Below are positions 1 through 58,702 of a stretch of DNA of 58,702 nt, in pieces. This DNA is from Acidobacteriota bacterium (lineage in GTDB: Bacteria > Acidobacteriota > Terriglobia > Terriglobales > Acidobacteriaceae): NCBI GenBank assembly GCA_003225055.1, contig QIAU01000146.1:1-58702 (forward strand), written 5' to 3'. Positions within the stretch are counted from its first letter, which is position 1. The number at the start of each line of letters is the position of its first letter. A program made the translations under genes and the position numbers. The notes below the pieces were generated by a model. The model saw only the letters and a list, made by a program, of their open reading frames with translations, ran no database searches and was not told where the DNA came from.

Positions 1-63
1 TGCCAGGTTGTTCGCCAAAAAAGCCCTCGCATGTTCGCGGAACAGGAAGCGGCTATTTTTTCC

Positions 64-92
64 TTGACAGCCTACGGCGGGTTCTCTAACCT
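64..92 (+). promoter_or_regulatory. Putative sigma-70 promoter for the TonB receptor gene
   Basis: A perfect TTGACA (64-69) is followed after 17 bases by TAACCT (87-92), which keeps the TA...T of a -10 box. It lies about 85 bases upstream of the ATG at 176 and fits a housekeeping promoter with an untranslated leader. This is sequence resemblance only. The rest of 1-175 shows no gene. Confidence 0.4.
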
Positions 93-175
93 TGCGCGAT
101 TATAGCAAGGTTTGCTTGGCGCGCAAGCGGTCGCTGCTTGACAATCTTTCCAGCGAAAAATTACCGGAGGCCCCC

Positions 176-3100
176 ATGCACTCGACTGGTTCCCTTTCGG
201 CGACGCGCTGCCTGGTCGTCTTGCTGTGGCTCGTGTCTTGCACGTTAGCCGTCGCCCAAAGTACAGGCGGCAGAATCCTTGGCCGGGTCGCGGATCAGAC
301 CGGCGCCGTGCTGGCGGGCGTCAACATTACGCTTCTCAACGAGGCGACTGGCGTAAGCCGCACCGGCCAGACAAACTCCGGCGGCGACTACACCTTTGTC
401 GAAGTGCAGCCGGCTTCGTATACCTTGTCATTCGAACAGAAGGGGTTCAAGACGAAGATCCAACGCGGCGTCACGGTTGAGGTCAATCAGGTCGTTACGC
501 TCAATACGAACATGCAGATTGGGCAGGCTAAAGAAACGGTGGAAGTGACCTCGGAAGCGCCGCTAGTGGACACGACCAGCACGCAGTTGGGTGCGGTGAT
601 CAATGATCGATCGATTACTCAGTTGCCTTTGAACCAGCGGGACACCTATCAATTTCTGTCGCTACAGCCGGGCGTGCAATCGCAGGTGGGAGCTGATCTC
701 TACTACGGCGGCAACAGTACGGGTTCGGTATCAGTGAATGGAGGACGTGGCCGCGCCAACAATTTCAGCGTGAACGGCGGTGACGCGAACGATATGTTCG
801 TCAATTTACCAACGGTTCAGCCAAGCCCCGATAGCGTACAGGAATTTCGTGTTCTGACCAACAACTTTGACGCCGAATATGGCCGCAATTCCGGCTCTGT
901 AGTGAACGTCGTGACCAAGTCGGGCACGAACCATTTGCATGGCAATGCCTATGAATTCCATCGAAACCGACCACTTAATGCGAAAGGTTATTTCGACACG
1001 AGCAAGCCGGCATTCATACAGAATCAGTTCGGTGGCACCCTCGGCGGGCCTATCCAGAAGGATAGAACCTTCTTCTTTGGCTCTTACGAAGGACGCCGCT
1101 TAGTTCGCGGTTTCTCCGGTGACGTGGTGGCCGTGCCGGATACCCTCGAACGCCAAGGCAATTTCTCGGAAGGACCGACCTTTACTGGCTTTATCGGCGA
1201 CCAGACCGTGGCTGATGTGCTCAACACCCGCGCCAACGGCCAATGTGCCTCCGATGTCAGTGCTGCTCGCGGTACCGCGCCTGCGGCTGGGGTCGCATAC
1301 GCCGATATCTTTCCTGGAAATGTTATCCCAGCGTCTTGTCAGGATCCGGTGGCTGTAGACTTGCTGCGCTTCGTCCCGGAAGCAAACCGCAATGGATTAC
1401 CATCGTATCAACGACAAGCAGAATTTCAGTGCCTACTACTATTTCTCCGACCAGAATACGTTTAATCCATTTAACAATTTCCAAGCGGCCGGTGCGAACG
1501 TGCCCGGGTTCGGCGCGAGCACAAAGCAGCGCTTTCAACAGTGGAACCTGAGCGATACGTGGACTATCACCAACAGCCTCGTCAATGAAGCCCGTTTTAC
1601 CTACATGCGAGAGGCGCAGCGAACCTTCGCGCACGCGCAACATACCAACCTCGTTCAGGATTCCTGTGCCTCAGCGGCGGCCAGACCCTACTGCTTTACG
1701 GGGGTCTCGGACGCATCTGCCATAAATGATCCAAACGCTGCAGGAGATTACAATCCTCTCGCCGGAACTCCGTACGCCTTTAAGCTCGGCATTACTCCAG
1801 GTCTCGGAGCAGGACACGAAGGTGTGCCCGACGTAACGGTTTCGGGCGGCTTTACGGTCGGCAACAATTTTGAAGGAGAGCTGCCACAGGTGGGGAACTC
1901 TTTCCAGTGGTCTGACAATCTGACGAAAGTCAAAGGTAATCACACGCTCAAGTTTGGCGCCGATATCCGGCGTATGCGTTTCGATCAGACCCTGTATTTT
2001 GAGGTCAACGGCTATTACAACTACTTCGGTGGCGGTACCAATGACGCTGGCTACAGCGATCTGTATCCCAACTATTTGCTTGGGCTGCCGGATACGTACC
2101 AGCAGGGTGCTGCGCAAAACGAGAACGTGCGTACGACAGCTCTCTATTTGTTTGCCCAAGATAGCTGGAAGATGCGTCCTAATCTTACGCTAAATTATGG
2201 ACTGCGCTGGGAACTGAACACACCGCTGACCGATGTCGGAAGACACATCCAGACTTTCCGCCCGGGGCAGGTGACGAGCACGTATCCTTGCCAGCTCTCT
2301 CCTTACGGAGCTCTGTTGCTCACGAGCAACGATTGCACCTCGGCCTTTCCCACCGGCTTGGTTGTCCCAGGAGATAAAGGGGTGCCGGCAGGCCTGACGC
2401 AGACCTACTACAAGTCATTTGCCCCCCGCATCGGCATTGCCTGGAGTCCAGGTACTTCAGGAAAGACCAGCATACGGGCCGGGTGGGGTATGTTCTACAA
2501 TCCCATCGAGCAATTGGTGCTCGAGCAGTTCAGCGCCGAACCTCCCTTCGGGGGGAGCACATTCCTGGTCGAAACGTTCTTTAATACTCCATATTACGCA
2601 CAGGCGGGATTCCCCTATCCGAATCCGTACAACCCGGCAGGCGGCACAAACACGGGCATATTGAACCCGGCTCCTGGACAGCCAGTCGACTGGTCAACGT
2701 TCCGCCCGATCTTGTTATTCGGCGAGTTCCAACCCCACATGCGGTCGCAGTACTCGGAGCAGTACAATTTCACGATCCAGCACGAACTTGCCCGGGACCT
2801 TGTGTTGCAGATCGGTTACGTTGGGTCCCAGGGGCATCGCCTGCTGGCTTCGAACGATCTGAATCGTGCGACGCCGCAAACTTGCCTGGATATTGCGGCT
2901 ATCGCCGCGAGCGATCCATCGGGGAGCTCGGTGTCATCCTTCGGAGTGCCAGGCGCTACTTGTAATCAATTTGCCGAGGACAATCAGTTCTCGATTGTTG
3001 TTCCGAACGGGTTCAACTTCCATATGCCCAATGGGAGCCCGGTTGCCGGCACTGCGCAGCAACTGAACTTTGTCGGTATCCGTCCATATTCCTCGCCGAA

Positions 3101-3950
3101 TTGCGATCCCCTCACGGGCAACAACTGTCCTCCCGATGCCATCCCGGTCTTCTCGAACATCTTCGCTCAGGATACGATTGCCAATTCCAACTACAACTCC
3201 TTGCAAGTTAGCCTGGAGAAGCGATTCAGCAAGGGATTGCAGTTGCAAGCTGCCTATACCTTCAGCAAGTCAATCGATCAAGCTTCCAGCTTCGAGGATA
3301 TTCTCAACCCCTTTGACCCGCGTCGTACGCGAAGCCTGTCGCTCTTCGACGCCCGGCACCGCTTTGTCCTTAGCTACTACTACCAACTGCCTGTTCCGAA
3401 ATACGCGGGGTTCGCAGGGAAACTTCTCAATGGGTGGGCGGTTTCAGGGATTACTCAATTCCAAGCGGGATTCCCCATCCATCTACAGTCATTCGACGAT
3501 AACGAACTGACGAGTAGCATCGACTTTGCCTCGGCAGGCGAACCGGACCAGCTCGCGGCGTTTCACAAGCTTGATCCTCGGCATAACCCCAACAACTACG
3601 GATTCGACCCCAACAGCTTCACATCCAACGCCTCCGACTCGTCGCAGGCGGCGTGCTCAGCTGGCGCCGTCTTCAATTGTTACCAGCCGTCGCTTTTCGG
3701 CCGGTACGGCACTGCGCCACGTACAATCTGTTGTGGACCTGGAATCAACAATACGGACCTCTCCTTGCAGAAAAGCACCTTACTCACCGAGAGGACACGG
3801 CTGGAGTTCCGGTGGGATGTGTTTAACCTGGCCAATCACACGCGCTTCTTTAATCCAGACGGCAATGTCACTGATGGCGCCGATTTCGGACGCGTCAAGC
3901 GAGCTGGAGACCCGCGTCTTATGCAGTTTGCTCTGAAGCTTTACTTCTAA
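176..3950 (+). pseudogene. Oar-type TonB-dependent receptor, interrupted by a frameshift/deletion near 1390
   Basis: Outer-membrane TonB-dependent receptor of the acidobacterial Oar/carboxypeptidase-regulatory-like class; the imported ligand is unknown. The ATG at 176 has GGAGG five bases upstream and begins a signal peptide ending near AVAQ. An N-terminal CarbopepD_reg-like domain follows (GRILGRVADQTGAVLAGV), then a plug region (PLNQRDTYQFLSLQPG) and the barrel. Frame 2 runs to a stop at 1465 but loses family-like sequence after EANRNG near 1392. From 1392 another frame resumes as MDYHRINDKQNFSAYYYFSD and continues for 852 residues to a typical barrel end (MQFALKLYF). The junction joins two places that in relatives are usually separated by some 20-30 residues, so I infer an out-of-frame internal deletion, possibly between short ATGG repeats. 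The two halves are otherwise clean. It could be an assembly error. Confidence 0.85.
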
Positions 3951-3954
3951 TCGA

Positions 3955-3980
3955 GCCCTCGGGGCGGCATTCCCCAGGGC
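3955..3980 (+). terminator. Hairpin after the TonB receptor gene
   Basis: GCCCT-c-GGGG (3955-3964) pairs with CCCC-AGGGC (3972-3980) around a 7-base loop, directly after the stop at 3950. No T-run follows, so it may be a weak terminator or an mRNA-end stabiliser. Confidence 0.4.
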
Positions 3981-4024
3981 GCATTCTAATGGCCGCCTAA
4001 GCGGCTGGAGATTTTCGGAGACTC

Positions 4025-5401
4025 ATGATGTACCGAGACCTGCAGCACGAGTTGGACACCTTCGAGCGCCGCACGCCGAAATCGGAGGAGGCGCATAAGA
4101 AGAACCTGAAACGGATTCCGCTGGGCGTCGCCAGCAACTACCGCGCTTATGATCCTTATCCGATTTTTGTGAAGGATGGCCAGGGATCGCATTTTCGCGA
4201 TCTCGATGGCAACGACTACCTCGATCACAATCTCTGTTTCGGCGCGCTTATGGCCGGTCATTGTCATCCTGCTGTCATGAAGGCCGTTTCTGGTCGCCTT
4301 TCTACCGGAACGATGTTCGGCATGCCGCATGACATGGAATGGCAGCTGGCAGAAGAAATCTGCCAGCGCTTTCCCGTCGAGATGGTGCGTTTTGGCAACA
4401 GCGGCACGGAAGCCACTATGCACGCCTGCCGCCTGGCTCGCGCCGCCACCGGACGTGACAAGATTCTCAAGTTCGAAGGCGCCTATCACGGCCTGCACGA
4501 TACCGCTCTGGTCAGTGTCAAGCCGCACGCACCCGATTTTGGCGACGTCAACAACCCGGTTTCGGTTTCGGGTGGATTGGGCGTCCCCCGAGCAAGTCTT
4601 GCTAATGTGCCCGTAGCTACGTTCAACGATCTGCTAACCGTCGAGCGCCGCTTCGAGGAAAATCCCGGACAAATCGCTGCCATCATTCTCGAACCGATCC
4701 TGATGAACGTTGGCATGTGCATGCCCCAACCTGGCTTCCTGCAGGGCCTGCGTGACATCGCGACCAGGAATGGCGCGCTGCTAATTTATGACGAAGTAAA
4801 AACCGGCGCGAAGCTGGGCTGGGCCGGCGCTTCCGAATATTTTGGCGTGGCCCCCGACATGGTCTGCCTGGCCAAGTCCATCGGCGGCGGTTTGCCGCTA
4901 GCGGCTTTCGGGACGCACCGGTCGGTCATGGATCTGATTTCGCAACACAAGGTTTTTCATGGCGGCACCTACAACACAAATCCGGTTTCGATGGCTGCCG
5001 GCCTGGCGACATTCCGCGAAGTACTAACGCGCGAGAACTACGCACATGTGGACAAGCTCAGCAAGAAATTAGTTGCCGGATACCGCAAGACCGTAGCCAA
5101 GACCGGGCTGCAGGCTTATGTCGCGGAGGCGGGAGCCAACGGGGTTTTAATGCTGTACCCGAAAGAAATTCGCAATTACCGCGACTGGACGACCATTGAT
5201 GTCGACCTATGGCGGCACTACTGGTTCGGCATGGTGAATCGCGGAGTGATGGCGCAGCCCTACTGGTGGGACGAGCAGTGGACCATCTCCGTCCAGCACA
5301 CCGAGGCCGACATCGATCGACACCTGGCGGCCTTCGATGATCTCGCACCCGCCCTGGCCAAAGCCCAGCAGCAACGCACGGCCGCGGTCGCCGTGCACTA
5401 G
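4025..5401 (+). CDS. Class III PLP aminotransferase (glutamate-1-semialdehyde aminomutase-like)
   Basis: Cytosolic fold-type I, class III PLP enzyme of 458 aa, the usual family length. Seen: GNSGTEATMHACRLARAATG (PLP phosphate binding), an aromatic-containing EGAYHG, the IYDEVKTG Asp that contacts the PLP ring nitrogen, and the Schiff-base lysine K284 in CLAKSIGGG. The overall text resembles the glutamate-1-semialdehyde aminomutase branch, which also contains beta-amino-acid (beta-phenylalanine type) transaminases. Haem synthesis is unlikely here because it leads a catabolic block with a permease, two aldehyde dehydrogenases and two more class III transaminases. ATG 4025 and 4028 are tandem starts behind CGGAG. 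Substrate is inferred (a beta- or omega-amino acid), not shown. Confidence 0.85.
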   Translation: MMYRDLQHELDTFERRTPKSEEAHKKNLKRIPLGVASNYRAYDPYPIFVKDGQGSHFRDLDGNDYLDHNLCFGALMAGHCHPAVMKAVSGRLSTGTMFGMPHDMEWQLAEEICQRFPVEMVRFGNSGTEATMHACRLARAATGRDKILKFEGAYHGLHDTALVSVKPHAPDFGDVNNPVSVSGGLGVPRASLANVPVATFNDLLTVERRFEENPGQIAAIILEPILMNVGMCMPQPGFLQGLRDIATRNGALLIYDEVKTGAKLGWAGASEYFGVAPDMVCLAKSIGGGLPLAAFGTHRSVMDLISQHKVFHGGTYNTNPVSMAAGLATFREVLTRENYAHVDKLSKKLVAGYRKTVAKTGLQAYVAEAGANGVLMLYPKEIRNYRDWTTIDVDLWRHYWFGMVNRGVMAQPYWWDEQWTISVQHTEADIDRHLAAFDDLAPALAKAQQQRTAAVAVH

Positions 5402-5408
5402 AAATCAT

Positions 5409-5523
5409 GTTTCAGGGTTTCGACGGTTTCAAAGGTTCAGAGCCCAAAAAGACGTCCAGTGCTTGCAATATTGGCGCTAACAGGGAACGTTGAAACCTTG
5501 AAACATTGTTTGAAGCCTTGGAA
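5409..5523. repeat. Intergenic word-repeat with inverted arms (GTTTCA/TGAAAC type)
   Basis: The left arm (about 5409-5438) repeats the words TTTCAGGG, TTTCGACGG and TTTCAAAGG. The right arm (about 5484-5523) carries the complementary words GAACGTTGAAACC, TTGAAACATTG and TTTGAAGCC. The arms can fold on each other around a roughly 45-base spacer. It fills the gap between the first aminotransferase and the permease. The same architecture with different words recurs at 29374, 31733, 32344 and 35364. Confidence 0.65.
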
Positions 5524-5540
5524 CTTTCTACGGAGTAGCT

Positions 5541-6974
5541 TTGTCTTCCGACACTCACGAACAGCCACACCTGAAGCGTGTCCTTGGCCGCTGGGACCTG
5601 GTGCTGCTGTTCGTGGTCGCCGTCTTCAATCTGAACGTCGTGCCGTCTATTGCGGCCAACGGCGGCGTTACGGTCTGGCTCTGGATGATTTCGCTGGCGC
5701 TCTTTTTCTGGCCCCAGGGGATTGCGGTCATCGAACTGGCGCACCGGTATCCGGGGGAAGGCGGCGTATACCTGTGGGCGAAGGAAATTTTTGGAGACTT
5801 CCACGGCTTCCTCTCGGGCTGGTGTTACTGGACCAACAATATGATGTACGTGCCGACGGTCATGCTGTATTTCGTCGGCGTATCAGTCTTCGTTCTTGGC
5901 CCCAGTCACCAGGGCTTAGCGGACAACAAAGCTTTCGCCTTGACGGCCTCCGTGGCTTTGCTCGCGCTGCTCACGGTCTTGAACATCGCGGGCCTCGGGG
6001 TTGGAAAGTGGCTGAACAACCTGGGCGCAATCGGTACTGGCATTGCCGCCGCCGCGCTGATTGGCTTGGGTCTGCTTATCTGGCTGCGCTTTGGCAGCAC
6101 AGTAGGTGCTGCCGCGTTTCGTATTCCGGCCGACCCCAAGTTCGTGCTGAATTCCTTCGGAGTGATTTGCTTTGGACTGGTGGGTTTGGAACTCGCGTCA
6201 GTCATGGGGGACGAGATCCGCGATCCAAAGCGCACGCTGCCCGGAGCTGTGGCCTGGGGCGGAGTCATTTCGGGCTTGTTATATATCGGTGTGACTCTGA
6301 CGCTGCTGATTGCTCTCCGCAAAAATGAAATCAGCGTTCTGCAAGGGATCGTGCAGGCGATTGCGCACATGGCCAAACGAGTGGGCGTGGAATGGATCGT
6401 TCCGCCCTTTGCCTTTATGCTGAGCCTTTCGATCGCCGGCATCGGTTCAGCATGGATGGGGGGCTCAGCGCGCATTCCATTCGTCGCAGGACTCGATTCC
6501 TACATGCCCGCGTGGCTCGGGAAAATTCATCCCCGCTACGCGACTCCGTACGCGCCGCTGATTGTGCAGTTCGTGGTTTCGCTGGTGTTGGTGGTTCTGA
6601 ACTTTGCCGTGGCAGGGGTGCAGGAAGCCTTTCAGTTCCTGCTGTCGCTGGCCGTGGTGCTGCAACTGGTGCCTTTCCTGTACATGTTCGCGGCGCTGCT
6701 CAAGTTAGCCTTTACGGACCGTTCGGGAAACGGCTACTACAGCAAAAGCACGCTCATTTTGGCGGGACTGAGCGGCTTGTTGACCACGACTTTGGGCATG
6801 GCCCTGGTGTTCTTCCCCGCGCGGCTGGTGACGTCGCTGCGTGTATACGAAATCTGGATGTTCGGTGGAACTGCATTTTTTGTCGGGTTGGCGGCGTTTT
6901 TCTTTTTTGTTTATGGCCGCCGCAGGACAGTACAGGCGACCGTCAGACCCGCTGAGGTGCACGAGCGGGTGTAG
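5541..6974 (+). CDS. APC-superfamily amino acid/amine permease
   Basis: Inner-membrane secondary transporter of 477 aa with about 12 hydrophobic segments. The first helix (RWDLVLLFVVAVFNLNVVPS) and the early GEGGVYLWAKEIFGDFHGFL segment are typical of the amino acid-polyamine-organocation superfamily. The start is TTG at 5541, chosen because CGGAG lies five bases upstream and no in-frame ATG precedes the first helix. It sits second in the amine catabolism block and probably imports its substrate (amino acid, GABA, beta-alanine or a polyamine; inference). The C-terminus ends in a short basic/hydrophilic tail after the last helix. Function as a permease is secure; substrate is not. Confidence 0.88.
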   Translation: MSSDTHEQPHLKRVLGRWDLVLLFVVAVFNLNVVPSIAANGGVTVWLWMISLALFFWPQGIAVIELAHRYPGEGGVYLWAKEIFGDFHGFLSGWCYWTNNMMYVPTVMLYFVGVSVFVLGPSHQGLADNKAFALTASVALLALLTVLNIAGLGVGKWLNNLGAIGTGIAAAALIGLGLLIWLRFGSTVGAAAFRIPADPKFVLNSFGVICFGLVGLELASVMGDEIRDPKRTLPGAVAWGGVISGLLYIGVTLTLLIALRKNEISVLQGIVQAIAHMAKRVGVEWIVPPFAFMLSLSIAGIGSAWMGGSARIPFVAGLDSYMPAWLGKIHPRYATPYAPLIVQFVVSLVLVVLNFAVAGVQEAFQFLLSLAVVLQLVPFLYMFAALLKLAFTDRSGNGYYSKSTLILAGLSGLLTTTLGMALVFFPARLVTSLRVYEIWMFGGTAFFVGLAAFFFFVYGRRRTVQATVRPAEVHERV

Positions 6975-6989
6975 CAAGACTCTTGCGAG

Positions 6990-7029
6990 GACGGGTCTCG
7001 ACCCGTCGAGGCCGAGCGCAGCACTCGGC
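6990..7029. repeat. Two adjacent short hairpins in the permease-aldehyde dehydrogenase gap
   Basis: GACGGGT (6990-6996) pairs with ACCCGTC (7001-7007) over a 4-base loop. GCCGAG (7011-7016) pairs with CTCGGC (7024-7029). The first belongs to the same GACGGG/CCCGTC dispersed family as 9904, 32463 and 35587. The second ends immediately before the AGGAGG ribosome-binding site of the next gene, so it could affect its translation. Confidence 0.55.
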
Positions 7030-7041
7030 TAGGAGGTATCT

Positions 7042-8520
7042 ATGCCGGCCGGAGTGAAAGCTGAAGTTCGCGCTTATCAAGTCTATGTGAACGGCGAGTG
7101 GATCGATAGCACGTCTGCCAAGACTTTTCCTGTTTACGATCCATCAACCGAAGAAGTCATCGCTCGTGTTCCCGATTGCAATGCCGAAGACGTGAACCGC
7201 GCTGTCGCCGCTGCCAGAGCCGCTTTTGACCATGGCGGCTGGCCGCAAACTACGGCCCAGGAGCGGGGGCGCATCCTGTTCCGCCTGGCCGACAAAATCC
7301 GCCAGAACGCGGCGATGCTCGCGGAACTGGAATGCCGCAATTGTGGCAAGCCGATTGTCGAAGCCGAGTTTGACATCAATGACGTAGCAACCTGCTTCGA
7401 ATACTACGGTGGCCTTGCGACGAAGATCCTGGGCTACGTCAATCCGGTGCCCGACAATGCCATGAGCCTCACTTTGAAGGAACCGATCGGGGTGGCCGGA
7501 CAGATCATTCCGTGGAATTACCCTCTGCTGATGGCGGCATGGAAGCTGGCGCCCGCGCTGGCCGCTGGCTGCACCTGTGTCCTAAAACCAGCCGAGCAAA
7601 CTCCGCTCACCGCGCTGGAGCTGGCCAAGTGGTTCTCTGACGTGGGCCTTCCTCCCGGAGTCGTGAATATCGTCACCGGCTTCGGCGAGACCTCGGGCGC
7701 CCCTATCGTGCAACATCCCGACGTGAACAAGATTGCCTTCACCGGAAGTGCCGCGGTAGGGAAGATCATCGTCAAACAGGCCGCCGATACTGTGAAACGA
7801 GTGACGCTAGAGCTCGGCGGCAAATCCCCCAACATCTTTTTTGCCGATGCCGATTTCGAAGCCGCGATCGACGGCGCCCTGTTCGGAGTCTTCATCAACC
7901 AGGGCGAGGTCTGCTCGGCTGGTAGCCGCATCCTCGTCCAGAGGCCGATCTACAAGAAATTTGTCGACGCCATGACCGCGAAGGCCAATAAGATCAAGCT
8001 CGGCGCGCCGCTGGAGCGGGAAACGAAGATGGGTCCGCTGGTCAGCAAGGAACAGTACGACCGGGTCTGCTCCTACCTGGAAATCGGCAAGCAAGAGGCC
8101 AAAGTCGCAACTGGTGGCGGGCGCGCCAAGTTCGACAAAGGCTTCTACGTGCAGCCGACAATCTTTTATGACGTCGACAACAGCGCCCGCATCGCACAGG
8201 AAGAAATTTTCGGTCCTGTGGCTTCGGTTATCCCTTTTGAAGACGAAAAGGACGCCGTGAAGATTGCCAACGACTCGCCCTACGGCTTGGCGGCCGCCGT
8301 CTGGACGCGCGACATCTTCAAAGCATTTCGCGCGGTAAAAGCGTTGCGGGCTGGCATTGTGTGGGTCAACCACATGCAGCCCACCTACGTGGAGGCTCCC
8401 TGGGGCGGCTACAAACAATCCGGCTTTGGTCGCGAGTTGGGCCCGTGGGGCATCGAAGAATATCTCGAGACCAAGCAGGTGCACATCAATCTGAACGAAC
8501 AGCCGATCGGGTGGTACTGA
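7042..8520 (+). CDS. NAD(P)-dependent aldehyde dehydrogenase (aminoaldehyde/betaine-aldehyde type)
   Basis: Soluble ALDH-superfamily enzyme of 492 aa oxidising an aldehyde to the acid with NAD(P)+. Seen: cofactor loop FTGSAAVGK, the general base E257 in LELGGKSPN, catalytic C291 in NQGEVCSAGSR, and the EEIFGPV motif. The PWNYPLLMAAWKLAPALAAG segment and overall length fit betaine-/aminobutyraldehyde- and related dehydrogenases. The ATG at 7042 has a near-perfect AGGAGG five bases upstream. The stop at 8520 is one base before the next ATG, so it is translationally coupled to the GabT-like transaminase. In this context it likely oxidises an aminoaldehyde or the semialdehyde produced by the neighbouring transaminases; the exact substrate is inferred. 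Confidence 0.9.
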   Translation: MPAGVKAEVRAYQVYVNGEWIDSTSAKTFPVYDPSTEEVIARVPDCNAEDVNRAVAAARAAFDHGGWPQTTAQERGRILFRLADKIRQNAAMLAELECRNCGKPIVEAEFDINDVATCFEYYGGLATKILGYVNPVPDNAMSLTLKEPIGVAGQIIPWNYPLLMAAWKLAPALAAGCTCVLKPAEQTPLTALELAKWFSDVGLPPGVVNIVTGFGETSGAPIVQHPDVNKIAFTGSAAVGKIIVKQAADTVKRVTLELGGKSPNIFFADADFEAAIDGALFGVFINQGEVCSAGSRILVQRPIYKKFVDAMTAKANKIKLGAPLERETKMGPLVSKEQYDRVCSYLEIGKQEAKVATGGGRAKFDKGFYVQPTIFYDVDNSARIAQEEIFGPVASVIPFEDEKDAVKIANDSPYGLAAAVWTRDIFKAFRAVKALRAGIVWVNHMQPTYVEAPWGGYKQSGFGRELGPWGIEEYLETKQVHINLNEQPIGWY

Positions 8521-8521
8521 G

Positions 8522-9883
8522 ATGCCGACGATCAAGTTGAAAACTTCGATCCCAGGTGCGAAGTCGATAGCGCTTGGGGAGCGCCGAAATGCGGCTGTCC
8601 CGCGCGGCCTTTCGCATGCGACTCCGGTGTACGTGGCGCGTGCGGAAGGCGCGATGCTCGAAGATGTTGACGGGAACCGCTTCATCGATTTCGCCGGCGG
8701 CATCGGATGCATCAACATCGGCCATCGCTCCCCCGGTGTACTGGAGGCCATCGAAAAGCAGGCGGAGCGCTTCCTGCATGCCTGTATCCAGGTGACGCCC
8801 TATGAAAGCTACGTGCGCCTGGCGGAGCGCTTGAACGAACTGACGCCCGGGGACTTTCCCAAGAAAACTCTGTTTGTCAGCAGCGGCGCCGAAGCGATCG
8901 AGAATGCCGTGAAAGTTGCCCGGGCTTATACCGGGCGCCCCGCCATCGTTGCTTTCGAAGATGCTTTTCATGGCCGCACCATGATGACCCTCGCCCTCAC
9001 CAGCAAGACGCATCCTTATAAAGCAGGTTTCCAGCCTTTCCCGGGCGAGGTGTACCGCATCCCGTTCGCCTACTGTTATCGGTGCTCCTATTCGCTGAAG
9101 TATCCCGCGTGCGATCTCTATTGCGCGCGCCATCTGGAAGACACTTTCAAGCGCGTGGTCGCCGCCGAGGGTGTAGCGGCGGTGATTGCCGAGCCCGTGT
9201 TGGGCGAAGGCGGATTCGTGACGCCTCCGCAGGATTATTTCCGGGTTCTGCTGGAGGTCTGCCGCAAGCACAATGTCCTGTTCATCGCCGACGAGATCCA
9301 GACCGGCTTCGGCCGCACGGGGGCGCTGTTTGCCTGCGATCGTTATGGAGTCGAGCCGGACATCATTGTGACCGCGAAGTCGCTAGGCGGAGGCCTGCCC
9401 ATCGCCGCGATCACCGGTCGTGTCGAGATCATGGATGCTCCCGGACCGGGTGGCCTGGGTGGAACGTTCGCCGGAAATCCTCTTTCCTGCGAAGCTGCGC
9501 TGGCAGTGCTCGATTTCTTTGAACAACACAATCTGAACGAGCGGGCCAGCCAGCTGGGCAACCAGTTTCAGGAACGCGCGCGGAGGTGGCACAGCCGCTG
9601 GCCCAAGATCGGCAACGTCCGCGGCCTGGGTGCCATGCAGGCACTCGAGCTGGTGCAGTCGCGCGAGACAAAAGAGCCCGCTCCGGAGGATACTAAGAAG
9701 GTTACAAAGTACTGCTACGAGCACGGTGTGATCACGATTTCGGCGGGTTCGTACGGCAACGTGATCCGGTTGCTGATGCCTCTGGTCATCACCGATGAAC
9801 AAATGCAGGAAGCGCTCGACGTGCTCGAAGCTGCTTTTCATGCTGTGTACGAGGCGAAACGGCCCGCCGCCCAAACCGTGTAA
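8522..9883 (+). CDS. gabT: 4-aminobutyrate/omega-amino acid aminotransferase (GabT/ArgD-like)
   Basis: Class III PLP transaminase of 453 aa. Seen: FVSSGAEAIENAVKVARAYT, FEDAFHGRT, IADEIQTGFGRTG with the PLP-contacting Asp, and Schiff-base K286 in TAKSLGGGLPIA. A cysteine-rich insert CYRCSYSLKYPACDLYC lies near residues 183-199 (C-x2-C-x8-C-x3-C). Similar inserts occur in some microbial 4-aminobutyrate transaminases, and a CxxC pair binds an iron-sulfur cluster in the mammalian enzyme, so metal binding is possible but unproven here. The start overlaps the preceding gene's end by proximity (one base), indicating a coupled operon. Probable role: removing the omega-amino group from GABA or a related substrate to give a semialdehyde for the flanking dehydrogenases. 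Confidence 0.85.
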   Translation: MPTIKLKTSIPGAKSIALGERRNAAVPRGLSHATPVYVARAEGAMLEDVDGNRFIDFAGGIGCINIGHRSPGVLEAIEKQAERFLHACIQVTPYESYVRLAERLNELTPGDFPKKTLFVSSGAEAIENAVKVARAYTGRPAIVAFEDAFHGRTMMTLALTSKTHPYKAGFQPFPGEVYRIPFAYCYRCSYSLKYPACDLYCARHLEDTFKRVVAAEGVAAVIAEPVLGEGGFVTPPQDYFRVLLEVCRKHNVLFIADEIQTGFGRTGALFACDRYGVEPDIIVTAKSLGGGLPIAAITGRVEIMDAPGPGGLGGTFAGNPLSCEAALAVLDFFEQHNLNERASQLGNQFQERARRWHSRWPKIGNVRGLGAMQALELVQSRETKEPAPEDTKKVTKYCYEHGVITISAGSYGNVIRLLMPLVITDEQMQEALDVLEAAFHAVYEAKRPAAQTV

Positions 9884-9903
9884 CGCACAAGAACTTAGGT
9901 AGA

Positions 9904-9921
9904 GACGGGGCTTGCTCCGTC
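9904..9921. repeat. GAGACGGGG/CCGTC dispersed hairpin
   Basis: GACGGGG (9904-9910), loop CTTG, CTCCGTC (9915-9921), preceded by GGTA at 9897. It is the same family as 32463 and 35587 (GGTAGAGA followed by a GC-rich hairpin). It sits between gabT and mmsA just before the mmsA ribosome-binding site. Confidence 0.6.
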
Positions 9922-9938
9922 CCCGGAGGACTCCTGCC

Positions 9939-11429
9939 ATGACCGTCGCCGCACCTTCTGCTACCAAGCTCCCCAATTATGTGAATGGACAGTGGACCGA
10001 ATCCGCCGCCAGCGAGTGGCAGGACGTTATGAATCCCGCGACCGGTGAGGTCCTTGCTCAAGTTCCGCTTTCCGGACCGGCTGAAGTTGCGGCTGCCGTG
10101 AGCGCTGCCTCAACCGCTTTTCCAGAGTGGCGGCGGACGCCGCCTGAAGACCGCATCCAGCCGCTGTTCAAATTGAAGCAGCTCCTGGAAGAGCACTTTG
10201 ATGATCTGGCCCGCGTCATCACGCGGGAAAACGGCAAGACTTTTGGCGAGGCCAAGGGCGAGTTGCGACGCGCGATTGAGAACGTGGAAGTCGCCTGCGG
10301 CATTCCCACCATGATGCAGGGCTACAACCTGGAAGACGTGGCCCGCGGCATCGATGAAATCATGATCCGTCAGCCGCTGGGCGTCATTGCGGCGATCACC
10401 CCGTTCAATTTTCCCGGCATGATTCCGTTCTGGTTCCTTCCCTATGCCATCGCGACGGGGAACACGTTCGTCCTGAAGCCTTCCGAGCGCGTGCCGCTGA
10501 CCATGAAGCGCGCCTTTGAGCTACTCGACCAGATCGGACTGCCCAAAGGAGTCGTCAACCTGGTGAATGGCGCCAAGCCGGCGGTCGACGCCCTGCTTGA
10601 TCATCCGCAGGTACGCGCTATCAGTTTTGTTGGTTCCACTGCTGTCGCCAAGTACGTTTATGCTCGCGCGGGGGCAAATGGCAAGCGGGCACAGTGCCAG
10701 GGCGGGGCGAAAAACCACGTCATCATTCTTCCCGACGCCGACATGGAATCGGCCAGCCAGATTGTTAGTGACAGTGCTTTCGGTTGCGCCGGTCAGCGCT
10801 GCCTGGCGGTTTCAGTGGCGGTCACAATTGGGGACGCTCAGAAGGCCTTCCGAGATTCGATCGCCGATACGGCATCGAAACTGCGGGTTGGCAACGGCCT
10901 GGACGAAGGCGTGAAGATGGGTCCGGTAATCACTAAGCAGAGCAAGTCACGGGTTGAATCCTTGATCGGTGTCGGTGAAAAGCAAGGCGCCAAGGTTCTG
11001 CTCGATGGGCGCAACACCCGGATCCCGAAATACGAAGCAGGAAACTTCGTGAAACCCACGATTCTCGACGGTTTGCCCGCGACCAGCGAGCTGGCGAACA
11101 CGGAAATCTTCGGCCCGGTGCTGAGCCTGATCCATGCCAACGATATGGACGAGGCACTCGCTTTTCTGGAGCGCAACCCATATGGCAATCAGGCATCGTT
11201 GTTCACCTCCAGCGGTTCGGCCGCGCGCCGATTCCGTTACGCAGCGCCGGCGGGCAATATTGGTATCAACATTGGTGTAGCCGCGCCCATGGCCTATTTC
11301 CCATTCAGCGGCTGGAAGGACAGTTTCTTCGGCGTAATGCACGGTCAGGGCCGCGATGCAGTCGAGTTCTACACCGAGAAAAAGGTTGTGATCGAGCGCT
11401 GGGCGAAAGAGCACTCGCGCAAATTTTAG
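9939..11429 (+). CDS. mmsA: CoA-acylating methylmalonate-semialdehyde dehydrogenase (MmsA-like)
   Basis: ALDH-superfamily enzyme of 496 aa. The family converts methylmalonate semialdehyde or malonate semialdehyde to propionyl-CoA or acetyl-CoA with NAD+ and CoA. The family signature [12 protein letters not shown] carries catalytic C288. [27 protein letters not shown] and the C-terminal [12 protein letters not shown] are also typical. A TTG 27 bases further up would extend it, but the ATG at 9939 has GGAGGA eight bases upstream and begins normal family sequence, so I chose it. In a block of omega-transaminases it would close beta-alanine or related degradation by turning malonate semialdehyde into acetyl-CoA; this placement is an inference. 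Confidence 0.92.
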
Positions 11430-11460
11430 AACTCTGGCCATCGATTTCCGCGGATCTGAG

Positions 11461-11488
11461 CCGTGTTAATCCGTGCGAATCCGTGGCG
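11461..11488. repeat. Ten-base tandem repeat (CCGTGNNAAT)
   Basis: CCGTGTTAAT, CCGTGCGAAT and CCGTGGCGGC follow each other with exact 10-base periodicity immediately before the aminotransferase gene at 11504. It is the same kind of short-word intergenic repeat seen elsewhere in the window, but with a single arm. Confidence 0.6.
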
Positions 11489-11503
11489 GCTTTAGGGGAA
11501 CTA

Positions 11504-12841
11504 ATGACCACCACTGCGACAATACCCACCATGACAGGCGAAGAAATAGTTACCCTCGCCAAGAAACATACCCTGTACGAATGGTCAGCACAGTCCAAGG
11601 TTGATCCCATCCCGGTGGCGCGGGCCAAGGGCATTTATTTCTGGACACCGGAAGGGAAGCGCTTCATCGACTTCAACAGCCAGCTGATGAGCGTCAATAT
11701 CGGTCATGGCGATGAGCGTGTGATCCAGGCGATCCGCGAACAGGCAGCCAGGCTCGCCTATGCCAATCCGTTCATGGCGACCGAGGTCCGCGCCCGCCTT
11801 GGCGCCAAGCTCGCCCAAATCACCCCCGGCGATATCGACACATTCTTCTTTACCAATGGCGGCGCCGAGGCCACCGAGAATGCAATCAAGCTTGCCCGCT
11901 TCTTTACTGGACGCCATAAGATCATCGCCCGCTATCGCTCCTACCACGGAGCTACCGCGGGCAGCATCAGTCTGACCGGCGACCCGCGCCGCTGGGCCGC
12001 CGAGCCCGGCATCCCCGGCGTGGTGCGCGTCATGGATCCCTATCACGGGATCGAGCGCGGCTGGGAGTCGGCCGAATCCTCGCTGGCCACGATCGAGGAA
12101 ACTATCCAGCTCGAAGGCCCTCACACCATCGCAGCGTTCATTTTGGAAACAGTTACCGGCACCAACGGCATCCTGGTCCCACCTGATGGTTACATCCAGG
12201 GGGTGCGCGATTTGTGCACGAAGTACGGCATCCTGATGATCGCCGACGAGGTGATGTGCGGCTTTGGCCGCACCGGCGAATGGTTTGCCGTCGACCACTG
12301 GAAGGTTGTGCCCGACTTGCTGTGCATGGCCAAGGGCCTGACCAGCAGCTATCTGCCGCTCGGAGCGGTGGGCATGCGCCACCACATCGCCCAACACTTC
12401 CAGGACAAGGTTTTCTTCGGCGGACTGACATACAACAGTCATCCTATGGGCTGTGCCGCGGCTTTGGCCGTTATCCGCGTCTACGAGGAAGACCACCTGA
12501 TCGAGAAGGCGAAGAGATTGGGTGCCACTATGAAAGAATTGGGGGCTGATCTTGAGAAGCGCCACCCGTCCGTCGGGGCAGTGCGCTCGATCGGTCTTTT
12601 CGGGATTGTTGAACTGATCCGCAGCCGCCGTACCCGCCAGCCCATGGCTCCTTTCAACGGCACTTCCGAGGAGATGACTGCCTTGGGACGCTTCTTCCGC
12701 GAACAGGGACTCTATACTCTGGTGCGCTGGAATACCTTCTACACCAATCCGCCGCTCTGCATTAGCGAATCCGAGTTGCGCGAGGCTTTCGCGATCATCG
12801 ACCGCGGCCTGGAGATCACCGATAAAGCGGTGAGGGACTGA
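11504..12841 (+). CDS. Class III aminotransferase (beta-alanine/taurine:pyruvate type)
   Basis: PLP omega-transaminase of 445 aa. Seen: FFTNGGAEATENAIKLARFF, a YRSYHGATAGS segment, IADEVMCGFGRTGEWFA, and Schiff-base K277 in CMAKGLTSSYLPLGAV. The SSYLPLG context and WSAQSKVDP near the N-terminus match the branch that includes beta-alanine-, taurine- and other omega-amino acid:pyruvate transaminases. The ATG at 11504 has AGGGGA four bases upstream; a GTG at 11483 would start inside the tandem repeat and is less likely. Last gene of the same-strand catabolic block and third class III transaminase in it. A substrate such as beta-alanine would feed malonate semialdehyde to the MmsA-like enzyme just upstream (inference). 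Confidence 0.87.
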   Translation: MTTTATIPTMTGEEIVTLAKKHTLYEWSAQSKVDPIPVARAKGIYFWTPEGKRFIDFNSQLMSVNIGHGDERVIQAIREQAARLAYANPFMATEVRARLGAKLAQITPGDIDTFFFTNGGAEATENAIKLARFFTGRHKIIARYRSYHGATAGSISLTGDPRRWAAEPGIPGVVRVMDPYHGIERGWESAESSLATIEETIQLEGPHTIAAFILETVTGTNGILVPPDGYIQGVRDLCTKYGILMIADEVMCGFGRTGEWFAVDHWKVVPDLLCMAKGLTSSYLPLGAVGMRHHIAQHFQDKVFFGGLTYNSHPMGCAAALAVIRVYEEDHLIEKAKRLGATMKELGADLEKRHPSVGAVRSIGLFGIVELIRSRRTRQPMAPFNGTSEEMTALGRFFREQGLYTLVRWNTFYTNPPLCISESELREAFAIIDRGLEITDKAVRD

Positions 12842-13141
12842 GCCTGTCGTGGCCGTTGGTCTTTGGTCGTTGGCAAAGAAGCCTTGCCATTCTTAACAAA
12901 GCGACCCAGCTCTAGCTGGTTTCGAGAATATCGGGCAGGGCCCGGCTTCAGCCGTGCCGCTGAGGAACGCAAAGGGAGCCGGCTTTAGCCGCGGCGGTGA
13001 CTTCTCCGCTAATAAATACTGGTTTTGAAAAGTAATTCTGAGAATTCGAGGGGCGGGCTTCGATCCGCCCGCCCAAAAACCGCACTGAGCACTGCCACTT
13101 CACGTAGCCCGCGCGGACAACAGTGTCCGCGCCACGCACGA
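12842..13141. repeat. Intergenic mosaic of at least four repeat families
   Basis: No gene is seen between the convergent aminotransferase and peptidase genes. In order: a GTTGGTCTTTGGTCGTTGG word repeat (about 12855-12873); two tandem copies of a CCGGCTTnAGCCG element (about 12937-12960 and 12975-12999); a GGGCGG...CCGCCC hairpin (13051-13070); and a perfect 9-base stem GCGCGGACA (13111-13119), loop ACAG, TGTCCGCGC (13124-13132). The last is the reverse-orientation member of the GCGGACA/TGTCCGC family found at 14670, 39700 and 40922. Any of these hairpins could also terminate the converging transcripts. Confidence 0.75.
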
Positions 13142-14302
13142 TTATTTGGTCAAGCGATCGTACTTCCGCAGGATTTCCTGCACTCGCTCATGCGGGAGCG
13201 CGATGGCGGTATGGTTGTTGATGCCGGTCATCGTCTGAGCCGCGACCAGCGCATTGATGATCGCTTCTTCGGTGGCTTCGACCGTGGCAAGAAAAATGGG
13301 GTCCAACTCCTGATTGGGCAGCATAGCGATTTGACCTAGTCCTTTACTTGCTGCAGCACCGGGATTGGCTGTGGAAAAAGCTATAAAGATGTCTCCTGAC
13401 CCGTCTCCCGAAAAGCTGCCGTTTCGTCCGAGACCCAATGACACTCGCCGCGCAACCCGCTTCAGTTGGGTAGGAATCAGGGGCACATCGGTCGCGACAA
13501 CGACGATGATCGATCCCGTATCTGCTGACCAGACCTTGTTTTCCTGGATCTCGCGGCCCACCGGAACACCGGCAATCCGCAACTGATCGCGCAAACCGTA
13601 ATTACACTGAACCAGCACACCCACGGTGTAGGTTCCTGCTTTCAGCTTGACCACCCGCGATGATGTCCCAATGCCGCCTTTGAATTCATGGCACACCATC
13701 CCGGTTCCGCCGCCCACGTTGCCTTCTACCACCGGACCTCGGTGCGCGGTATCCAAGGCATGAAACACGTCCTCCGGTTTGACGTGGAAACCGTTCACAT
13801 CATTCAAGTAGCCGTCCCAGGTTTCTGCTACGACCGGCAACGACCACCAGTAGCCTTGCTCGTCGGGCGGCGCTTTCTTCACCCGCCAGGCAATCACCGC
13901 ATCGCGCACCACGCCCACGCTATGCGTGTTTGTGATCATCACGGGACCATCGAGGAATCCCGAATCTTCCACCCACGTGGTGCCGGTCATCTCGCCATTG
14001 CCGTTGAGAGTGAACCAGGCGGCGAAAACTTGGTCGGTAAAGTTCGTGCCACGCGGCAGAATGGCGGTAACACCGGTGCGCACCGGGCCCCTGCCGACCT
14101 GTAGCCTGCCTTCTCCAGAGATCAAGGTCGTGTGCCCAACCTCCACGCCCTTCACATCCGTGATGGCATTCAGCGGTCCGGTCGTTCCATCGAAGGGTAT
14201 TCCCAGACCGCGAGCCCGTGGTTTTGCTTGGCCTTCAGCGAGCAAGATGGCCGCGAAGAAAAAGAGCGCCGAACTCAGCAACCTTAAGCGAAGCTTTGTC
14301 AT
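13142..14302 (-). CDS. Exported P1-family (S58, DmpA/BapA-like) aminopeptidase
   Basis: Serine peptidase family S58, which self-cleaves to expose an N-terminal serine nucleophile. Members such as DmpA and BapA release N-terminal residues including beta-amino acids. 386 aa, with a signal peptide (LLSSALFFFAAILLAEGQA), so probably periplasmic. Seen: ARGLGIPFDGTTGPLNAITDVKGVEVGH (start), HEFKGGIGTSSR, and the expected autocleavage site between G263 and S264 in ADTGSIIVVVATDVPL; GSGDIFIAFSTANPG near the end is also typical. AAAGG lies just before the ATG. It converges on an omega-amino acid catabolic block, so release of beta-alanine-like residues from peptides is an attractive but inferred role. 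Confidence 0.9.
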   Translation of the reverse strand: MTKLRLRLLSSALFFFAAILLAEGQAKPRARGLGIPFDGTTGPLNAITDVKGVEVGHTTLISGEGRLQVGRGPVRTGVTAILPRGTNFTDQVFAAWFTLNGNGEMTGTTWVEDSGFLDGPVMITNTHSVGVVRDAVIAWRVKKAPPDEQGYWWSLPVVAETWDGYLNDVNGFHVKPEDVFHALDTAHRGPVVEGNVGGGTGMVCHEFKGGIGTSSRVVKLKAGTYTVGVLVQCNYGLRDQLRIAGVPVGREIQENKVWSADTGSIIVVVATDVPLIPTQLKRVARRVSLGLGRNGSFSGDGSGDIFIAFSTANPGAAASKGLGQIAMLPNQELDPIFLATVEATEEAIINALVAAQTMTGINNHTAIALPHERVQEILRKYDRLTK

Positions 14303-14383
14303 CCTTTTGTCCTTTGATTTTCCGTGCAGTATAAATAATCAAGTGGAATTTGCGGTTTACAATCGTTGTACTGGAGGCGCGGT

Positions 14384-14662
14384 ATGGAGAACTGGAAGAT
14401 GGCCGTGGTCGCAGGAACAGTCGGCACGGGTCTCGTGTTGCTGTTGAGTGGGAAAAAGACTGCTGGAGTTGTCCTGGCAGGAGTGGGCGCCGCGGTGTTG
14501 GCGTCCGAGTATCCGGACAAGTTGGAAGAGTTCCGGGACCGCTTGCCCCGCTACGCCGAACAGGGTATGCGGATTCTGGATAATGTTTCGCGCGCCGGTG
14601 AAAGATTTGCCGAGTTGCTGGAGAAGCGCGGCCGCGCGGCATTGGAAGAGCTAAGCTATTAA
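14384..14662 (+). CDS. Small hypothetical membrane-associated protein
   Basis: 92-aa protein not recognised. The ATG at 14384 has GGAGG six bases upstream, better than the TTG at 14366. Residues about 5-38 are two adjacent hydrophobic stretches (VVAGTVGTGLVLLLSG and AGVVLAGVGAAVLA) separated by a Lys-Lys turn, suggesting a helical hairpin in the membrane. The rest (EYPDKLEEFRDRLPRYAEQG onward) is a charged amphipathic helix of possible coiled-coil character. It is divergent from the S58 peptidase gene with about 80 bases between starts, a likely shared promoter region. Confidence 0.65.
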   Translation: MENWKMAVVAGTVGTGLVLLLSGKKTAGVVLAGVGAAVLASEYPDKLEEFRDRLPRYAEQGMRILDNVSRAGERFAELLEKRGRAALEELSY

Positions 14663-14669
14663 GCTGGCT

Positions 14670-14734
14670 GTGTGGTGCGGACACTCCCTTCGACTTCGCT
14701 CGAGGGTAGGCCTGTCCGTGCACTCTCGTCCGCG
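14670..14734. repeat. GCGGACAC/GTCCG dispersed repeat, long variant
   Basis: Begins GTGTGGTGCGGACACTCCC, then a TTCGACTTCGCTCGAGGG segment, then CCTGTCCGTG. The same text pattern occurs at 39700-39752, including the CTTCGCTC core. The reading frame of the following gene could be extended into it, which is why I placed that gene's start downstream. Confidence 0.65.
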
Positions 14735-14777
14735 CAAGCACAAGAGGGCAGGGGAAGAATTTCCCCCGTCACAGGCA

Positions 14778-15503
14778 ATGACAGCCGATAGCAAGCAGAA
14801 AATTCAGCTCGTCCTCGCAGTCGCCATTGCGGCGGCCGCGCTGAGAACTGGCTGGATCCTTTATAACCGCCACGCGGTCACCAAAACGCAACCACCTCAG
14901 ACTCAGGCAGCGCCTGCGCTGAATCCTGATTACTACGTTGTCCCCAAGAAGCTCTACGCCTACGACCTCAAATCAGCCCGCCAGCTGACCAAGCAACCGG
15001 TTTGGGTGAAGGAGGGTTATCGCTACACCTATTATCCTTACAACCGGGCAAGGCGTCGTTCCGACTTCACCCACCAAGCCGGCCTGCTGCTGCCCCTCGA
15101 GAAGATCGAGGTCGCCGATGTTGTTCTCGACGCCTCCCCGGGAATGAAGGGCCAACGCCAGGTCATGGCAGTATTTTCGCAAGATGAGAAAACGTACGCG
15201 TTTCCCATCGGTGTCCAATCTGGCGGCGACTACCGAATCTATGCCGACGAGATCCTATACATCCAGGACCCCAAAGAACTCTACAAACACTGGCCGCCGG
15301 ATGTCTGGGGGGCAATCGAGAAGCACGAGGTCAAACCGGGCATGGACGAGCTGCAGGCCGACTTCGCGGTCGGCATGGGTGTTCCTGAGAGATCGGCGGA
15401 CCCGAGTATGAAGACGGTCAATTATCCCAATGGCGGAAAGCCGTTGACCATTACCTACCGGGACGGAAGGGCAGTAAATATTAAGCCGGGGCCGTCGGCA
15501 TAA
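14778..15503 (+). CDS. Hypothetical protein with one N-terminal membrane anchor
   Basis: 241 aa, not recognised. Residues about 9-28 (LVLAVAIAAAALRTGWILYN) form a single transmembrane anchor or uncleaved signal. A Pro/Gln/Ala-rich linker follows (TKTQPPQTQAAPALNP) and then a soluble domain rich in Tyr and charged residues (KKLYAYDLKSARQLTK, GYRYTYYPYNRAR). An in-frame ATG-less extension reaches 14670 but would translate a dispersed repeat, so ATG 14778 is preferred although its ribosome-binding site is weak. Probably periplasmic or surface exposed. Confidence 0.65.
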   Translation: MTADSKQKIQLVLAVAIAAAALRTGWILYNRHAVTKTQPPQTQAAPALNPDYYVVPKKLYAYDLKSARQLTKQPVWVKEGYRYTYYPYNRARRRSDFTHQAGLLLPLEKIEVADVVLDASPGMKGQRQVMAVFSQDEKTYAFPIGVQSGGDYRIYADEILYIQDPKELYKHWPPDVWGAIEKHEVKPGMDELQADFAVGMGVPERSADPSMKTVNYPNGGKPLTITYRDGRAVNIKPGPSA

Positions 15504-15514
15504 AACCTTGCTTA

Positions 15515-15536
15515 CCCGGCGGGCGGGAACGCCGGG
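15515..15536. terminator. Bidirectional hairpin between convergent genes
   Basis: CCCGGCG (15515-15521) and CGCCGGG (15530-15536) form a perfect 7-base stem with an 8-base loop between two converging genes. There is no clear T-run, so intrinsic termination strength is uncertain. Confidence 0.5.
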
Positions 15537-15564
15537 ACGCCCGTCGCTCGATTCTTGGATTAAA

Positions 15565-16041
15565 TTACTTCAGCTTGGGCGACGCTAGAGTGGCCGGCTT
15601 GCCTTCCTCGGCGTGAATCACCCCGTCGTCTTCTGCGTAAAAGGCGCGATGTTGATCATCGAACTGCTTGGGAGTCATGGCCAGGGTGAAGCTGTCCTTT
15701 TTGCCGTGGAATTCGACGGTGTAGTCGCCCCGATCGGTGGAACGCGCCATGCGCTTAGTAAACGTACCGGTGCCGGCCAGCGCGGGTAGCGTTTCGGCAA
15801 ACTGGTCGTGGCGTTTCTTATACTCACGCTGGCCACGCAGCACAACGCGCATGTAGCCCAGGGCGCTGGCCTCGGCCTCAGACCGTGCCGGATCACCGCG
15901 AAACTTCGGCTTGTAAGGGGTTGCTGTGGGCGTCGTCTGGGCCGGGGGAGCCTGGGCTTCCGGAGCCTGACCCTGAGAAAAGCCTGGCCCAGCAGCGCCC
16001 AGCATGGTAACGAGAATGGTGATAGCAATGCAATTGTTCAT
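15565..16041 (-). CDS. Exported hypothetical protein resembling the globular part of a type IV pilin-like protein
   Basis: 158 aa with a signal peptide (MNNCIAITILVTMLGAAGPGFSQ), then a Gln/Ala/Pro-rich linker. The main domain has the pattern SEAEASALGYMRVVLRGQRE...FAETLPALAGTG...YTVEF...FYAEDDGVIHAEEG. That order (helix, F-x-x-L-x-x-L, then a 'ADDxGVIR'-like ending) is what I know from acidobacterial pilin/pseudopilin-like proteins. However, there is no prepilin cleavage site or long hydrophobic N-helix. I infer a secreted stand-alone relative of the pilin head domain; this is tentative. AAAGGG precedes the ATG. Confidence 0.6.
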   Translation of the reverse strand: MNNCIAITILVTMLGAAGPGFSQGQAPEAQAPPAQTTPTATPYKPKFRGDPARSEAEASALGYMRVVLRGQREYKKRHDQFAETLPALAGTGTFTKRMARSTDRGDYTVEFHGKKDSFTLAMTPKQFDDQHRAFYAEDDGVIHAEEGKPATLASPKLK

Positions 16042-16164
16042 GAAATCTGCCCTTTCTAGTTGGATGTAGAGCTGGTTACTCCGGTAATCTGGGTTCGAGT
16101 ACCATGCTTTGCATTCAGAGCAATTGCGGATATGCTAACCGCAGATTACGTGAATAGGAAAGCT

Positions 16165-16821
16165 ATGAAACCTGCAGTGGCCAGAAAACCGCTTATCCGT
16201 ATAGCCGTGGTCGAGAGCGATCCGCTCCGTTTCGTAGGGTTTCGCGCCCTGTTCGATTCCGAGCCCGACTTCGAATTGGTGTCCGCGACCCTGCCCGAGA
16301 TTACGGCCGAGCGCAATATTGACCTCGTGCTTCTGGGCAGTCGGGGCGGCCAGAACCTGTTCGACCAGATGGCCAGCCTCAAAGCTTCGCGCCCCGACTT
16401 GAAGATTATTGTCACCGGCGCTGGCATCGACGACGAAACCATTCTTAAGGCCATTGCTTCCGGGGCGAAGGGCTATGTGGACGAGGCGGCTGCGCCGTCG
16501 GAATTTGTGCAAGCCATTCGCATCGTGCAACAAGGTTCGGTGTGGGCGCCACGGCGCGTGCTATCCATGTTCATCGAGCGCGTAACATCTTCTCCAGGCC
16601 GCATTTTTCCCGCCGGCCGCGTGACCTTCACCGATCGTGAAAAAGAAGTGCTCGAGATGCTGGTAGCGGGCCGCTCCAACAAGGAAATCGGCGCCGCGCT
16701 GGGCATCGAGGAGCGCACGGTAAAGGCGCACGTTGCCAAGTTGATGCGCAAAGTTGGCGTGCAGAACCGCATTGCCCTGTCGGTGCATGCCATTACTCAC
16801 TCGCTGGTATCGGCAAAGTAA
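16165..16821 (+). CDS. LuxR/NarL-type regulator with a degenerate receiver domain
   Basis: 218 aa. Residues 153-212 are a GerE/LuxR DNA-binding helix-turn-helix (FTDREKEVLEMLVAGRSNKE, then RTVKAHVAKLMRKVGVQNR). Residues 10-125 have the receiver fold, but the usual phosphoacceptor Asp at the end of strand 3 is Gly58 (DLVLLGSRGG). The conserved Lys near the end is also absent (GYVDEAAAP). Acidic residues remain in VVESDP and a Thr in IIVTG. It probably works without classical phosphorylation. I chose ATG 16165, which has AGGAAA upstream; in-frame ATGs at 16132 and 16060 would add residues not typical of the family. No histidine kinase is adjacent. Confidence 0.85.
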   Translation: MKPAVARKPLIRIAVVESDPLRFVGFRALFDSEPDFELVSATLPEITAERNIDLVLLGSRGGQNLFDQMASLKASRPDLKIIVTGAGIDDETILKAIASGAKGYVDEAAAPSEFVQAIRIVQQGSVWAPRRVLSMFIERVTSSPGRIFPAGRVTFTDREKEVLEMLVAGRSNKEIGAALGIEERTVKAHVAKLMRKVGVQNRIALSVHAITHSLVSAK

Positions 16822-16842
16822 GAAGCCTAAAGATGACCAGGG

Positions 16843-17189
16843 TTATGCGCTAGGGGAACTCTTCGGCGTTCCAATCCGCAATCGATTACCATCCGGGTCA
16901 CGGATCTCAACCTCATACCCCCAAAGGGGCATTCTCGAACTGTGGCGCCTAATTCTTTGGCGATTGGATACACGTCCTGCACCTGAAGATATAGAAGCGT
17001 ATCCGGCCGGGCGTCACCCTGATGCTCGGAAAGGAACAACCTCATTGGGCCGCGTTCGATGGCTACAAACGCCGGCAGACGAGGGGCAAAACGGTGTTAC
17101 CGAGACTGGGTGGAATCCTAACCTGTTGTACCACGTGCCCGCGATGGCGGCGTCGCGAACACGAAGAATAGGATCACTTTTTCTTCCAT
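16843..17189 (-). pseudogene. Glyoxalase/VOC-family gene with several frameshifts
   Basis: On the minus strand, pieces of one vicinal-oxygen-chelate (glyoxalase/bleomycin-resistance-like) protein lie in different frames. They are ILRVRDAAIAGTWYNRLGF; then APRLPAFVAIERGPMRLFLS with EHQGDARPDTLLYLQVQDVY; then YEVEIRDPDGNRLRIGTPK and a stop at 16843. The frame changes at a T4 run (about 17089-17092), near the GGGGG/TTT run (about 16918-16926), and apparently at an A5 run just after the ATG at 17187-17189. The protein would be about 115 aa. Either a recent pseudogene or homopolymer errors in the assembly. Confidence 0.75.
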
Positions 17190-17631
17190 GGCGCAATCGA
17201 TAGCCTCCAACCCCTTGCCGTCATCCCCGGGACCAAGCGTCCGCTTGGCGAAGGGCGCCTGGCCAGAACGCACAGGCCTATGTCAGCGCGGCATACACCT
17301 AAACGCTTCCCCGTCTTGTGTCTGCTCAAGACAAAGAACGATGTCGGATGCCTGCACCCACTGGTTACCTCGGGACAATGACCTCAGTAATCTTGTTGCC
17401 AACGGCGAGCTGTCCCATACTGGTTTCACCTACCACAGAACCTGGGAGACGGGGTTGGGATCGGAGATTAGGGTCACCGGTTTCAGCCCCGATTTTTATT
17501 TTCCCTGGAATTCCACAGCACCAAATCCTTTATTATCAATAGCGCAAAAAGAACCCCCCCGGCCAACCAGAGTAGCCGGAGCCGGCGTCGAACTAAACAG
17601 GCCAGGATATCTTCTCGAAAACTGAGGACCC
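17190..17631. other. 442-base stretch without a supported gene
   Basis: Open frames here lack ribosome-binding sites and any family resemblance. The minus strand near 17380-17480 reads GETSMGQLAVGNKITEVIVP before a stop, which looks protein-like but could not be assigned. It may be a fragment of a decayed gene upstream of the broken glyoxalase. The last 20 bases hold the GAGGA ribosome-binding site of the SYLF gene. Confidence 0.4.
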
Positions 17632-18315
17632 ATGAAGAGACTCGTGATTCTGTGTGTGATCGCCTCCATGACCATCCGAGCACTGGCTGCGCCCGCCAAC
17701 AACAAAGCTGTGGACCGCGTCCAGGCCGCGGCCGACGTTTTAAATGAAATCCAGGGTGCTCCAGACCAGGGCATCCCGGAGGAGGTGTTGGGATCCGCCG
17801 ATTGCGTAGCCGTCGTACCTACCATGTTGAAGGGCGGATTCATTGTCGCTGCTCGTTATGGGCGCGGCGTAGCCAGCTGCCGGACCCCAAAAGGCTGGAG
17901 CGCGCCGGCATTTTTCACCCTAGAAGGCGGCAGCGTCGGGTTTCAGATTGGCGGCCAAGCCGTGGATCTGGTCATGCTCGTCATGAACAAGGACGGCATG
18001 AACAACCTGCTTTCCAGCAAGTTTCAGTTGGGGGCAGATGCATCGGTAGCCGCCGGGCCGGTAGGGCGTCATGCGGCCGCCGATACTGACTGGAAAATGC
18101 GCGCCCAGGTGTTGACCTATTCGCGTGCGCGCGGCGTATTTGCAGGCGTGAGCCTCGAGGGCGCCCGTATCAAACAGGACAAGGACAGCACCCGCGATTT
18201 CTATGGACGCATGGTGCCATTCAAGACCTCGTTGACCGGGGAGATCGATTCGCCCAATACCGCCCATCCGTTTCTGGCCACCCTCGCCAAGTGGGCCCAG
18301 GAAGCGGCAAAGTAA
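17632..18315 (+). CDS. Exported SYLF-domain lipid-binding protein (YSC84/DUF500 type)
   Basis: 227 aa with a signal peptide (MKRLVILCVIASMTIRALAAP). The SYLF-type domain spans most of the mature protein: IPEEVLGSADCVAVVPTMLK, GGFIVAARYGRGVASCR, FFTLEGGSVGFQIGGQAVD and the ending YSRARGVFAGVSLEGARIKQD. In this family the domain binds phosphoinositides or other acidic lipids; the bacterial role is unclear. GAGGA precedes the ATG. It is followed by a lipid A acyltransferase gene, but a 150-base gap with hairpins separates them. Confidence 0.9.
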   Translation: MKRLVILCVIASMTIRALAAPANNKAVDRVQAAADVLNEIQGAPDQGIPEEVLGSADCVAVVPTMLKGGFIVAARYGRGVASCRTPKGWSAPAFFTLEGGSVGFQIGGQAVDLVMLVMNKDGMNNLLSSKFQLGADASVAAGPVGRHAAADTDWKMRAQVLTYSRARGVFAGVSLEGARIKQDKDSTRDFYGRMVPFKTSLTGEIDSPNTAHPFLATLAKWAQEAAK

Positions 18316-18330
18316 GCACACGATTCGTAG

Positions 18331-18376
18331 CGCCCGCGTTCTGGCCGGCTGTTCCGGCGGGCACCCCGCCCGCCGG
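18331..18376. repeat. CCGGCGGGC hairpin repeat
   Basis: CCGGCGGGC (18354-18362), loop ACCCC, GCCCGCCGG (18368-18376): a perfect 9-base stem, preceded by CGCCCGCGTTCTGGCCGGC. It lies just after the SYLF gene and could act as its transcript end. Confidence 0.6.
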
Positions 18377-18465
18377 ATGGCCGCGACAAGCGGTACCCCT
18401 GTACCCCTGCCCCCGTTTGACAACGATTTTTTCCAGATGCTACCGTCACGGGTTCCCCTTAATGA

Positions 18466-19365
18466 ATGCGCTATCGTCTAGAGTACGCGCTCGCGTGGCT
18501 GGTGATCCGCACGCTGGGCGCTTTGCCGCGTCCGCTGGCGCGGGCGGTGGGAATTGCACTCGGGCAAGCGGTCTACCTGCTGCATTCCAAGCTGCGCAGG
18601 GTCGGCATGCGCAACCTGGAGCTGGCCTTTCCCCAAAAAACTCGGCGTGATCGGCGCAAAATCCTGCGCGGAGCATTCACTTCCCTCGGCCGCCAATTAG
18701 CCGAGGTTTGCCTCTTCCCGCGCTATACCCGAGAGAATGTCGGGCAGGTGGTCGTCTACGACGGCTTTGAAAACTACGAGCGCGCTCACAACCGAGGCAA
18801 AGGCGTCTTATACCTGACTGCCCATCTGGGTGCCTGGGAGTTGTCTGCTTTTGCACACTCGCTCCACGGCCACCCGCTTCACATTGTGATACGGGGCATG
18901 GACAATCCCTACCTCGACCGCCTCGTTCAGCGTTACCGCACCATGCACGGCAACTCCGCCGTCGACAAGGATGACTTCGTGCGCGGCCTGCTCTCCGCCA
19001 TGAAGGCTGGCGAAACCGTCGGCATTCTCATGGACACCAACATGACCCCGCCCCAGGGGGTTTTCGTAGATTTCTTCGGCATCCCCGCCTGCACGGCCAG
19101 CGGCCTGGCGCGCATCGCTCTCCGCACTGATGCTGCCGTCGTGCCCGGCTTCACGCTATGGGATCCGGCGCTCGGAAAATATCGACTCCGCTTTGATCCT
19201 GCCCTGAAGCCCATTCGTACCGACGACGACGAGGCTGACATCGTCGCCAACACGGCCATGTTTACCAAGGTGATTGAGGATTATGTCCGCCGCTACCCCG
19301 ACCAGTGGCTCTGGGTCCACCGCCGCTGGAAGACGCGTCCAGAGGGGGAACCGGCGATTTATTAG
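18466..19365 (+). CDS. LpxL/HtrB-family lysophospholipid (lipid A) acyltransferase
   Basis: Inner-membrane acyltransferase of 299 aa that in this family adds a secondary acyl chain to the lipid A precursor. Seen: an N-terminal hydrophobic segment (YALAWLVIRTLGALPRPLAR), NLELAFPQKTRRDR, the catalytic HX4E box H120-LGAW-E125, MDNPYLDRLVQRYR and the QWLWVHRRWKTRP ending, all family hallmarks. The ATG at 18466 directly overlaps an upstream TGA; the ribosome-binding site is poor. Closest functional neighbours are lpxD (19687) and lnt (21553), consistent with an envelope-lipid gene group. Confidence 0.9.
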   Translation: MRYRLEYALAWLVIRTLGALPRPLARAVGIALGQAVYLLHSKLRRVGMRNLELAFPQKTRRDRRKILRGAFTSLGRQLAEVCLFPRYTRENVGQVVVYDGFENYERAHNRGKGVLYLTAHLGAWELSAFAHSLHGHPLHIVIRGMDNPYLDRLVQRYRTMHGNSAVDKDDFVRGLLSAMKAGETVGILMDTNMTPPQGVFVDFFGIPACTASGLARIALRTDAAVVPGFTLWDPALGKYRLRFDPALKPIRTDDDEADIVANTAMFTKVIEDYVRRYPDQWLWVHRRWKTRPEGEPAIY

Positions 19366-19396
19366 CTATCGGCTCTCAGCGATCGGCGGTCAGCGA
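19366..19396. repeat. Short-word repeat (ATCGGCTCTCAGCGATCGGC)
   Basis: Successive words TATCGGC, TCTCAGC, GATCGGC and GGTCAGC with 7-8 base periodicity, right after the acyltransferase stop. It has the single-arm form of the intergenic word repeats. Confidence 0.5.
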
Positions 19397-19455
19397 AAAA
19401 CCACCCTTGTGTTCCTAGCGGCTGTATCGGCGAGGAATCTCGGTTTAAAACGGCC

Positions 19456-19599
19456 TCAAAACCAATCACTGCGATAAACAATCCACCAGCTCAGAACGAA
19501 AATCGGAACGGTGGCCGCGACACCCCACCAGAACGGCAGCAGAAGATCGGCAACGAGACCGAGCACGATCGCCAGCATCCAGAACATTCGGCGCTGCAT
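19456..19599 (-). CDS. 47-aa small membrane protein
   Basis: On the minus strand, ATG at 19597-19599 to TGA at 19456-19458. The protein starts MQRRMFWMLAIVLG and ends SWWIVYRSDWF. It is almost entirely hydrophobic, with two helices separated by LPFWWGV and a tryptophan-rich close. Arg-Arg after the first Met suits an N-in orientation. It resembles small conserved acidobacterial proteins I have seen, but I cannot name a function. It is divergent from lpxD with 87 bases between the starts. Confidence 0.55.
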   Translation of the reverse strand: MQRRMFWMLAIVLGLVADLLLPFWWGVAATVPIFVLSWWIVYRSDWF

Positions 19600-19686
19600 A
19601 GCTCGATTGTAGTAGGCCACATGATTTGTTCCCACGGTTCCCTAGAGCCGCTTTTCTTTCTTCTCTCAAATGTATACAAAGATGCA

Positions 19687-20679
19687 ATGAAGCGTTCTAT
19701 GAAAGAGATTGCCGAATTCGTGCGGGCCCGCCTGGTGGGCGACGGCTCGGTCGAGCTAACCGGCATCGCCAGCATTCAATCTGCATCCTCCGGAGATCTG
19801 GTTTTTGTCGAAGAAGAGAAAGACTTGCGTAAGGCGATCGAATCCGGCGCCGCAGCCGTGATCGCCGGCCGATTTGCTGGCGCGCCGAGCGCCAAACCGC
19901 TGCTGATCTCCGATCAACCTCGCTTGGCTTTTGCTCGCGCGTCACAATTCCTTTGCCCTCCGCGACGACCTAAGCCGGGAGTCGACAAGACGGCCATCGT
20001 TGACCCATCTGCGCGACTCGCAGGGGATGTAGCCGTAGCCGCTTATTCCGTCATCGAGGAGGGGGTCACCATCGGAGCGGGCAGCCGGATCGGCGCCCAG
20101 TCGCACCTTGGGGCCAACGTCCAAATCGGAGAAAACTGCGATCTGGCTCCCAACGTGACCATCTATCCCGGGGCTCGCTTGGGTAATCGTGTCATCGTGC
20201 ATGCAGGAGCGGTTCTGGGGAGCGACGGGTTCGGCTATGTCCGCGATTCCGCCACCGGCCGATATGAAAAATTCCCGCAGATTGGACGGCTGGAAATAGA
20301 GGATGATGTTGAAATCGGAGCCAATTCCACCGTTGATCGTGGAGCGCTCGACGTTACGCGCATCGGCCGGGGCACGAAAATAGATAACCTCGTGCACGTC
20401 GGGCACAACGTCGAGATCGGCGAAGACGTGGTAATCGCCGCCCAAACCGGGCTCTCCGGCAGTGCCGTGCTGGAAGACGGGGTTATCGTTGGCGGACAGG
20501 TGGGCATCGGCGACCATGTCCGCATTGAATCGGGAGCCATTCTCGGGGGCCAGTGTGGTGTGCCGACCAAGAAGGTGATTCGCGGGAAGGGAATCGTCTT
20601 TTGGGGAACACCGGCGCGCCCGCTTCGCGGGTACCTGAAGGAATTGGCAGCCCTAGCCAGGCTGGCAAAAAGGGCGTAA
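19687..20679 (+). CDS. lpxD: UDP-3-O-acylglucosamine N-acyltransferase LpxD
   Basis: Third step of lipid A synthesis: transfers a 3-hydroxyacyl chain from ACP to the amine of UDP-3-O-acylglucosamine in the cytosol. 331 aa. The N-terminal uridine-binding domain (residues 1-100, IASIQSASSGDLVFVEE) is followed by hexapeptide left-handed beta-helix repeats (about 100-315). The catalytic His is in VHVGHNVEIG (H240), with GSDGFGYV, STVDRGAL and FWGTPARP also present. Start ATG 19687 is chosen over an upstream in-frame ATG at 19621 whose extra residues are not family-like. It defines the organism as LPS-making. Confidence 0.95.
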   Translation: MKRSMKEIAEFVRARLVGDGSVELTGIASIQSASSGDLVFVEEEKDLRKAIESGAAAVIAGRFAGAPSAKPLLISDQPRLAFARASQFLCPPRRPKPGVDKTAIVDPSARLAGDVAVAAYSVIEEGVTIGAGSRIGAQSHLGANVQIGENCDLAPNVTIYPGARLGNRVIVHAGAVLGSDGFGYVRDSATGRYEKFPQIGRLEIEDDVEIGANSTVDRGALDVTRIGRGTKIDNLVHVGHNVEIGEDVVIAAQTGLSGSAVLEDGVIVGGQVGIGDHVRIESGAILGGQCGVPTKKVIRGKGIVFWGTPARPLRGYLKELAALARLAKRA

Positions 20680-20773
20680 AAAGAATAAAAAGAAATAGTG
20701 GTCGGTGGCTGGTGCCCCAGATAGAAAAACGCACTGACCCCTGACCCGGGCCACCGCCCATCTTATCCATTCC

Positions 20774-21400
20774 ATGTCCCTCATCGTCATTGGCGGGCAT
20801 TCGCGCAGTGTTGGCAAGACCAGTGTGGTTGCTGGTCTGATTTCCGCCTTGCCGGAATTCCAGTGGACGGCGCTGAAGATCACGCAGTACGGTCACGGCA
20901 TCTGTTCCGCCAGCGGCAAAGCCTGCCACTGTGCCAGCGAAGATCACTCCTGGGCAATTTCGGAAGAGAAGGACCGCTCCGGGAAGTCGGACAGCTCGCG
21001 ATTTCTGACCGCCGGTGCGGTGCGTGCTTTATGGGTACGTACCGAGCAGGGTAGGCTCGCGGAGGCTATGCCATCTCTTCGCCAAAAGATCGCCGGTGCC
21101 GCCAACGTGATTGTGGAGTCGAATAGCATTCTCTGGTTCCTTCGCCCCGACCTGTATTTGACTGTGCTTGATCCTTCGACCGAAGACTTCAAGTCGTCGG
21201 CACAAGAATTCCTCGATCGGGCCAGTGCGGTCATTCTCCACCAGAGTGCCGAACCTCTCGCCTGGCGACGCGTTTCATTCGAGTCCGTTGCTGGCAAACC
21301 GGCGTTTCACGTTCGCCCGCCCGATTACGTCACGCCGGAAATCGTCGCGTTTGTTAAGAACAAATTATTAGCCGGCCAGTCGCCCGTGCTCAGTGGCTAG
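20774..21400 (+). CDS. P-loop NTPase of the BioD/MobB-like type, function unknown
   Basis: 208 aa. The N-terminus VIGGHSRSVGKTSVVAGLI has the G-x-x-x-x-VGKT variant P-loop seen in BioD/CobB/MobB-type (SIMIBI) enzymes. A cysteine cluster C-x6-C-x-C lies at GICSASGKACHCASED near residues 43-58 and could bind a metal. NVIVESNSILWFLRPDLYLTV resembles the strand that carries the second acidic site in such proteins. It lies between lpxD and lnt on the same strand, so an envelope-lipid role is possible. I do not recognise it as LpxK, which is longer and has a membrane anchor. Confidence 0.7.
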   Translation: MSLIVIGGHSRSVGKTSVVAGLISALPEFQWTALKITQYGHGICSASGKACHCASEDHSWAISEEKDRSGKSDSSRFLTAGAVRALWVRTEQGRLAEAMPSLRQKIAGAANVIVESNSILWFLRPDLYLTVLDPSTEDFKSSAQEFLDRASAVILHQSAEPLAWRRVSFESVAGKPAFHVRPPDYVTPEIVAFVKNKLLAGQSPVLSG

Positions 21401-21552
21401 GGCCAGCGGTCAGGGGCTGCAGCCGCCTTCGTATCTCGTCATCGTGAGCCCAGCGTCAGCGTGGGGGAGAATCCGTGCGCACCCGTCCGAAGTGGCATCC
21501 TCCTCGTCTCGACGGAACTGGCGCCCACTGACCACTTTGCTATTCTTGCAGC

Positions 21553-23154
21553 GTGCGGCGAATCCACAGCAAGAGCTGGATGCTGGCCATCGTTTCCGGC
21601 GTCCTCGAGAGCGTAATCTTTCCGCTGCCGAGCCTCTACATGCTGTGCTGGATCGCGGTGGCGCCCTTGCTTGTGGCTGTGCTGCACGCGCGTGAGGCCG
21701 ACACTCTGCAACTCTCCGACTCGCCGGGCTTGAAGCTGGTGCCCGCCAATTTCGGACAGGGCTTTCTGCTGGGATATCTGAATGGCATCATCTGGTACGC
21801 TGGTACCTGCTACTGGGTTTACGACACCATGCACCACTACGGCGGCCTCAGTGCTGCCGCCGCCTTGGGCGTTCTGATTCTCTTCTGCCTGTACTTGGCG
21901 CTTTATCATGGCGCTTTTGGTGCCCTGCTCACGCTGGTAGCCGATCCGGCTACTCCCCTCAGCCGCCGCGCTCTGCTCTCGGTGCCGTTTCTGTGGGTCG
22001 CCGTCGAGCTCGCCCGCACCCGCATCACAGGTTTTCCCTGGGACCTGCTCGGCGCCGTACAGGTGGACAACATTCCCCTGGCCCGCATTGCGAGATTCAC
22101 CGGCGTTTATGGCCTCTCCTTCGAAATCATGCTGGTGAATACAGCCTTGGCCACGGCCTTCCTGGTACGCCGAGATAAACGCAAGATGCTGCTGATCGCC
22201 GGCCTCTGTGCCGCAGTCGCGCTGCAGGCGGGACGCTGGATCGCGCCGCCCCGTCGTCGGGCCGACCACACCGCTTATCTGGTCCAGCCGAACACTCCTA
22301 TCCTGGATAGTTCGGCATGGACTAAGGACTACTTCGAGGGAACACTGCGCGATTTGCTTTGGATCAGCGAAAAACCAACTTCCGAAGCAGCGCCAAAACC
22401 GGACCTCATTGTCTGGCCCGAGTCACCCGCCCCTTTTTACACCAGCGACCCTCTATTTCGGCACGCGGTCAGCGATCTTGCCCGCCAAACCCATAGTTGG
22501 GTTCTCGCCGGCAGCATTGGCGTCCGCAATGCCACACAGATGCCGGAGGTGGGAACTGCGGCCTATAATTCAGGCGCGTTGGTGGACCCCAACGGCGAGT
22601 GGATCGGGCGCTATGACAAGGTCCACCTCGTGCCTTTCGGAGAATATCTGCCGCTTAGCAAAATATTTTCTTTTGCCGGAGGGCTGACCAAAGAGGTCGG
22701 AGATTTCTATCGCGGCACCGCCCGCGCACCCTTGAATGCTGGTGGCACGAAATTAGGCGTGTTTATCTGCTACGAATCGGTTTTTCCCGACGAAGTGCGG
22801 CAATTCGCAAAGAATGGCGCCCAGGTTCTCGTCAACATTTCCAACGACGGCTGGTACGGCGACAGCGGCGCCTATGCCCAACACCTGATGCAATCGCGCA
22901 TGCGCGCCGTCGAGAACGACCGCTGGCTGCTGCTTGACGCCAACACGGGAGTCACGGCGTCTATCGATCCCGATGGAAGAATGGAAGAAAGCCTTGCCCG
23001 CAAGATCCGCGCCACTCTAGCGGTTCGGTATGCCCTAACCAACGTAACCACGTTCTACACTCGCCACGGTGACTGGTTCGCTTACCTGTGTGCGATAATT
23101 TCCTTAGGAGCGCTGCTGTTGCGCTTCTTATTCCATACAAGAACCGGGCGATGA
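21553..23154 (+). CDS. lnt: Apolipoprotein N-acyltransferase
   Basis: Inner-membrane enzyme that N-acylates the N-terminal Cys of lipoproteins. 533 aa: several N-terminal transmembrane helices (residues about 10-235), a nitrilase-like periplasmic domain (255-500) and a C-terminal helix (AYLCAIISLGALLLRFLF). The catalytic triad is visible: E290 in WPESP, K356 in YDKVHLVPFGEY, C406 in FICYESVFP. The FPWDLLGAVQ segment is also typical. Start is GTG at 21553. Its stop overlaps the prfB start (ATGA at 23151-23154), so the two are translationally coupled. The 152 bases upstream hold no gene. Confidence 0.95.
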   Translation: MRRIHSKSWMLAIVSGVLESVIFPLPSLYMLCWIAVAPLLVAVLHAREADTLQLSDSPGLKLVPANFGQGFLLGYLNGIIWYAGTCYWVYDTMHHYGGLSAAAALGVLILFCLYLALYHGAFGALLTLVADPATPLSRRALLSVPFLWVAVELARTRITGFPWDLLGAVQVDNIPLARIARFTGVYGLSFEIMLVNTALATAFLVRRDKRKMLLIAGLCAAVALQAGRWIAPPRRRADHTAYLVQPNTPILDSSAWTKDYFEGTLRDLLWISEKPTSEAAPKPDLIVWPESPAPFYTSDPLFRHAVSDLARQTHSWVLAGSIGVRNATQMPEVGTAAYNSGALVDPNGEWIGRYDKVHLVPFGEYLPLSKIFSFAGGLTKEVGDFYRGTARAPLNAGGTKLGVFICYESVFPDEVRQFAKNGAQVLVNISNDGWYGDSGAYAQHLMQSRMRAVENDRWLLLDANTGVTASIDPDGRMEESLARKIRATLAVRYALTNVTTFYTRHGDWFAYLCAIISLGALLLRFLFHTRTGR

Positions 23155-24258
23155 TGGTCGAGGAATTAGAACAGGAATACACTGCACTGAAAGATAAAGT
23201 CCGCGACCTGCGGGAGTATCTTTGACGCGGCCAAGCCTCGTCAGCAACTAGCTGAAATCGAAAAGCAGGTGGCCGACCCTAATCTGTGGTCGAACCCCGA
23301 AAAATCCCAAACCATCATGCGGGAGCGTAAGCGCCTGCAAGACGTGCTGTCCACGGAAGAAGACCTGCTCCGCCGTGAGACTGATATTAAGACGTACTTT
23401 GATCTGGCGCGCGAAGGAGAGAATGTAGAGTCGGAGCTGCGCGGTGAAATCGGCTCCTTGCGCGAGATGGTGGAGCGCCTCGAGACGGAGAGCTTGCTCT
23501 CCGGCGAGAACGACGCGCGTAATGCGATCCTAACCATCCACCCGGGTGCGGGCGGAACTGAATCGCAGGATTGGGCCGACATGCTGCTCCGCATGTATCT
23601 GCGTTGGGCCGAGCGCCAGGGTTTCCAAACTATTCTCAATGACTACCAGCCCGGCGAGGAAGCGGGCATGAAGTCGGCCACCTTCACCGTAAACGGGGAG
23701 TATGCGTTCGGGCTGCTGACCAGCGAAATTGGAGTCCACCGCCTGGTGCGCATCTCGCCTTTCGATCAGGCCAAACGCCGCCACACTTCCTTTGCCAGCG
23801 TGTTCGTCTCACCTGAGATCGACGAGAGCATCCAGGTTGATATCAAGCCGGAGGACTTACGCGTAGACACCTATCGATCCAGCGGCAAGGGGGGCCAGCA
23901 CGTGAATACCACGGACTCCGCCGTGCGCATCACTCATACGCCGACTGGCATCGTGGTCAGCTGCCAGAACGAGCGCTCACAACATAAAAATCGTGAGCGC
24001 GCCATGACCATGTTGCGCTCCAAGCTCTACGAATTCGAACTGGAGAAAAAGCGCGAAGCCAGCAGAAAGATTGAAGAATCCAAGCTCGACATCGACTTCG
24101 GCTCGCAGATTCGCTCTTACGTTCTACAGCCCTATCGCATGGTGAAGGATCACCGGACCAAAGTCGAGGTGGGTGATGTCGACCGTGTCCTCGACGGCGA
24201 CTTACAGCCATTCATCCGCGCCTACCTGCTCACCAGACGAGGAGAAAAGCAGGCATGA
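23151..24258 (+). CDS. prfB: Peptide chain release factor 2, expressed through a programmed +1 frameshift
   Basis: Terminates translation at UGA/UAA. The first 24 codons (ATG 23151 onward, MMVEELEQEYTALKDKVRD) end at an in-frame TGA (23223-23225). A +1 shift on CTT-TGA-C continues as DAAKPRQQLAEIEK through to 24258, about 368 aa in total. Seen: the stop-codon-recognition SPF tripeptide (RISPFDQAKR), the GGQ motif in SSGKGGQHVN, and the RF2-type C-terminus. The frameshift is the known autoregulatory device of RF2. The start overlaps the lnt stop. The stop overlaps the next gene's ATG (ATGA at 24255-24258). Confidence 0.96.
23211..23226 (+). promoter_or_regulatory. prfB: prfB programmed +1 frameshift signal
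   Basis: CGGGAG (23211-23216) serves as the internal Shine-Dalgarno-like stimulator, then TAT and the slippery CTT-TGA-C (23220-23226). The order and spacing match the classical RF2 site (GGGGG-TAT-CTT-TGA-C in E. coli). When RF2 is scarce the ribosome pauses at UGA and shifts to GAC. Confidence 0.95.
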
Positions 24259-24868
24259 GTTCGCGCCAAGCCATAGTCAGCCGCGGAATCCGCCTGGAAT
24301 ACTTGACGATCGCCTGGAACTCGATGGAGGCGCTGGGCGCAATCATTTCCGGCCTGGTGGCGGGCGGCATCCGGCTGTTGGGCTTCGGTTTGGATTCGGT
24401 CATTGAAGTGTCTTGCGGAGCGCTCCTCGTCTGGCGCTTAAACGGTGATCAAAGAGAGACGCGCGAGCACGCGGAGGGTTTGGCCCTGCCGTTGGTGGGT
24501 ATCAGTTTCCTGGCCCTGGCTGCCTGTGTCACGTATGATGCCCTCTCGGCGTTCGTCCAGCGCGAATCTCCGGAGAGGAGTCTGGTTGGTATAGGGCTTG
24601 CGCTCCTGGCGCTGCTTGTCATGCCGATCCTGGCGCGCCAAACGAGGCGTCGCTCGCGGCCTGAGCAAGCGGAGCGATGGAGGCAGATTCCCGCCAGACC
24701 GACATTTGCGGCTCCTTGTCAGCGATCCTGCTTGGCGGGCTGGCACGGAACGCGCTCCTCGGCCGGTGGTGGGCGGATCCGGTAGCCGCCTTAGGCATGG
24801 TTCGGCTGATTGCGCATGAAGGCGTCGAGGCGGTGAGAGGAAAAACGTGCTGTAGAGAGTCGGCTTAG
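24255..24868 (+). pseudogene. Cation-diffusion-facilitator-like transporter with a C-terminal frame break
   Basis: Membrane protein of the cation efflux type. The frame from ATG 24255 reads LEYLTIAWNSMEALGAIISG and GFGLDSVIEVSCGALLVWRL plus two more helices, then degenerates after ILARQTRR (about 24637). A second frame from about 24677 supplies the missing end: MEADSRQTDICGSLSAILLG, then WWADPVAALGMVRLIAHEGV, with stop at 24868. Between them about 40 bases read in a third frame, so two single-base indels are likely. The two halves form one coherent roughly 200-aa protein. ATGA overlap with prfB suggests coupling. Pseudogene or assembly indels. Confidence 0.75.
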
Positions 24869-24932
24869 GTGGAGGCGAAGCAAGTTCCGGATGTGACTGG
24901 TAAGAAGATGATTTGCTCATAAGGGCCCAAGT

Positions 24933-26159
24933 ATGTCGCGCATGATCGATCTGATTCGTTCCTCGGCTGTGCCAGCCGCCCTGGTGCAGGCGGCCGCCCG
25001 AGGCGCATTATCTCTGCCGCCTGCAGAGATGATTGAGATCCTGGTCTACCTCGCCAATCACAACAAGATATTCAGCCAGCAGGCTCGTATGACACTGGCG
25101 GGCTGGGAAGAAAAATCTGCGCTGGCGGCGGCCGCCGATCCCGCCACGCCCCAGGAAGTGCTCGAGTACATGGTTGCCTCGGAAAACCTTCGGCCCACGC
25201 TGCTGCCCGCGCTGCTCGAAAACCCTTCGGTGCACGAGGAGTGGCTTCTGGAACTAGCTGCTAACGGATCGTGCGCGATCGTGAAAGCAATGATGGCCAG
25301 CCGCCGAGTCAATACCTCGCCTCCTCTGCAAAACGCGGTGGCATCCAATCCCAATATGACGCAGACCGCTGTGGCTGCCGTTTTGTCTGAACAGACCGCT
25401 CCCACTGCGTCGAATAGCGAGCCTGAGGCGGCAAGCTTTGAACCGGCGCCTGCCGAGCCGGATCAAGTCTTGACCGTCGATGCTCGGGTGGCTGAACCCG
25501 CCGGACCTGAGCAAGTGCTGGACGAAGAAGTGAGCGCGTTTTTCAACCAGCACGCGGCAGAGATTGCTGCCGAACAAGGCAAGCCGTTCCAGGCCATCGG
25601 CGGCATTTTCGGTGAACGGGAAGCGGCAAAGGTCGACCCTCCCAGTGCCGAGGGGAGCGCGTCCGGTGCTGCCACTGCGCATGTGCCAGCTCACAAGATA
25701 GCGCACGCCCCAACCGAAGAGACCAGACGCGGCGGGGCCTTGCAGAAGATTTCCAAGCTGGATGTCAAAGGACGCATCCAGCTGGCCATGAAAGGCAACA
25801 AGGAAGAGCGTTCGATCCTGATTCGCGATGGCACCAAAATCGTAGCCCTGGCGGTACTGGATTCACCCAAAATCACCGATGGCGAGGTAGAGGCTTTCGC
25901 CAGCCAGAAGAACGTGCTGGAAGCGGTGCTGCGCGGTATCCCCATGAAGCGTCGTTTTGCCAAGCACTATCCGGTAATCAGAAACCTGGTATTCAATCCG
26001 CGCACGCCCCTGGATCTTTCCTTGAGCCTGATCAAGAACCTGTTGGTCACGGATCTGAAAAATCTTTCCGCCAACAAGGAAGTCTCCGAAACCGTTCGCA
26101 AACTGGCTCACAAGATGTTTAAACAGAAAACTGAGGCAGGCAGCACGAAGAGAGACTAA
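24933..26159 (+). CDS. Conserved hypothetical protein with two helical domains
   Basis: 408 aa, not recognised by name. Residues 1-150 are a helical, leucine- and alanine-rich domain with HEAT-like spacing (PPAEMIEILVYLANHNKIFS, TPQEVLEYMVASENLRPTLL). Residues 150-265 form an acidic Ala/Pro/Glu linker, probably disordered. Residues 270-395 are a second helical domain (KLDVKGRIQLAMKGNKEERS, VLEAVLRGIPMKRRFAKHYP). No signal peptide or membrane segment. It is followed 56 bases later by a CoA-binding protein and may be cotranscribed. Confidence 0.8.
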   Translation: MSRMIDLIRSSAVPAALVQAAARGALSLPPAEMIEILVYLANHNKIFSQQARMTLAGWEEKSALAAAADPATPQEVLEYMVASENLRPTLLPALLENPSVHEEWLLELAANGSCAIVKAMMASRRVNTSPPLQNAVASNPNMTQTAVAAVLSEQTAPTASNSEPEAASFEPAPAEPDQVLTVDARVAEPAGPEQVLDEEVSAFFNQHAAEIAAEQGKPFQAIGGIFGEREAAKVDPPSAEGSASGAATAHVPAHKIAHAPTEETRRGGALQKISKLDVKGRIQLAMKGNKEERSILIRDGTKIVALAVLDSPKITDGEVEAFASQKNVLEAVLRGIPMKRRFAKHYPVIRNLVFNPRTPLDLSLSLIKNLLVTDLKNLSANKEVSETVRKLAHKMFKQKTEAGSTKRD

Positions 26160-26215
26160 GAAAGGCGGCTCCCCCGATGGCTTTCCACCATTACAATATT
26201 GGACAGGAGAGGAGC

Positions 26216-26626
26216 GTGTCCCCGACCCGCAACAACCTGATCACCGACCTGTTAAAACACGCCCGGAACATCGCCGTCGTGGGACTGTCTTCCAGTCCGT
26301 TGCGCCCCAGTCACGGTGTGGCTGCCTACATGCAGACCCAGGGCTATCGCATTATCCCGGTGAATCCCACGATCGAGGAAGCCCTGGGCGAGAAGTCTTA
26401 TCCCTCGCTGCTCGATGTCCCGGAGAAGATTGATATCGTAAACGTCTTTCGCCGTCCGGAATATGTCGAGGACATCGTCGATCAGGCGATCCAGCTCAAG
26501 ATCCCCGCCATCTGGATGCAGGAAGAGGTGATCAACGAAAAGGCCGCCGAGAAAGCACGCAAGGCGGGAATCTTCGTGATTATGGACCAGTGCATCCTGA
26601 AAGAGCACCGCGCCCGCTTCGGCTGA
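26216..26626 (+). CDS. CoA-binding protein (YccU/CoA_binding_2 family)
   Basis: Small Rossmann-fold protein of about 136 aa whose family binds CoA through an N-terminal glycine-containing loop. Seen: NIAVVGLSSSPLRPSHGVA, GYRIIPVNPTIEEALG, IDIVNVFRRPEYV and IWMQEEVINEKAAEKARKAG. Start GTG 26216 has AGGAGA five bases upstream and fits the usual family start. An ATG at 26177 in frame would add 13 residues of unfamiliar sequence, so both are possible. Physiological role of the family is not well defined. Confidence 0.85.
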   Translation: MSPTRNNLITDLLKHARNIAVVGLSSSPLRPSHGVAAYMQTQGYRIIPVNPTIEEALGEKSYPSLLDVPEKIDIVNVFRRPEYVEDIVDQAIQLKIPAIWMQEEVINEKAAEKARKAGIFVIMDQCILKEHRARFG

Positions 26627-26632
26627 AACAAA

Positions 26633-27910
26633 CTACCTTTCCGCTTGAATCACGATCACCGTGGCATCATCGCGTAACGGTTCCGGCGCGGAGAAGTTTC
26701 TTACATCCCGAAGAATACTTTCTGCGCACGCACCCGCTTGCGCAAAATGATTTTCCAGACGCAAATTTCCGTACTCTTCTTCGTTGCCATTGAAAGCTTC
26801 GGTTATGCCGTCGCTGTACAAGACCAGGCGTGAGCCCCCCGGCAAAGACACGCTATTCTCAGGGAACGTTCCGAACGACAAACCCAGCGGCAACCCGGAT
26901 TCGCCACGGAGACCGCGTGCGCCGGAAGCATCCACCAGCAACGGCGGGAGATGCCCCGCATTGGCAAAGGTGAAGGTTCGGGTCGCCGGATCCAGCACCC
27001 CGTACACCATGGTGACAAATTTTCCGTTGGGAAAATCCTCTACCATCAAACGATTCAGTTTGGTAAGCACCTCAGCAGGCGTCGAACAGGCCTCCGCCAG
27101 CGAGCGCAACATGCCTCGCGTAGCCGACATCAGCAGCGCCGCCGCCGTGCCCTTACCCGAGACATCGGCCAGCACCAGTCCCCAAAGCCCGTGATCGAGC
27201 GAGATGAAGTCGTACCAATCTCCGCCAACGACGCCTGCTGGACTCGACAAGCCGGCAATGGAAAATCCCGGAATGAAGGGCGGGGTCTTGGGGAGCAGAG
27301 CTTCCTGGATCAGGCGGGCTTCTTCGACCTCGCGGTTCATGCGCTCTTTTTCAAGGCGCTCCTGCTGGAAGCGGCGCGCGTTGTGGATGGCGACCGCAAT
27401 ATGGCTGCAGAGAGCCTGTAGTAGGCGAAGTTGCTCGGCCGGGAAGGCATCGAGTGCGTGATGCGAGGCGGTAAAGACGCCGATCACTTCGCCGTCGACT
27501 TCCAGCGGAATGGCAACTTCTGACTGGGTCCCGGGCTCGCAGGCCATGTAATACGCATCTTTGCTCACGTCCGGCGCATAGCGCATCTGGCCGGTGGCCG
27601 CCACATAGCCCACCAAGCCCTCTTTGCCAATTTTCAGACCGTGGCCTTTGCCGTGTTGCGTGCAGCCGCATACCCCGGCCAGGACCATCTCCTGGCGAAG
27701 ATCGTCTTTAAGAAAAATGCTGGCTTCCACGCAGCCGAAGGAAACCGCAATGTCGTTGACGATTTGATCGATGAGCTGATCAAGGTCAAGAATCGAGCTG
27801 ATTTTCCTCGCCGCCTTTTGCAGCTTGAGAAGCTCATCAACCTGATCCCGCCGCGGAGGCCGGGTTGGACGGAGGAAGGCAGGGTCGCTGGTTCTTGGGC
27901 TGGTCGCCAT
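26633..27910 (-). CDS. GAF-domain PP2C (SpoIIE-type) serine/threonine phosphatase
   Basis: 425 aa cytosolic protein. A GAF sensor domain (residues about 35-180, FGCVEASIFLKDDLRQEMVL, then SEVAIPLEVDGEVIGVF) is joined by a helix (MNREVEEARLIQEALLPKTP) to a SpoIIE/RsbU-type PP2C domain (215-423). Metal-binding aspartates are visible: D231 in GGDWYDF, D249 in LADVSGKG, the Asp of LYSDGITEA and the DD of RDDATVIV. Such proteins usually dephosphorylate anti-anti-sigma factors in partner-switching stress circuits; no partner gene is adjacent. It converges tail to tail with the CoA-binding gene. Confidence 0.92.
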   Translation of the reverse strand: MATSPRTSDPAFLRPTRPPRRDQVDELLKLQKAARKISSILDLDQLIDQIVNDIAVSFGCVEASIFLKDDLRQEMVLAGVCGCTQHGKGHGLKIGKEGLVGYVAATGQMRYAPDVSKDAYYMACEPGTQSEVAIPLEVDGEVIGVFTASHHALDAFPAEQLRLLQALCSHIAVAIHNARRFQQERLEKERMNREVEEARLIQEALLPKTPPFIPGFSIAGLSSPAGVVGGDWYDFISLDHGLWGLVLADVSGKGTAAALLMSATRGMLRSLAEACSTPAEVLTKLNRLMVEDFPNGKFVTMVYGVLDPATRTFTFANAGHLPPLLVDASGARGLRGESGLPLGLSFGTFPENSVSLPGGSRLVLYSDGITEAFNGNEEEYGNLRLENHFAQAGACAESILRDVRNFSAPEPLRDDATVIVIQAER

Positions 27911-27980
27911 CGCTGAGCCCTCCTTGGACGCACACGAACTACCGGCTCAATATGTTGTATTCAGATGTGTGCCGGGAAGC

Positions 27981-29357
27981 CTAGGATTCTTTTTTCGAGC
28001 TCGGGGGGTCGCTTTTGGAACTCTCGAGGCGCCGCTTTCTGATCTCTTCCATGCGCTCGCCAATGCGCTTCTCGAGGCCTTCGCTGCTCGGCTGATAATA
28101 GATCCGGCCGCGCAGATTATCGGGCAGGCACTCGATATCCGCGACTTTGCTGTCGAGATCGTGGGCGTATTGATAGCCGGCGCCGTATCCCAATCCCTTC
28201 ATGAGGCCGGTAGGTGCATTCCGAATGTGCAAGGGAACAGGCTCAGCCGCCGTGCGTTCCACATCGCCCTGCACTTCGGCGTAGGCCGTGTACAGCGCAT
28301 TCGACTTCGGCGCAATCGAGAGATACACCGCGGCTTCGGCCAGCGCCAGGTTCCCTTCCGGCATACCAATGAAATCCACCGCATCCCTGGCGGCCACACA
28401 CAAGCCCAGCGCCTGCGGATCAGCGAGGCCAATATCCTCCACCGCCATCCGTACCAGCCGCCGCGCAACGTACAGCGGGTCTTCACCGGCCTCGAGCATT
28501 CGACCCAGCCAATACAGGGCCGCATCCGGATCGCTGTTGCGCACGGATTTGTGCAGTGCCGAGATCAGGTTGTAGTGCTCTTCGCCAGCCTTGTCGTAAA
28601 GCAGGATGCGTTTCTGTACCGCATCCTGAACGATCTCATCCGTGATCTCAGCCCCAACCTCGTTTCCGGAGCGCTCTTTTGCAAGCGTGGCTGCGACCTC
28701 CAGCACGTTATAGGCGCTGCGTGCGTCGCCACTGGAGTAGGCCCCAATTCGTTTCAAGCAGTCGTCTGATGCACCCAGTTTCATCCTGCCCAGGCCACGT
28801 TCTTCGTCGGCCAGCGCCCGGCGCAATAGAACAACAATCTGGTCTTCGGTTAAGGGTTTCAGCACGTACACGCGGCAGCGGGAGAGCAGCGCCGAAATGA
28901 TCTCGAACGAGGGATTTTCCGTGGTCGCTCCAATCAGCCGGATGTTACCTTTTTCGACGTGGGGCAGGAAAGCGTCCTGCTGGGCCTTGTTGAAGCGGTG
29001 GATCTCATCCACGAACACGATTGTGCGCGTACCATACTGGCGGGCTCGCTCGGCCTCCGCCATGACCTGCTTGATTTCCTTGATCCCGGAGAGCACGGCC
29101 GAAAACTCGATGAACTCGGCCTTGGTCATGCCTGCGATGATTTGCGCCAGGGTGGTCTTCCCGGTGCCCGGCGGCCCCCAGAAAATCGCTGACCCGGGAT
29201 CGTCGCGCTCGATCTGGGTACGCAACGGCTTCCCCGACCCGACCAGATGCTCCTGCCCGACAAACTCCTCGAGCGTACGCGGCCGCATGCGGTCGGCAAG
29301 GGGACGGCTGCGGTCCGTGCCGCGATCATCACTCGGAATGGATCGAAATAAGCTCAT
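27981..29357 (-). CDS. rarA: Replication-associated recombination protein A (AAA+ ATPase)
   Basis: 458 aa. RarA/MgsA acts at stalled replication forks as a clamp-loader-like ATPase. Seen: [20 protein letters not shown], Walker [10 protein letters not shown] (61-69), Walker B with D117-E118 in [16 protein letters not shown], sensor [12 protein letters not shown], and the C-terminal tetramerisation region ([20 protein letters not shown]). The last 25 residues are lysine/serine rich ([11 protein letters not shown]). Stand-alone; the next gene on this strand is separated by a repeat. Confidence 0.95.
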
Positions 29358-29373
29358 TCAGGGTCAAAATCCA

Positions 29374-29456
29374 CCACGGAGGCACGGTCGAGACCAAAGA
29401 ACTTGTCCTCGGTTTATTTGAGCCTTCATTGTCTCTGGGACTCCGTGCCTCCGTGG
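29374..29456. repeat. Perfect 14-base inverted repeat (CCACGGAGGCACGG)
   Basis: CCACGGAGGCACGG (29374-29387) and its exact complement CCGTGCCTCCGTGG (29443-29456) flank 55 bases between rarA and the rRNA methyltransferase gene. It has the same two-armed layout as the word repeats at 5409, 31733, 32344 and 35364. Confidence 0.75.
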
Positions 29457-29463
29457 CAGGTTT

Positions 29464-30360
29464 TCACCTTTGTTTTCTTTGCCTCGACGCCTCATACAGC
29501 ACGATACTGGCAGCCACTCCCGCGTTCAGTGACTCCACCTGAAACGCATGAGGAATGACAACCACTTCGGAAATCGCTGACATCACTTCACGTGGCAATC
29601 CGGCGCCTTCGCTTCCGATGAACACGGCCACACGCCCGGTGAGATTCGCCTCATTCAGCGGCGTCCCTTTGTGGGAAGACGTTGCCAATAATCGAATCTC
29701 GTTCTCGCGCAATTTGGATATGACACCGGCCAATTTTGCCCGTACGACCGGCAAACGAAAGATCGATCCCGCCGACGCCCGCACCACCTTCGAGTTGAAC
29801 GGGCTGACCGTGTTTTCTCCCACCAGCACGCCACTGGCCGCAAAGGCCTCCCCCGAACGCAGAATCGTCCCCAGGTTTCCGGGATCTTGCACGCCAGCTA
29901 CCCCGACCAGAATTCCCGCCTGTGCGGCGCGGACACTGGCGCCTGGTTGCCCTGCCCGAATTACGTCGTCAACCGAGAATTCTTTCATGCGGACCAGGGC
30001 GGCTACGCCTTGCGGCGTTTCGCTCGGCACAACTCCTCCAAACAGCTTTTCCGGCAACACCAGCGTCTCGACATGGGCGCCGATCTGGGGCAGCAAACGC
30101 TCGGCTTTAGTTTGGGCCGCGTCGCTGAAGAACACCGCCTCGAACCGCAATCCGCTCCGGATGGCCTCTTCCACGATCCGCAAACCCTCAATGGCGCAGG
30201 CTCCCGACTCCGTCAGTTCGCCCCGGGCAAAAGTGCGGCGGAGCTCTCTAACCAGGGCGTTATGTCGCCCTTCGACCCGCCGGAGCCGCTCCTGAACAGC
30301 GCTTTTCATCGACGATGAGGCCCGCCGTTGCTGGCCTGGGATGCGTTCGCCCATCAGCAT
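29464..30360 (-). CDS. TrmH/SpoU-family RNA 2'-O-methyltransferase
   Basis: SPOUT-class SAM-dependent methyltransferase, probably acting on rRNA or tRNA ribose. 298 aa from ATG 30360, or 281 aa from ATG 30309; neither has a clear ribosome-binding site. The N-terminal substrate-binding domain (GACAIEGLRIVEEAIRSGLR) precedes the catalytic knot. Motif 1 is VQDPGNLGTILRSGEAFAAS, motif 2 is VAVFIGSEGAGLPREV and motif 3 is QVESLNAGVAASIVLYEA. The exact target base is not predictable from sequence alone. Confidence 0.9.
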   Translation of the reverse strand: MLMGERIPGQQRRASSSMKSAVQERLRRVEGRHNALVRELRRTFARGELTESGACAIEGLRIVEEAIRSGLRFEAVFFSDAAQTKAERLLPQIGAHVETLVLPEKLFGGVVPSETPQGVAALVRMKEFSVDDVIRAGQPGASVRAAQAGILVGVAGVQDPGNLGTILRSGEAFAASGVLVGENTVSPFNSKVVRASAGSIFRLPVVRAKLAGVISKLRENEIRLLATSSHKGTPLNEANLTGRVAVFIGSEGAGLPREVMSAISEVVVIPHAFQVESLNAGVAASIVLYEASRQRKQR

Positions 30361-30438
30361 AATACGCCGGGGGCCGGGGCCGGGAAGGCGACCTTGCGGC
30401 TTCTCCCGTGTTATGTTAGCTTTCGCTGGTTTTTAGAG

Positions 30439-31110
30439 ATGCCCTCAGAAAGGCAGACCGTGGTTCGCGCCGAAATTGTCAAAATCAATACGGAAAACCC
30501 CGAGCCGTCGTTGATCCGCTATGCGGCCGAACAGATCCGTGCCGGGCAGGTCCTCGGCATGCCCACCGATACGTTCTACGGATTGGCAGCTGATCCCCTC
30601 AACCTGCGGGCCGTGGAGCGCGTCTACGAGATCAAGTCACGGTCGCGCCACAAACCGCTTTCTCTTTTGATCGAAAGCACCGACCAGGCGGAGGATCTGG
30701 CTAAACCTCTGCCCGACGAATTCTACAAGCTGGTCAAGCGTTTCTGGCCGGGCCCGTTGACCGTAATTGTCCGGGCCGGCTCGCGTGTGCCGCTGAAGGT
30801 CACCGCCAACACCGGGAATGTCGCGCTCCGGGTGCCGGCCGCGAAGATCCCTCTGGCGGTCGTCCGAGCCGCCGGGATTCCCATCACCGCCACCTCGGCC
30901 AATCTCAGCGGTGCCAGCGAATGTACGACGGCGGTCGAGGTCCGAGATCAGCTGCAGGAGCGCATCTCCATCATCGTGGACGGCGGCGCCTCGCCGCGCG
31001 AAATTGCTTCTACTATCGTCGATCTCACCGATCCGGAAGCCCGCTGGAAAGTGATCCGCGAGGGCGCCATTCCTTCCCAGGAGATTTCTGAGTTCTTCGC
31101 CCAGGGATGA
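30439..31110 (+). CDS. Sua5/YciO/YrdC-family L-threonylcarbamoyladenylate synthase
   Basis: 223 aa. The family makes threonylcarbamoyl-AMP for the t6A37 modification of ANN-decoding tRNAs. Seen: GMPTDTFYGLAADPLN, the substrate-binding KSRSRHKPLSLLI, FWPGPLTVIVRAG, VALRVPA and TATSANLSGASE. ATG 30439 is preferred to an upstream in-frame ATG at 30328, which would include 37 unfamiliar residues overlapping the divergent methyltransferase start. The stop overlaps the next ATG (ATGA, 31107-31110), indicating coupling with the YdcF-like gene. Confidence 0.9.
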   Translation: MPSERQTVVRAEIVKINTENPEPSLIRYAAEQIRAGQVLGMPTDTFYGLAADPLNLRAVERVYEIKSRSRHKPLSLLIESTDQAEDLAKPLPDEFYKLVKRFWPGPLTVIVRAGSRVPLKVTANTGNVALRVPAAKIPLAVVRAAGIPITATSANLSGASECTTAVEVRDQLQERISIIVDGGASPREIASTIVDLTDPEARWKVIREGAIPSQEISEFFAQG

Positions 31111-31727
31111 ACGATTACGTCGTCAAACGGCATTGGCACAGCCACTGGGTGGTTCGCCTTCTCTTGCTGATAGTCGTCCTGGTTGTGCTTTTTGTTGCGG
31201 TTGTTTCCCTCCGCATAGTTCACCAGGCGGACCTCGAGGAAGTTCACCCCGCCGACGCCATCGTCGTCTTCGGCGCGGCTGAGTATTACGGACGTCCTTC
31301 GCCTGTCTACCGCGCGCGTCTCGATCACGCCTTTGACCTCTTTCAGAAGCACGTCGCGACCTTGATCATCACGACGGGGGGAGCAGGCGAAGATCCGCGT
31401 TTCAGCGAAGGCGGGGTCGGTCACGACTACCTGATGCGCCGTGGCATTCCCGAGCAGAACTTGATCGCCGAAACGCAGGGTGCAGACACGGCCCAATCGG
31501 CGCAGCGCGTAGCCGTGATCCTGCGCACGAATGGCATGCATAGCTGCCTGGCTGTCAGCGACGAGTATCACGTTTTCCGGATTCAGAAGTTATTGGAGCA
31601 TGAAGGCATCCAGGTGTACGTCGCCCCGCGTCGCGATTCCCGTCCCCGCTCTCGCTGGCAACGCATGATGGCAGTCCTGCGCGAGGCTTTCAGCTACTTG
31701 GCGTGGCGCCTCCACGTTCCCGTCTGA
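31107..31727 (+). CDS. YdcF/DUF218-family membrane-anchored protein
   Basis: 206 aa. One N-terminal transmembrane helix (VVRLLLLIVVLVVLFVAVVS), then a DUF218 domain: ADAIVVFGAAEYYGRPSPVY, ARLDHAFDLFQKHVATLIIT and AETQGADTAQSAQRVAVILR, with CLAVSDEYHVFRIQ. The domain occurs in proteins linked to envelope polysaccharide biology (ElyC, SanA), but this member's role is unknown. Translationally coupled to the Sua5-family gene upstream. Confidence 0.88.
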   Translation: MNDYVVKRHWHSHWVVRLLLLIVVLVVLFVAVVSLRIVHQADLEEVHPADAIVVFGAAEYYGRPSPVYRARLDHAFDLFQKHVATLIITTGGAGEDPRFSEGGVGHDYLMRRGIPEQNLIAETQGADTAQSAQRVAVILRTNGMHSCLAVSDEYHVFRIQKLLEHEGIQVYVAPRRDSRPRSRWQRMMAVLREAFSYLAWRLHVPV

Positions 31728-31732
31728 AAAAA

Positions 31733-31812
31733 CAGTTTCGGGTTTCAGGTTTCTAGTTTCACCTCCCTTGGTATGCCTGGGCGGCAAACAAGAAACTAGA
31801 AACTAGAAACTG
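31733..31812. repeat. Intergenic inverted word repeat (GTTTCTAGTTTC/GAAACTAGAAAC)
   Basis: The left arm (31733-31760) is CAGTTTCGGGTTTCAGG then TTTCTAGTTTC. The right arm (31792-31812) is GAAACTAGAAACTAGAAACT plus G. The right arm is a 7-base tandem (GAAACTA) and is complementary to the left arm. The 31-base spacer is unrelated. It lies between convergent genes and can form a cruciform or act as a bidirectional terminator. Confidence 0.7.
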
Positions 31813-31817
31813 CCTTC

Positions 31818-32342
31818 CTACCACCCCATCGTTTCCCGCAAGCCCGTGACATGTGCCACATGATGTCTTCCGTGCCAGGCGTAAAGAGCGAGTGTCTTGT
31901 CGAGCGTCACCACCCCGAGTTCGGGATGGCGGAAAGTCTTGTTCCAATCACCGGGCTTCAAGGACCGAAGCAACAGCACCCACCGCTCGTGAAGCGACTC
32001 GAGCAGGTTAAGGGAGACTTCTATCGGAGTCAGCTTACTGTCCGCCAACTCCGCCCAACGGTCTTCCGAGTACGGCTTGATTGTGGGCTCGTTTTCCGTC
32101 AGCGCCAGCTTGAAACGGACATAGGCGTTCAGGTGGCTGTCGGGTAGGTGGTGCACAACTTGTCGCACCGTCCAGCCCCCGTCACGATAGGGTGTGTCGA
32201 GCTGCTTGCCAGATAAACCGTGAGTCGCCGCCTTTAATTTGGCTGGCATCCCCTCGATGTCCTTAATGAATCTTTCCCGCTCTGCCTGATTCGCCGGCGC
32301 CTGCCCGTTGAACTTGCCGATAGGGTAACGAAGATCACTCAT
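31818..32342 (-). CDS. DinB/YfiT-family metal-dependent protein
   Basis: 174 aa four-helix protein. The histidines that bind a divalent metal in this family are visible in RQVVHHLPDSH (about 64-70) and WHGRHHVAHVTGL (about 156-168). LRYPIGKFNGQAPANQAERE and YRDGGWTVRQVVHH are characteristic of the YfiT/BstA branch, members of which act as bacillithiol- or other thiol-transferases or hydrolases. Substrate here is unknown. It stands alone between two repeat regions. Confidence 0.9.
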   Translation of the reverse strand: MSDLRYPIGKFNGQAPANQAERERFIKDIEGMPAKLKAATHGLSGKQLDTPYRDGGWTVRQVVHHLPDSHLNAYVRFKLALTENEPTIKPYSEDRWAELADSKLTPIEVSLNLLESLHERWVLLLRSLKPGDWNKTFRHPELGVVTLDKTLALYAWHGRHHVAHVTGLRETMGW

Positions 32343-32343
32343 G

Positions 32344-32446
32344 GTTCCTCCAGATTAGTTCTCGGCTTTCGGTTCCGAGTTGAGCTTCGATAACTTTGTC
32401 ACCGCTCAGAGAATCTGGAGCCGGGAACTGAGAACTACGAACCGGA
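32344..32446. repeat. Intergenic inverted word repeat (GTTCTCGG/GAGAACTA type)
   Basis: CTCCAGATT (32348-32356) and AATCTGGAG (32412-32420) are exact complements. Around them the words TTCTCGGCTTTCGGTTCC on the left and GGGAACTGAGAACTACGAAC on the right are imperfect complements. It adjoins the DinB gene start, so it may also affect that gene's promoter. Confidence 0.65.
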
Positions 32447-32460
32447 AACGGATCTTTTCC

Positions 32461-32510
32461 GGTAGAGACAGGGCTCGCCCCGCCTTGCTGTAGACGCGGC
32501 AACCCGCGTC
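32461..32510. repeat. GGTAGAGAC hairpin repeats
   Basis: GGTAGAGACAGGGCTCGCCC (32461-32480) is a copy of the family at 9897 and 35587. A second hairpin GACGCGG (32493-32499), loop CAAC, CCGCGTC (32504-32510) follows directly. No gene lies between 32343 and 32561. Confidence 0.6.
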
Positions 32511-32561
32511 GCTATCGATTACAAGGTGAGATGAACCAGAAATGTGCGCGGCTGCCAAAAA

Positions 32562-33350
32562 TTACTTGGCCAGAGCGAGGACCCTCACTGGCCCGCCCGA
32601 TCCGCCTGCCAGCTTCATCGGAGCCACTACAACCATCGCTCCTGCTACCGGCACCGGGCCCAGGTTGGCAACGTTCTCCAGGTGATAGAGGCTGTGGGAC
32701 AGTGTGTATTGGTGAACCGGAAAGTCCTTCGATGGGCCGTAATCGATGCTCAGAGTGTCAATCCCCAACCCGATCGTGTTGCGTCCTTCTACCAGGAAGC
32801 GCGCCGCTTCTGGGGAGTAGCCAGGGAAGTGCATTACACCTTTCGCATCGGCGTTACGATAATCCTTAACTGAATTCCAGTGTGACTCCCATCCGGTGCG
32901 TGCGACTACCACCGCGCCCTGCGGAATTTGTCCGTGGGCTTTCTCCCAGGCGGCGATGTCGTCGATTGAGACCTGGTAATCAGGATTCTTCTCGACGCCG
33001 GCTCTCACATCAAGCACTGCGAGCGGTGCCACGAGTCGTTCCGCCGGAATTTTGTTTACCGTCCACAGCCCAGGAGTGAAGTGCGCGGGCGCGTCAATAT
33101 ATGTGTCGAGGTGCTCCGGCAGGCTCATCTCACGCGCAGAGTAGCCAAGTTTCTCAAGAGTCGCAGCTGTCTTGGCATGGATTACCGACCGTTCTCGCAG
33201 TTCGTAAGCTGGTGCGTTGCTGCTTACCACATGGCTGAGATCAAGGACGGCGGTAAAGCCGGAACCCTGAGCCGGGGCGGTATGCCGTTGTGCGAATAAA
33301 AGAATCGCCAACGCCAAAACGTAACCAATAACAAATGTCTTCCACTTCAT
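32562..33350 (-). CDS. Exported cyclase-family (kynurenine formamidase-like) protein with altered metal motif
   Basis: 262 aa with a signal peptide (FVIGYVLALAILLFAQRHTAPAQ). The cyclase family (PF04199 type) hydrolyses cyclic or formylated amides using metal bound by H-x-G-T-H-x-D-x-P-x-H. Here the motif reads EHLDTYIDAPAHF: H80, D86 and H90 are present, but the Gly is D82 and the second His is Y84. The remainder looks intact (DIAAWEKAHGQIPQGAVVVA, GLGIDTLSIDYG, SHSLYHLENVANL). Catalysis may be altered or lost. Stand-alone gene. Confidence 0.85.
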   Translation of the reverse strand: MKWKTFVIGYVLALAILLFAQRHTAPAQGSGFTAVLDLSHVVSSNAPAYELRERSVIHAKTAATLEKLGYSAREMSLPEHLDTYIDAPAHFTPGLWTVNKIPAERLVAPLAVLDVRAGVEKNPDYQVSIDDIAAWEKAHGQIPQGAVVVARTGWESHWNSVKDYRNADAKGVMHFPGYSPEAARFLVEGRNTIGLGIDTLSIDYGPSKDFPVHQYTLSHSLYHLENVANLGPVPVAGAMVVVAPMKLAGGSGGPVRVLALAK

Positions 33351-33437
33351 TCTGTTTCCGCGTGTGCATTGTTGGCCAGGGTCTCAAGCTTTTGGGAGGA
33401 CCAGCCGCGCTAAAAATTGAGATGCACCGACCAAGTC

Positions 33438-33489
33438 GGAGGTTCCGGGTAATTTTCTCCGCGCGAACTCGGAGGTGCAAGGAACCTCC
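33438..33489. repeat. Nine-base inverted repeat GGAGGTTCC/GGAACCTCC
   Basis: GGAGGTTCC (33438-33446) and GGAACCTCC (33481-33489) lie in the 193-base gap between the cyclase-family gene and the DUF92 gene. GCACC and GGTGC words lie around them. Another small two-armed intergenic element. Confidence 0.5.
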
Positions 33490-33543
33490 GGACATGACCC
33501 TAGGTTTGTAAGCGCAAAACCTGACACCAGAGAGATCTCGTTC

Positions 33544-34338
33544 CTAGAGCGAGAGCCGCCCTAGAAGTAAAGCTGCAATCGCAGCGAGCATGGTGCTGAC
33601 AAAGTTAACTGTGTCGTTGTTAAGAAATTTCCGACGCTCAAGCCATGCGCCCAGCACACTGTCCAGCAGCATCCCGAAAATTCCCGCCAGAGCGGACAGC
33701 GCAACCGACGACCGGGGAATCAGCCGAACCGAAGCAGCGATAACACTCACCAGAAATGCAGCAACGGCGCCGGCAGTTGTACCGGCAAGAGTAATTCCTC
33801 CATCAGTTCCGGCCGGCACCAGCTCCCACGTCGTAATCAGTCGCGCCCGGTCACTGTGAGCTTGTCCATACTCGCTGGAAACCGTGTCCGCTGCCGCTTC
33901 TGCCAATGCCGCAGAAAAAGCGAGCAGGTAAATGGTTTTGCCGCGTATCGCAAAGAGAATGGCCGCCGCTGTGCCCACCACCAGATTGGCAAACACCTGG
34001 GAAGCGGTGCGGCCATCGCCACTCTCCGCCGTCCCCAGGCGTTGTTTTCGCGCGTACCCGAGGCGCGTGGTGATCAATGCCAGCACGAACACGGAAACCA
34101 GCACCACGAATGCACCCGGTCCGGCGCTGACGTACAGAAGAAAGCTGACCAGCGCTCCCCCTGCTGCACCCGAGGGACTGACCCCTCGCGCCGCACGGGC
34201 CAGGACAGTGAAGACGGCCGTAACCGCCACCGCCGCGCCGGCCCGATACGCGGTAGCGGCGCTGTCCAGCTGCTCCCAGAGAATTGAGCCTAACTGCGTC
34301 ACATGCAAGAGCATGGCGGCTTTAACACTGACTGGCAA
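33544..34338 (-). CDS. DUF92-family integral membrane protein
   Basis: 264 aa with six or so hydrophobic segments. Family signature stretches: SPSGAAGGALVSFLLYVSAG, ITTRLGYARKQRLGTAESGD, GRTASQVFANLVVGTAAAIL, AALAEAAADTVSSEYGQ and GTDGGITLAGTTAGAVAAFL. The family includes VTE6, a phytyl-phosphate kinase, and many uncharacterised bacterial members possibly acting on polyprenyl phosphates; the specific role here is unknown. The first Met lies in a poor context, so a slightly downstream start (MLLHVTQL) is possible. Confidence 0.88.
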   Translation of the reverse strand: MPVSVKAAMLLHVTQLGSILWEQLDSAATAYRAGAAVAVTAVFTVLARAARGVSPSGAAGGALVSFLLYVSAGPGAFVVLVSVFVLALITTRLGYARKQRLGTAESGDGRTASQVFANLVVGTAAAILFAIRGKTIYLLAFSAALAEAAADTVSSEYGQAHSDRARLITTWELVPAGTDGGITLAGTTAGAVAAFLVSVIAASVRLIPRSSVALSALAGIFGMLLDSVLGAWLERRKFLNNDTVNFVSTMLAAIAALLLGRLSL

Positions 34339-34517
34339 CTGCTTTCCACGCGTGCCCTCACCCCATCATCTTGGGGTGCTCAGTCATTCCACCCATCCTG
34401 TCGTGCTTTCACCTTGGATTACCCTGAAGCGCTTGGCGCATCAAAGTTTACGTTGTAGGGTAAACTCTTGGCGGCGTTGCTCTGGCGCCGATAACCGTTG
34501 AGGTGGGTAGGAAAAAT

Positions 34518-35363
34518 ATGGCGGCCTCGGTCTGGTCCGGCTACTTAACTTTCGGATTGATCTCTATGCCGGTGCGTCTGTTTTCCGGCGCGCGTCCTTC
34601 CGGCATCTCCTTCCACATGCTGCATCGCGACGATTTGTCTCGCATCAAGCAGCAGCTCTTCTGCCCCAACGACAATCGCGTAGTGGGGCGCGACGAGATC
34701 GTGAAAGGCTACGAATATCGCAAAGATGAATATGTCGTCATCGAGCCTGAGGAGATCAAAAAGATCGAGCCCAGGACCGCCAAGACGATGGAGATCCTGG
34801 AATTCGTGAAGGCGAGCGACGTGGATCCGGTTTACTTCGAGTCCTCCTATTACATGATGCCCGAGGAGGCGGGCCGGCGTCCCTATGCGCTGCTCAGCAA
34901 GGCTCTGGAGGAGAGCGAGTACGTAGCCATTGCCAAGCTGACCATGCACAACCGCGAGTACACGGTCTTCCTGCGGCCCAAAGAAGGCGGCCTGATGCTG
35001 CACACCATGTATTACTCCGACGAGGTGCGCGAAGTGGAAGGCTTCGGCCGTCCTGATGTCGAACTGAAGGAAGGCGAGGTGAAGATCGCGCACCAGCTCA
35101 TCGAGGCGCTCGCCGGCGAGTGGGACCCGGAAAAGTATCACGATGCCTTTCAGGAAAATTTGAAGAAGCTGATCGAAGCCAAGCTCGAAGGCCAGGAAGT
35201 CCAGCCGGTGGAGAAGCCGAAGAAGATGGCGCCGGTGGTGGACTTGATGGCCGCCCTCAAGCAGAGCCTGGCGGAAATGGAAGGCAAGAAGAAACCGGCG
35301 GCCACGGTCGCCCAGGCGCCGGTCTCGATCGATCGCAAACCATCGCGCCGCACCAGGGCTTGA
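34518..35363 (+). CDS. ku: Ku homologue for non-homologous end joining
   Basis: 281 aa DNA-end-binding protein. Seen: ASVWSGYLTFGLISMPVRLF (family start), FHMLHRDDLSRIKQQLFCPN, VVGRDEIVKGYEYRKDEYVV, YALLSKALEESEYVAIAKLT and MYYSDEVREV. The C-terminal 70 residues form a lysine-rich tail (KPKKMAPVVDLMAALKQSLA, then RKPSRRTRA) as in bacterial Ku. ATG 34518 with AGGAAA upstream is preferred to GTG 34503. The partner LigD is not in the window. Confidence 0.95.
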   Translation: MAASVWSGYLTFGLISMPVRLFSGARPSGISFHMLHRDDLSRIKQQLFCPNDNRVVGRDEIVKGYEYRKDEYVVIEPEEIKKIEPRTAKTMEILEFVKASDVDPVYFESSYYMMPEEAGRRPYALLSKALEESEYVAIAKLTMHNREYTVFLRPKEGGLMLHTMYYSDEVREVEGFGRPDVELKEGEVKIAHQLIEALAGEWDPEKYHDAFQENLKKLIEAKLEGQEVQPVEKPKKMAPVVDLMAALKQSLAEMEGKKKPAATVAQAPVSIDRKPSRRTRA

Positions 35364-35856
35364 AGGCAGCGGTTCGCGGTTAGCTTTTAGTTCTTACCCA
35401 AACGCGTACAACCTAGGCTGTACCGTTGTTCGTGCCCCTTCACCCCGTGTCACCCGTGCTAACTTGCCATGCTGCGGCTTCACAGCCTCGGGAAAATTCC
35501 AGCTTCCTATCAGGGCACGCCTGCAGAGCCCGTCATGGAAATGCCGTTCGAGGCGGCAAGCCGCGTCTTTATCCTCATGAGAACTGAGGTAGAGATGGGG
35601 CTTACCCCGTCCGAGCGTGCTCATCAACCCGGATTCGTACCAGGGCGAGTCGGGCGTGTCCAAAGTCGTTCCAAGACAGGTGCGCCTTCGCCGAAGGATC
35701 TCCGCATTTTCCTGAAATGCAGCGATTCCTCGACTCACTCACATGGCCACCCGATTTCAAAGCTAACAGCTGATGGCCAACAGCTGCCTGCCACTCTGGC
35801 GCATTCTCCCCCTTCCCATTAGAATGGGAAAATTCTTTTCCATGTTCTGGGAACGC
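35364..35856. other. 493-base intergenic region with inverted repeats
   Basis: No gene is supported. The left arm AGGCAGCGGTTCGCGGTTAG then CTTTTAG (from 35364) and the right arm AAAGCTAACAGCTGATGGCC then AACAGCTGCCT (35759-35789) are imperfect complements enclosing about 370 bases. That interval includes a GGTAGAGATGGGG hairpin (35587). The enclosed interval has short frames without family resemblance. The end carries the probable promoter of the lipoprotein gene. Confidence 0.55.
35587..35612. repeat. GGTAGAGA dispersed hairpin, third copy
   Basis: GGTAGAGATGGGGCTTACCC followed by CGTCCG. The stem GATGGGG/CCCCGTC has one T-G pair. Same family as 9897 and 32461. Confidence 0.6.
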
Positions 35857-37302
35857 ATGCAGTTTTCCGGCTTGCCGCGAAGGGCAATCGTGTACCGGAT
35901 TGCTTTCGTCCTGCTGCTATCTCTGATCGGCACAGGCTGCGGCGACATCTTTCGTCCGGTCGCCAACCCCATACCGGGTCCTGCGCCTGATCCGCAGAAT
36001 TTTCATTTCGCCATCGTCGCCAGCCAGAATGCACCCGGCAATCCTGGGAGCGGAATGCAAATCGACGTTTCGGGTGACACGAATATCGGCACCGTTCCAG
36101 CCGGATCTCTGGGCGTCGCTGCGGTTGGACAAGGCCCACAAGGCCCGGTGCATGCCGCCATCTTGTCACCTGGTGGCAACCGGGTTTACCTCGCGAATGG
36201 AACCGACGATACGGTCACGACTTTTAGCCCGGCCAGCACATTCGGCGCAATCGGTAAGGCCACGACTATCACCCTGCCGACCGATGCTAATCCGGTCTTT
36301 GTGCATTCCACCGAATCAAAAGCCATGTACGTGGCCAACAATCCAGTCTTACCTCGCTCGTCGCCGCCCTGCCCCGGTACTTCCTTTGTGGCCGTCATAA
36401 ACACGGCGTCAGAAGTAGTAACCAATTTTATTTGTGTCGGTTTGCAGGCGGCGGTTCTGGCCGAAACGCCCGATGGCCACAAGCTCTATAGCGTCGACAA
36501 GGGCTCAGGCTCTGTCACGGCCATAAACACCGTCGACCAGACTGTGAACAAGACCATCGCAGGCTTCAACGGCTTGGTGTGGGCGGTTGCCAGCCTCGAT
36601 AGCACCAAGCTGTATGTCCTAGATCAGAGCGGATTATCGGTGATTGACACGACGAGCGACACGCTGATTCCTGCCTCGTCCGTTTCGCTGGCGGCGGGTT
36701 CGAATTTCATGTTTCTCGACCGGCATCTGAACCGGCTCTATGTCACGAACTCGAACACCGGCAGCCTGACCATCCTGGATGCGGCTGCGAACCCGCTTAA
36801 GCTGCTCCCCAACGCTGTGGCGCTTCGGTCTACGGTTGCCATGGTGACGGCGTTGAACGATGGCATTCGCGCCTACGTTGCCAGCTATCAAGTGGGCGCC
36901 TGCTCAACTCCCAACAACCCTCAAGACACGTGCGTTACCTCGCAGATTGCGGTCATCAGGACCTCGGACAATACGCTCACCAAAACCATCGACCTCGGTG
37001 CCGTGGATCTGACCACGAGCGGCCTTTTACAGTCGAAGGCGGTCTGCGATGCCGCCGCTTCAAGCGGGAGATTTCCCATTTCCATTGCGTCTTCGGTGGA
37101 CAGCAGCAAGGTCTATGTAGCCAATTGTTATGCCGGAAGCACCAGCGTGATCCGGACATCCGATGACGCTTGCGTCACCAATCCGGTTACCCACCAGTGC
37201 GCCAACATCAATTCTCCGGTGAGCGCCTACCCCTCGGCGCCCGGTCAGCCTCTCCCGCCCCCTCCTCCGCAGAACCCACTCTGGGTGGTCGCGGGTCCTT
37301 GA
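35857..37302 (+). CDS. Lipoprotein with a YVTN-type beta-propeller
   Basis: About 481 aa. A signal sequence with lipobox (IAFVLLLSLIGTGCGD) indicates a lipid-anchored protein. Repeated blade-like segments follow: NRVYLANGTDDTVTTFSPAS, HKLYSVDKGSGSVTAINTVD, TKLYVLDQSGLSVIDTTSD and NRLYVTNSNTGSLTILDAAA, then two more near the end. These are typical of YVTN beta-propellers, which mediate protein interactions at the surface. The C-terminus is proline rich (PGQPLPPPPPQNP). Start ATG 35857 has GGGA just upstream; ATGs at 35824 and 35842 are alternatives that would lengthen the n-region. Confidence 0.85.
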   Translation: MQFSGLPRRAIVYRIAFVLLLSLIGTGCGDIFRPVANPIPGPAPDPQNFHFAIVASQNAPGNPGSGMQIDVSGDTNIGTVPAGSLGVAAVGQGPQGPVHAAILSPGGNRVYLANGTDDTVTTFSPASTFGAIGKATTITLPTDANPVFVHSTESKAMYVANNPVLPRSSPPCPGTSFVAVINTASEVVTNFICVGLQAAVLAETPDGHKLYSVDKGSGSVTAINTVDQTVNKTIAGFNGLVWAVASLDSTKLYVLDQSGLSVIDTTSDTLIPASSVSLAAGSNFMFLDRHLNRLYVTNSNTGSLTILDAAANPLKLLPNAVALRSTVAMVTALNDGIRAYVASYQVGACSTPNNPQDTCVTSQIAVIRTSDNTLTKTIDLGAVDLTTSGLLQSKAVCDAAASSGRFPISIASSVDSSKVYVANCYAGSTSVIRTSDDACVTNPVTHQCANINSPVSAYPSAPGQPLPPPPPQNPLWVVAGP

Positions 37303-37317
37303 GTCCCTTAAGACAAA

Positions 37318-37347
37318 AGAGCCGCCTCGGCGAGGAACGCGGGCTCT
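37318..37347. terminator. Bidirectional cruciform between convergent genes
   Basis: AGAGCC (37318-37323) pairs with GGCTCT (37342-37347), with an inner CCTCG/CGAGG hairpin (37325-37335). It sits between the converging lipoprotein and BNR-protein genes; AAAA before the stem would give a U-run on the minus transcript. Confidence 0.6.
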
Positions 37348-37364
37348 CGAATCTCTTAATCTCA

Positions 37365-39413
37365 CTAGGGCGTCAGGTGAACAAATCCGGAGCTGAGATT
37401 TCCTGTCTTGCCGTAGGTGAATCCCTTGGGACCGCTCACGCTGATGGCGAACGTGTCCAGGCTCGTCGATCCGTAATCGCAGGCTACGGCCGTGAAGGCG
37501 TAGCCCGACTGGCCGTTCACCTTGGCGTTTCCGGCGGAAGTTCCGCAACTTCCCGAGAAGCTCAGAGAAGCGATCCCGTTGGAACTTCGCAGGTGAAGGT
37601 GGGCGCTGTTGTCGTCATATTGCAGCACTCCGTTCCGAGGACTGCCGTAACTGAGGAAGCTGAAATCGTTCTTTGAGCCATCGCTGTTCTGAGTTTCACC
37701 TTCGCCGGCTTCCTGCTCGCCTTGTTCGAACTGCGATGGCGCGGCGCAGCTTCCCCCTTTCACGATGCTCGCATTGGCTTCCAGTTGCCGGGTGAAGTTG
37801 GCACGAGTCAGACGCGTGGTCCGCGGATCGTCTGCCCCACACTGCCCACTACCTAGCCGGCTGCAACGCGGGTGGGGCTTATGATCGTCGGAGAACGCCA
37901 TATTGGCCCGGTGCTCAGGATCAAGCGACACCTGGAACAAATCCGCCAGGGCACGATCCGCTCCGCCCCCCAGCCCGCCCGTGGAAACGGTGCCGCGGTG
38001 GATGACGTGATCGCTGGTCTCGGATTGCGTGAACGTCGGCGTCGAACTGTGTCCATTCACGCTTTCCGCCATGTACACATTCCATTGCGCCCACTCCTGC
38101 ATGCAGGTATTTCCGCTGCTACAGGCCGCTCCCTGCGATGCCGGATGCCCAGGCTCAAGAGTTGCCCGGTCATTCGAGTTGCCCACCGTGTTGTCTCCCA
38201 ACCAGACCACGACCACGTGGCCGTTGCTATCAGCAGCTACCCAGGGAAACACGTTGGCCTTCCCGACCGTGGGCCCTTGGTTTACCTGGACCGGAGCCGT
38301 CCAAGTCTTTCCCTGATCCCCGGAGGACGACAAGAAGATATTGGAGTTGTCCGACCACACCGCGTAGAGGTACCCCAGACCGTCTACGGCAAGCGCGGGG
38401 AAAATGTTGTCTGTACCATTGGCGGCTCCCGGCGAGCCGGCAGGGCTGGTGAACACCTTGTGATCGGTAAACGTGAACACGCGCTGACCCTTCTTCACAT
38501 CATTCGAAACACCCACATACACGGATCGCATTGGCATTCCGCCGGTGTTCTCGGTAACGTTGTCGGGTGCGACAAAAATTTGATATAGGCTGCCGCGCGT
38601 TCCACAGGAACTGCGATCCACCTGGATTCGTCCAGCAATGTTGGCCGTGGCAGTGGGCGTTACGTTGCCCGCGGCGGCAAAGGTTTTCGGGTCAATCGCC
38701 TCACCGAAGCCGTTGACATAAGTCTGGCCGCCATCGTTGGAGCGCTGCACCTCGATGTTGAAGGTAGCGACGTCGTGGTAGTTCTGATAGATGAGGTTGG
38801 AACCGGTTCCATCAATCCACTGGCGATCGTCGCCAGGGATCAGGGCAGCCACCAGATTCGGGACAGTGAAGCTATCTCCACGGTTGGTGGAGTGCGTGGC
38901 AGTGACGCCGGGAGCCAGCGACAGGCTGACCAGGCCCAAGTTGGGGACGTTGGTGCCCGGAGCCGGCGCGTTCACGGCGATATCCACATCGCCGCCGCCC
39001 GGAGTAACCCCGGGGTTGGTTGTATTACCGACGTTGCCGGCGCAACCGTTGGTCAGAATACCGCAGTTGTCCGGTTGGCCTTCGTACTTGAAGGGTAGTG
39101 TTCCGTCGGCATTCGGAGGCCCATCCACCGCCTGATACCAGCGATGCAGGTCGGTTCCACCCGGTACGCCGCGAATCGAGGACACATACACCGTGCCCTG
39201 CGAATCCGTGCGTACACTAGGCTCCAGACCTCGCACCACGAACGCCTCCGGTCCGCTCGGACCTCCGACCGGAGCCAGGTAGGGAAGCGCCAGTTCCTGG
39301 TTCGGACTGAAGCCCGGCATCTGCGCCGAGACCGAATCGAAATTCATCAGGAGAATCAGAGCCGCACCCGTCATCACAGTCACAACTGCAATTACCCGCC
39401 ATCGAGACCTCAT
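37365..39413 (-). CDS. Exported sialidase-like (BNR/Asp-box) beta-propeller protein
   Basis: 682 aa. Signal peptide MRSRWRVIAVVTVMTGAALI onward. The central region carries three Asp-box-like motifs STNRGDSF, SNDGGQTY and SGDQGKTW, typical of BNR/sialidase-fold propellers, plus FPALAVDGLGYLYAVWSDNS. The C-terminal 120 residues form a separate beta-rich domain (LQYDDNSAHLHLRSSNGIAS) after an acidic linker (EQGEQEAGEGETQNSDGS). The ATG at 39413 has AAGGAG eight bases upstream; an in-frame ATG at 39482 would precede the signal peptide by 23 residues and is less likely. Catalytic sialidase residues are not obvious, so enzyme activity is not claimed. Confidence 0.85.
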   Translation of the reverse strand: MRSRWRVIAVVTVMTGAALILLMNFDSVSAQMPGFSPNQELALPYLAPVGGPSGPEAFVVRGLEPSVRTDSQGTVYVSSIRGVPGGTDLHRWYQAVDGPPNADGTLPFKYEGQPDNCGILTNGCAGNVGNTTNPGVTPGGGDVDIAVNAPAPGTNVPNLGLVSLSLAPGVTATHSTNRGDSFTVPNLVAALIPGDDRQWIDGTGSNLIYQNYHDVATFNIEVQRSNDGGQTYVNGFGEAIDPKTFAAAGNVTPTATANIAGRIQVDRSSCGTRGSLYQIFVAPDNVTENTGGMPMRSVYVGVSNDVKKGQRVFTFTDHKVFTSPAGSPGAANGTDNIFPALAVDGLGYLYAVWSDNSNIFLSSSGDQGKTWTAPVQVNQGPTVGKANVFPWVAADSNGHVVVVWLGDNTVGNSNDRATLEPGHPASQGAACSSGNTCMQEWAQWNVYMAESVNGHSSTPTFTQSETSDHVIHRGTVSTGGLGGGADRALADLFQVSLDPEHRANMAFSDDHKPHPRCSRLGSGQCGADDPRTTRLTRANFTRQLEANASIVKGGSCAAPSQFEQGEQEAGEGETQNSDGSKNDFSFLSYGSPRNGVLQYDDNSAHLHLRSSNGIASLSFSGSCGTSAGNAKVNGQSGYAFTAVACDYGSTSLDTFAISVSGPKGFTYGKTGNLSSGFVHLTP

Positions 39414-39571
39414 AGCTTTGTCTCCTTGCACCGCTTTTCTGATTTTGGAAAAACTTGATCGGGGGCGGGCACCCCACTCCAAGTCCCGATCGCCTGCACA
39501 GGGGGCTGAATCTCAGACGCGTCGGGCAAAAGCTTGGGACCTGGGAACCAATCGTGAAGAGTGCGCACCCT

Positions 39572-39653
39572 GTAGTTGCAGTTTCGAGCTAAGTAGTTGC
39601 ATTAGCGCCAGAAAATTGTTGGGTTGGGCAAGAATCGGTTGACAGTTAGTTGC
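39572..39653. promoter_or_regulatory. Three phased TAGTTGC direct repeats
   Basis: GTAGTTGCA at 39572-39580 and 39593-39601, and TTAGTTGCG at 39646-39654. Spacings are 21 and 53 bases, close to two and five helical turns. A TTGACA at 39639-39644 sits beside the third copy, but no convincing -10 box follows. A possible activator or repressor array for one of the divergent genes. Confidence 0.35.
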
Positions 39654-39699
39654 GTCGGGCCCCGTGTTTTCAGCAACTTAGAATGAAAGAGATGACCTA

Positions 39700-39752
39700 G
39701 CCCGTGCGGCGTGGACACTCCCTTCCCCTTCGCTCAGGGCAGGCTCTGTCCC
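39700..39752. repeat. GCGGACAC-type dispersed repeat, long variant, second copy
   Basis: CCCGTGCGGCGTGGACACTC, then CCTTCCCCTTCGCTCAGGGC, then AGGCTCTGTCCC. The order of words matches 14670-14734. Confidence 0.6.
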
Positions 39753-40092
39753 GGCGCCCGTTTGCATACCGCCTTCGGGGCTTGCGCACATTTCCGGGAA
39801 CTGTCCTGGTCGCGCCCTTTCTCAAGGTAGCGCTGGAGCATCGTGCCGCCCCACCTTTGCGCAAACCGCGCAATCCCGGACTGACAAGGATGCAGTCATA
39901 CGGGGCGGACGAAAGTGCGCGAAGGATTTGGCGGCAGCGCCGAAACCTCTGCTTGGGCTCGCTTCGGTTACCTTCGTGTCGCGTCTAACGTGATGAGACT
40001 ACGAGGCTAACGAGTTGTTATAGTCTCGTTTCCCCCTTCAGGCTCGTGAAACGAGCCTCTAACGAGCTACGTGCTCCTAAAAGGATTTCATC

Positions 40093-40872
40093 GTGAAACG
40101 CCACACCGTTTTCTTCCTTTTTATTTGCGCTCTGTCCGCGGTTGCTTTCTCGCAAGCGGTCGTTCCAGCGAGTACACCGGTCAGCGCTCACCTGCCCTCT
40201 CTTCACACGGCTGAGGTTTACGGCGGCTTTCAGTGGGAAAGCTTTGACTTCAGTAACTTTCTCGGCCTGCCGGGAACGGTCGCGCCCCGTCAAAGCTTCT
40301 TCGGCTTTCACACTTCCAGTAATTTCACGTTCTATCGTTGGCTCGGCGCGGAGGGCGACTTTAGCCGCGACAGCAAGAGTTACAAGAACTTCGCTGTTGC
40401 CGGTGACAAGCTCGGCCTCTCCAGCCTAACCATCATGGGTGGACCGCGCATTAGCTACAATATCGGACATCTTAGTCAGTACGCTCACGTCTTGCTGGGT
40501 TTATACCGCCTTAACACGACCTACACGGACCCGACCGCCGGTACGGGAAGCTCAGCTGCTAACGCGTTCGGTTTCGCGATTGGCGGCGGAACGACTTTTC
40601 GTCTCTCGCGTCGCTTCGGGGTTGCAACCGCGGCAGATTTTATCCGCCCCTCCAAGTCCGGAGTGCCTCTTAACAACATCCGGGTTAGCTTTGGGCCGGT
40701 GTTTTATTTCGGCGGCTCGAAGCCGGAGGTTGCGCGTTATACCCCCGCTCCTGCGCCGGTTCGACCGGCTCCGGTACGAGTGAAAGCTCCGCCTGCCGAG
40801 CGTCGGTGTATTCAAATCCTGATCGACTCTAAGGGCAACGAGACCTGCATGAGGTACGCAGACCAGAGGTAA
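40093..40872 (+). CDS. Outer-membrane beta-barrel protein
   Basis: 259 aa with a signal peptide (MKRHTVFFLFICALSAVAFS). Residues about 35-215 alternate aromatic/hydrophobic and polar residues as in an OmpA/porin-like barrel: EVYGGFQWESFDFSNFLGLP, FTFYRWLGAEGDFSRDSKSY, IMGGPRISYNIGHL, AIGGGTTFRLSRRFGVATAA and VRVSFGPVFYFGG-like closing strands. The tail (YTPAPAPVRPAPVRVKAPPA) is a proline-rich extension with two cysteines near the end. Start GTG 40093 with AAGGA seven bases upstream. Specific function unknown. Confidence 0.82.
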   Translation: MKRHTVFFLFICALSAVAFSQAVVPASTPVSAHLPSLHTAEVYGGFQWESFDFSNFLGLPGTVAPRQSFFGFHTSSNFTFYRWLGAEGDFSRDSKSYKNFAVAGDKLGLSSLTIMGGPRISYNIGHLSQYAHVLLGLYRLNTTYTDPTAGTGSSAANAFGFAIGGGTTFRLSRRFGVATAADFIRPSKSGVPLNNIRVSFGPVFYFGGSKPEVARYTPAPAPVRPAPVRVKAPPAERRCIQILIDSKGNETCMRYADQR

Positions 40873-40884
40873 AGCGGCGGAGGG

Positions 40885-40941
40885 CGCGGACGCTCCTGGC
40901 CGCGCTGGCAAATCCGTGTGGCGCGGACACTCCTGTCCGCG
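40885..40941. repeat. Two adjacent GCGCGGAC repeats, the second resembling a terminator
   Basis: The first copy, GCGCGGACGCTCCTGGCCGC (about 40885-40904), is imperfect. The second has a perfect 8-base stem CGCGGACA (40922-40929), loop CTCC, TGTCCGCG (40934-40941), followed by GGTTTCTTTTT. It directly follows the outer-membrane-protein gene and could serve as its intrinsic terminator. Confidence 0.7.
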
Positions 40942-40966
40942 GGTTTCTTTTTGGTGCCGAGCCTGT

Positions 40967-41554
40967 TCAGCTACTCTGGGCATAGTGACCCTCGCTCTGA
41001 TGAAAGACGGTCGGCAGGGCAAAAATCACCAGATAGTCGAGGTCGGCCTTGTCAACCAAGCCGCGCCAGTAGTATCTCCCAAAACCCGCCACCCCCCTTC
41101 CCGAGTTGCGGATGCGGGTTGGTTCCTTCCCGCCATAACGGAAGTGATGCCCACGAACACAAATGAGGAGTAGTCGAAGCTGTTCTGGGTGGCAATCTTG
41201 AAGGCCTGTGTAGGCGGCGGGATAGCGCCCGTACTGACGGCAAGATAGCGGTTGCGGTTTAGACGCGGCAGCGGCTGCTGGCACCGGAATGCCCGGCAGG
41301 CTGGTTGGGAGCGCTTGCGGGGGTCCGGAGTGCGCAGCCGAAGGCGTTGAGGCCCGGCCCCGATTGGGCGCGGGACGGTGGCTGACTGGATCCGGGGCCG
41401 GAAAACTGGTCGGCTGAGCTAACTAATGCGGAATGGGCTGACAAAACCAGGGCGAATGTAGCAGCAGGGGTGCGGTTGCAGCGCAGACCGTCGGCGCCGC
41501 GATGAACCAGCTATGGAAGAGTACTTGCCGGCGGGTCGACCGGCCTTGAGCCAT
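40967..41554 (-). pseudogene. Decayed acidobacterial exported protein gene with several frameshifts
   Basis: On the minus strand an ATG at 41552-41554 starts a signal-peptide-like sequence that changes frame near 41480 (TFALVLSAHSALVSSADQ). A Ser/Pro-rich region follows. Then NRNRYLAVSTGAIPPPTQAF and KIATQNSFDYSSFVFVGITS continue, a frame change leads to NPHPQLGKG, and another to GRYYWRGLVDKADLDYLVIF with ALPTVFHQSEGHYAQSS and a stop at 40967. The ordered pieces match a family of exported acidobacterial proteins I recall (…FDYSSF…, …GRYYW…, …PTVFHQ…). At least three indels separate them, and the usual C-terminal part appears missing. Function of the family is unknown to me. Confidence 0.65.
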
Positions 41555-41743
41555 CTCTATTGCATCTTTGATTCCTGATTTAAGAAGAAAGCCGGCCACC
41601 GATTCGTCGCTGAGTAGGTGGCAGGCAGTAGCTGGGGGCTAGCAGGGTACCCTCAGAAACCGGGTCTATCGAGGACAGCGCAGGACAGCGATGCCTACTC
41701 GTGAACTGACCAACTCGCGAGCAGGTCTGCCCAACCAATCTTT

Positions 41744-42244
41744 CTATTCGCCAGCTACCGCCGCTCGTTCCTGCATGCGGCGCCGGTTGTAGCGCAGCGC
41801 AACGTTCATGAACACCTTGCCGCTGCAGGTCTCGATGCACATGACCAGCGCCTCGGTATCCTCGCTGCTCTTGTCGCCTTGCTCGGAGGTGTGCACCTCG
41901 GGCGGATGCACGCGGAAGTGGAAGCCTTGGTCATTAAGCGAGGTGACCGCATTCCCGATGACCTGGTTGGCGAGCTCGCAGACAGTCTCCCGCATCAGCT
42001 GCTCCGACGAAGGCAGTTCTTCCCCCGCCATGCGGCTGGCCACCCGCATCGCCGTTTGCGGATCGACGTCGAAGACAATGCGGCCCTCGATGTCGCCCGA
42101 CAGCGCGATCAGCGCCGCCACCCCGTGTCGCCGGTAGGCCTCTTCTTCCATGCTGAGGTTGCCGATGGAAGTCGAGCACTGCAGGCTGTCAGCCAGCACG
42201 GCGTCTGCCGCATTAATAAATGGCTGGATCAGCTCCATGCGCAT
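41744..42244 (-). CDS. cheX: CheX/CheC-like CheY-phosphate phosphatase
   Basis: 166 aa. The family dephosphorylates CheY-P through an E-x2-N motif; here ETVCELANQVIGNAVTSL supplies E-L-A-N near residues 90-100. The start MELIQPFINAADAVLADSL and the centre IEGRIVFDVDPQTAMRVASR fit CheX. It is the last gene of the minus-strand chemosensory operon, three bases after cheY, as expected for a signal-termination partner. Confidence 0.85.
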   Translation of the reverse strand: MRMELIQPFINAADAVLADSLQCSTSIGNLSMEEEAYRRHGVAALIALSGDIEGRIVFDVDPQTAMRVASRMAGEELPSSEQLMRETVCELANQVIGNAVTSLNDQGFHFRVHPPEVHTSEQGDKSSEDTEALVMCIETCSGKVFMNVALRYNRRRMQERAAVAGE

Positions 42245-42247
42245 GGT

Positions 42248-42685
42248 TTATGCTCCCGCGCCCGCGGCACTGGCTACGCTGGCGTCTTCGCCCATCACGT
42301 ACTTGATCACCTCGTAGAGCACTTCCGGCTTGACCGGTTTCTGCACAAAGTGCCGCGCACCCCGTTGCAACGCTGCCACGATGTTGTCCTGGTAGCCCAC
42401 AGACGACACCATAACGATGCGCGCGTTCGGGTGCGAGCGCACGATGCGCTCGGCCGCTTCGATGCCTTCCATCTGCGGCATGGTGATGTCCATGAGCACG
42501 ATGTCAGGATTGGTCCGGTCATACTCGGTGATGGCCGTGCAGCCGTCTCCGGCTTCGCCCGCCACCTGTCCGCCAAACGATTCGATCATGCGCGCCAGGT
42601 TCTTGCGCGCGAAGACCGAGTCATCCACGATCAGGTACCGGACGGGCTGCCCGTCTTTGCGTTTCACTGCTGCGAACTGCTCCAT
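42248..42685 (-). CDS. cheY: CheY-type single-domain response regulator
   Basis: 145 aa receiver domain with no output domain. The acidic pocket is D21-D22 in YLIVDDSVFARK, the phosphoacceptor D66 in IVLMDITMP, a Ser/Thr at VMVSSVG and K116 in VQKPVKP. An Ala/Gly tail (ASVASAAGAGA) follows. It lies between cheB and cheX in the operon and is the probable diffusible output of CheA; the target of CheY is not in the window, since no flagellar motor genes are seen. Confidence 0.92.
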   Translation of the reverse strand: MEQFAAVKRKDGQPVRYLIVDDSVFARKNLARMIESFGGQVAGEAGDGCTAITEYDRTNPDIVLMDITMPQMEGIEAAERIVRSHPNARIVMVSSVGYQDNIVAALQRGARHFVQKPVKPEVLYEVIKYVMGEDASVASAAGAGA

Positions 42686-42755
42686 ACAACCCTCCTTCTA
42701 CCCCTCATCCCTCACAACTACCGGCTCTGCGAACCATGCAGCTCCGGTCAAAAAC

Positions 42756-43868
42756 TCAATTGCGTCCGGCGCCTGCGGTCTTGGTGGGCTCGGCGGCGAC
42801 GGCGCTGGTCGCGCGACGGCGGTCGGTGCCGCACTGCGCCTCGAGTGTCCTGGCCAGCGCATCCAGAGGGACGACTCGGGTCGCAAAACCCCGTTCGATG
42901 GCCGCCTTCGGCATGCCGTAAACCACGCAGGAATCTTCGCTTTGGGCGATGGTCAATCCGCTCGCGGCTTGTACAGCACCCAGAGCGGTAGCGCCATCGT
43001 CGCCCATACCCGTCATCAGTAGGGCGACACCACGAGGTCCGAACTCGTCGGCCAGGCTGCGGAAGAGCACATCGACCGAAGGACGATGTCCATTGACGCG
43101 GGGCTCGTCCGACAACAGAGCCACCTCTCCCAGCGGCAGCCGCTTAACTTTCAGGTGCCGGTTGCCCGGACAGATCAGCGCACGTCCCGCTACCAGAAGG
43201 TCACCCGAAGCCGCTTCCTTTACCCGGATGGAGCAGCATTCATCGAGCCGCCGCGCAAACATCTCGGTGAAGCCTTCGGGCATGTGTTGCGCGATCACGA
43301 TCGTGCCCGGGAAGTCTCCCGGCAATTGCGAAAGCATGTATTCGAGGGCGTTGGGGCCACCGGTGGATATCCCGATGGCGATCACGCGCGTCGGTTCCTG
43401 ATCGGGACCGGCTGCCAGCTTCGCGATTTTTTTCAGGTCCTCGGTGAGGGGCTGAAATTTTATTCGCTTGCTCAGCGCGGCCGCCTTGATCTTGCCGATC
43501 AACTCGCTCGCAATGTCCGGCATCTGCGCGGAAACGTCCTGCGGCTTGGCCACGAAATCGAAGGCTCCAAGGGCCAGCGCCTGCAGCGTGACCGATGCCC
43601 CTGCCGTGGTGTGGGAACTGACCACGATCACCGGGATCTGATGCTTCCGCATGACGGCCTTCAGCGTGTCGCTCCCGCTTAGGCCCGGCATTTCCAAATC
43701 CAGCGTAATGACCTGCGGCCGCAATTCCTCGATCTTCTTGAGCGCGAAATTTCCATCCATCGCCGTCCCAACTACTTGGATGGAACGGTCCTTCTCGATG
43801 ATTTGCGGGATCAGTTTCCGCATCAGTGCGGAATCGTCCACAACCAGAACTTTCACGGGGGAACTCAT
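42756..43868 (-). CDS. cheB: Chemotaxis protein-glutamate methylesterase CheB
   Basis: 370 aa. Receiver domain (1-125) with phosphoacceptor D57 in VITLDLEMPG, linker (125-160), and C-terminal methylesterase with the catalytic triad S168 (GISTGGP), H195 (AQHMPEGF) and D290 (MTGMGDDG). Removes methyl groups from the MCP and, in many species, deamidates glutamines. Start overlaps the end of cheA (43865-43868), showing coupling. The Ala/Arg-rich tail (DRRRATSAVAAEPTKTAGAG) is an extension. Confidence 0.95.
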   Translation of the reverse strand: MSSPVKVLVVDDSALMRKLIPQIIEKDRSIQVVGTAMDGNFALKKIEELRPQVITLDLEMPGLSGSDTLKAVMRKHQIPVIVVSSHTTAGASVTLQALALGAFDFVAKPQDVSAQMPDIASELIGKIKAAALSKRIKFQPLTEDLKKIAKLAAGPDQEPTRVIAIGISTGGPNALEYMLSQLPGDFPGTIVIAQHMPEGFTEMFARRLDECCSIRVKEAASGDLLVAGRALICPGNRHLKVKRLPLGEVALLSDEPRVNGHRPSVDVLFRSLADEFGPRGVALLMTGMGDDGATALGAVQAASGLTIAQSEDSCVVYGMPKAAIERGFATRVVPLDALARTLEAQCGTDRRRATSAVAAEPTKTAGAGRN

Positions 43869-46006
43869 GCCTCGACCCCCGTTGAATCGCCAGCTTTTCG
43901 TGTCATCGATTCCCCATGTTGGAAAAGCAGTCCGGAGAGCACGGCGCCTGCTTCTTCCGGCCGCATCCGGCCCATACGCTCCACGATTGCCGCCAGATTC
44001 AGGATCAGCACGACCCGTCCGTCGCCGAGGATGGACGCGCCACTCACCAGATCGGTCGTCACGACTTGATCGTCGAGCGCTTTGATAACCAGTTCCTCCT
44101 CGCCAACCAGGCCGTTCACAATCAGCCCGAGTTTTCTTTCGCCGACGTTGATCACCAGCACAAAGAATTTGCGCGAGCGTTTCTCCGTGTCTTCCGCCGG
44201 CAGATGACCGAGCCGCACCAGAGGCAGCATCTGATTGCGCAACGGCAGCACCTCGTGATTGTCCACCTGGTGTACTCCGCCTTCTGTCGCGCGGGCAATT
44301 TCGGCGACCGCATTCAGCGGGATCGCATACAGGCGCTCCTCGACCGTGAACATCAAAGCTTTGATGATGGCCAAGGTCAGCGGCAGTTTCAGCCGAAAGG
44401 TCGTGCCTTCGCCGGCGCCGGTTTCCACGCTGACGCTGGCTTTCATGCGCTGGAGAACACTCTGCACTACGTCCATACCCACGCCCCGTCCGGAAATTTG
44501 CGTGACTTCCTCCGCGGTGCTGAAGCCGGGGCGGAATATGAAATCCAGGGCTTCCGCATCGCTCAGCCGCGCGGCTTCTTGGGTCGTCACCAGTCCCATC
44601 TCGATGGCTTTGGCCCGAACCCGGGGCACGTTGATACCCCGCCCGTCATCCCTGACTTCCACCATGACCTGGTTGCCTTGATGGTAGGCGTCCAGTTGAA
44701 CCGTTCCTTGGGGACTCTTGCCCAGCCGCTGACGCTCTTCCGCTGGCTCGATGCCATGGCTCACGGCATTGCGCACCATGTGGGTAAGCGGCTCGGCAAT
44801 GGCATCCAGGATGCTCTTGTCCAGGTCCGTGTCCTGTCCGGTCAATACCAGCTCCACTTCTCTGCCGCACTGGTGCGCCACATCGCGCACGATTCTCGGG
44901 AAGCGGCGAAATAATTGCTCGACCGGCACCATGCGAATTTTCATCACCGCGCGCTGCAGGTCGTTGAGGACGCGCGCCTGAAAACCCATGGCGTCGGCGA
45001 ACTTATTGCGCAGCGTGTCCTTGGGATGCTGCCGCGCAAATTCGTTCATCACCTGATACAGCATCGATTTTCCAATAATGAGTTCGCCCACCAGATTGAG
45101 CACGTTGTCGATGCGCTCCGCATCCACGCGCAGGATGTTCTCTGCGCCGGCGATGCTAGGCGTCGGAGCAGCAGCCTGGCTGTCCCCCGGTTCTTCCGGA
45201 GCTGGTGAGGGCGCTTCGGTTACGTCTTTTGTCGGTTCTTCGGCACCCGCCGCTTTCTTGGCTTGCTTCGCCGCCTGCGCGGTCTCCATCGTCACCTTGC
45301 TGACAATGGATGGAATGTGACACTTTGCTTCGATCTCCTGCGGGGCGAGCTGGCTGCTCAATGCTGCTTCCACCAGTCGGGCGGCATCGCGCGCTCCCGG
45401 TTCTGGACGGATCGCCAATACCTCGCCTACGGTTTTCAAGGCGTTCTCAATCAGCTGCCGCGCTGCGACCGGCATGGCGCACACCGGATCAATCTGTGCG
45501 GCAATGTTGAAGACGTTCTTTCCCTGGCTCAAGGCATTACGGATGGCCAGCCGTTCATACTCGCTCCACGCGAAGTGGAGGCTTGAAGCGGATTTCTTGC
45601 GCCGCGTCTTTTTGGCGGGCGGCGCCGCCAGCTTGTGGATGCGGGCCCGCAGGGCCTGCGCGGAAGGAACTTTCTTCTTTTTGCGGTAGGCCTCGATCAG
45701 GGCGGCAAAGACGTCGGCGGCCGCCAAGGCAACTTCTGCCATCTGGTCATGCTCGGCGGAGCTGATTTCCAGCGCCAGCACATCCTCGAACTCATGAGCC
45801 AACTCGCTCAGCTCGCGATACCCACAAGCCCCGGCGTCTCCCTTCAGGGTGTGCACGATGCGCCGGATGCTGCGCACCACTTCGCTGTCGCCCGGTTTCT
45901 TCTCCAGCTTCAGCGCCTCTTCGTTGAGCGCCTGGATTAATTCCTGGGCGCTCTCAAAGAAGAGTTCGCGCAGTTCCGCGGTGCGGTCGTCGGATGAGTT
46001 GCTCAA
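43865..46006 (-). CDS. cheA: Chemotaxis histidine kinase CheA
   Basis: 713 aa. An Hpt (P1) domain with phosphorylatable H52 in SIRRIVHTLKGDAGACGY is followed by a helical linker/P2-like region (FAWSEYERLAIRNALSQGKN, about 145-270) and an acidic Ala/Pro linker. Then come a P3 dimerisation domain (ILRVDAERIDNVLNLVGELI), a P4 ATPase domain with N box HMVRNAVSHGIEPAEER and G boxes DDGRGI and GRGVGMDVV, and a P5 CheW-like C-terminus. No receiver is fused. The start overlaps the end of cheR (46003-46006), so cheR-cheA-cheB are all coupled. Confidence 0.95.
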   Translation of the reverse strand: MSNSSDDRTAELRELFFESAQELIQALNEEALKLEKKPGDSEVVRSIRRIVHTLKGDAGACGYRELSELAHEFEDVLALEISSAEHDQMAEVALAAADVFAALIEAYRKKKKVPSAQALRARIHKLAAPPAKKTRRKKSASSLHFAWSEYERLAIRNALSQGKNVFNIAAQIDPVCAMPVAARQLIENALKTVGEVLAIRPEPGARDAARLVEAALSSQLAPQEIEAKCHIPSIVSKVTMETAQAAKQAKKAAGAEEPTKDVTEAPSPAPEEPGDSQAAAPTPSIAGAENILRVDAERIDNVLNLVGELIIGKSMLYQVMNEFARQHPKDTLRNKFADAMGFQARVLNDLQRAVMKIRMVPVEQLFRRFPRIVRDVAHQCGREVELVLTGQDTDLDKSILDAIAEPLTHMVRNAVSHGIEPAEERQRLGKSPQGTVQLDAYHQGNQVMVEVRDDGRGINVPRVRAKAIEMGLVTTQEAARLSDAEALDFIFRPGFSTAEEVTQISGRGVGMDVVQSVLQRMKASVSVETGAGEGTTFRLKLPLTLAIIKALMFTVEERLYAIPLNAVAEIARATEGGVHQVDNHEVLPLRNQMLPLVRLGHLPAEDTEKRSRKFFVLVINVGERKLGLIVNGLVGEEELVIKALDDQVVTTDLVSGASILGDGRVVLILNLAAIVERMGRMRPEEAGAVLSGLLFQHGESMTRKAGDSTGVEA

Positions 46007-46908
46007 ACGTTCACCTCAACCCGCTGATACGCGGTTCCGTTGTTGCGATGTATCATCGCGAACTTGTCGGTCAGCCCCAGCAGGCTCTCGGCATGTCCGA
46101 CAAACAGGTAGCCCCCTGGATTGAGGCAACGATAGAACTTGTCCACCAGCCGCTTCTGCTCAGGTTCGTCGAAATACATCATCACGTTGCGGCAGAAGAT
46201 CACGTCATTGCGCTGCGGCAGATATTCTGTCTTCAGATTGTGGAAGTCGAAGTGGACGATCTCTTTTACAGCTTTCTTCACTGCGTACCGGTCGCCGACC
46301 TTGTCGAAGTAGCGCAGCCGGTAGCTGTAATCCACGCTGGACATCTGGGATTCGTTGTAGGCGCCTTCCTGCCCCGCACGCAAAACCGAGTAGCTGATGT
46401 CGGACGCCATTACCTCGACTTTCCAGGGCGGAGGCACCAGCGGCCGCGGCGAAACGTTAGCCGTGGGCAGGGGATTGCGCAGATAGTAATAAGCCAGGGC
46501 ATCAGAGATCAGCATGGCCATGGTGTATGGCTCCTGGCCGGTCGAACAACCCGCGCTCCACACCCGCAATGAAAAATCCCGCCGCGCCTGCTTCCGCTGC
46601 AGAATCTCTTCCAGAATGAACTTGTGAAACAGATCCAACTGCGCCTTGTTGCGAAAGAAACTGGTCTCGTTGATGGTGAGGTTCTCGAGCAACCGGGCCA
46701 GTTCCTGCTTGCCATCACTGCTGATCAAAAGCCGGTAATAGCTGTAGAAGGAATCCAGCTGGCATTCCCGCAGGCGGCGCTGCAAGCGGTCCTCGAGAAA
46801 ATGCGCGCGGCGCGCGTCGAAATGCATACCGCACTCCTGGTACACGAGCGCCTGGAGCAGCTTCAGTTCGGCATCGCTCAAGGATGGCGGCAAGGCGGGT
46901 GTGCTCAT
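46003..46908 (-). CDS. cheR: MCP methyltransferase CheR
   Basis: 301 aa SAM-dependent glutamate methyltransferase. The N-terminal helical domain (LKLLQALVYQECGMHFDARR) binds receptors; the catalytic domain has NETSFFRNKAQLDLF, the SAM loop VWSAGCSTGQEPYTMAM, MASDIS and the canonical IFCRNVMMYFDEPEQ with GGYLFVGHAESL. Works with CheB to adapt the MCP encoded just upstream in the operon. A second, divergent CheR is encoded at 57234. Confidence 0.95.
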   Translation of the reverse strand: MSTPALPPSLSDAELKLLQALVYQECGMHFDARRAHFLEDRLQRRLRECQLDSFYSYYRLLISSDGKQELARLLENLTINETSFFRNKAQLDLFHKFILEEILQRKQARRDFSLRVWSAGCSTGQEPYTMAMLISDALAYYYLRNPLPTANVSPRPLVPPPWKVEVMASDISYSVLRAGQEGAYNESQMSSVDYSYRLRYFDKVGDRYAVKKAVKEIVHFDFHNLKTEYLPQRNDVIFCRNVMMYFDEPEQKRLVDKFYRCLNPGGYLFVGHAESLLGLTDKFAMIHRNNGTAYQRVEVNV

Positions 46909-46921
46909 GTCGTTGTCCGGC

Positions 46922-47407
46922 TTATTGGCCGGCGGCCGCTCCCTTCGCCTCGGCGGATTTTTCCTCTCGTTGCGAACTGCTGCGATCGAGGAGCTTGTTC
47001 ATGTCTAGCAGAACGATCAGACGGTCCTTGTACTTTCCCAATCCGGTAACGCAATTCAGGCCACCATCCTGAAAGACCGCCGGCGGGGGTTCCACGTCCT
47101 CGGCCGGAATCTTGATTACATCGGAGGCAGAATCCACGATGAGCCCCGTGAGCCGCCCGTGGGTTTCCACCACCAGGATCCGGTTCTTTTTGGGGTTGGC
47201 TACGATCTGCTTTTCTCCAAAGCGCTTACGCAAATCGATCACGGACACAATCTTGCCGCGCAGGTTAATGACGCCCTCGATGTATTCGGGGGCGTCCGGC
47301 ACGGCGGTAATTTCCGTGAGGCGGACGATCTCATGCAGCGACGCGATGCGAACGCCATAAGTCTCGCGTCCCACCTGGAAACCGACAATGTGCAACTCAC
47401 GGTTCAT
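46922..47407 (-). CDS. cheW: CheW coupling protein
   Basis: 161 aa. Typical CheW: HIVGFQVGRETYGVRIASLH (strand 1), EITAVPDAPEYIEGVINLRG (the conserved VINLRG) and KIVSVIDLRKRFG. ILVVETHGRLTGLIVDSASD follows, then a short charged Ala/Lys-rich tail. Links the MCP tip to CheA. Thirteen bases from cheR and fifteen from the MCP gene. Confidence 0.95.
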   Translation of the reverse strand: MNRELHIVGFQVGRETYGVRIASLHEIVRLTEITAVPDAPEYIEGVINLRGKIVSVIDLRKRFGEKQIVANPKKNRILVVETHGRLTGLIVDSASDVIKIPAEDVEPPPAVFQDGGLNCVTGLGKYKDRLIVLLDMNKLLDRSSSQREEKSAEAKGAAAGQ

Positions 47408-47422
47408 GAAGATTTCCGGAGC

Positions 47423-49411
47423 CTACGAATGTGACGCCATGGCCGCCCGCGCCGCCCTGCCAGCCTTGTCTTGTTTCCCGCCACTATCGCCATAGTCACC
47501 GATGTTGTCGATGATGAAGCGGTGCATTGAGGACAGCAGGTCTCGCGACATCTTGGACATCTGTTCTGCCGAAGCTGCCAATTCGGTCGAGCCGGAAGTA
47601 GATTGCTGGATCAGTTCCCGCATCCGCTCCATGGCCTTGACGACTGCCTGCGCGCCGGAAGCCTGTTCTTCCACGGCGGAGTTGATCTCGTGAGTGATTT
47701 CGTTCAGCCGCGTTGTAGCGCGCGCAATCTGCGAGGATCCGTGGGACTGCTCGTTAGTCGCCGCCCCGATTTCCTGCGCAAACTTGTAGACCTCGGTCAC
47801 GACGTTGGAGATTTTCTTGAGCGCGCCGTTCAACTCGCCGCCCAACTCCAGGCCCTCATTCACGATGCCCGTGCTGCGGTCCATGTTCTCCACCGCCTTG
47901 CGGGCTTCCTTCTGGATACTCTGGATCAGTTCGGAAATTTCCTTGGTAGACTGTGCCGACTTTTCAGCCAGCTTTCTGACTTCGTCGGCCACCACCGCGA
48001 ATCCCAGCCCGTGTTCGCCGGCGCGAGCCGCTTCAATGGCCGCGTTCAGAGCGAGCAGGTTGGTTTGCTCGGCAAGGTCGTCAATGACTTCGATGATCTT
48101 GCCGATGTCGTCTGCCCTCTGCCCGAGAACGTCGATGATTTCACCCGAACTTTGGATGGTGGTGTTGATGCGGTTGAGACCGTCGGTCGCCTTTTCCATG
48201 GTGGCAATTCCGTTATGCACCTCTTCGCGCGACCGATTGGAAATGTCCAGCAGCACCTTCGCGGTGTCGGCCACTCGTTGAATCGAAGCCACCATCTGGT
48301 CGATGGAAGCCGAAGTCTCGCTCACGCTCGAGGCTTGCGTCTGCGTACTCTTCACCATGTTCTGCACGTTCACGCTCATTTCATGCATGGTGCTGGTGAC
48401 TTCATCAATAGCCGAGGACGCCTGCAAGCTGATCTTGGCCGATTCGTCCGAAGCGCCCGCCACTTGTCCGGAAGCGCTGGCCACTTGGCGGGAAGCGTCA
48501 CGCACGTTCTTCACCAGGCTGTGCAAACCTTCCACCATCTTCTGAAAGGCATGGCCGAGGGTGTCGCTTTTTGACCGTGGTTTTACTTCTACCGTCAGAT
48601 CGCCGCCCGCGATGGCCTCCGAGACCGTCGCCATCTCCTTCAGGTACTTCACCATCGCGCTGAAGGTCCGGGCCAGTTCGCCAATCTCATCCTGGCGCTG
48701 AATATCAATGTTGTGGTCCAGTTCGCCGGCATTTCCGATCTGCTGAGCGACGCCCATGAGGTTGTTCAAAGGTTCAGTAATGCTGTTGGCGGTGCTGTAG
48801 GCGATGAATAATCCCAAGCCAAGCGCGATCAAGGTGCTGATCACAGACACCGTGCTGGTCGCGGTGGTCGCCGTCTCATCGGAACGGCGTCGCTCTTCCA
48901 CCGTTTTTTTAGTTTCCTGGTCGGCAATATCCAGCGTGTCGGTGGAGTTCTTCACCCAGGAGGAGGCATCTTTCTGAAGGTAGAAGATTTGCAGTTCAGC
49001 CACCGTAACATTGCCGGCATCTACCTGCTTGCGTTTCTCAATCAGTGGCACGGCAAACTCGTTGTACCAGGACTGTTCCAGCTGTTGGACTCTCTCGAGA
49101 GCCGTCTTCTGCTGATCTGAGTTAGCCAGCGACATCGCCTGCCTCAGGTGCTCGCCGAGCCGCCGAACCCCCTCGGTCATCCGTTCCGTTTCCCGGGTAT
49201 CGCCGCTCAGCAGGTAATTGCTTAGGAAGAGCCGGTTCTGCATCATCTGGGAGCGCAAGTGGTCGGTTGCATCCGACATCTCCATAGACTGCTGGGCGGC
49301 GGTCTTGGCCGAATGCTCCCGCTCGACGGCAACCAGGTTCACCAGCAACAGCACTACGACCATCGCAAGGACGGCTCCGAAGTTGAGATAAAGTTTCTTG
49401 CTGATCGTCAT
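47423..49411 (-). CDS. Methyl-accepting chemotaxis protein
   Basis: 662 aa transmembrane receptor. TM1 is about residues 9-30 (FGAVLAMVVVLLLVNLVAVE), a periplasmic helical sensor of about 160 residues follows (four-helix-bundle type), and TM2 is SVISTLIALGLGLFIAYSTA. After HAMP-like sequence (SITEPLNNLM...), a second HAMP-like unit is suggested by EMATVSEAIAGGDLTVEV. The signalling tip is IEVIDDLAEQTNLLALNAAI with EAARAGEHGLGFAVVADEVR. Start ATG 49411 has GGAGGAG five bases upstream; a longer frame to 49546 overlaps the upstream gene and is rejected. No CheR-binding pentapeptide is seen at the C-terminus (AARAAMASHS). The ligand is unknown. Confidence 0.93.
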   Translation of the reverse strand: MTISKKLYLNFGAVLAMVVVLLLVNLVAVEREHSAKTAAQQSMEMSDATDHLRSQMMQNRLFLSNYLLSGDTRETERMTEGVRRLGEHLRQAMSLANSDQQKTALERVQQLEQSWYNEFAVPLIEKRKQVDAGNVTVAELQIFYLQKDASSWVKNSTDTLDIADQETKKTVEERRRSDETATTATSTVSVISTLIALGLGLFIAYSTANSITEPLNNLMGVAQQIGNAGELDHNIDIQRQDEIGELARTFSAMVKYLKEMATVSEAIAGGDLTVEVKPRSKSDTLGHAFQKMVEGLHSLVKNVRDASRQVASASGQVAGASDESAKISLQASSAIDEVTSTMHEMSVNVQNMVKSTQTQASSVSETSASIDQMVASIQRVADTAKVLLDISNRSREEVHNGIATMEKATDGLNRINTTIQSSGEIIDVLGQRADDIGKIIEVIDDLAEQTNLLALNAAIEAARAGEHGLGFAVVADEVRKLAEKSAQSTKEISELIQSIQKEARKAVENMDRSTGIVNEGLELGGELNGALKKISNVVTEVYKFAQEIGAATNEQSHGSSQIARATTRLNEITHEINSAVEEQASGAQAVVKAMERMRELIQQSTSGSTELAASAEQMSKMSRDLLSSMHRFIIDNIGDYGDSGGKQDKAGRAARAAMASHS

Positions 49412-49448
49412 TGCTGCTCCTCCGTAAAAACCCCAATCTTGCTGATCA

Positions 49449-49811
49449 TCACTGGCTTGCCGGCTTAAAAGTGACTTCCACCACCCCGCTGTTTTCGTCC
49501 GCAGCGGTCTCAAATTTCCATTTCTTGACGGCATCCTCGGCGGCATTCACCAGCACGGGATGCCCGCCCAGCGCCTTCGTGCTCTTAACGTTTCCATTGG
49601 GGGCTACTACCACCGCCAGCCGGACCACTCCGCTGAGGTTCAGCCGTCGGGCAAGGTCCGGGTAAACGGGCGCCACCCGGATCTTGATCTTGCGCGGGAT
49701 CTCTTCCTCCGGCTTGTGGGCGAACCCGAGTGCCGGCTTGCCTGCCGAGAGGCAGACCGCCGCTGCCAACAGACTCGTTGCTAGCCAACTCTGCCGCTCC
49801 CGGAAAGACAC
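49449..49811 (-). CDS. Exported TonB C-terminal-domain protein heading the chemosensory operon
   Basis: 120 aa. GTG 49811 has GGAGG four bases upstream. Signal peptide about WLATSLLAAAVCLSAGKPALGFA, then directly the TonB C-terminal fold: VYPDLARRLNLSGVVRLAVV, APNGNVKSTKALGGHPVLVN and AAEDAVKKWKFETA. The usual TonB N-terminal anchor plus long Pro-rich spanner is absent, so it is a small exported domain rather than an energy transducer for ExbBD. It is 37 bases upstream of the MCP gene on the same strand. It might contact the MCP sensor or the cell wall (inference). Confidence 0.8.
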   Translation of the reverse strand: MSFRERQSWLATSLLAAAVCLSAGKPALGFAHKPEEEIPRKIKIRVAPVYPDLARRLNLSGVVRLAVVVAPNGNVKSTKALGGHPVLVNAAEDAVKKWKFETAADENSGVVEVTFKPASQ

Positions 49812-49844
49812 AATTCCTCCATGAGAGAAACCTATCGTTATAGG

Positions 49845-49860
49845 TGCACGGCCGCTGCCA
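49845..49860 (-). promoter_or_regulatory. Putative sigma-54 (-24/-12) promoter of the mcp-che operon
   Basis: On the minus strand TGGCAGCGGCCGTGCA has GG at -24 (49859-49858), exactly ten bases, then GC at -12 (49847-49846). Transcription would start near 49835, 24 bases before the GTG at 49811. The sequence shares TGGC and CGTGCA with the candidate at 54968. An NtrC-family activator with GAFTGA is encoded nearby (53416), and palindromic candidate activator sites lie about 150 and 230 bases upstream. Confidence 0.6.
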
Positions 49861-50003
49861 CCCGCTCGGCGAGCGGCCGGGGTTTCCAAGATTCAGTTCT
49901 AAGTTGCTGTAGAACAATGGCTTATAGGATTGGCCGAGAGGTTTGGCCGGGGCCGGGGCAGGAGCCTTAATGTCTCAGGAGAGGCGTGGTCGCGACGGAT
50001 TTC

Positions 50004-50016
50004 TCTCAGTTTGAGA
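50004..50016. promoter_or_regulatory. Candidate activator site 1 (TCTCA-N3-TGAGA)
   Basis: TCTCAGTTTGAGA is a palindrome with a 3-base centre, followed by CGG. It is located between the divergent che and kinase operons, 36 bases before an ATCCCCCCACT direct repeat (50040). Proposed binding site for the NtrC-type regulator at 53416. Confidence 0.5.
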
Positions 50017-50085
50017 CGGATTCGTCTGCCACAGTCCTAATCCCCCCACTTTCATTTTGCGACACCTTTTCGTCGTATTTCCTTG

Positions 50086-50098
50086 ACTCAATTTGAGA
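50086..50098. promoter_or_regulatory. Candidate activator site 2 (ACTCA-N3-TGAGA)
   Basis: ACTCAATTTGAGA repeats the site at 50004 with the same 3-base centre, and is followed 33 bases later by the second ATCCCCCCACT (50119). The pair of sites is thus a duplicated two-part module about 80 bases apart. Confidence 0.5.
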
Positions 50099-50174
50099 TG
50101 ACGAGGTACGTTCCCCTTATCCCCCCACTGTTGTTACGTCCGAGCGGTTCTGGTTAGGAACGGCTAACCGGCCT

Positions 50175-53021
50175 ATGCACTCTGGAAATGGCACGCTAGT
50201 TGATGACCCTGGTTCCCGGTCCGGTGAGACCTTTCAAAAGCTGCTGCTGCGATTGTGTGCGGCCGCTAATCAGGGACACGACACCCAATCCCTGCTTCGC
50301 CTCTTCTGTCAGATGACGCGGGAATTCTTCCAGGTGAGCGGCAGCTATTTCTGGCAGGTTGTTGCTCCCGATGAACTTGTGGGCACCGAGGCGGACGGAT
50401 TCATGGCCGACGAGTTTCGCGGCACCCGTCTGGGCCTCAAGACTGGAGCGAGCGAGGTCGCCTTGGAATCGATTCGCAGCCGCAAGACAGTTTACCTCAA
50501 CAATGTGGACCTGGAACGCTATCCCATGGCCCGGGAATATCGCGCCCGCTCCATCATGGCTGCCCCCTTAATCATTTCCGGAGAAGCGATCGGGGCGGCG
50601 GTTTTCGTGCACGGCTCCGATCCAGCCTTCTTCAGCGACGACTTGGCCGCCAAAGCTACCATCCTTGCCGGGCAGGCGGCGGTGGCACTGGAGATGACGC
50701 GCAATCTCCACCTTTCCGAGCAGCACCGCCGCCGGGCCGAAGCGTTGATGAGCCTGGCCCTGGAAACCAGTTCGCTCGTCCGGCTGCCCGAGTTCGCCAA
50801 GCGTTTTGTTTCCCGCGTCGCCGGCATGCTGGACGCCCACGCCGCCGCCCTGGCCCTTTATCAGGATTCGAAGCTGGAGACAGTGGTCCTCGAGGGCAGC
50901 CAGGGAAATGACCTTGCACTCTTCGGTCGTCTGAATGTTGCGCTGTCTGGGCTGCTACCTGAACATCGTCAAGCTATCTTTTCCGCGCCGGCCAATGAGT
51001 TGCTCGGTCCAGTCGCCTCGGCCCTCGGTTGGAATGACCTTACCGTGGCGCGGCTTCCCGGAACCGACGGAGAACTGGTTGGCCTGCTCTGCCTTGCCAA
51101 CCGCGGACATGCCGCCAATCAGGATGACGAGCTGCTTTTGCAGGCCATCGTCGGGCAGGCGTCTGTCGCCCTGGAGAACGCTCGCCTGTTCACCCGCATG
51201 GACCAGGCCAATCGCCACTGGCTGGAGATCTTCGATGCACTCTCCGATTTCATCGTGGTCCATGACGAGCACCACAGGGTATTGCGCGCGAACCGCCCGC
51301 TGGCGGAATTCATTGGCGTGCCCCCGCCGGAGCTGATCGGCATCAGCATGAGCGCGTTGATGTCCGTGGCTCCCGATGTCGCGCCGCGTTCCTGTCCGTT
51401 CTGCCGCAGCGACGTGGAGGGAGGCGACGAGTTCGTACAGCCCGTGCTGGAGCGCACCTACCTGGTTTCCACCTCGCGGGTTCACGCCAGCGAGAGTGAA
51501 AGCCTTCAGACTATCCACGTCTTGAAAGACATCACCGATCGCCGCGAGGCGGAGCGCCGCTATCGCGAGCTGTTCGATAACATCCAGGAGGGCTTGTTCT
51601 TCACCAGCCCCGAGGGCCGCTTCATCGAAGTGAACCAAGCCCTGGTTCGCATGCTGGGATACGACGGCCGGGAAGAATTGCTGCAGGCCGAGGTGCCGAC
51701 ACAAATCTATTCTTCGCCCGAACGCCGTCGCGAGCTGACACAGTTGGTGGAACAGCGCGGGGTCTTGCGGAACTACCACGAAACTCTGCGTCGCAAAGAC
51801 GGCTCGCTGATCCACGTGCTGATGAACGCCTTCGCGGTGCGCGACGCCCAGGGCCGCTTGACCCAATATCGCGGCCTCATGCTCGACATTACCGATCTCA
51901 AGAATTTTCAGTCGGAGCTACAGCGCGAGCGCGATTTCTCCAGCAAGATCCTGAACAATACCCAGAGCCTGATCCTGGTGGCCGATACTGCCGGTCTGAT
52001 CAGTTATGCCAACCGCCGCTGGTACGAAGCGGGAGGCTATCAACGAGAGCAGTTGCTGGGCCGCCCGCTGATGGAACTGATTGCTCCCACCCGCCGCTCG
52101 GCCATGCAGGAGGCGCTCGCCGCCACTCTCTGCGGCCAGCAGGTGGACAACCTTGAGCTTCCGGTCATGCGCGCCGATGGCCGCACCGGCCAATTCTCTG
52201 TCAATCTGAGCCCGATGCGTGATGACCAGGGCCACGTCTCCAGCATCGTCGTGGTCATGACCGACATCACCGACGCTTCCATGTTGCACGCCAAACTCAT
52301 GCATACCGAAAAGATGGCGGCGGTGGGCCAGTTGGTTTCCGGCGTGGCCCACGAGGTCAACAATCCCTTGACCGCCATTCTCGGCTTCGCCGATCTGCTG
52401 ATGGAAAATCCTGAGCTCCCCGATGCCGCCCGCAGAGATCTGCGGGTCATTCTTCAAGAGGCGCAGCGCACCAAACAGATCGTACAAAACCTGCTCAGCT
52501 TTGCTCGTCAGATGCCGCCTCAGCGCCAGGCGGTGCAACTCAACAGCATTCTCAGCCGCACCATTAAGCTGCGGGCTTACGATTTCTCCAGCCACGGCGT
52601 TGAGGTGGTAGAGAAGTACCTGAGCGATTTGCCCGACGTCATAGGCGACTCACACCAGTTGCAACAGGTATTCCTCAACATCATTAACAACGCATACGAC
52701 GCGGTGAGCGAGACGGAACGCCCGCCGCGCATCGAGATCGAGACCTCCACGGCGGGTGGTTTTGCCGAGGTCTCCTTCCGCGACAACGGTCCTGGCATCG
52801 CCCAACCAGACCGGATCTTTGATCCGTTTTTCACCACCAAGGAAGTCGGCAAGGGAACCGGGCTAGGCCTCAGTATCTGCTACGGAATTGTGCGCGAGCA
52901 TGGCGGCGAGATCTTCTGCCACAACCACCAAGACGGACCGGGCGCCACTTTCATTGTGCGACTGCCGGCGGTTTCCGAAACCGCCACCATGAGCGCCTCG
53001 GCGGGAGTTGTCGAGAGATGA
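50175..53021 (+). CDS. Cytosolic GAF/PAS multi-sensor histidine kinase
   Basis: 948 aa without membrane segments. Two GAF-like domains (about 15-170 and 185-340: YPMAREYRARSIMAAPLIIS, VGLLCLANRGH). Three PAS domains follow (about 350-460 with IFDALSDFIVVHDEHHRVLR; 465-585 with LFDNIQEGLFFTSPEGRFIE; 590-705 with ILNNTQSLILVADTAGLISY). Then HisKA with H726 in VSGVAHEVNNPLTAILGFAD and an ATPase domain with N box VFLNIINNAYDAV and G boxes FRDNGPGIAQ and GTGLGLSICYGI. It is the NtrB-like partner of the receiver and NtrC-type genes that follow (ATGA overlap at 53018-53021). Divergent from the che operon. Confidence 0.93.
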   Translation: MHSGNGTLVDDPGSRSGETFQKLLLRLCAAANQGHDTQSLLRLFCQMTREFFQVSGSYFWQVVAPDELVGTEADGFMADEFRGTRLGLKTGASEVALESIRSRKTVYLNNVDLERYPMAREYRARSIMAAPLIISGEAIGAAVFVHGSDPAFFSDDLAAKATILAGQAAVALEMTRNLHLSEQHRRRAEALMSLALETSSLVRLPEFAKRFVSRVAGMLDAHAAALALYQDSKLETVVLEGSQGNDLALFGRLNVALSGLLPEHRQAIFSAPANELLGPVASALGWNDLTVARLPGTDGELVGLLCLANRGHAANQDDELLLQAIVGQASVALENARLFTRMDQANRHWLEIFDALSDFIVVHDEHHRVLRANRPLAEFIGVPPPELIGISMSALMSVAPDVAPRSCPFCRSDVEGGDEFVQPVLERTYLVSTSRVHASESESLQTIHVLKDITDRREAERRYRELFDNIQEGLFFTSPEGRFIEVNQALVRMLGYDGREELLQAEVPTQIYSSPERRRELTQLVEQRGVLRNYHETLRRKDGSLIHVLMNAFAVRDAQGRLTQYRGLMLDITDLKNFQSELQRERDFSSKILNNTQSLILVADTAGLISYANRRWYEAGGYQREQLLGRPLMELIAPTRRSAMQEALAATLCGQQVDNLELPVMRADGRTGQFSVNLSPMRDDQGHVSSIVVVMTDITDASMLHAKLMHTEKMAAVGQLVSGVAHEVNNPLTAILGFADLLMENPELPDAARRDLRVILQEAQRTKQIVQNLLSFARQMPPQRQAVQLNSILSRTIKLRAYDFSSHGVEVVEKYLSDLPDVIGDSHQLQQVFLNIINNAYDAVSETERPPRIEIETSTAGGFAEVSFRDNGPGIAQPDRIFDPFFTTKEVGKGTGLGLSICYGIVREHGGEIFCHNHQDGPGATFIVRLPAVSETATMSASAGVVER

Positions 53022-53415
53022 CCAGCCCCATGGCAAAAGCTGGAACCCTCCCCATCCTGCTGATTGAGGACGAGCCTTCGGTGATGGCTTACGTGCAAGC
53101 TGCGTTGGAACGCGGAGGCTATCCGGTGGTGTGCTGTGAGTCGGGGGTCGAAGCTCTGCGCGCGCTCGCCTCGGGAAATTTCCTGGGCGTCGTTTCCGAT
53201 ATGCGCACCCCCGGCGGCGTCAATGGAGCCGATGTCCATGCCTGGATCGTCGAGCACCGCCCTGAACTGGCCTCCCGAATCGTGTTTATCACGGGCGATG
53301 TTGCCAATGATGAAACTGTGGCCACGCTGCGCAAGACCGGGGCGCCCTGCATCGAGAAGCCTTTCCGGGTCCAGCAGTTTATTTCCGTGGTGGAGAAAAC
53401 GTTGGGAAAGTCCGA

Positions 53416-53419
<4 letters not shown>
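53018..53419 (+). CDS. Stand-alone receiver-domain response regulator
   Basis: 133 aa. Acidic pocket in LLIEDEPSVMAY, phosphoacceptor D61 in VVSDMRTPGGVNGADV, T in FITGDVA and K114 in CIEKPFRV. No output domain. Start overlaps the kinase stop and its stop overlaps the next start (GTGA, 53416-53419), so kinase, receiver and activator form one coupled unit. May be a phosphate sink or relay between the kinase and other proteins of the island. Confidence 0.92.
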
Positions 53420-54810
<1,391 letters not shown>

Positions 54811-54858
54811 GCCCCCGAATAAATTAAATTCAGCTGGCGTTAAGCGGTTGAGACACGG

Positions 54859-54872
54859 TTTCAATCTGAGAC
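54859..54872. promoter_or_regulatory. Candidate activator site 3 (TTTCA-N3-TGAGAC)
   Basis: TTTCAATCTGAGAC, preceded by TTGAGAC (54848-54854), so two overlapping half-related palindromes are present. Lies about 105 bases upstream of the -24/-12 element at 54968, the usual distance for an NtrC-type enhancer. Confidence 0.45.
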
Positions 54873-54967
54873 GCCCCGGCCAAGAATCACCTGCCCGGAG
54901 AATGTCCTTTGGCCCAGGAATCCATAGCTGATCAATGACTTAGCCTTCCTGCCGTTTTTCTCGACTT

Positions 54968-54983
54968 TGGCTCTCCTCGTGCA
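54968..54983 (+). promoter_or_regulatory. Putative sigma-54 (-24/-12) promoter of the second island operon
   Basis: TGGCTCTCCTCGTGCA: GG (54969-54970), ten bases, GC (54981-54982). The start of transcription would be near 54994, giving a leader of about 90 bases before the TTG at 55084. Shares TGGC and CGTGCA with the che-operon candidate. Confidence 0.55.
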
Positions 54984-55083
54984 ACTCTTCCCTTCCGAGT
55001 CCGCGGCCTCGGTGGTCATCGCTTCTTAACCGAGAACCCTTGAGAACTCGGGCCGCCGCAAGCACTCATAAGAGGTCCTTATT

Positions 55084-55431
55084 TTGGCCAGAGAGGCCCC
55101 AGCTCCGATCCAGGCGCGTCGGGAGAATTACGTCGCCAAACTGGCGAGCTTTTTTGCTGCCGCCACTCCGGTACGGATTCCTGTGCGTTTAACTCGGCTG
55201 GGTACCGGCGATGTTTTTTCGGAGAGCACGGTCATTGAGTTTGCCACTCCACGCGAGGTTCTCTTCGCCTGCGCCGCGCCTCTGGAATTTGCCGACCGTA
55301 TCCATCTCAAGAATTCGGACGGCTCTCTGGATGTGGAGGCCACGGTGGTGGCGGTGCAATATCACGAGGAAAAGACCGCGGTCGCTGCCCGGTTCACCCG
55401 GGACGTGGCGAACTGGATCGTGAAACCATGA
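55084..55431 (+). CDS. Small PilZ-like beta-rich protein (tentative)
   Basis: 115 aa, no signal peptide. Predicted beta-rich: VRIPVRLTRLGTGDVFSEST, VIEFATPREVLFACAAPLEF, IHLKNSDGSLDVEATVVAVQ, EKTAVAARFT. The alternation and the 'D/GxVxxV' strand spacing resemble a PilZ-type barrel, but the RxxxR and D-x-S-x-x-G signature for c-di-GMP is not clearly present, so ligand binding is not claimed. Start TTG 55084 with AAGAGG upstream. ATGA overlap with the next gene (55428-55431). Confidence 0.6.
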   Translation: MAREAPAPIQARRENYVAKLASFFAAATPVRIPVRLTRLGTGDVFSESTVIEFATPREVLFACAAPLEFADRIHLKNSDGSLDVEATVVAVQYHEEKTAVAARFTRDVANWIVKP

Positions 55432-56465
55432 ACGCTTCACCCTATTCGAACCACCTGCCCACCGAATGGCGTAACGCGCTTTGCCTGTATCCCCTTTACC
55501 TAGCGTTGGCCCAAGAATTTGTCATTGAACTCCCGGCCTCCCCGGAGCTTGAAAGCGGCACCGATGCCCCCAGCCAGGACTGTGTCCAGCAGGCGCGCCA
55601 GTGGTTCAACACCATGGATGAGCGCATCCAGGTGCATCAGTTGCGCCAGTTCCTGCAGACTACGCCGCTGGCGGACAATGAAATCGTGCGCCTGATGCTG
55701 CTCCGCCATCTTGGCAAGGAGCAGCGCACCCCGGCGGACCGCGATAAGATCGATTTCCTGCTGGTTCAATTCTTCTCTTTGTCCACCCCGTCCCGTCTCG
55801 ACGATAGCGACTGTGAACTGGACTATGTGGCGGAGATTCTGCGGCCGGTGCTCGGGGCGGTAGAGACCGTGCTATCCGACTGGCTCTCTGAGCTGGAGCC
55901 GATGATTCAGTCGGCCAGCGGCTGTCGTCGTTTGAGCGAATTGTTCACCCGCAAAATTCTCGAACAAGGACGCAAGCTCAAGGTGGAAGCCAAGGAGAAA
56001 TACTTCGAGCCGGTCGCCATGGTGGCCTTCACACGTTTTAGTTTTCTGATGCGCCGCGTCTTTTTCCGGCTCATGCACGAGGATCTGAACGCCATCCTCG
56101 ATGGTCTGCGCCAGCTCGAGAGCCACGGGATCACTACCCTCGACTGCCGCCGTGCCCACTTCTCGCACCAGGAGCCGACCGATCGGTTACGCATGATCTG
56201 TCATTCCTGGAAGGTGATGTTCCATGCCGAATATTCTTCCGGGCAGCCGTTGAAGATGCTCGCCGATCTGCGCACGGTGGTGGAAGAAGTCCTGGCCCGT
56301 TGCTCAGAGCCGGCCAATCCGGCGGCCCCGGCTACTCTTGCAGGTTCTTCAGAGCGGCCAAAAGCGCGCGCCGCTGCGGCAACTTCCGTGGCCTCCAGCT
56401 CAGCTGCCCCGGAATTTGAAGTGGCAACTTCCCAACCCGCGCACGACGAAGGCGATGGGATCTGA
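55428..56465 (+). CDS. Conserved hypothetical protein of the chemosensory island
   Basis: 345 aa, not recognised. Largely helical and cytosolic: WFNTMDERIQVHQLRQFLQT, NEIVRLMLLRHLGKEQRTPA, VAMVAFTRFSFLMRRVFFRL, then a disordered Ala/Ser/Pro-rich C-terminal tail (from about 305). The CDRAH-like histidine near LDCRRAHFSHQEPTDRLRMI is not a known phosphotransfer motif. Coupled by overlaps or short gaps to the PilZ-like gene before it and the DHp gene after it, so it is probably a structural or regulatory partner in that signalling unit. Confidence 0.75.
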   Translation: MNASPYSNHLPTEWRNALCLYPLYLALAQEFVIELPASPELESGTDAPSQDCVQQARQWFNTMDERIQVHQLRQFLQTTPLADNEIVRLMLLRHLGKEQRTPADRDKIDFLLVQFFSLSTPSRLDDSDCELDYVAEILRPVLGAVETVLSDWLSELEPMIQSASGCRRLSELFTRKILEQGRKLKVEAKEKYFEPVAMVAFTRFSFLMRRVFFRLMHEDLNAILDGLRQLESHGITTLDCRRAHFSHQEPTDRLRMICHSWKVMFHAEYSSGQPLKMLADLRTVVEEVLARCSEPANPAAPATLAGSSERPKARAAAATSVASSSAAPEFEVATSQPAHDEGDGI

Positions 56466-56467
56466 GC

Positions 56468-57181
56468 ATGAGTGATATAGCCACTCGGAATCGGGTTAAC
56501 GATCAGGCGACGGTTCTGATCATCGCCGACAACGCCGATTTTGCGCGCACGATTACCGCTCGCTGGCAGGCAGAGCGCGTGCTTCCCGGGTTCACGCTTA
56601 TGAGCGGCGATCTGTGCCCGGGGGTGAACGCCAGCGCCTTTGATATGGCCATCGTCGGCGACGTCCGTCCCGGCGTGCTGCCTTCCGTGCTTACGATCCT
56701 GGAGACCACGAACAAGCCGGTTCTTTTTGTTGCCCGGGACGCCCACACCGCGGCTACGGTACGCGAGACGCACACCCGCACGCTCGTACTTTGCCAGCCT
56801 GAAGAAGCCCTGGATGCCCTGGTCCTGGTTGCAACCGAAGCCTTGCGCGGCCGAGAGGCACTGGCCCGCGCCCGCCGCGCCGAGCAAACGGCCGCCAGCA
56901 ATGAAGGGCAGGCCACCCTCGGACGCTACATGCTCGAAATGCGGCACACGCTCAATGACGCCTTGACTTCCATGCTGGGAAATTCCGAGCTGCTATTAGC
57001 CGAGCCGGGCGCACTGTCGGCCAAGTCACGCGATCAGTTGGAGACGATTCGCCACATGGCGATCCGCATGCACGAAATTTTGCAACGCTTTTCCTCCCTC
57101 GAAACAGAACTGCGCTACGTGGAAAAACAAGCCGAGCGCGAAGCTCGCGCCCGGTCGCACGGAGCCGCCGACTGCCTGTAG
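56468..57181 (+). CDS. Degenerate receiver fused to a lone histidine-kinase DHp domain
   Basis: 237 aa. Residues 14-125 have receiver-like strands (TVLIIADNADFARTITARW, FDMAIVGDVRPG with D65, KPVLFVARD) but no conserved Thr or Lys. Residues 145-215 resemble a HisKA dimerisation domain with H160 in LEMRHTLNDALTSMLGNSEL, followed by a second helix (KSRDQLETIRHMAIRMHEIL). The protein ends in a basic helix without any ATPase domain. It may be a histidine phosphotransfer protein like ChpT/Spo0B in concept, a scaffold, or a kinase needing a partner. Two bases after the previous gene. Confidence 0.75.
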   Translation: MSDIATRNRVNDQATVLIIADNADFARTITARWQAERVLPGFTLMSGDLCPGVNASAFDMAIVGDVRPGVLPSVLTILETTNKPVLFVARDAHTAATVRETHTRTLVLCQPEEALDALVLVATEALRGREALARARRAEQTAASNEGQATLGRYMLEMRHTLNDALTSMLGNSELLLAEPGALSAKSRDQLETIRHMAIRMHEILQRFSSLETELRYVEKQAEREARARSHGAADCL

Positions 57182-57233
57182 CAGGCTGGACCATTTGCTC
57201 CGCGCAGTAGTCCTGGAAGGCGAACTTTGAACT

Positions 57234-58097
57234 ATGGTAGATAGACTCACGGCTAGCATGGCGGTTCTCGACTGCGAGATATCGGAAATCCGCCTGCTTC
57301 TCGAACGCCATGCCGGGGTGCTGCTGGACAAGCCTGCGGAAGCGCTCTGTGCCGACATCGCGCAATACCTGGAATCCCGCCACATGAACTCGGCAGCCGA
57401 GTTGATGGGTGCGCTGCGGAATTTTTCCGGCGAGCGTGACGCGCTGCTGGAGCGCTTACTGCCCGGCGACACCACGTTCTTTCGCTATCCCGGCGCTATG
57501 GAGGCGTTGGAGAAAAGAGTCCTGCCCGAACTCAAGCAGCGCAAGAAATATGACCATCCTCGCTCTCTGCGGATCTGGAGTGCTGGCTGCTCGACCGGCG
57601 AGGAGGCTTACTCAATTGCCATCGCGGTTTGCGAGGCCCTCAAGGGAGACTCAGGAGGCTGGAACGTCCTCATCGTGGCCAGTGACATTCGCCAGCAAGC
57701 GCTGGCCTCAGCGAAAAAAGGCTTATATCCCCGGCGCGCCCTGAAGAACGTGCCCCGTCACCTGATTACGACCTACTTTTCCCGTGTCGGTGACCACTTC
57801 CTGGTGAAACCCCGCCTGCTGAGCTTGGTCACTTTTACCCCCATGAATCTTGCACAGACCAGCTTCATCGGCCGCTTCGATTGCATCTTCTGCATGGATG
57901 TTCTGCCGCACTTCTCGCTCAGGCAGCGAACAACCCTGCTCCCCCGCCTGCATCTATATCTCGAACCGGGCGGCTGTCTGTTTCTCGGTCAGAACGAAAA
58001 ATTGCCGGCTGCTGAGGTGAACTTCAGTTCCCAGTCGTACCTGTCCTTTGCCTACCACCAAAGACCACTCGCCGCGGCGGCAAAATCGGGAAAGTAA
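57234..58097 (+). CDS. Second CheR-type methyltransferase, divergent active region
   Basis: 287 aa. N-terminal helical domain (EISEIRLLLERHAGVLLDKP), LPGDTTFFRYPGAMEALEKR, the SAM loop IWSAGCSTGEEAYSIAIAVC and VASDIRQQALASAKKGLYPR are CheR-like. The segment that is normally IFCRNVLIYF reads IFCMDVLPHF, losing the conserved Arg-Asn, while GGCLFLGQNEKL keeps the end motif. The target may be a non-MCP protein. It ends the operon that begins at 55084 and is on the opposite strand from the canonical cheR. Weak ribosome-binding site. Confidence 0.88.
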   Translation: MVDRLTASMAVLDCEISEIRLLLERHAGVLLDKPAEALCADIAQYLESRHMNSAAELMGALRNFSGERDALLERLLPGDTTFFRYPGAMEALEKRVLPELKQRKKYDHPRSLRIWSAGCSTGEEAYSIAIAVCEALKGDSGGWNVLIVASDIRQQALASAKKGLYPRRALKNVPRHLITTYFSRVGDHFLVKPRLLSLVTFTPMNLAQTSFIGRFDCIFCMDVLPHFSLRQRTTLLPRLHLYLEPGGCLFLGQNEKLPAAEVNFSSQSYLSFAYHQRPLAAAAKSGK

Positions 58098-58107
58098 TTT
58101 TCCCCCG

Positions 58108-58119
58108 TCTCATCCTGAG
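58108..58119. promoter_or_regulatory. Candidate activator site 4 (TCTCA-N3-TGAG)
   Basis: TCTCATCCTGAG, eleven bases after the second CheR stop. Same layout as sites 1-3. It may mark the upstream region of a further regulated gene beyond the IS fragment, or act as a weak hairpin. From 58120 to 58325 no gene is supported. Confidence 0.35.
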
Positions 58120-58325
58120 TTTGTGACGGTTTCGTTCCGTTTTCTTGCAGGCAGTGATGCTGAAAGCAAGCAGCGTGCGTGCCGGGGAAATCGCTTAAAT
58201 CAAAAAGTCACAAACCCGGAGCGGAGTTTGGGCTCGCGAAGCCTGTCAAAGTCCTGGCTCGGGATGAGGGCGTCGGTTGTGTCAAGCGGAGCGAAGAACC
58301 TACTTACCGAGAAGCGCCGTAAAGC

Positions 58326-58346
58326 CCCGCCCTTTAGGGCTGGGGA
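58326..58346. repeat. Imperfect hairpin, probable IS200/IS605 end
   Basis: CCCC-GCCCT-TT-AGGGC-t-GGGG (58326-58346): a 5-base inner stem with a 2-base loop and a 4-base outer stem with one bulged T. Subterminal imperfect hairpins like this mark IS200/IS605 ends; it lies 56 bases before the tnpA start, so it may be the left end, or the right end of an adjacent relic. Confidence 0.5.
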
Positions 58347-58401
58347 TATAAGGCGTGATTTTGCCTTGTCTTAGATTGCTTCATTAGGTATAAGCATCAG
58401 T

Positions 58402-58702
58402 ATGGCCCTGGAAGGGTACAAATCAAACCACAACGTGGTCTATTCAAGCAAGTACCATTGCGTGTGGACGCCTAAGTATCGGCGAGCTGTGCGGGTCGGA
58501 CCAATCGCTAAACGATGCGAACAGGTGCTTAGGCAGTAGAAGTGGACCCGCAGTTGGGTATCCATCGGTTGGTTAAGCACCTCAAGGGGGTTTCCTCGCA
58601 CAGCTTGCGGCAGGAATTTCGCACCCTGAAATCACGGTTGCCGACGCTGTGGACGAACAGCTATTTCGTGTCCACCGTCGGGGGGGCGCCGCTGGCGGTC
58701 AT
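58402..58702 (+). pseudogene. tnpA: IS200/IS605-type tnpA transposase, internally deleted, truncated by the window end
   Basis: ATG 58402 reads HNVVYSSKYHCVWTPKYRRA, the standard start of Y1-HUH TnpA transposases, and stops at 58539 after 45 codons. From about 58542 another frame reads VDPQLGIHRLVKHLKGVSSH, then SLRQEFRTLKSRLPTLWTNS and YFVSTVGGAPLAVI, the normal second half. The stretch that would carry the H-U-H motif (DHVHL in relatives) is missing, so about 40 residues are deleted with a frame change. The catalytic Tyr region would lie beyond 58702. The product cannot be active. Confidence 0.88.

Follow-up and report, generated by a model that had tools for sequence, protein, structure and literature searches.

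The window examined here is the whole stretch of 58,702 nucleotides (positions 1-58,702) of contig QIAU01000146.1 from an Acidobacteriota bacterium (GCA_003225055.1). It encodes, at 56468-57181, a protein that carries a receiver-like domain followed by a DHp hairpin, with genes for a histidine kinase, two receiver proteins and a CheR methyltransferase around it. The features on which the analysis rests are the following.

50175-53021, + strand: histidine kinase with GAF, PAS, HisKA and HATPase domains (Pfam)
53018-53419, + strand: RR133, a single-domain receiver (Pfam)
53416-54810, + strand: NtrC-type activator with receiver, sigma54 activator and HTH_8 domains (Pfam)
55084-55431, + strand: p115, a small conserved protein, PilZ-like by eye only
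55428-56465, + strand: p345, an all-helical protein (open reading frame, model)
56468-57181, + strand: pseudo-receiver-DHp protein, 237 residues, ATG start (open reading frame)
56507-56857, + strand: receiver-like domain, residues 14-130, lacking the phospho-acceptor Asp, the Thr and the Lys (model, fold matches, column counts)
56657-56659, + strand: codon of Gly64, at the site of the receiver phospho-acceptor Asp (alignment columns)
56900-57115, + strand: HisKA-type DHp hairpin, residues 145-216 (Pfam and AlphaFold2 model)
56945-56947, + strand: codon of His160 (alignment columns, 129 proteins)
56948-56950, + strand: codon of Thr161, +1 to the His (alignment columns, 129 proteins)
56957-56959, + strand: codon of Asp164, +4 to the His (alignment columns, 129 proteins)
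57234-58097, + strand: CheR methyltransferase (Pfam), whose counterpart in relatives belongs to a Pil-Chp-like operon

HisKA (PF00512) is the sole Pfam family matched by the window copy at E ≤ 1. It covers residues 158-210 with an E-value of 8.8e-06 and 26.1 bits, slightly below the curated 26.9 bits; because 20 of the 21 orthologues in our alignment A1 also match HisKA (Pfam, E ≤ 0.01), the DHp call stands above chance. At the same threshold, neither Response_reg (PF00072) nor HATPase_c was matched by any of the 21 members of A1, and the matches returned by an NCBIfam search were all far below cut-off. The AlphaFold2 model computed on A1 has a mean pLDDT of 88.3 and a pTM of 0.67. Residues 15-130 of the model form five strands alternating with helices in the manner of a receiver, the last helix of this head extends as helix 1 of the DHp (114-178), and helix 2 spans residues 185-235, giving the DHp hairpin that had been predicted. 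The histidine of the hairpin, His160, lies in the window copy within LEMRHTLNDALTS.

Receivers of known structure match the head with Z of about 13-14 and an rmsd of 2.2-3.7 over 109-139 residues, and a designed Rossmann-type protein is also found among the fold matches. When the A1 profile was searched against PDB sequences no natural receiver was matched, and the top match was this designed protein (E 4.8e-06). Our assignment of the head as a receiver is based on its modelled fold and its position, not on a sequence match. The original prediction of a receiver-like fold joined to a HisKA-type DHp with no ATPase domain is upheld by Pfam, by the model and by a tail of at most 31 residues, and the degeneration of the receiver goes further than had been proposed, as the phospho-acceptor Asp is missing (Gly64) along with the usual Thr and Lys.

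Over the whole protein, the best fold match in the PDB is LvrB (8vc9; Foldseek E 6.7e-06), which also tops the VIA-align list (Z 14.1, 210 aligned residues, rmsd 11.2), a comparison in which the chains listed hardly probe the DHp part. LvrB is a Leptospira hybrid response regulator described as having a receiver at residues 7-120 (Asp56), a DHp at 149-213 (His161) and an ATPase domain (PMC5863495). As far as that description goes, the protein reported here is like LvrB in placing the receiver first and the DHp second, with the His at a nearly equal position (161 in LvrB, 160 here), and unlike LvrB in lacking both the receiver Asp, which in LvrB is conserved as Asp56, and the ATPase domain (PMC5863495). 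The receiver-first order and the missing receiver residues had been called unusual. The order already occurs in hybrid response regulators such as LvrB, and the difference here lies in a dead receiver site and the absence of an ATPase domain.

Family membership and conserved residues

By sequence search, 22 of 61 genomes contain the protein, the window's own included; an initial scan of genome contigs with the single protein as query gave no match, and neither did plasmid records. We then sampled more widely with profiles. In the class, 58 of 299 sampled genomes were positive, every one in families f1 or f7. In the phylum, a sample of 396 genomes gave strong matches (E ≤ 1.6e-86) in only five, all f1; the remainder had E-values of 2.7e-17 or weaker, and the six weaker matches that were fetched are HisKA regions of other proteins (four of them checked by Pfam). 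So far, then, the protein is known from two families within a single acidobacterial class. When named genomes were scanned, 107 relatives were obtained, of which 80 were kept, all from assemblies titled as acidobacterial (Acidobacteria, Acidobacteriaceae/-ales, Terriglobia/-ales, Candidatus Sulfotelmatobacter and Candidatus Acidiferrales). Our literature searches listed no account of such an acidobacterial protein, which is not proof of its absence in print.

The pooled set comprises 158 loci and 129 distinct proteins, identical proteins being counted once and a few rows being without the N-terminal part. Dropped beforehand were duplicate loci (L048-L050, L055 and L056), fragments (L103 and L104) and a partial copy in genome G004 (L025/L046), as well as L026-L045, in which counted loci recur as wider cuts. 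The tail beyond Glu214 is at most 31 residues long in these proteins (median 23). Since no member exceeds this length, the lack of an ATPase domain characterises the whole family. A longer kinase truncated in the window by a frameshift or an assembly error is ruled out, as 129 distinct relatives stop no more than 31 residues from the same point.

Conservation is unevenly distributed along the protein, with a mean column entropy of 1.96 bits in the receiver part versus 0.96 bits in the DHp. Ten residues are invariant in 129 of 129 proteins (A149, G152, Y154, L166, T167, G171, L175, M197, R207 and E214), and 20 DHp columns show at least 95% identity. In the receiver part, the phospho-acceptor site is Gly in 120 of the 129 and Asp in one, while Asp21, the acidic residue closing strand 1, is kept in 122. 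The window copy has Ala114 where 97.7% of the set have Trp.

Position 160 is His in 112 proteins, Pro in 15, Asn in one and Ser in one, and the fraction with His may be overestimated because one of the two seed patterns in the named-genome scan required Arg-His, favouring His-bearing loci, and 80 of the 107 relatives were kept. His160 ranks 33rd of the 72 DHp positions in conservation. No protein has an acid (Asp or Glu) at +1 (0/129), where the window copy has Thr. The +4 position is Asn in 124 proteins, including 14 of the 15 with Pro160, and Asp in five, one of which is the window copy; it thus has neither Asn nor Thr there. The original prediction mentions neither the Thr at +1 nor the Asp at +4. 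The kinase of the same gene cluster serves as a control: of its 68 matches, 66 retain His, Glu at +1 and Asn at +4, and two have gaps at these sites. The sole Ser160 copy (L024, genome G029) has Asp at the usual Gly position of the receiver, His at 159 and a very long branch.

These positions have been dissected by Willett and Kirby in four HisKA kinases, in which the acid after the His is required for kinase but not for phosphatase activity, and the Thr or Asn at +4 for phosphatase but not for kinase activity (PMC3510030). By analogy, the pattern of the family would fit a phosphatase or a docking DHp and not an obligatory relay.

Gene neighbourhood

In the window, p115 and p345 overlap by four bases, p345 stops two bases before the receiver-DHp protein, and CheR begins 52 bases after it. 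This tight spacing suggests that the four genes are read as one transcript. Neighbouring genes in relatives were called as tblastn matches (E ≤ 1e-6) with one window or L041 protein each as query, and because single queries were used, some of the genes matched as kinase, receiver or activator may be paralogues. Upstream sequence of 7.9 kb or more is available for 66 distinct loci. Of these, 56 have a match to the 50175 kinase upstream on the same strand, and matches were found to RR133 in 55, to the NtrC-type activator in 61, to p115 in 59 and to p345 in 58. Of the 62 loci with 7.9 kb or more of downstream sequence, 23 carry a complete Che operon, 25 CheR alone, 11 none of these genes and three another arrangement. 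The place between the kinase and a chemosensory system that had been suggested from the window is thus seen in synteny across relatives, and the protein probably sits next to an NtrB/NtrC-like system on one side and a Pil-Chp-like chemosensory operon on the other, the latter in 23 of the 62 loci. In the 25 CheR-alone loci, the counterpart of the window CheR (57234-58097) adjoins the protein with neither CheA nor MCP as a neighbour.

The full downstream operon runs CheY, CheW, MCP, CheR, CheA and CheB, and in L041, the one operon checked by Pfam, the CheA combines two Hpt stretches with a fused receiver. The components match those of Pil-Chp, including the Hpt domains and fused receiver of CheA. 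The gene order is that of the pil genes, with the receiver-DHp protein in the place of PilG. The roles of the Pil-Chp components are described for Pseudomonas, in an account whose portion considered here mentions no pseudo-receiver-DHp protein (PMC12632253). The operon CheA (E ≤ 1e-80) occurs in 10 of 61 genomes, all 10 of which also carry the receiver-DHp protein, and a further 12 genomes of the 61 have the protein without the operon CheA. PilT was found above the family cut-off in 17 of 17 tested genomes with the protein versus 2 of 5 tested genomes without it; this co-occurrence is compatible with a link to type IV pili and is no proof of one. The window also holds a second, separate chemotaxis cluster at 42756-46908 (CheR, CheA and CheB on the - strand, named by eye). 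This cluster contains the window assembly's one match to the CheA-type dimerisation domain, at 44936-45139.

The two proteins encoded immediately upstream are of no recognised family. p115 has no family match above the family cut-off. p345 is modelled as all-helical, with a block of pLDDT above 90 at residues 11-260, and has 37 invariant columns in 28 sequences; we found no Pfam match (E ≤ 1), no significant match to PDB sequences and a best Foldseek E-value of 0.73. With an all-helical model and no significant match to a fold or a Pfam family, p345 finds no support as a hidden ATPase. In several loci with a retained Che operon, p345 is longer, at 464 residues and more.

Loss of His160

The original prediction assigned the protein a phosphotransferase role through His160, and conservation of this residue in orthologues had been chosen beforehand as a point on which the prediction could fail. 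We found 17 of 129 proteins without the His, and the His label needs three changes on a tree built from 78 rows, of which 72 differ, whose bootstrap had not settled. Thirteen Pro rows form one side of a single branch (support 98/85), and the Asn row and the Ser row are separate losses. The Ser row and one Pro row have long branches.

The DHp of the Pro branch is under purifying selection. Using only pairs with dS between 0.05 and 1.2, the median dN/dS of the DHp is 0.149 in the Pro group (23 pairs, maximum 0.276) and 0.213 in the His group (1725 pairs); for the receiver part, the values are 0.252 and 0.530, respectively. A substitute histidine in the Pro branch is ruled out, as no column is His in all 15 proteins and the best, position 195, is His in 13.

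The surroundings of the Pro-type protein are also kept. In eight distinct flanked Pro-type loci, the NtrC-type activator, p115, p345, CheY, CheW, MCP, CheR and CheA are present in 8/8, and the kinase and RR133 in 7/8, the eighth (L170) having merely 3.1 kb upstream. Asp61 of RR133 is kept in 61/61 His-type and 9/9 Pro-type loci where RR133 was found, and the phospho-acceptor Asp of CheY in 22/22 and 9/9 where CheY was found. That of the NtrC-type activator is kept in 67/70 and 9/10, the rest being gapped. His160 is kept in 18 of the 23 loci with a full Che operon, in all 25 with CheR alone and in 10 of the 11 without these genes, which indicates that loss of the His does not go with loss of the Che genes. 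Residue 105 of the downstream CheY (e.g. L041:8761-9138) is Asp in 22/22 His-type and Asn in 9/9 Pro-type loci, a difference that may be a mark of the clade or a change tied to the loss of the His.

A phosphotransferase of the Spo0B, ChpT or PhyT type would pass phosphate from the kinase at 50175 to the receiver at 53018, then to His160, and from there to the NtrC-type activator (or to or from CheY). The arrangement of the genes has what such a relay requires, namely a single-domain receiver between the kinase and the NtrC-type activator, and the His is present in 112 of 129 proteins and in every CheR-alone locus. One precedent is PhyT, formerly regarded as a phosphatase, which connects two receivers in a relay through a His (PMC5898713). 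Against this stand the three losses of the His, with a Pro branch that retains the rest of the protein, the kinase, both receivers and the activator, the complete absence of an acid at +1, and the middling rank of His160 among the DHp positions. Obligatory phosphotransfer via His160 is not supported, given a Pro branch that keeps the DHp, the operon and the partner receivers, and with the outcome for His160 conservation a phosphotransferase has ceased to be the best explanation of the family. We consider such a relay, abandoned in the Pro, Asn and Ser branches, unlikely. Proteins of the His-bearing majority may still transfer phosphate.

Possible roles

We give about an even chance to the protein being an LvrB-like hybrid response regulator that has been stripped to a receiver-docking DHp, and that acts as a probable phosphatase or docking regulator. 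An LvrB-like ancestor with receiver, DHp and ATPase domains would have lost the ATPase domain and the receiver phosphorylation site. The remaining DHp would form a dimer that docks at least one receiver encoded nearby, be it RR133 (53018), the NtrC-type activator (53416) or the adjacent CheY of relatives, and the docked receivers would be acted upon without ATP, with the pseudo-receiver as an input or docking head. In the Asn164 majority, the protein could be a phosphatase or a sink for phospho-receivers, while the Asp164 copies, the window's included, would more likely be plain docking or sensing proteins of the DivL kind. This phosphatase or docking reading is favoured by the absence of an ATPase domain and of an acid at +1, by the dispensable His and by the Asn kept in 124 of 129 proteins. 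We infer dimerisation, receiver docking, phosphatase or sensing activity and the choice of partner from the architecture, the conservation, the loss of the His and the gene neighbourhood. The protein is a small relative of sensor kinases in a signalling operon of soil Acidobacteria, and its probable mode of action is a grip on partner signalling proteins and not the transfer of phosphate.

We suggest, with slightly less than even confidence, that this two-component protein, both of whose chemical halves are dead (an unphosphorylatable receiver, and a DHp lacking an ATPase domain and in one branch also the His), is kept as a dedicated regulator that reads or clears phospho-receivers and couples an NtrB/NtrC-like pathway to the Pil-Chp-like operon. 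In many relatives the protein occurs without the Pil-Chp-like operon.

Work on other DHp domains bears on the phosphatase part of this reading in both directions. The DHp of NtrB or EnvZ alone is enough for phosphatase activity, which the ATPase domain raises greatly, and in EnvZ the His enhances phosphatase activity but is not required (PMC3510030). In CrdS, the H371A variant has reduced phosphatase activity, and N375D, the counterpart of Asp164, has no significant phosphatase activity (PMC3510030). A bare DHp without His may be a poor phosphatase, given the effect of H371A and the boost from the ATPase domain. The window copy and the four others with Asp164 may likewise be dead phosphatases that only dock, by analogy with CrdS N375D and with DivL. 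The Asn at +3/+4 could instead be kept for helix packing. His160 itself, present in 112 of 129 proteins, is retained above the expectation for a spent residue, and this counts against the docking or phosphatase reading.

DivL of Caulobacter provides the analogy for a sensor. Its acceptor His is replaced (Tyr550), and it binds DivK~P without kinase or phosphatase activity (PMC4211667). DivL differs from the family described here in having an ATPase domain and PAS sensors (PMC4211667), and differs from the window copy in that the latter retains His160; the 17 relatives without the His resemble DivL in this respect. Since DivL is without phosphatase activity, phosphatase and sensor are, on this analogy, best treated as distinct sub-readings. 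ChpT and Spo0B depend on their His and possess a degenerate ATPase-like C-terminal domain. The receiver-DHp protein is like them in being a DHp hairpin without kinase activity, but has no space for an ATPase-like domain after Glu214 and has its His replaced in part of the family.

An alternative that needs no His is that the protein pairs with the DHp of the kinase at 50175 and modulates the kinase through a mixed bundle, as RetS is held to do with GacS. A matching kinase neighbours the protein on the same strand in 56 of 66 loci, the DHp shares 32% identity with the kinase's own DHp (E 0.006), and it matches RetS chains (E 0.22-0.23; 0.90-0.94). Such weak matches are, however, expected for any HisKA domain, and we regard this partnership as improbable. 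Still further down, a decaying remnant without function is very hard to credit: the window copy deviates at conserved sites (Ala114 for Trp, Asp164 for Asn) and the receiver part is far more variable than the DHp (1.96 versus 0.96 bits; dN/dS 0.53 in His-type pairs), but the reading frames are intact, the group-wide DHp dN/dS medians are 0.21 (His type) and 0.15 (Pro type), and the 20 nearly identical DHp columns hold across all 129 proteins.

DHp domains are usually viewed via their histidine. Here the ATPase domain, the acid needed by kinases and the receiver site are gone, and in one branch the His has become Pro. The DHp helix pair is strongly conserved nonetheless, making the family a natural system in which to ask about DHp roles without phosphotransfer, such as docking, phosphatase action and kinase control. 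It also draws attention to an uncharacterised gene cluster that sets an NtrC-type pathway beside a Pil-Chp-like system in Acidobacteria known here from metagenome-assembled genomes.

DHp proteins without an ATPase domain recur in Acidobacteriota, as two further kinds were found. Apart from the family's own members, the profile scored best in the phylum sample against the HisKA region of a protein with GAF-GAF-PAS-HisKA-receiver architecture (L191:1551-4019, - strand; 823 codons), in which no ATPase domain was matched. In addition, short open reading frames with HisKA only (115-138 codons from stop to stop; four of five checked by Pfam) occur in five genomes of family f34 (G512, G404, G674, G414 and G358; L198-L202 and L227-L231), encoding 97-103 residues from the first ATG or GTG. 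Seven of their neighbours were scanned in four loci; two have no Pfam match and five match enzyme or pirin families. Both kinds share with the receiver-DHp family a HisKA domain without an ATPase domain and differ from it in keeping the RHE(I/V)NNP motif, which is intact in the f34 frames. The receiver-DHp family is the most degenerate ATPase-less DHp among those seen, and the f34 proteins are candidates for true single-domain phosphotransferases or phosphatases.
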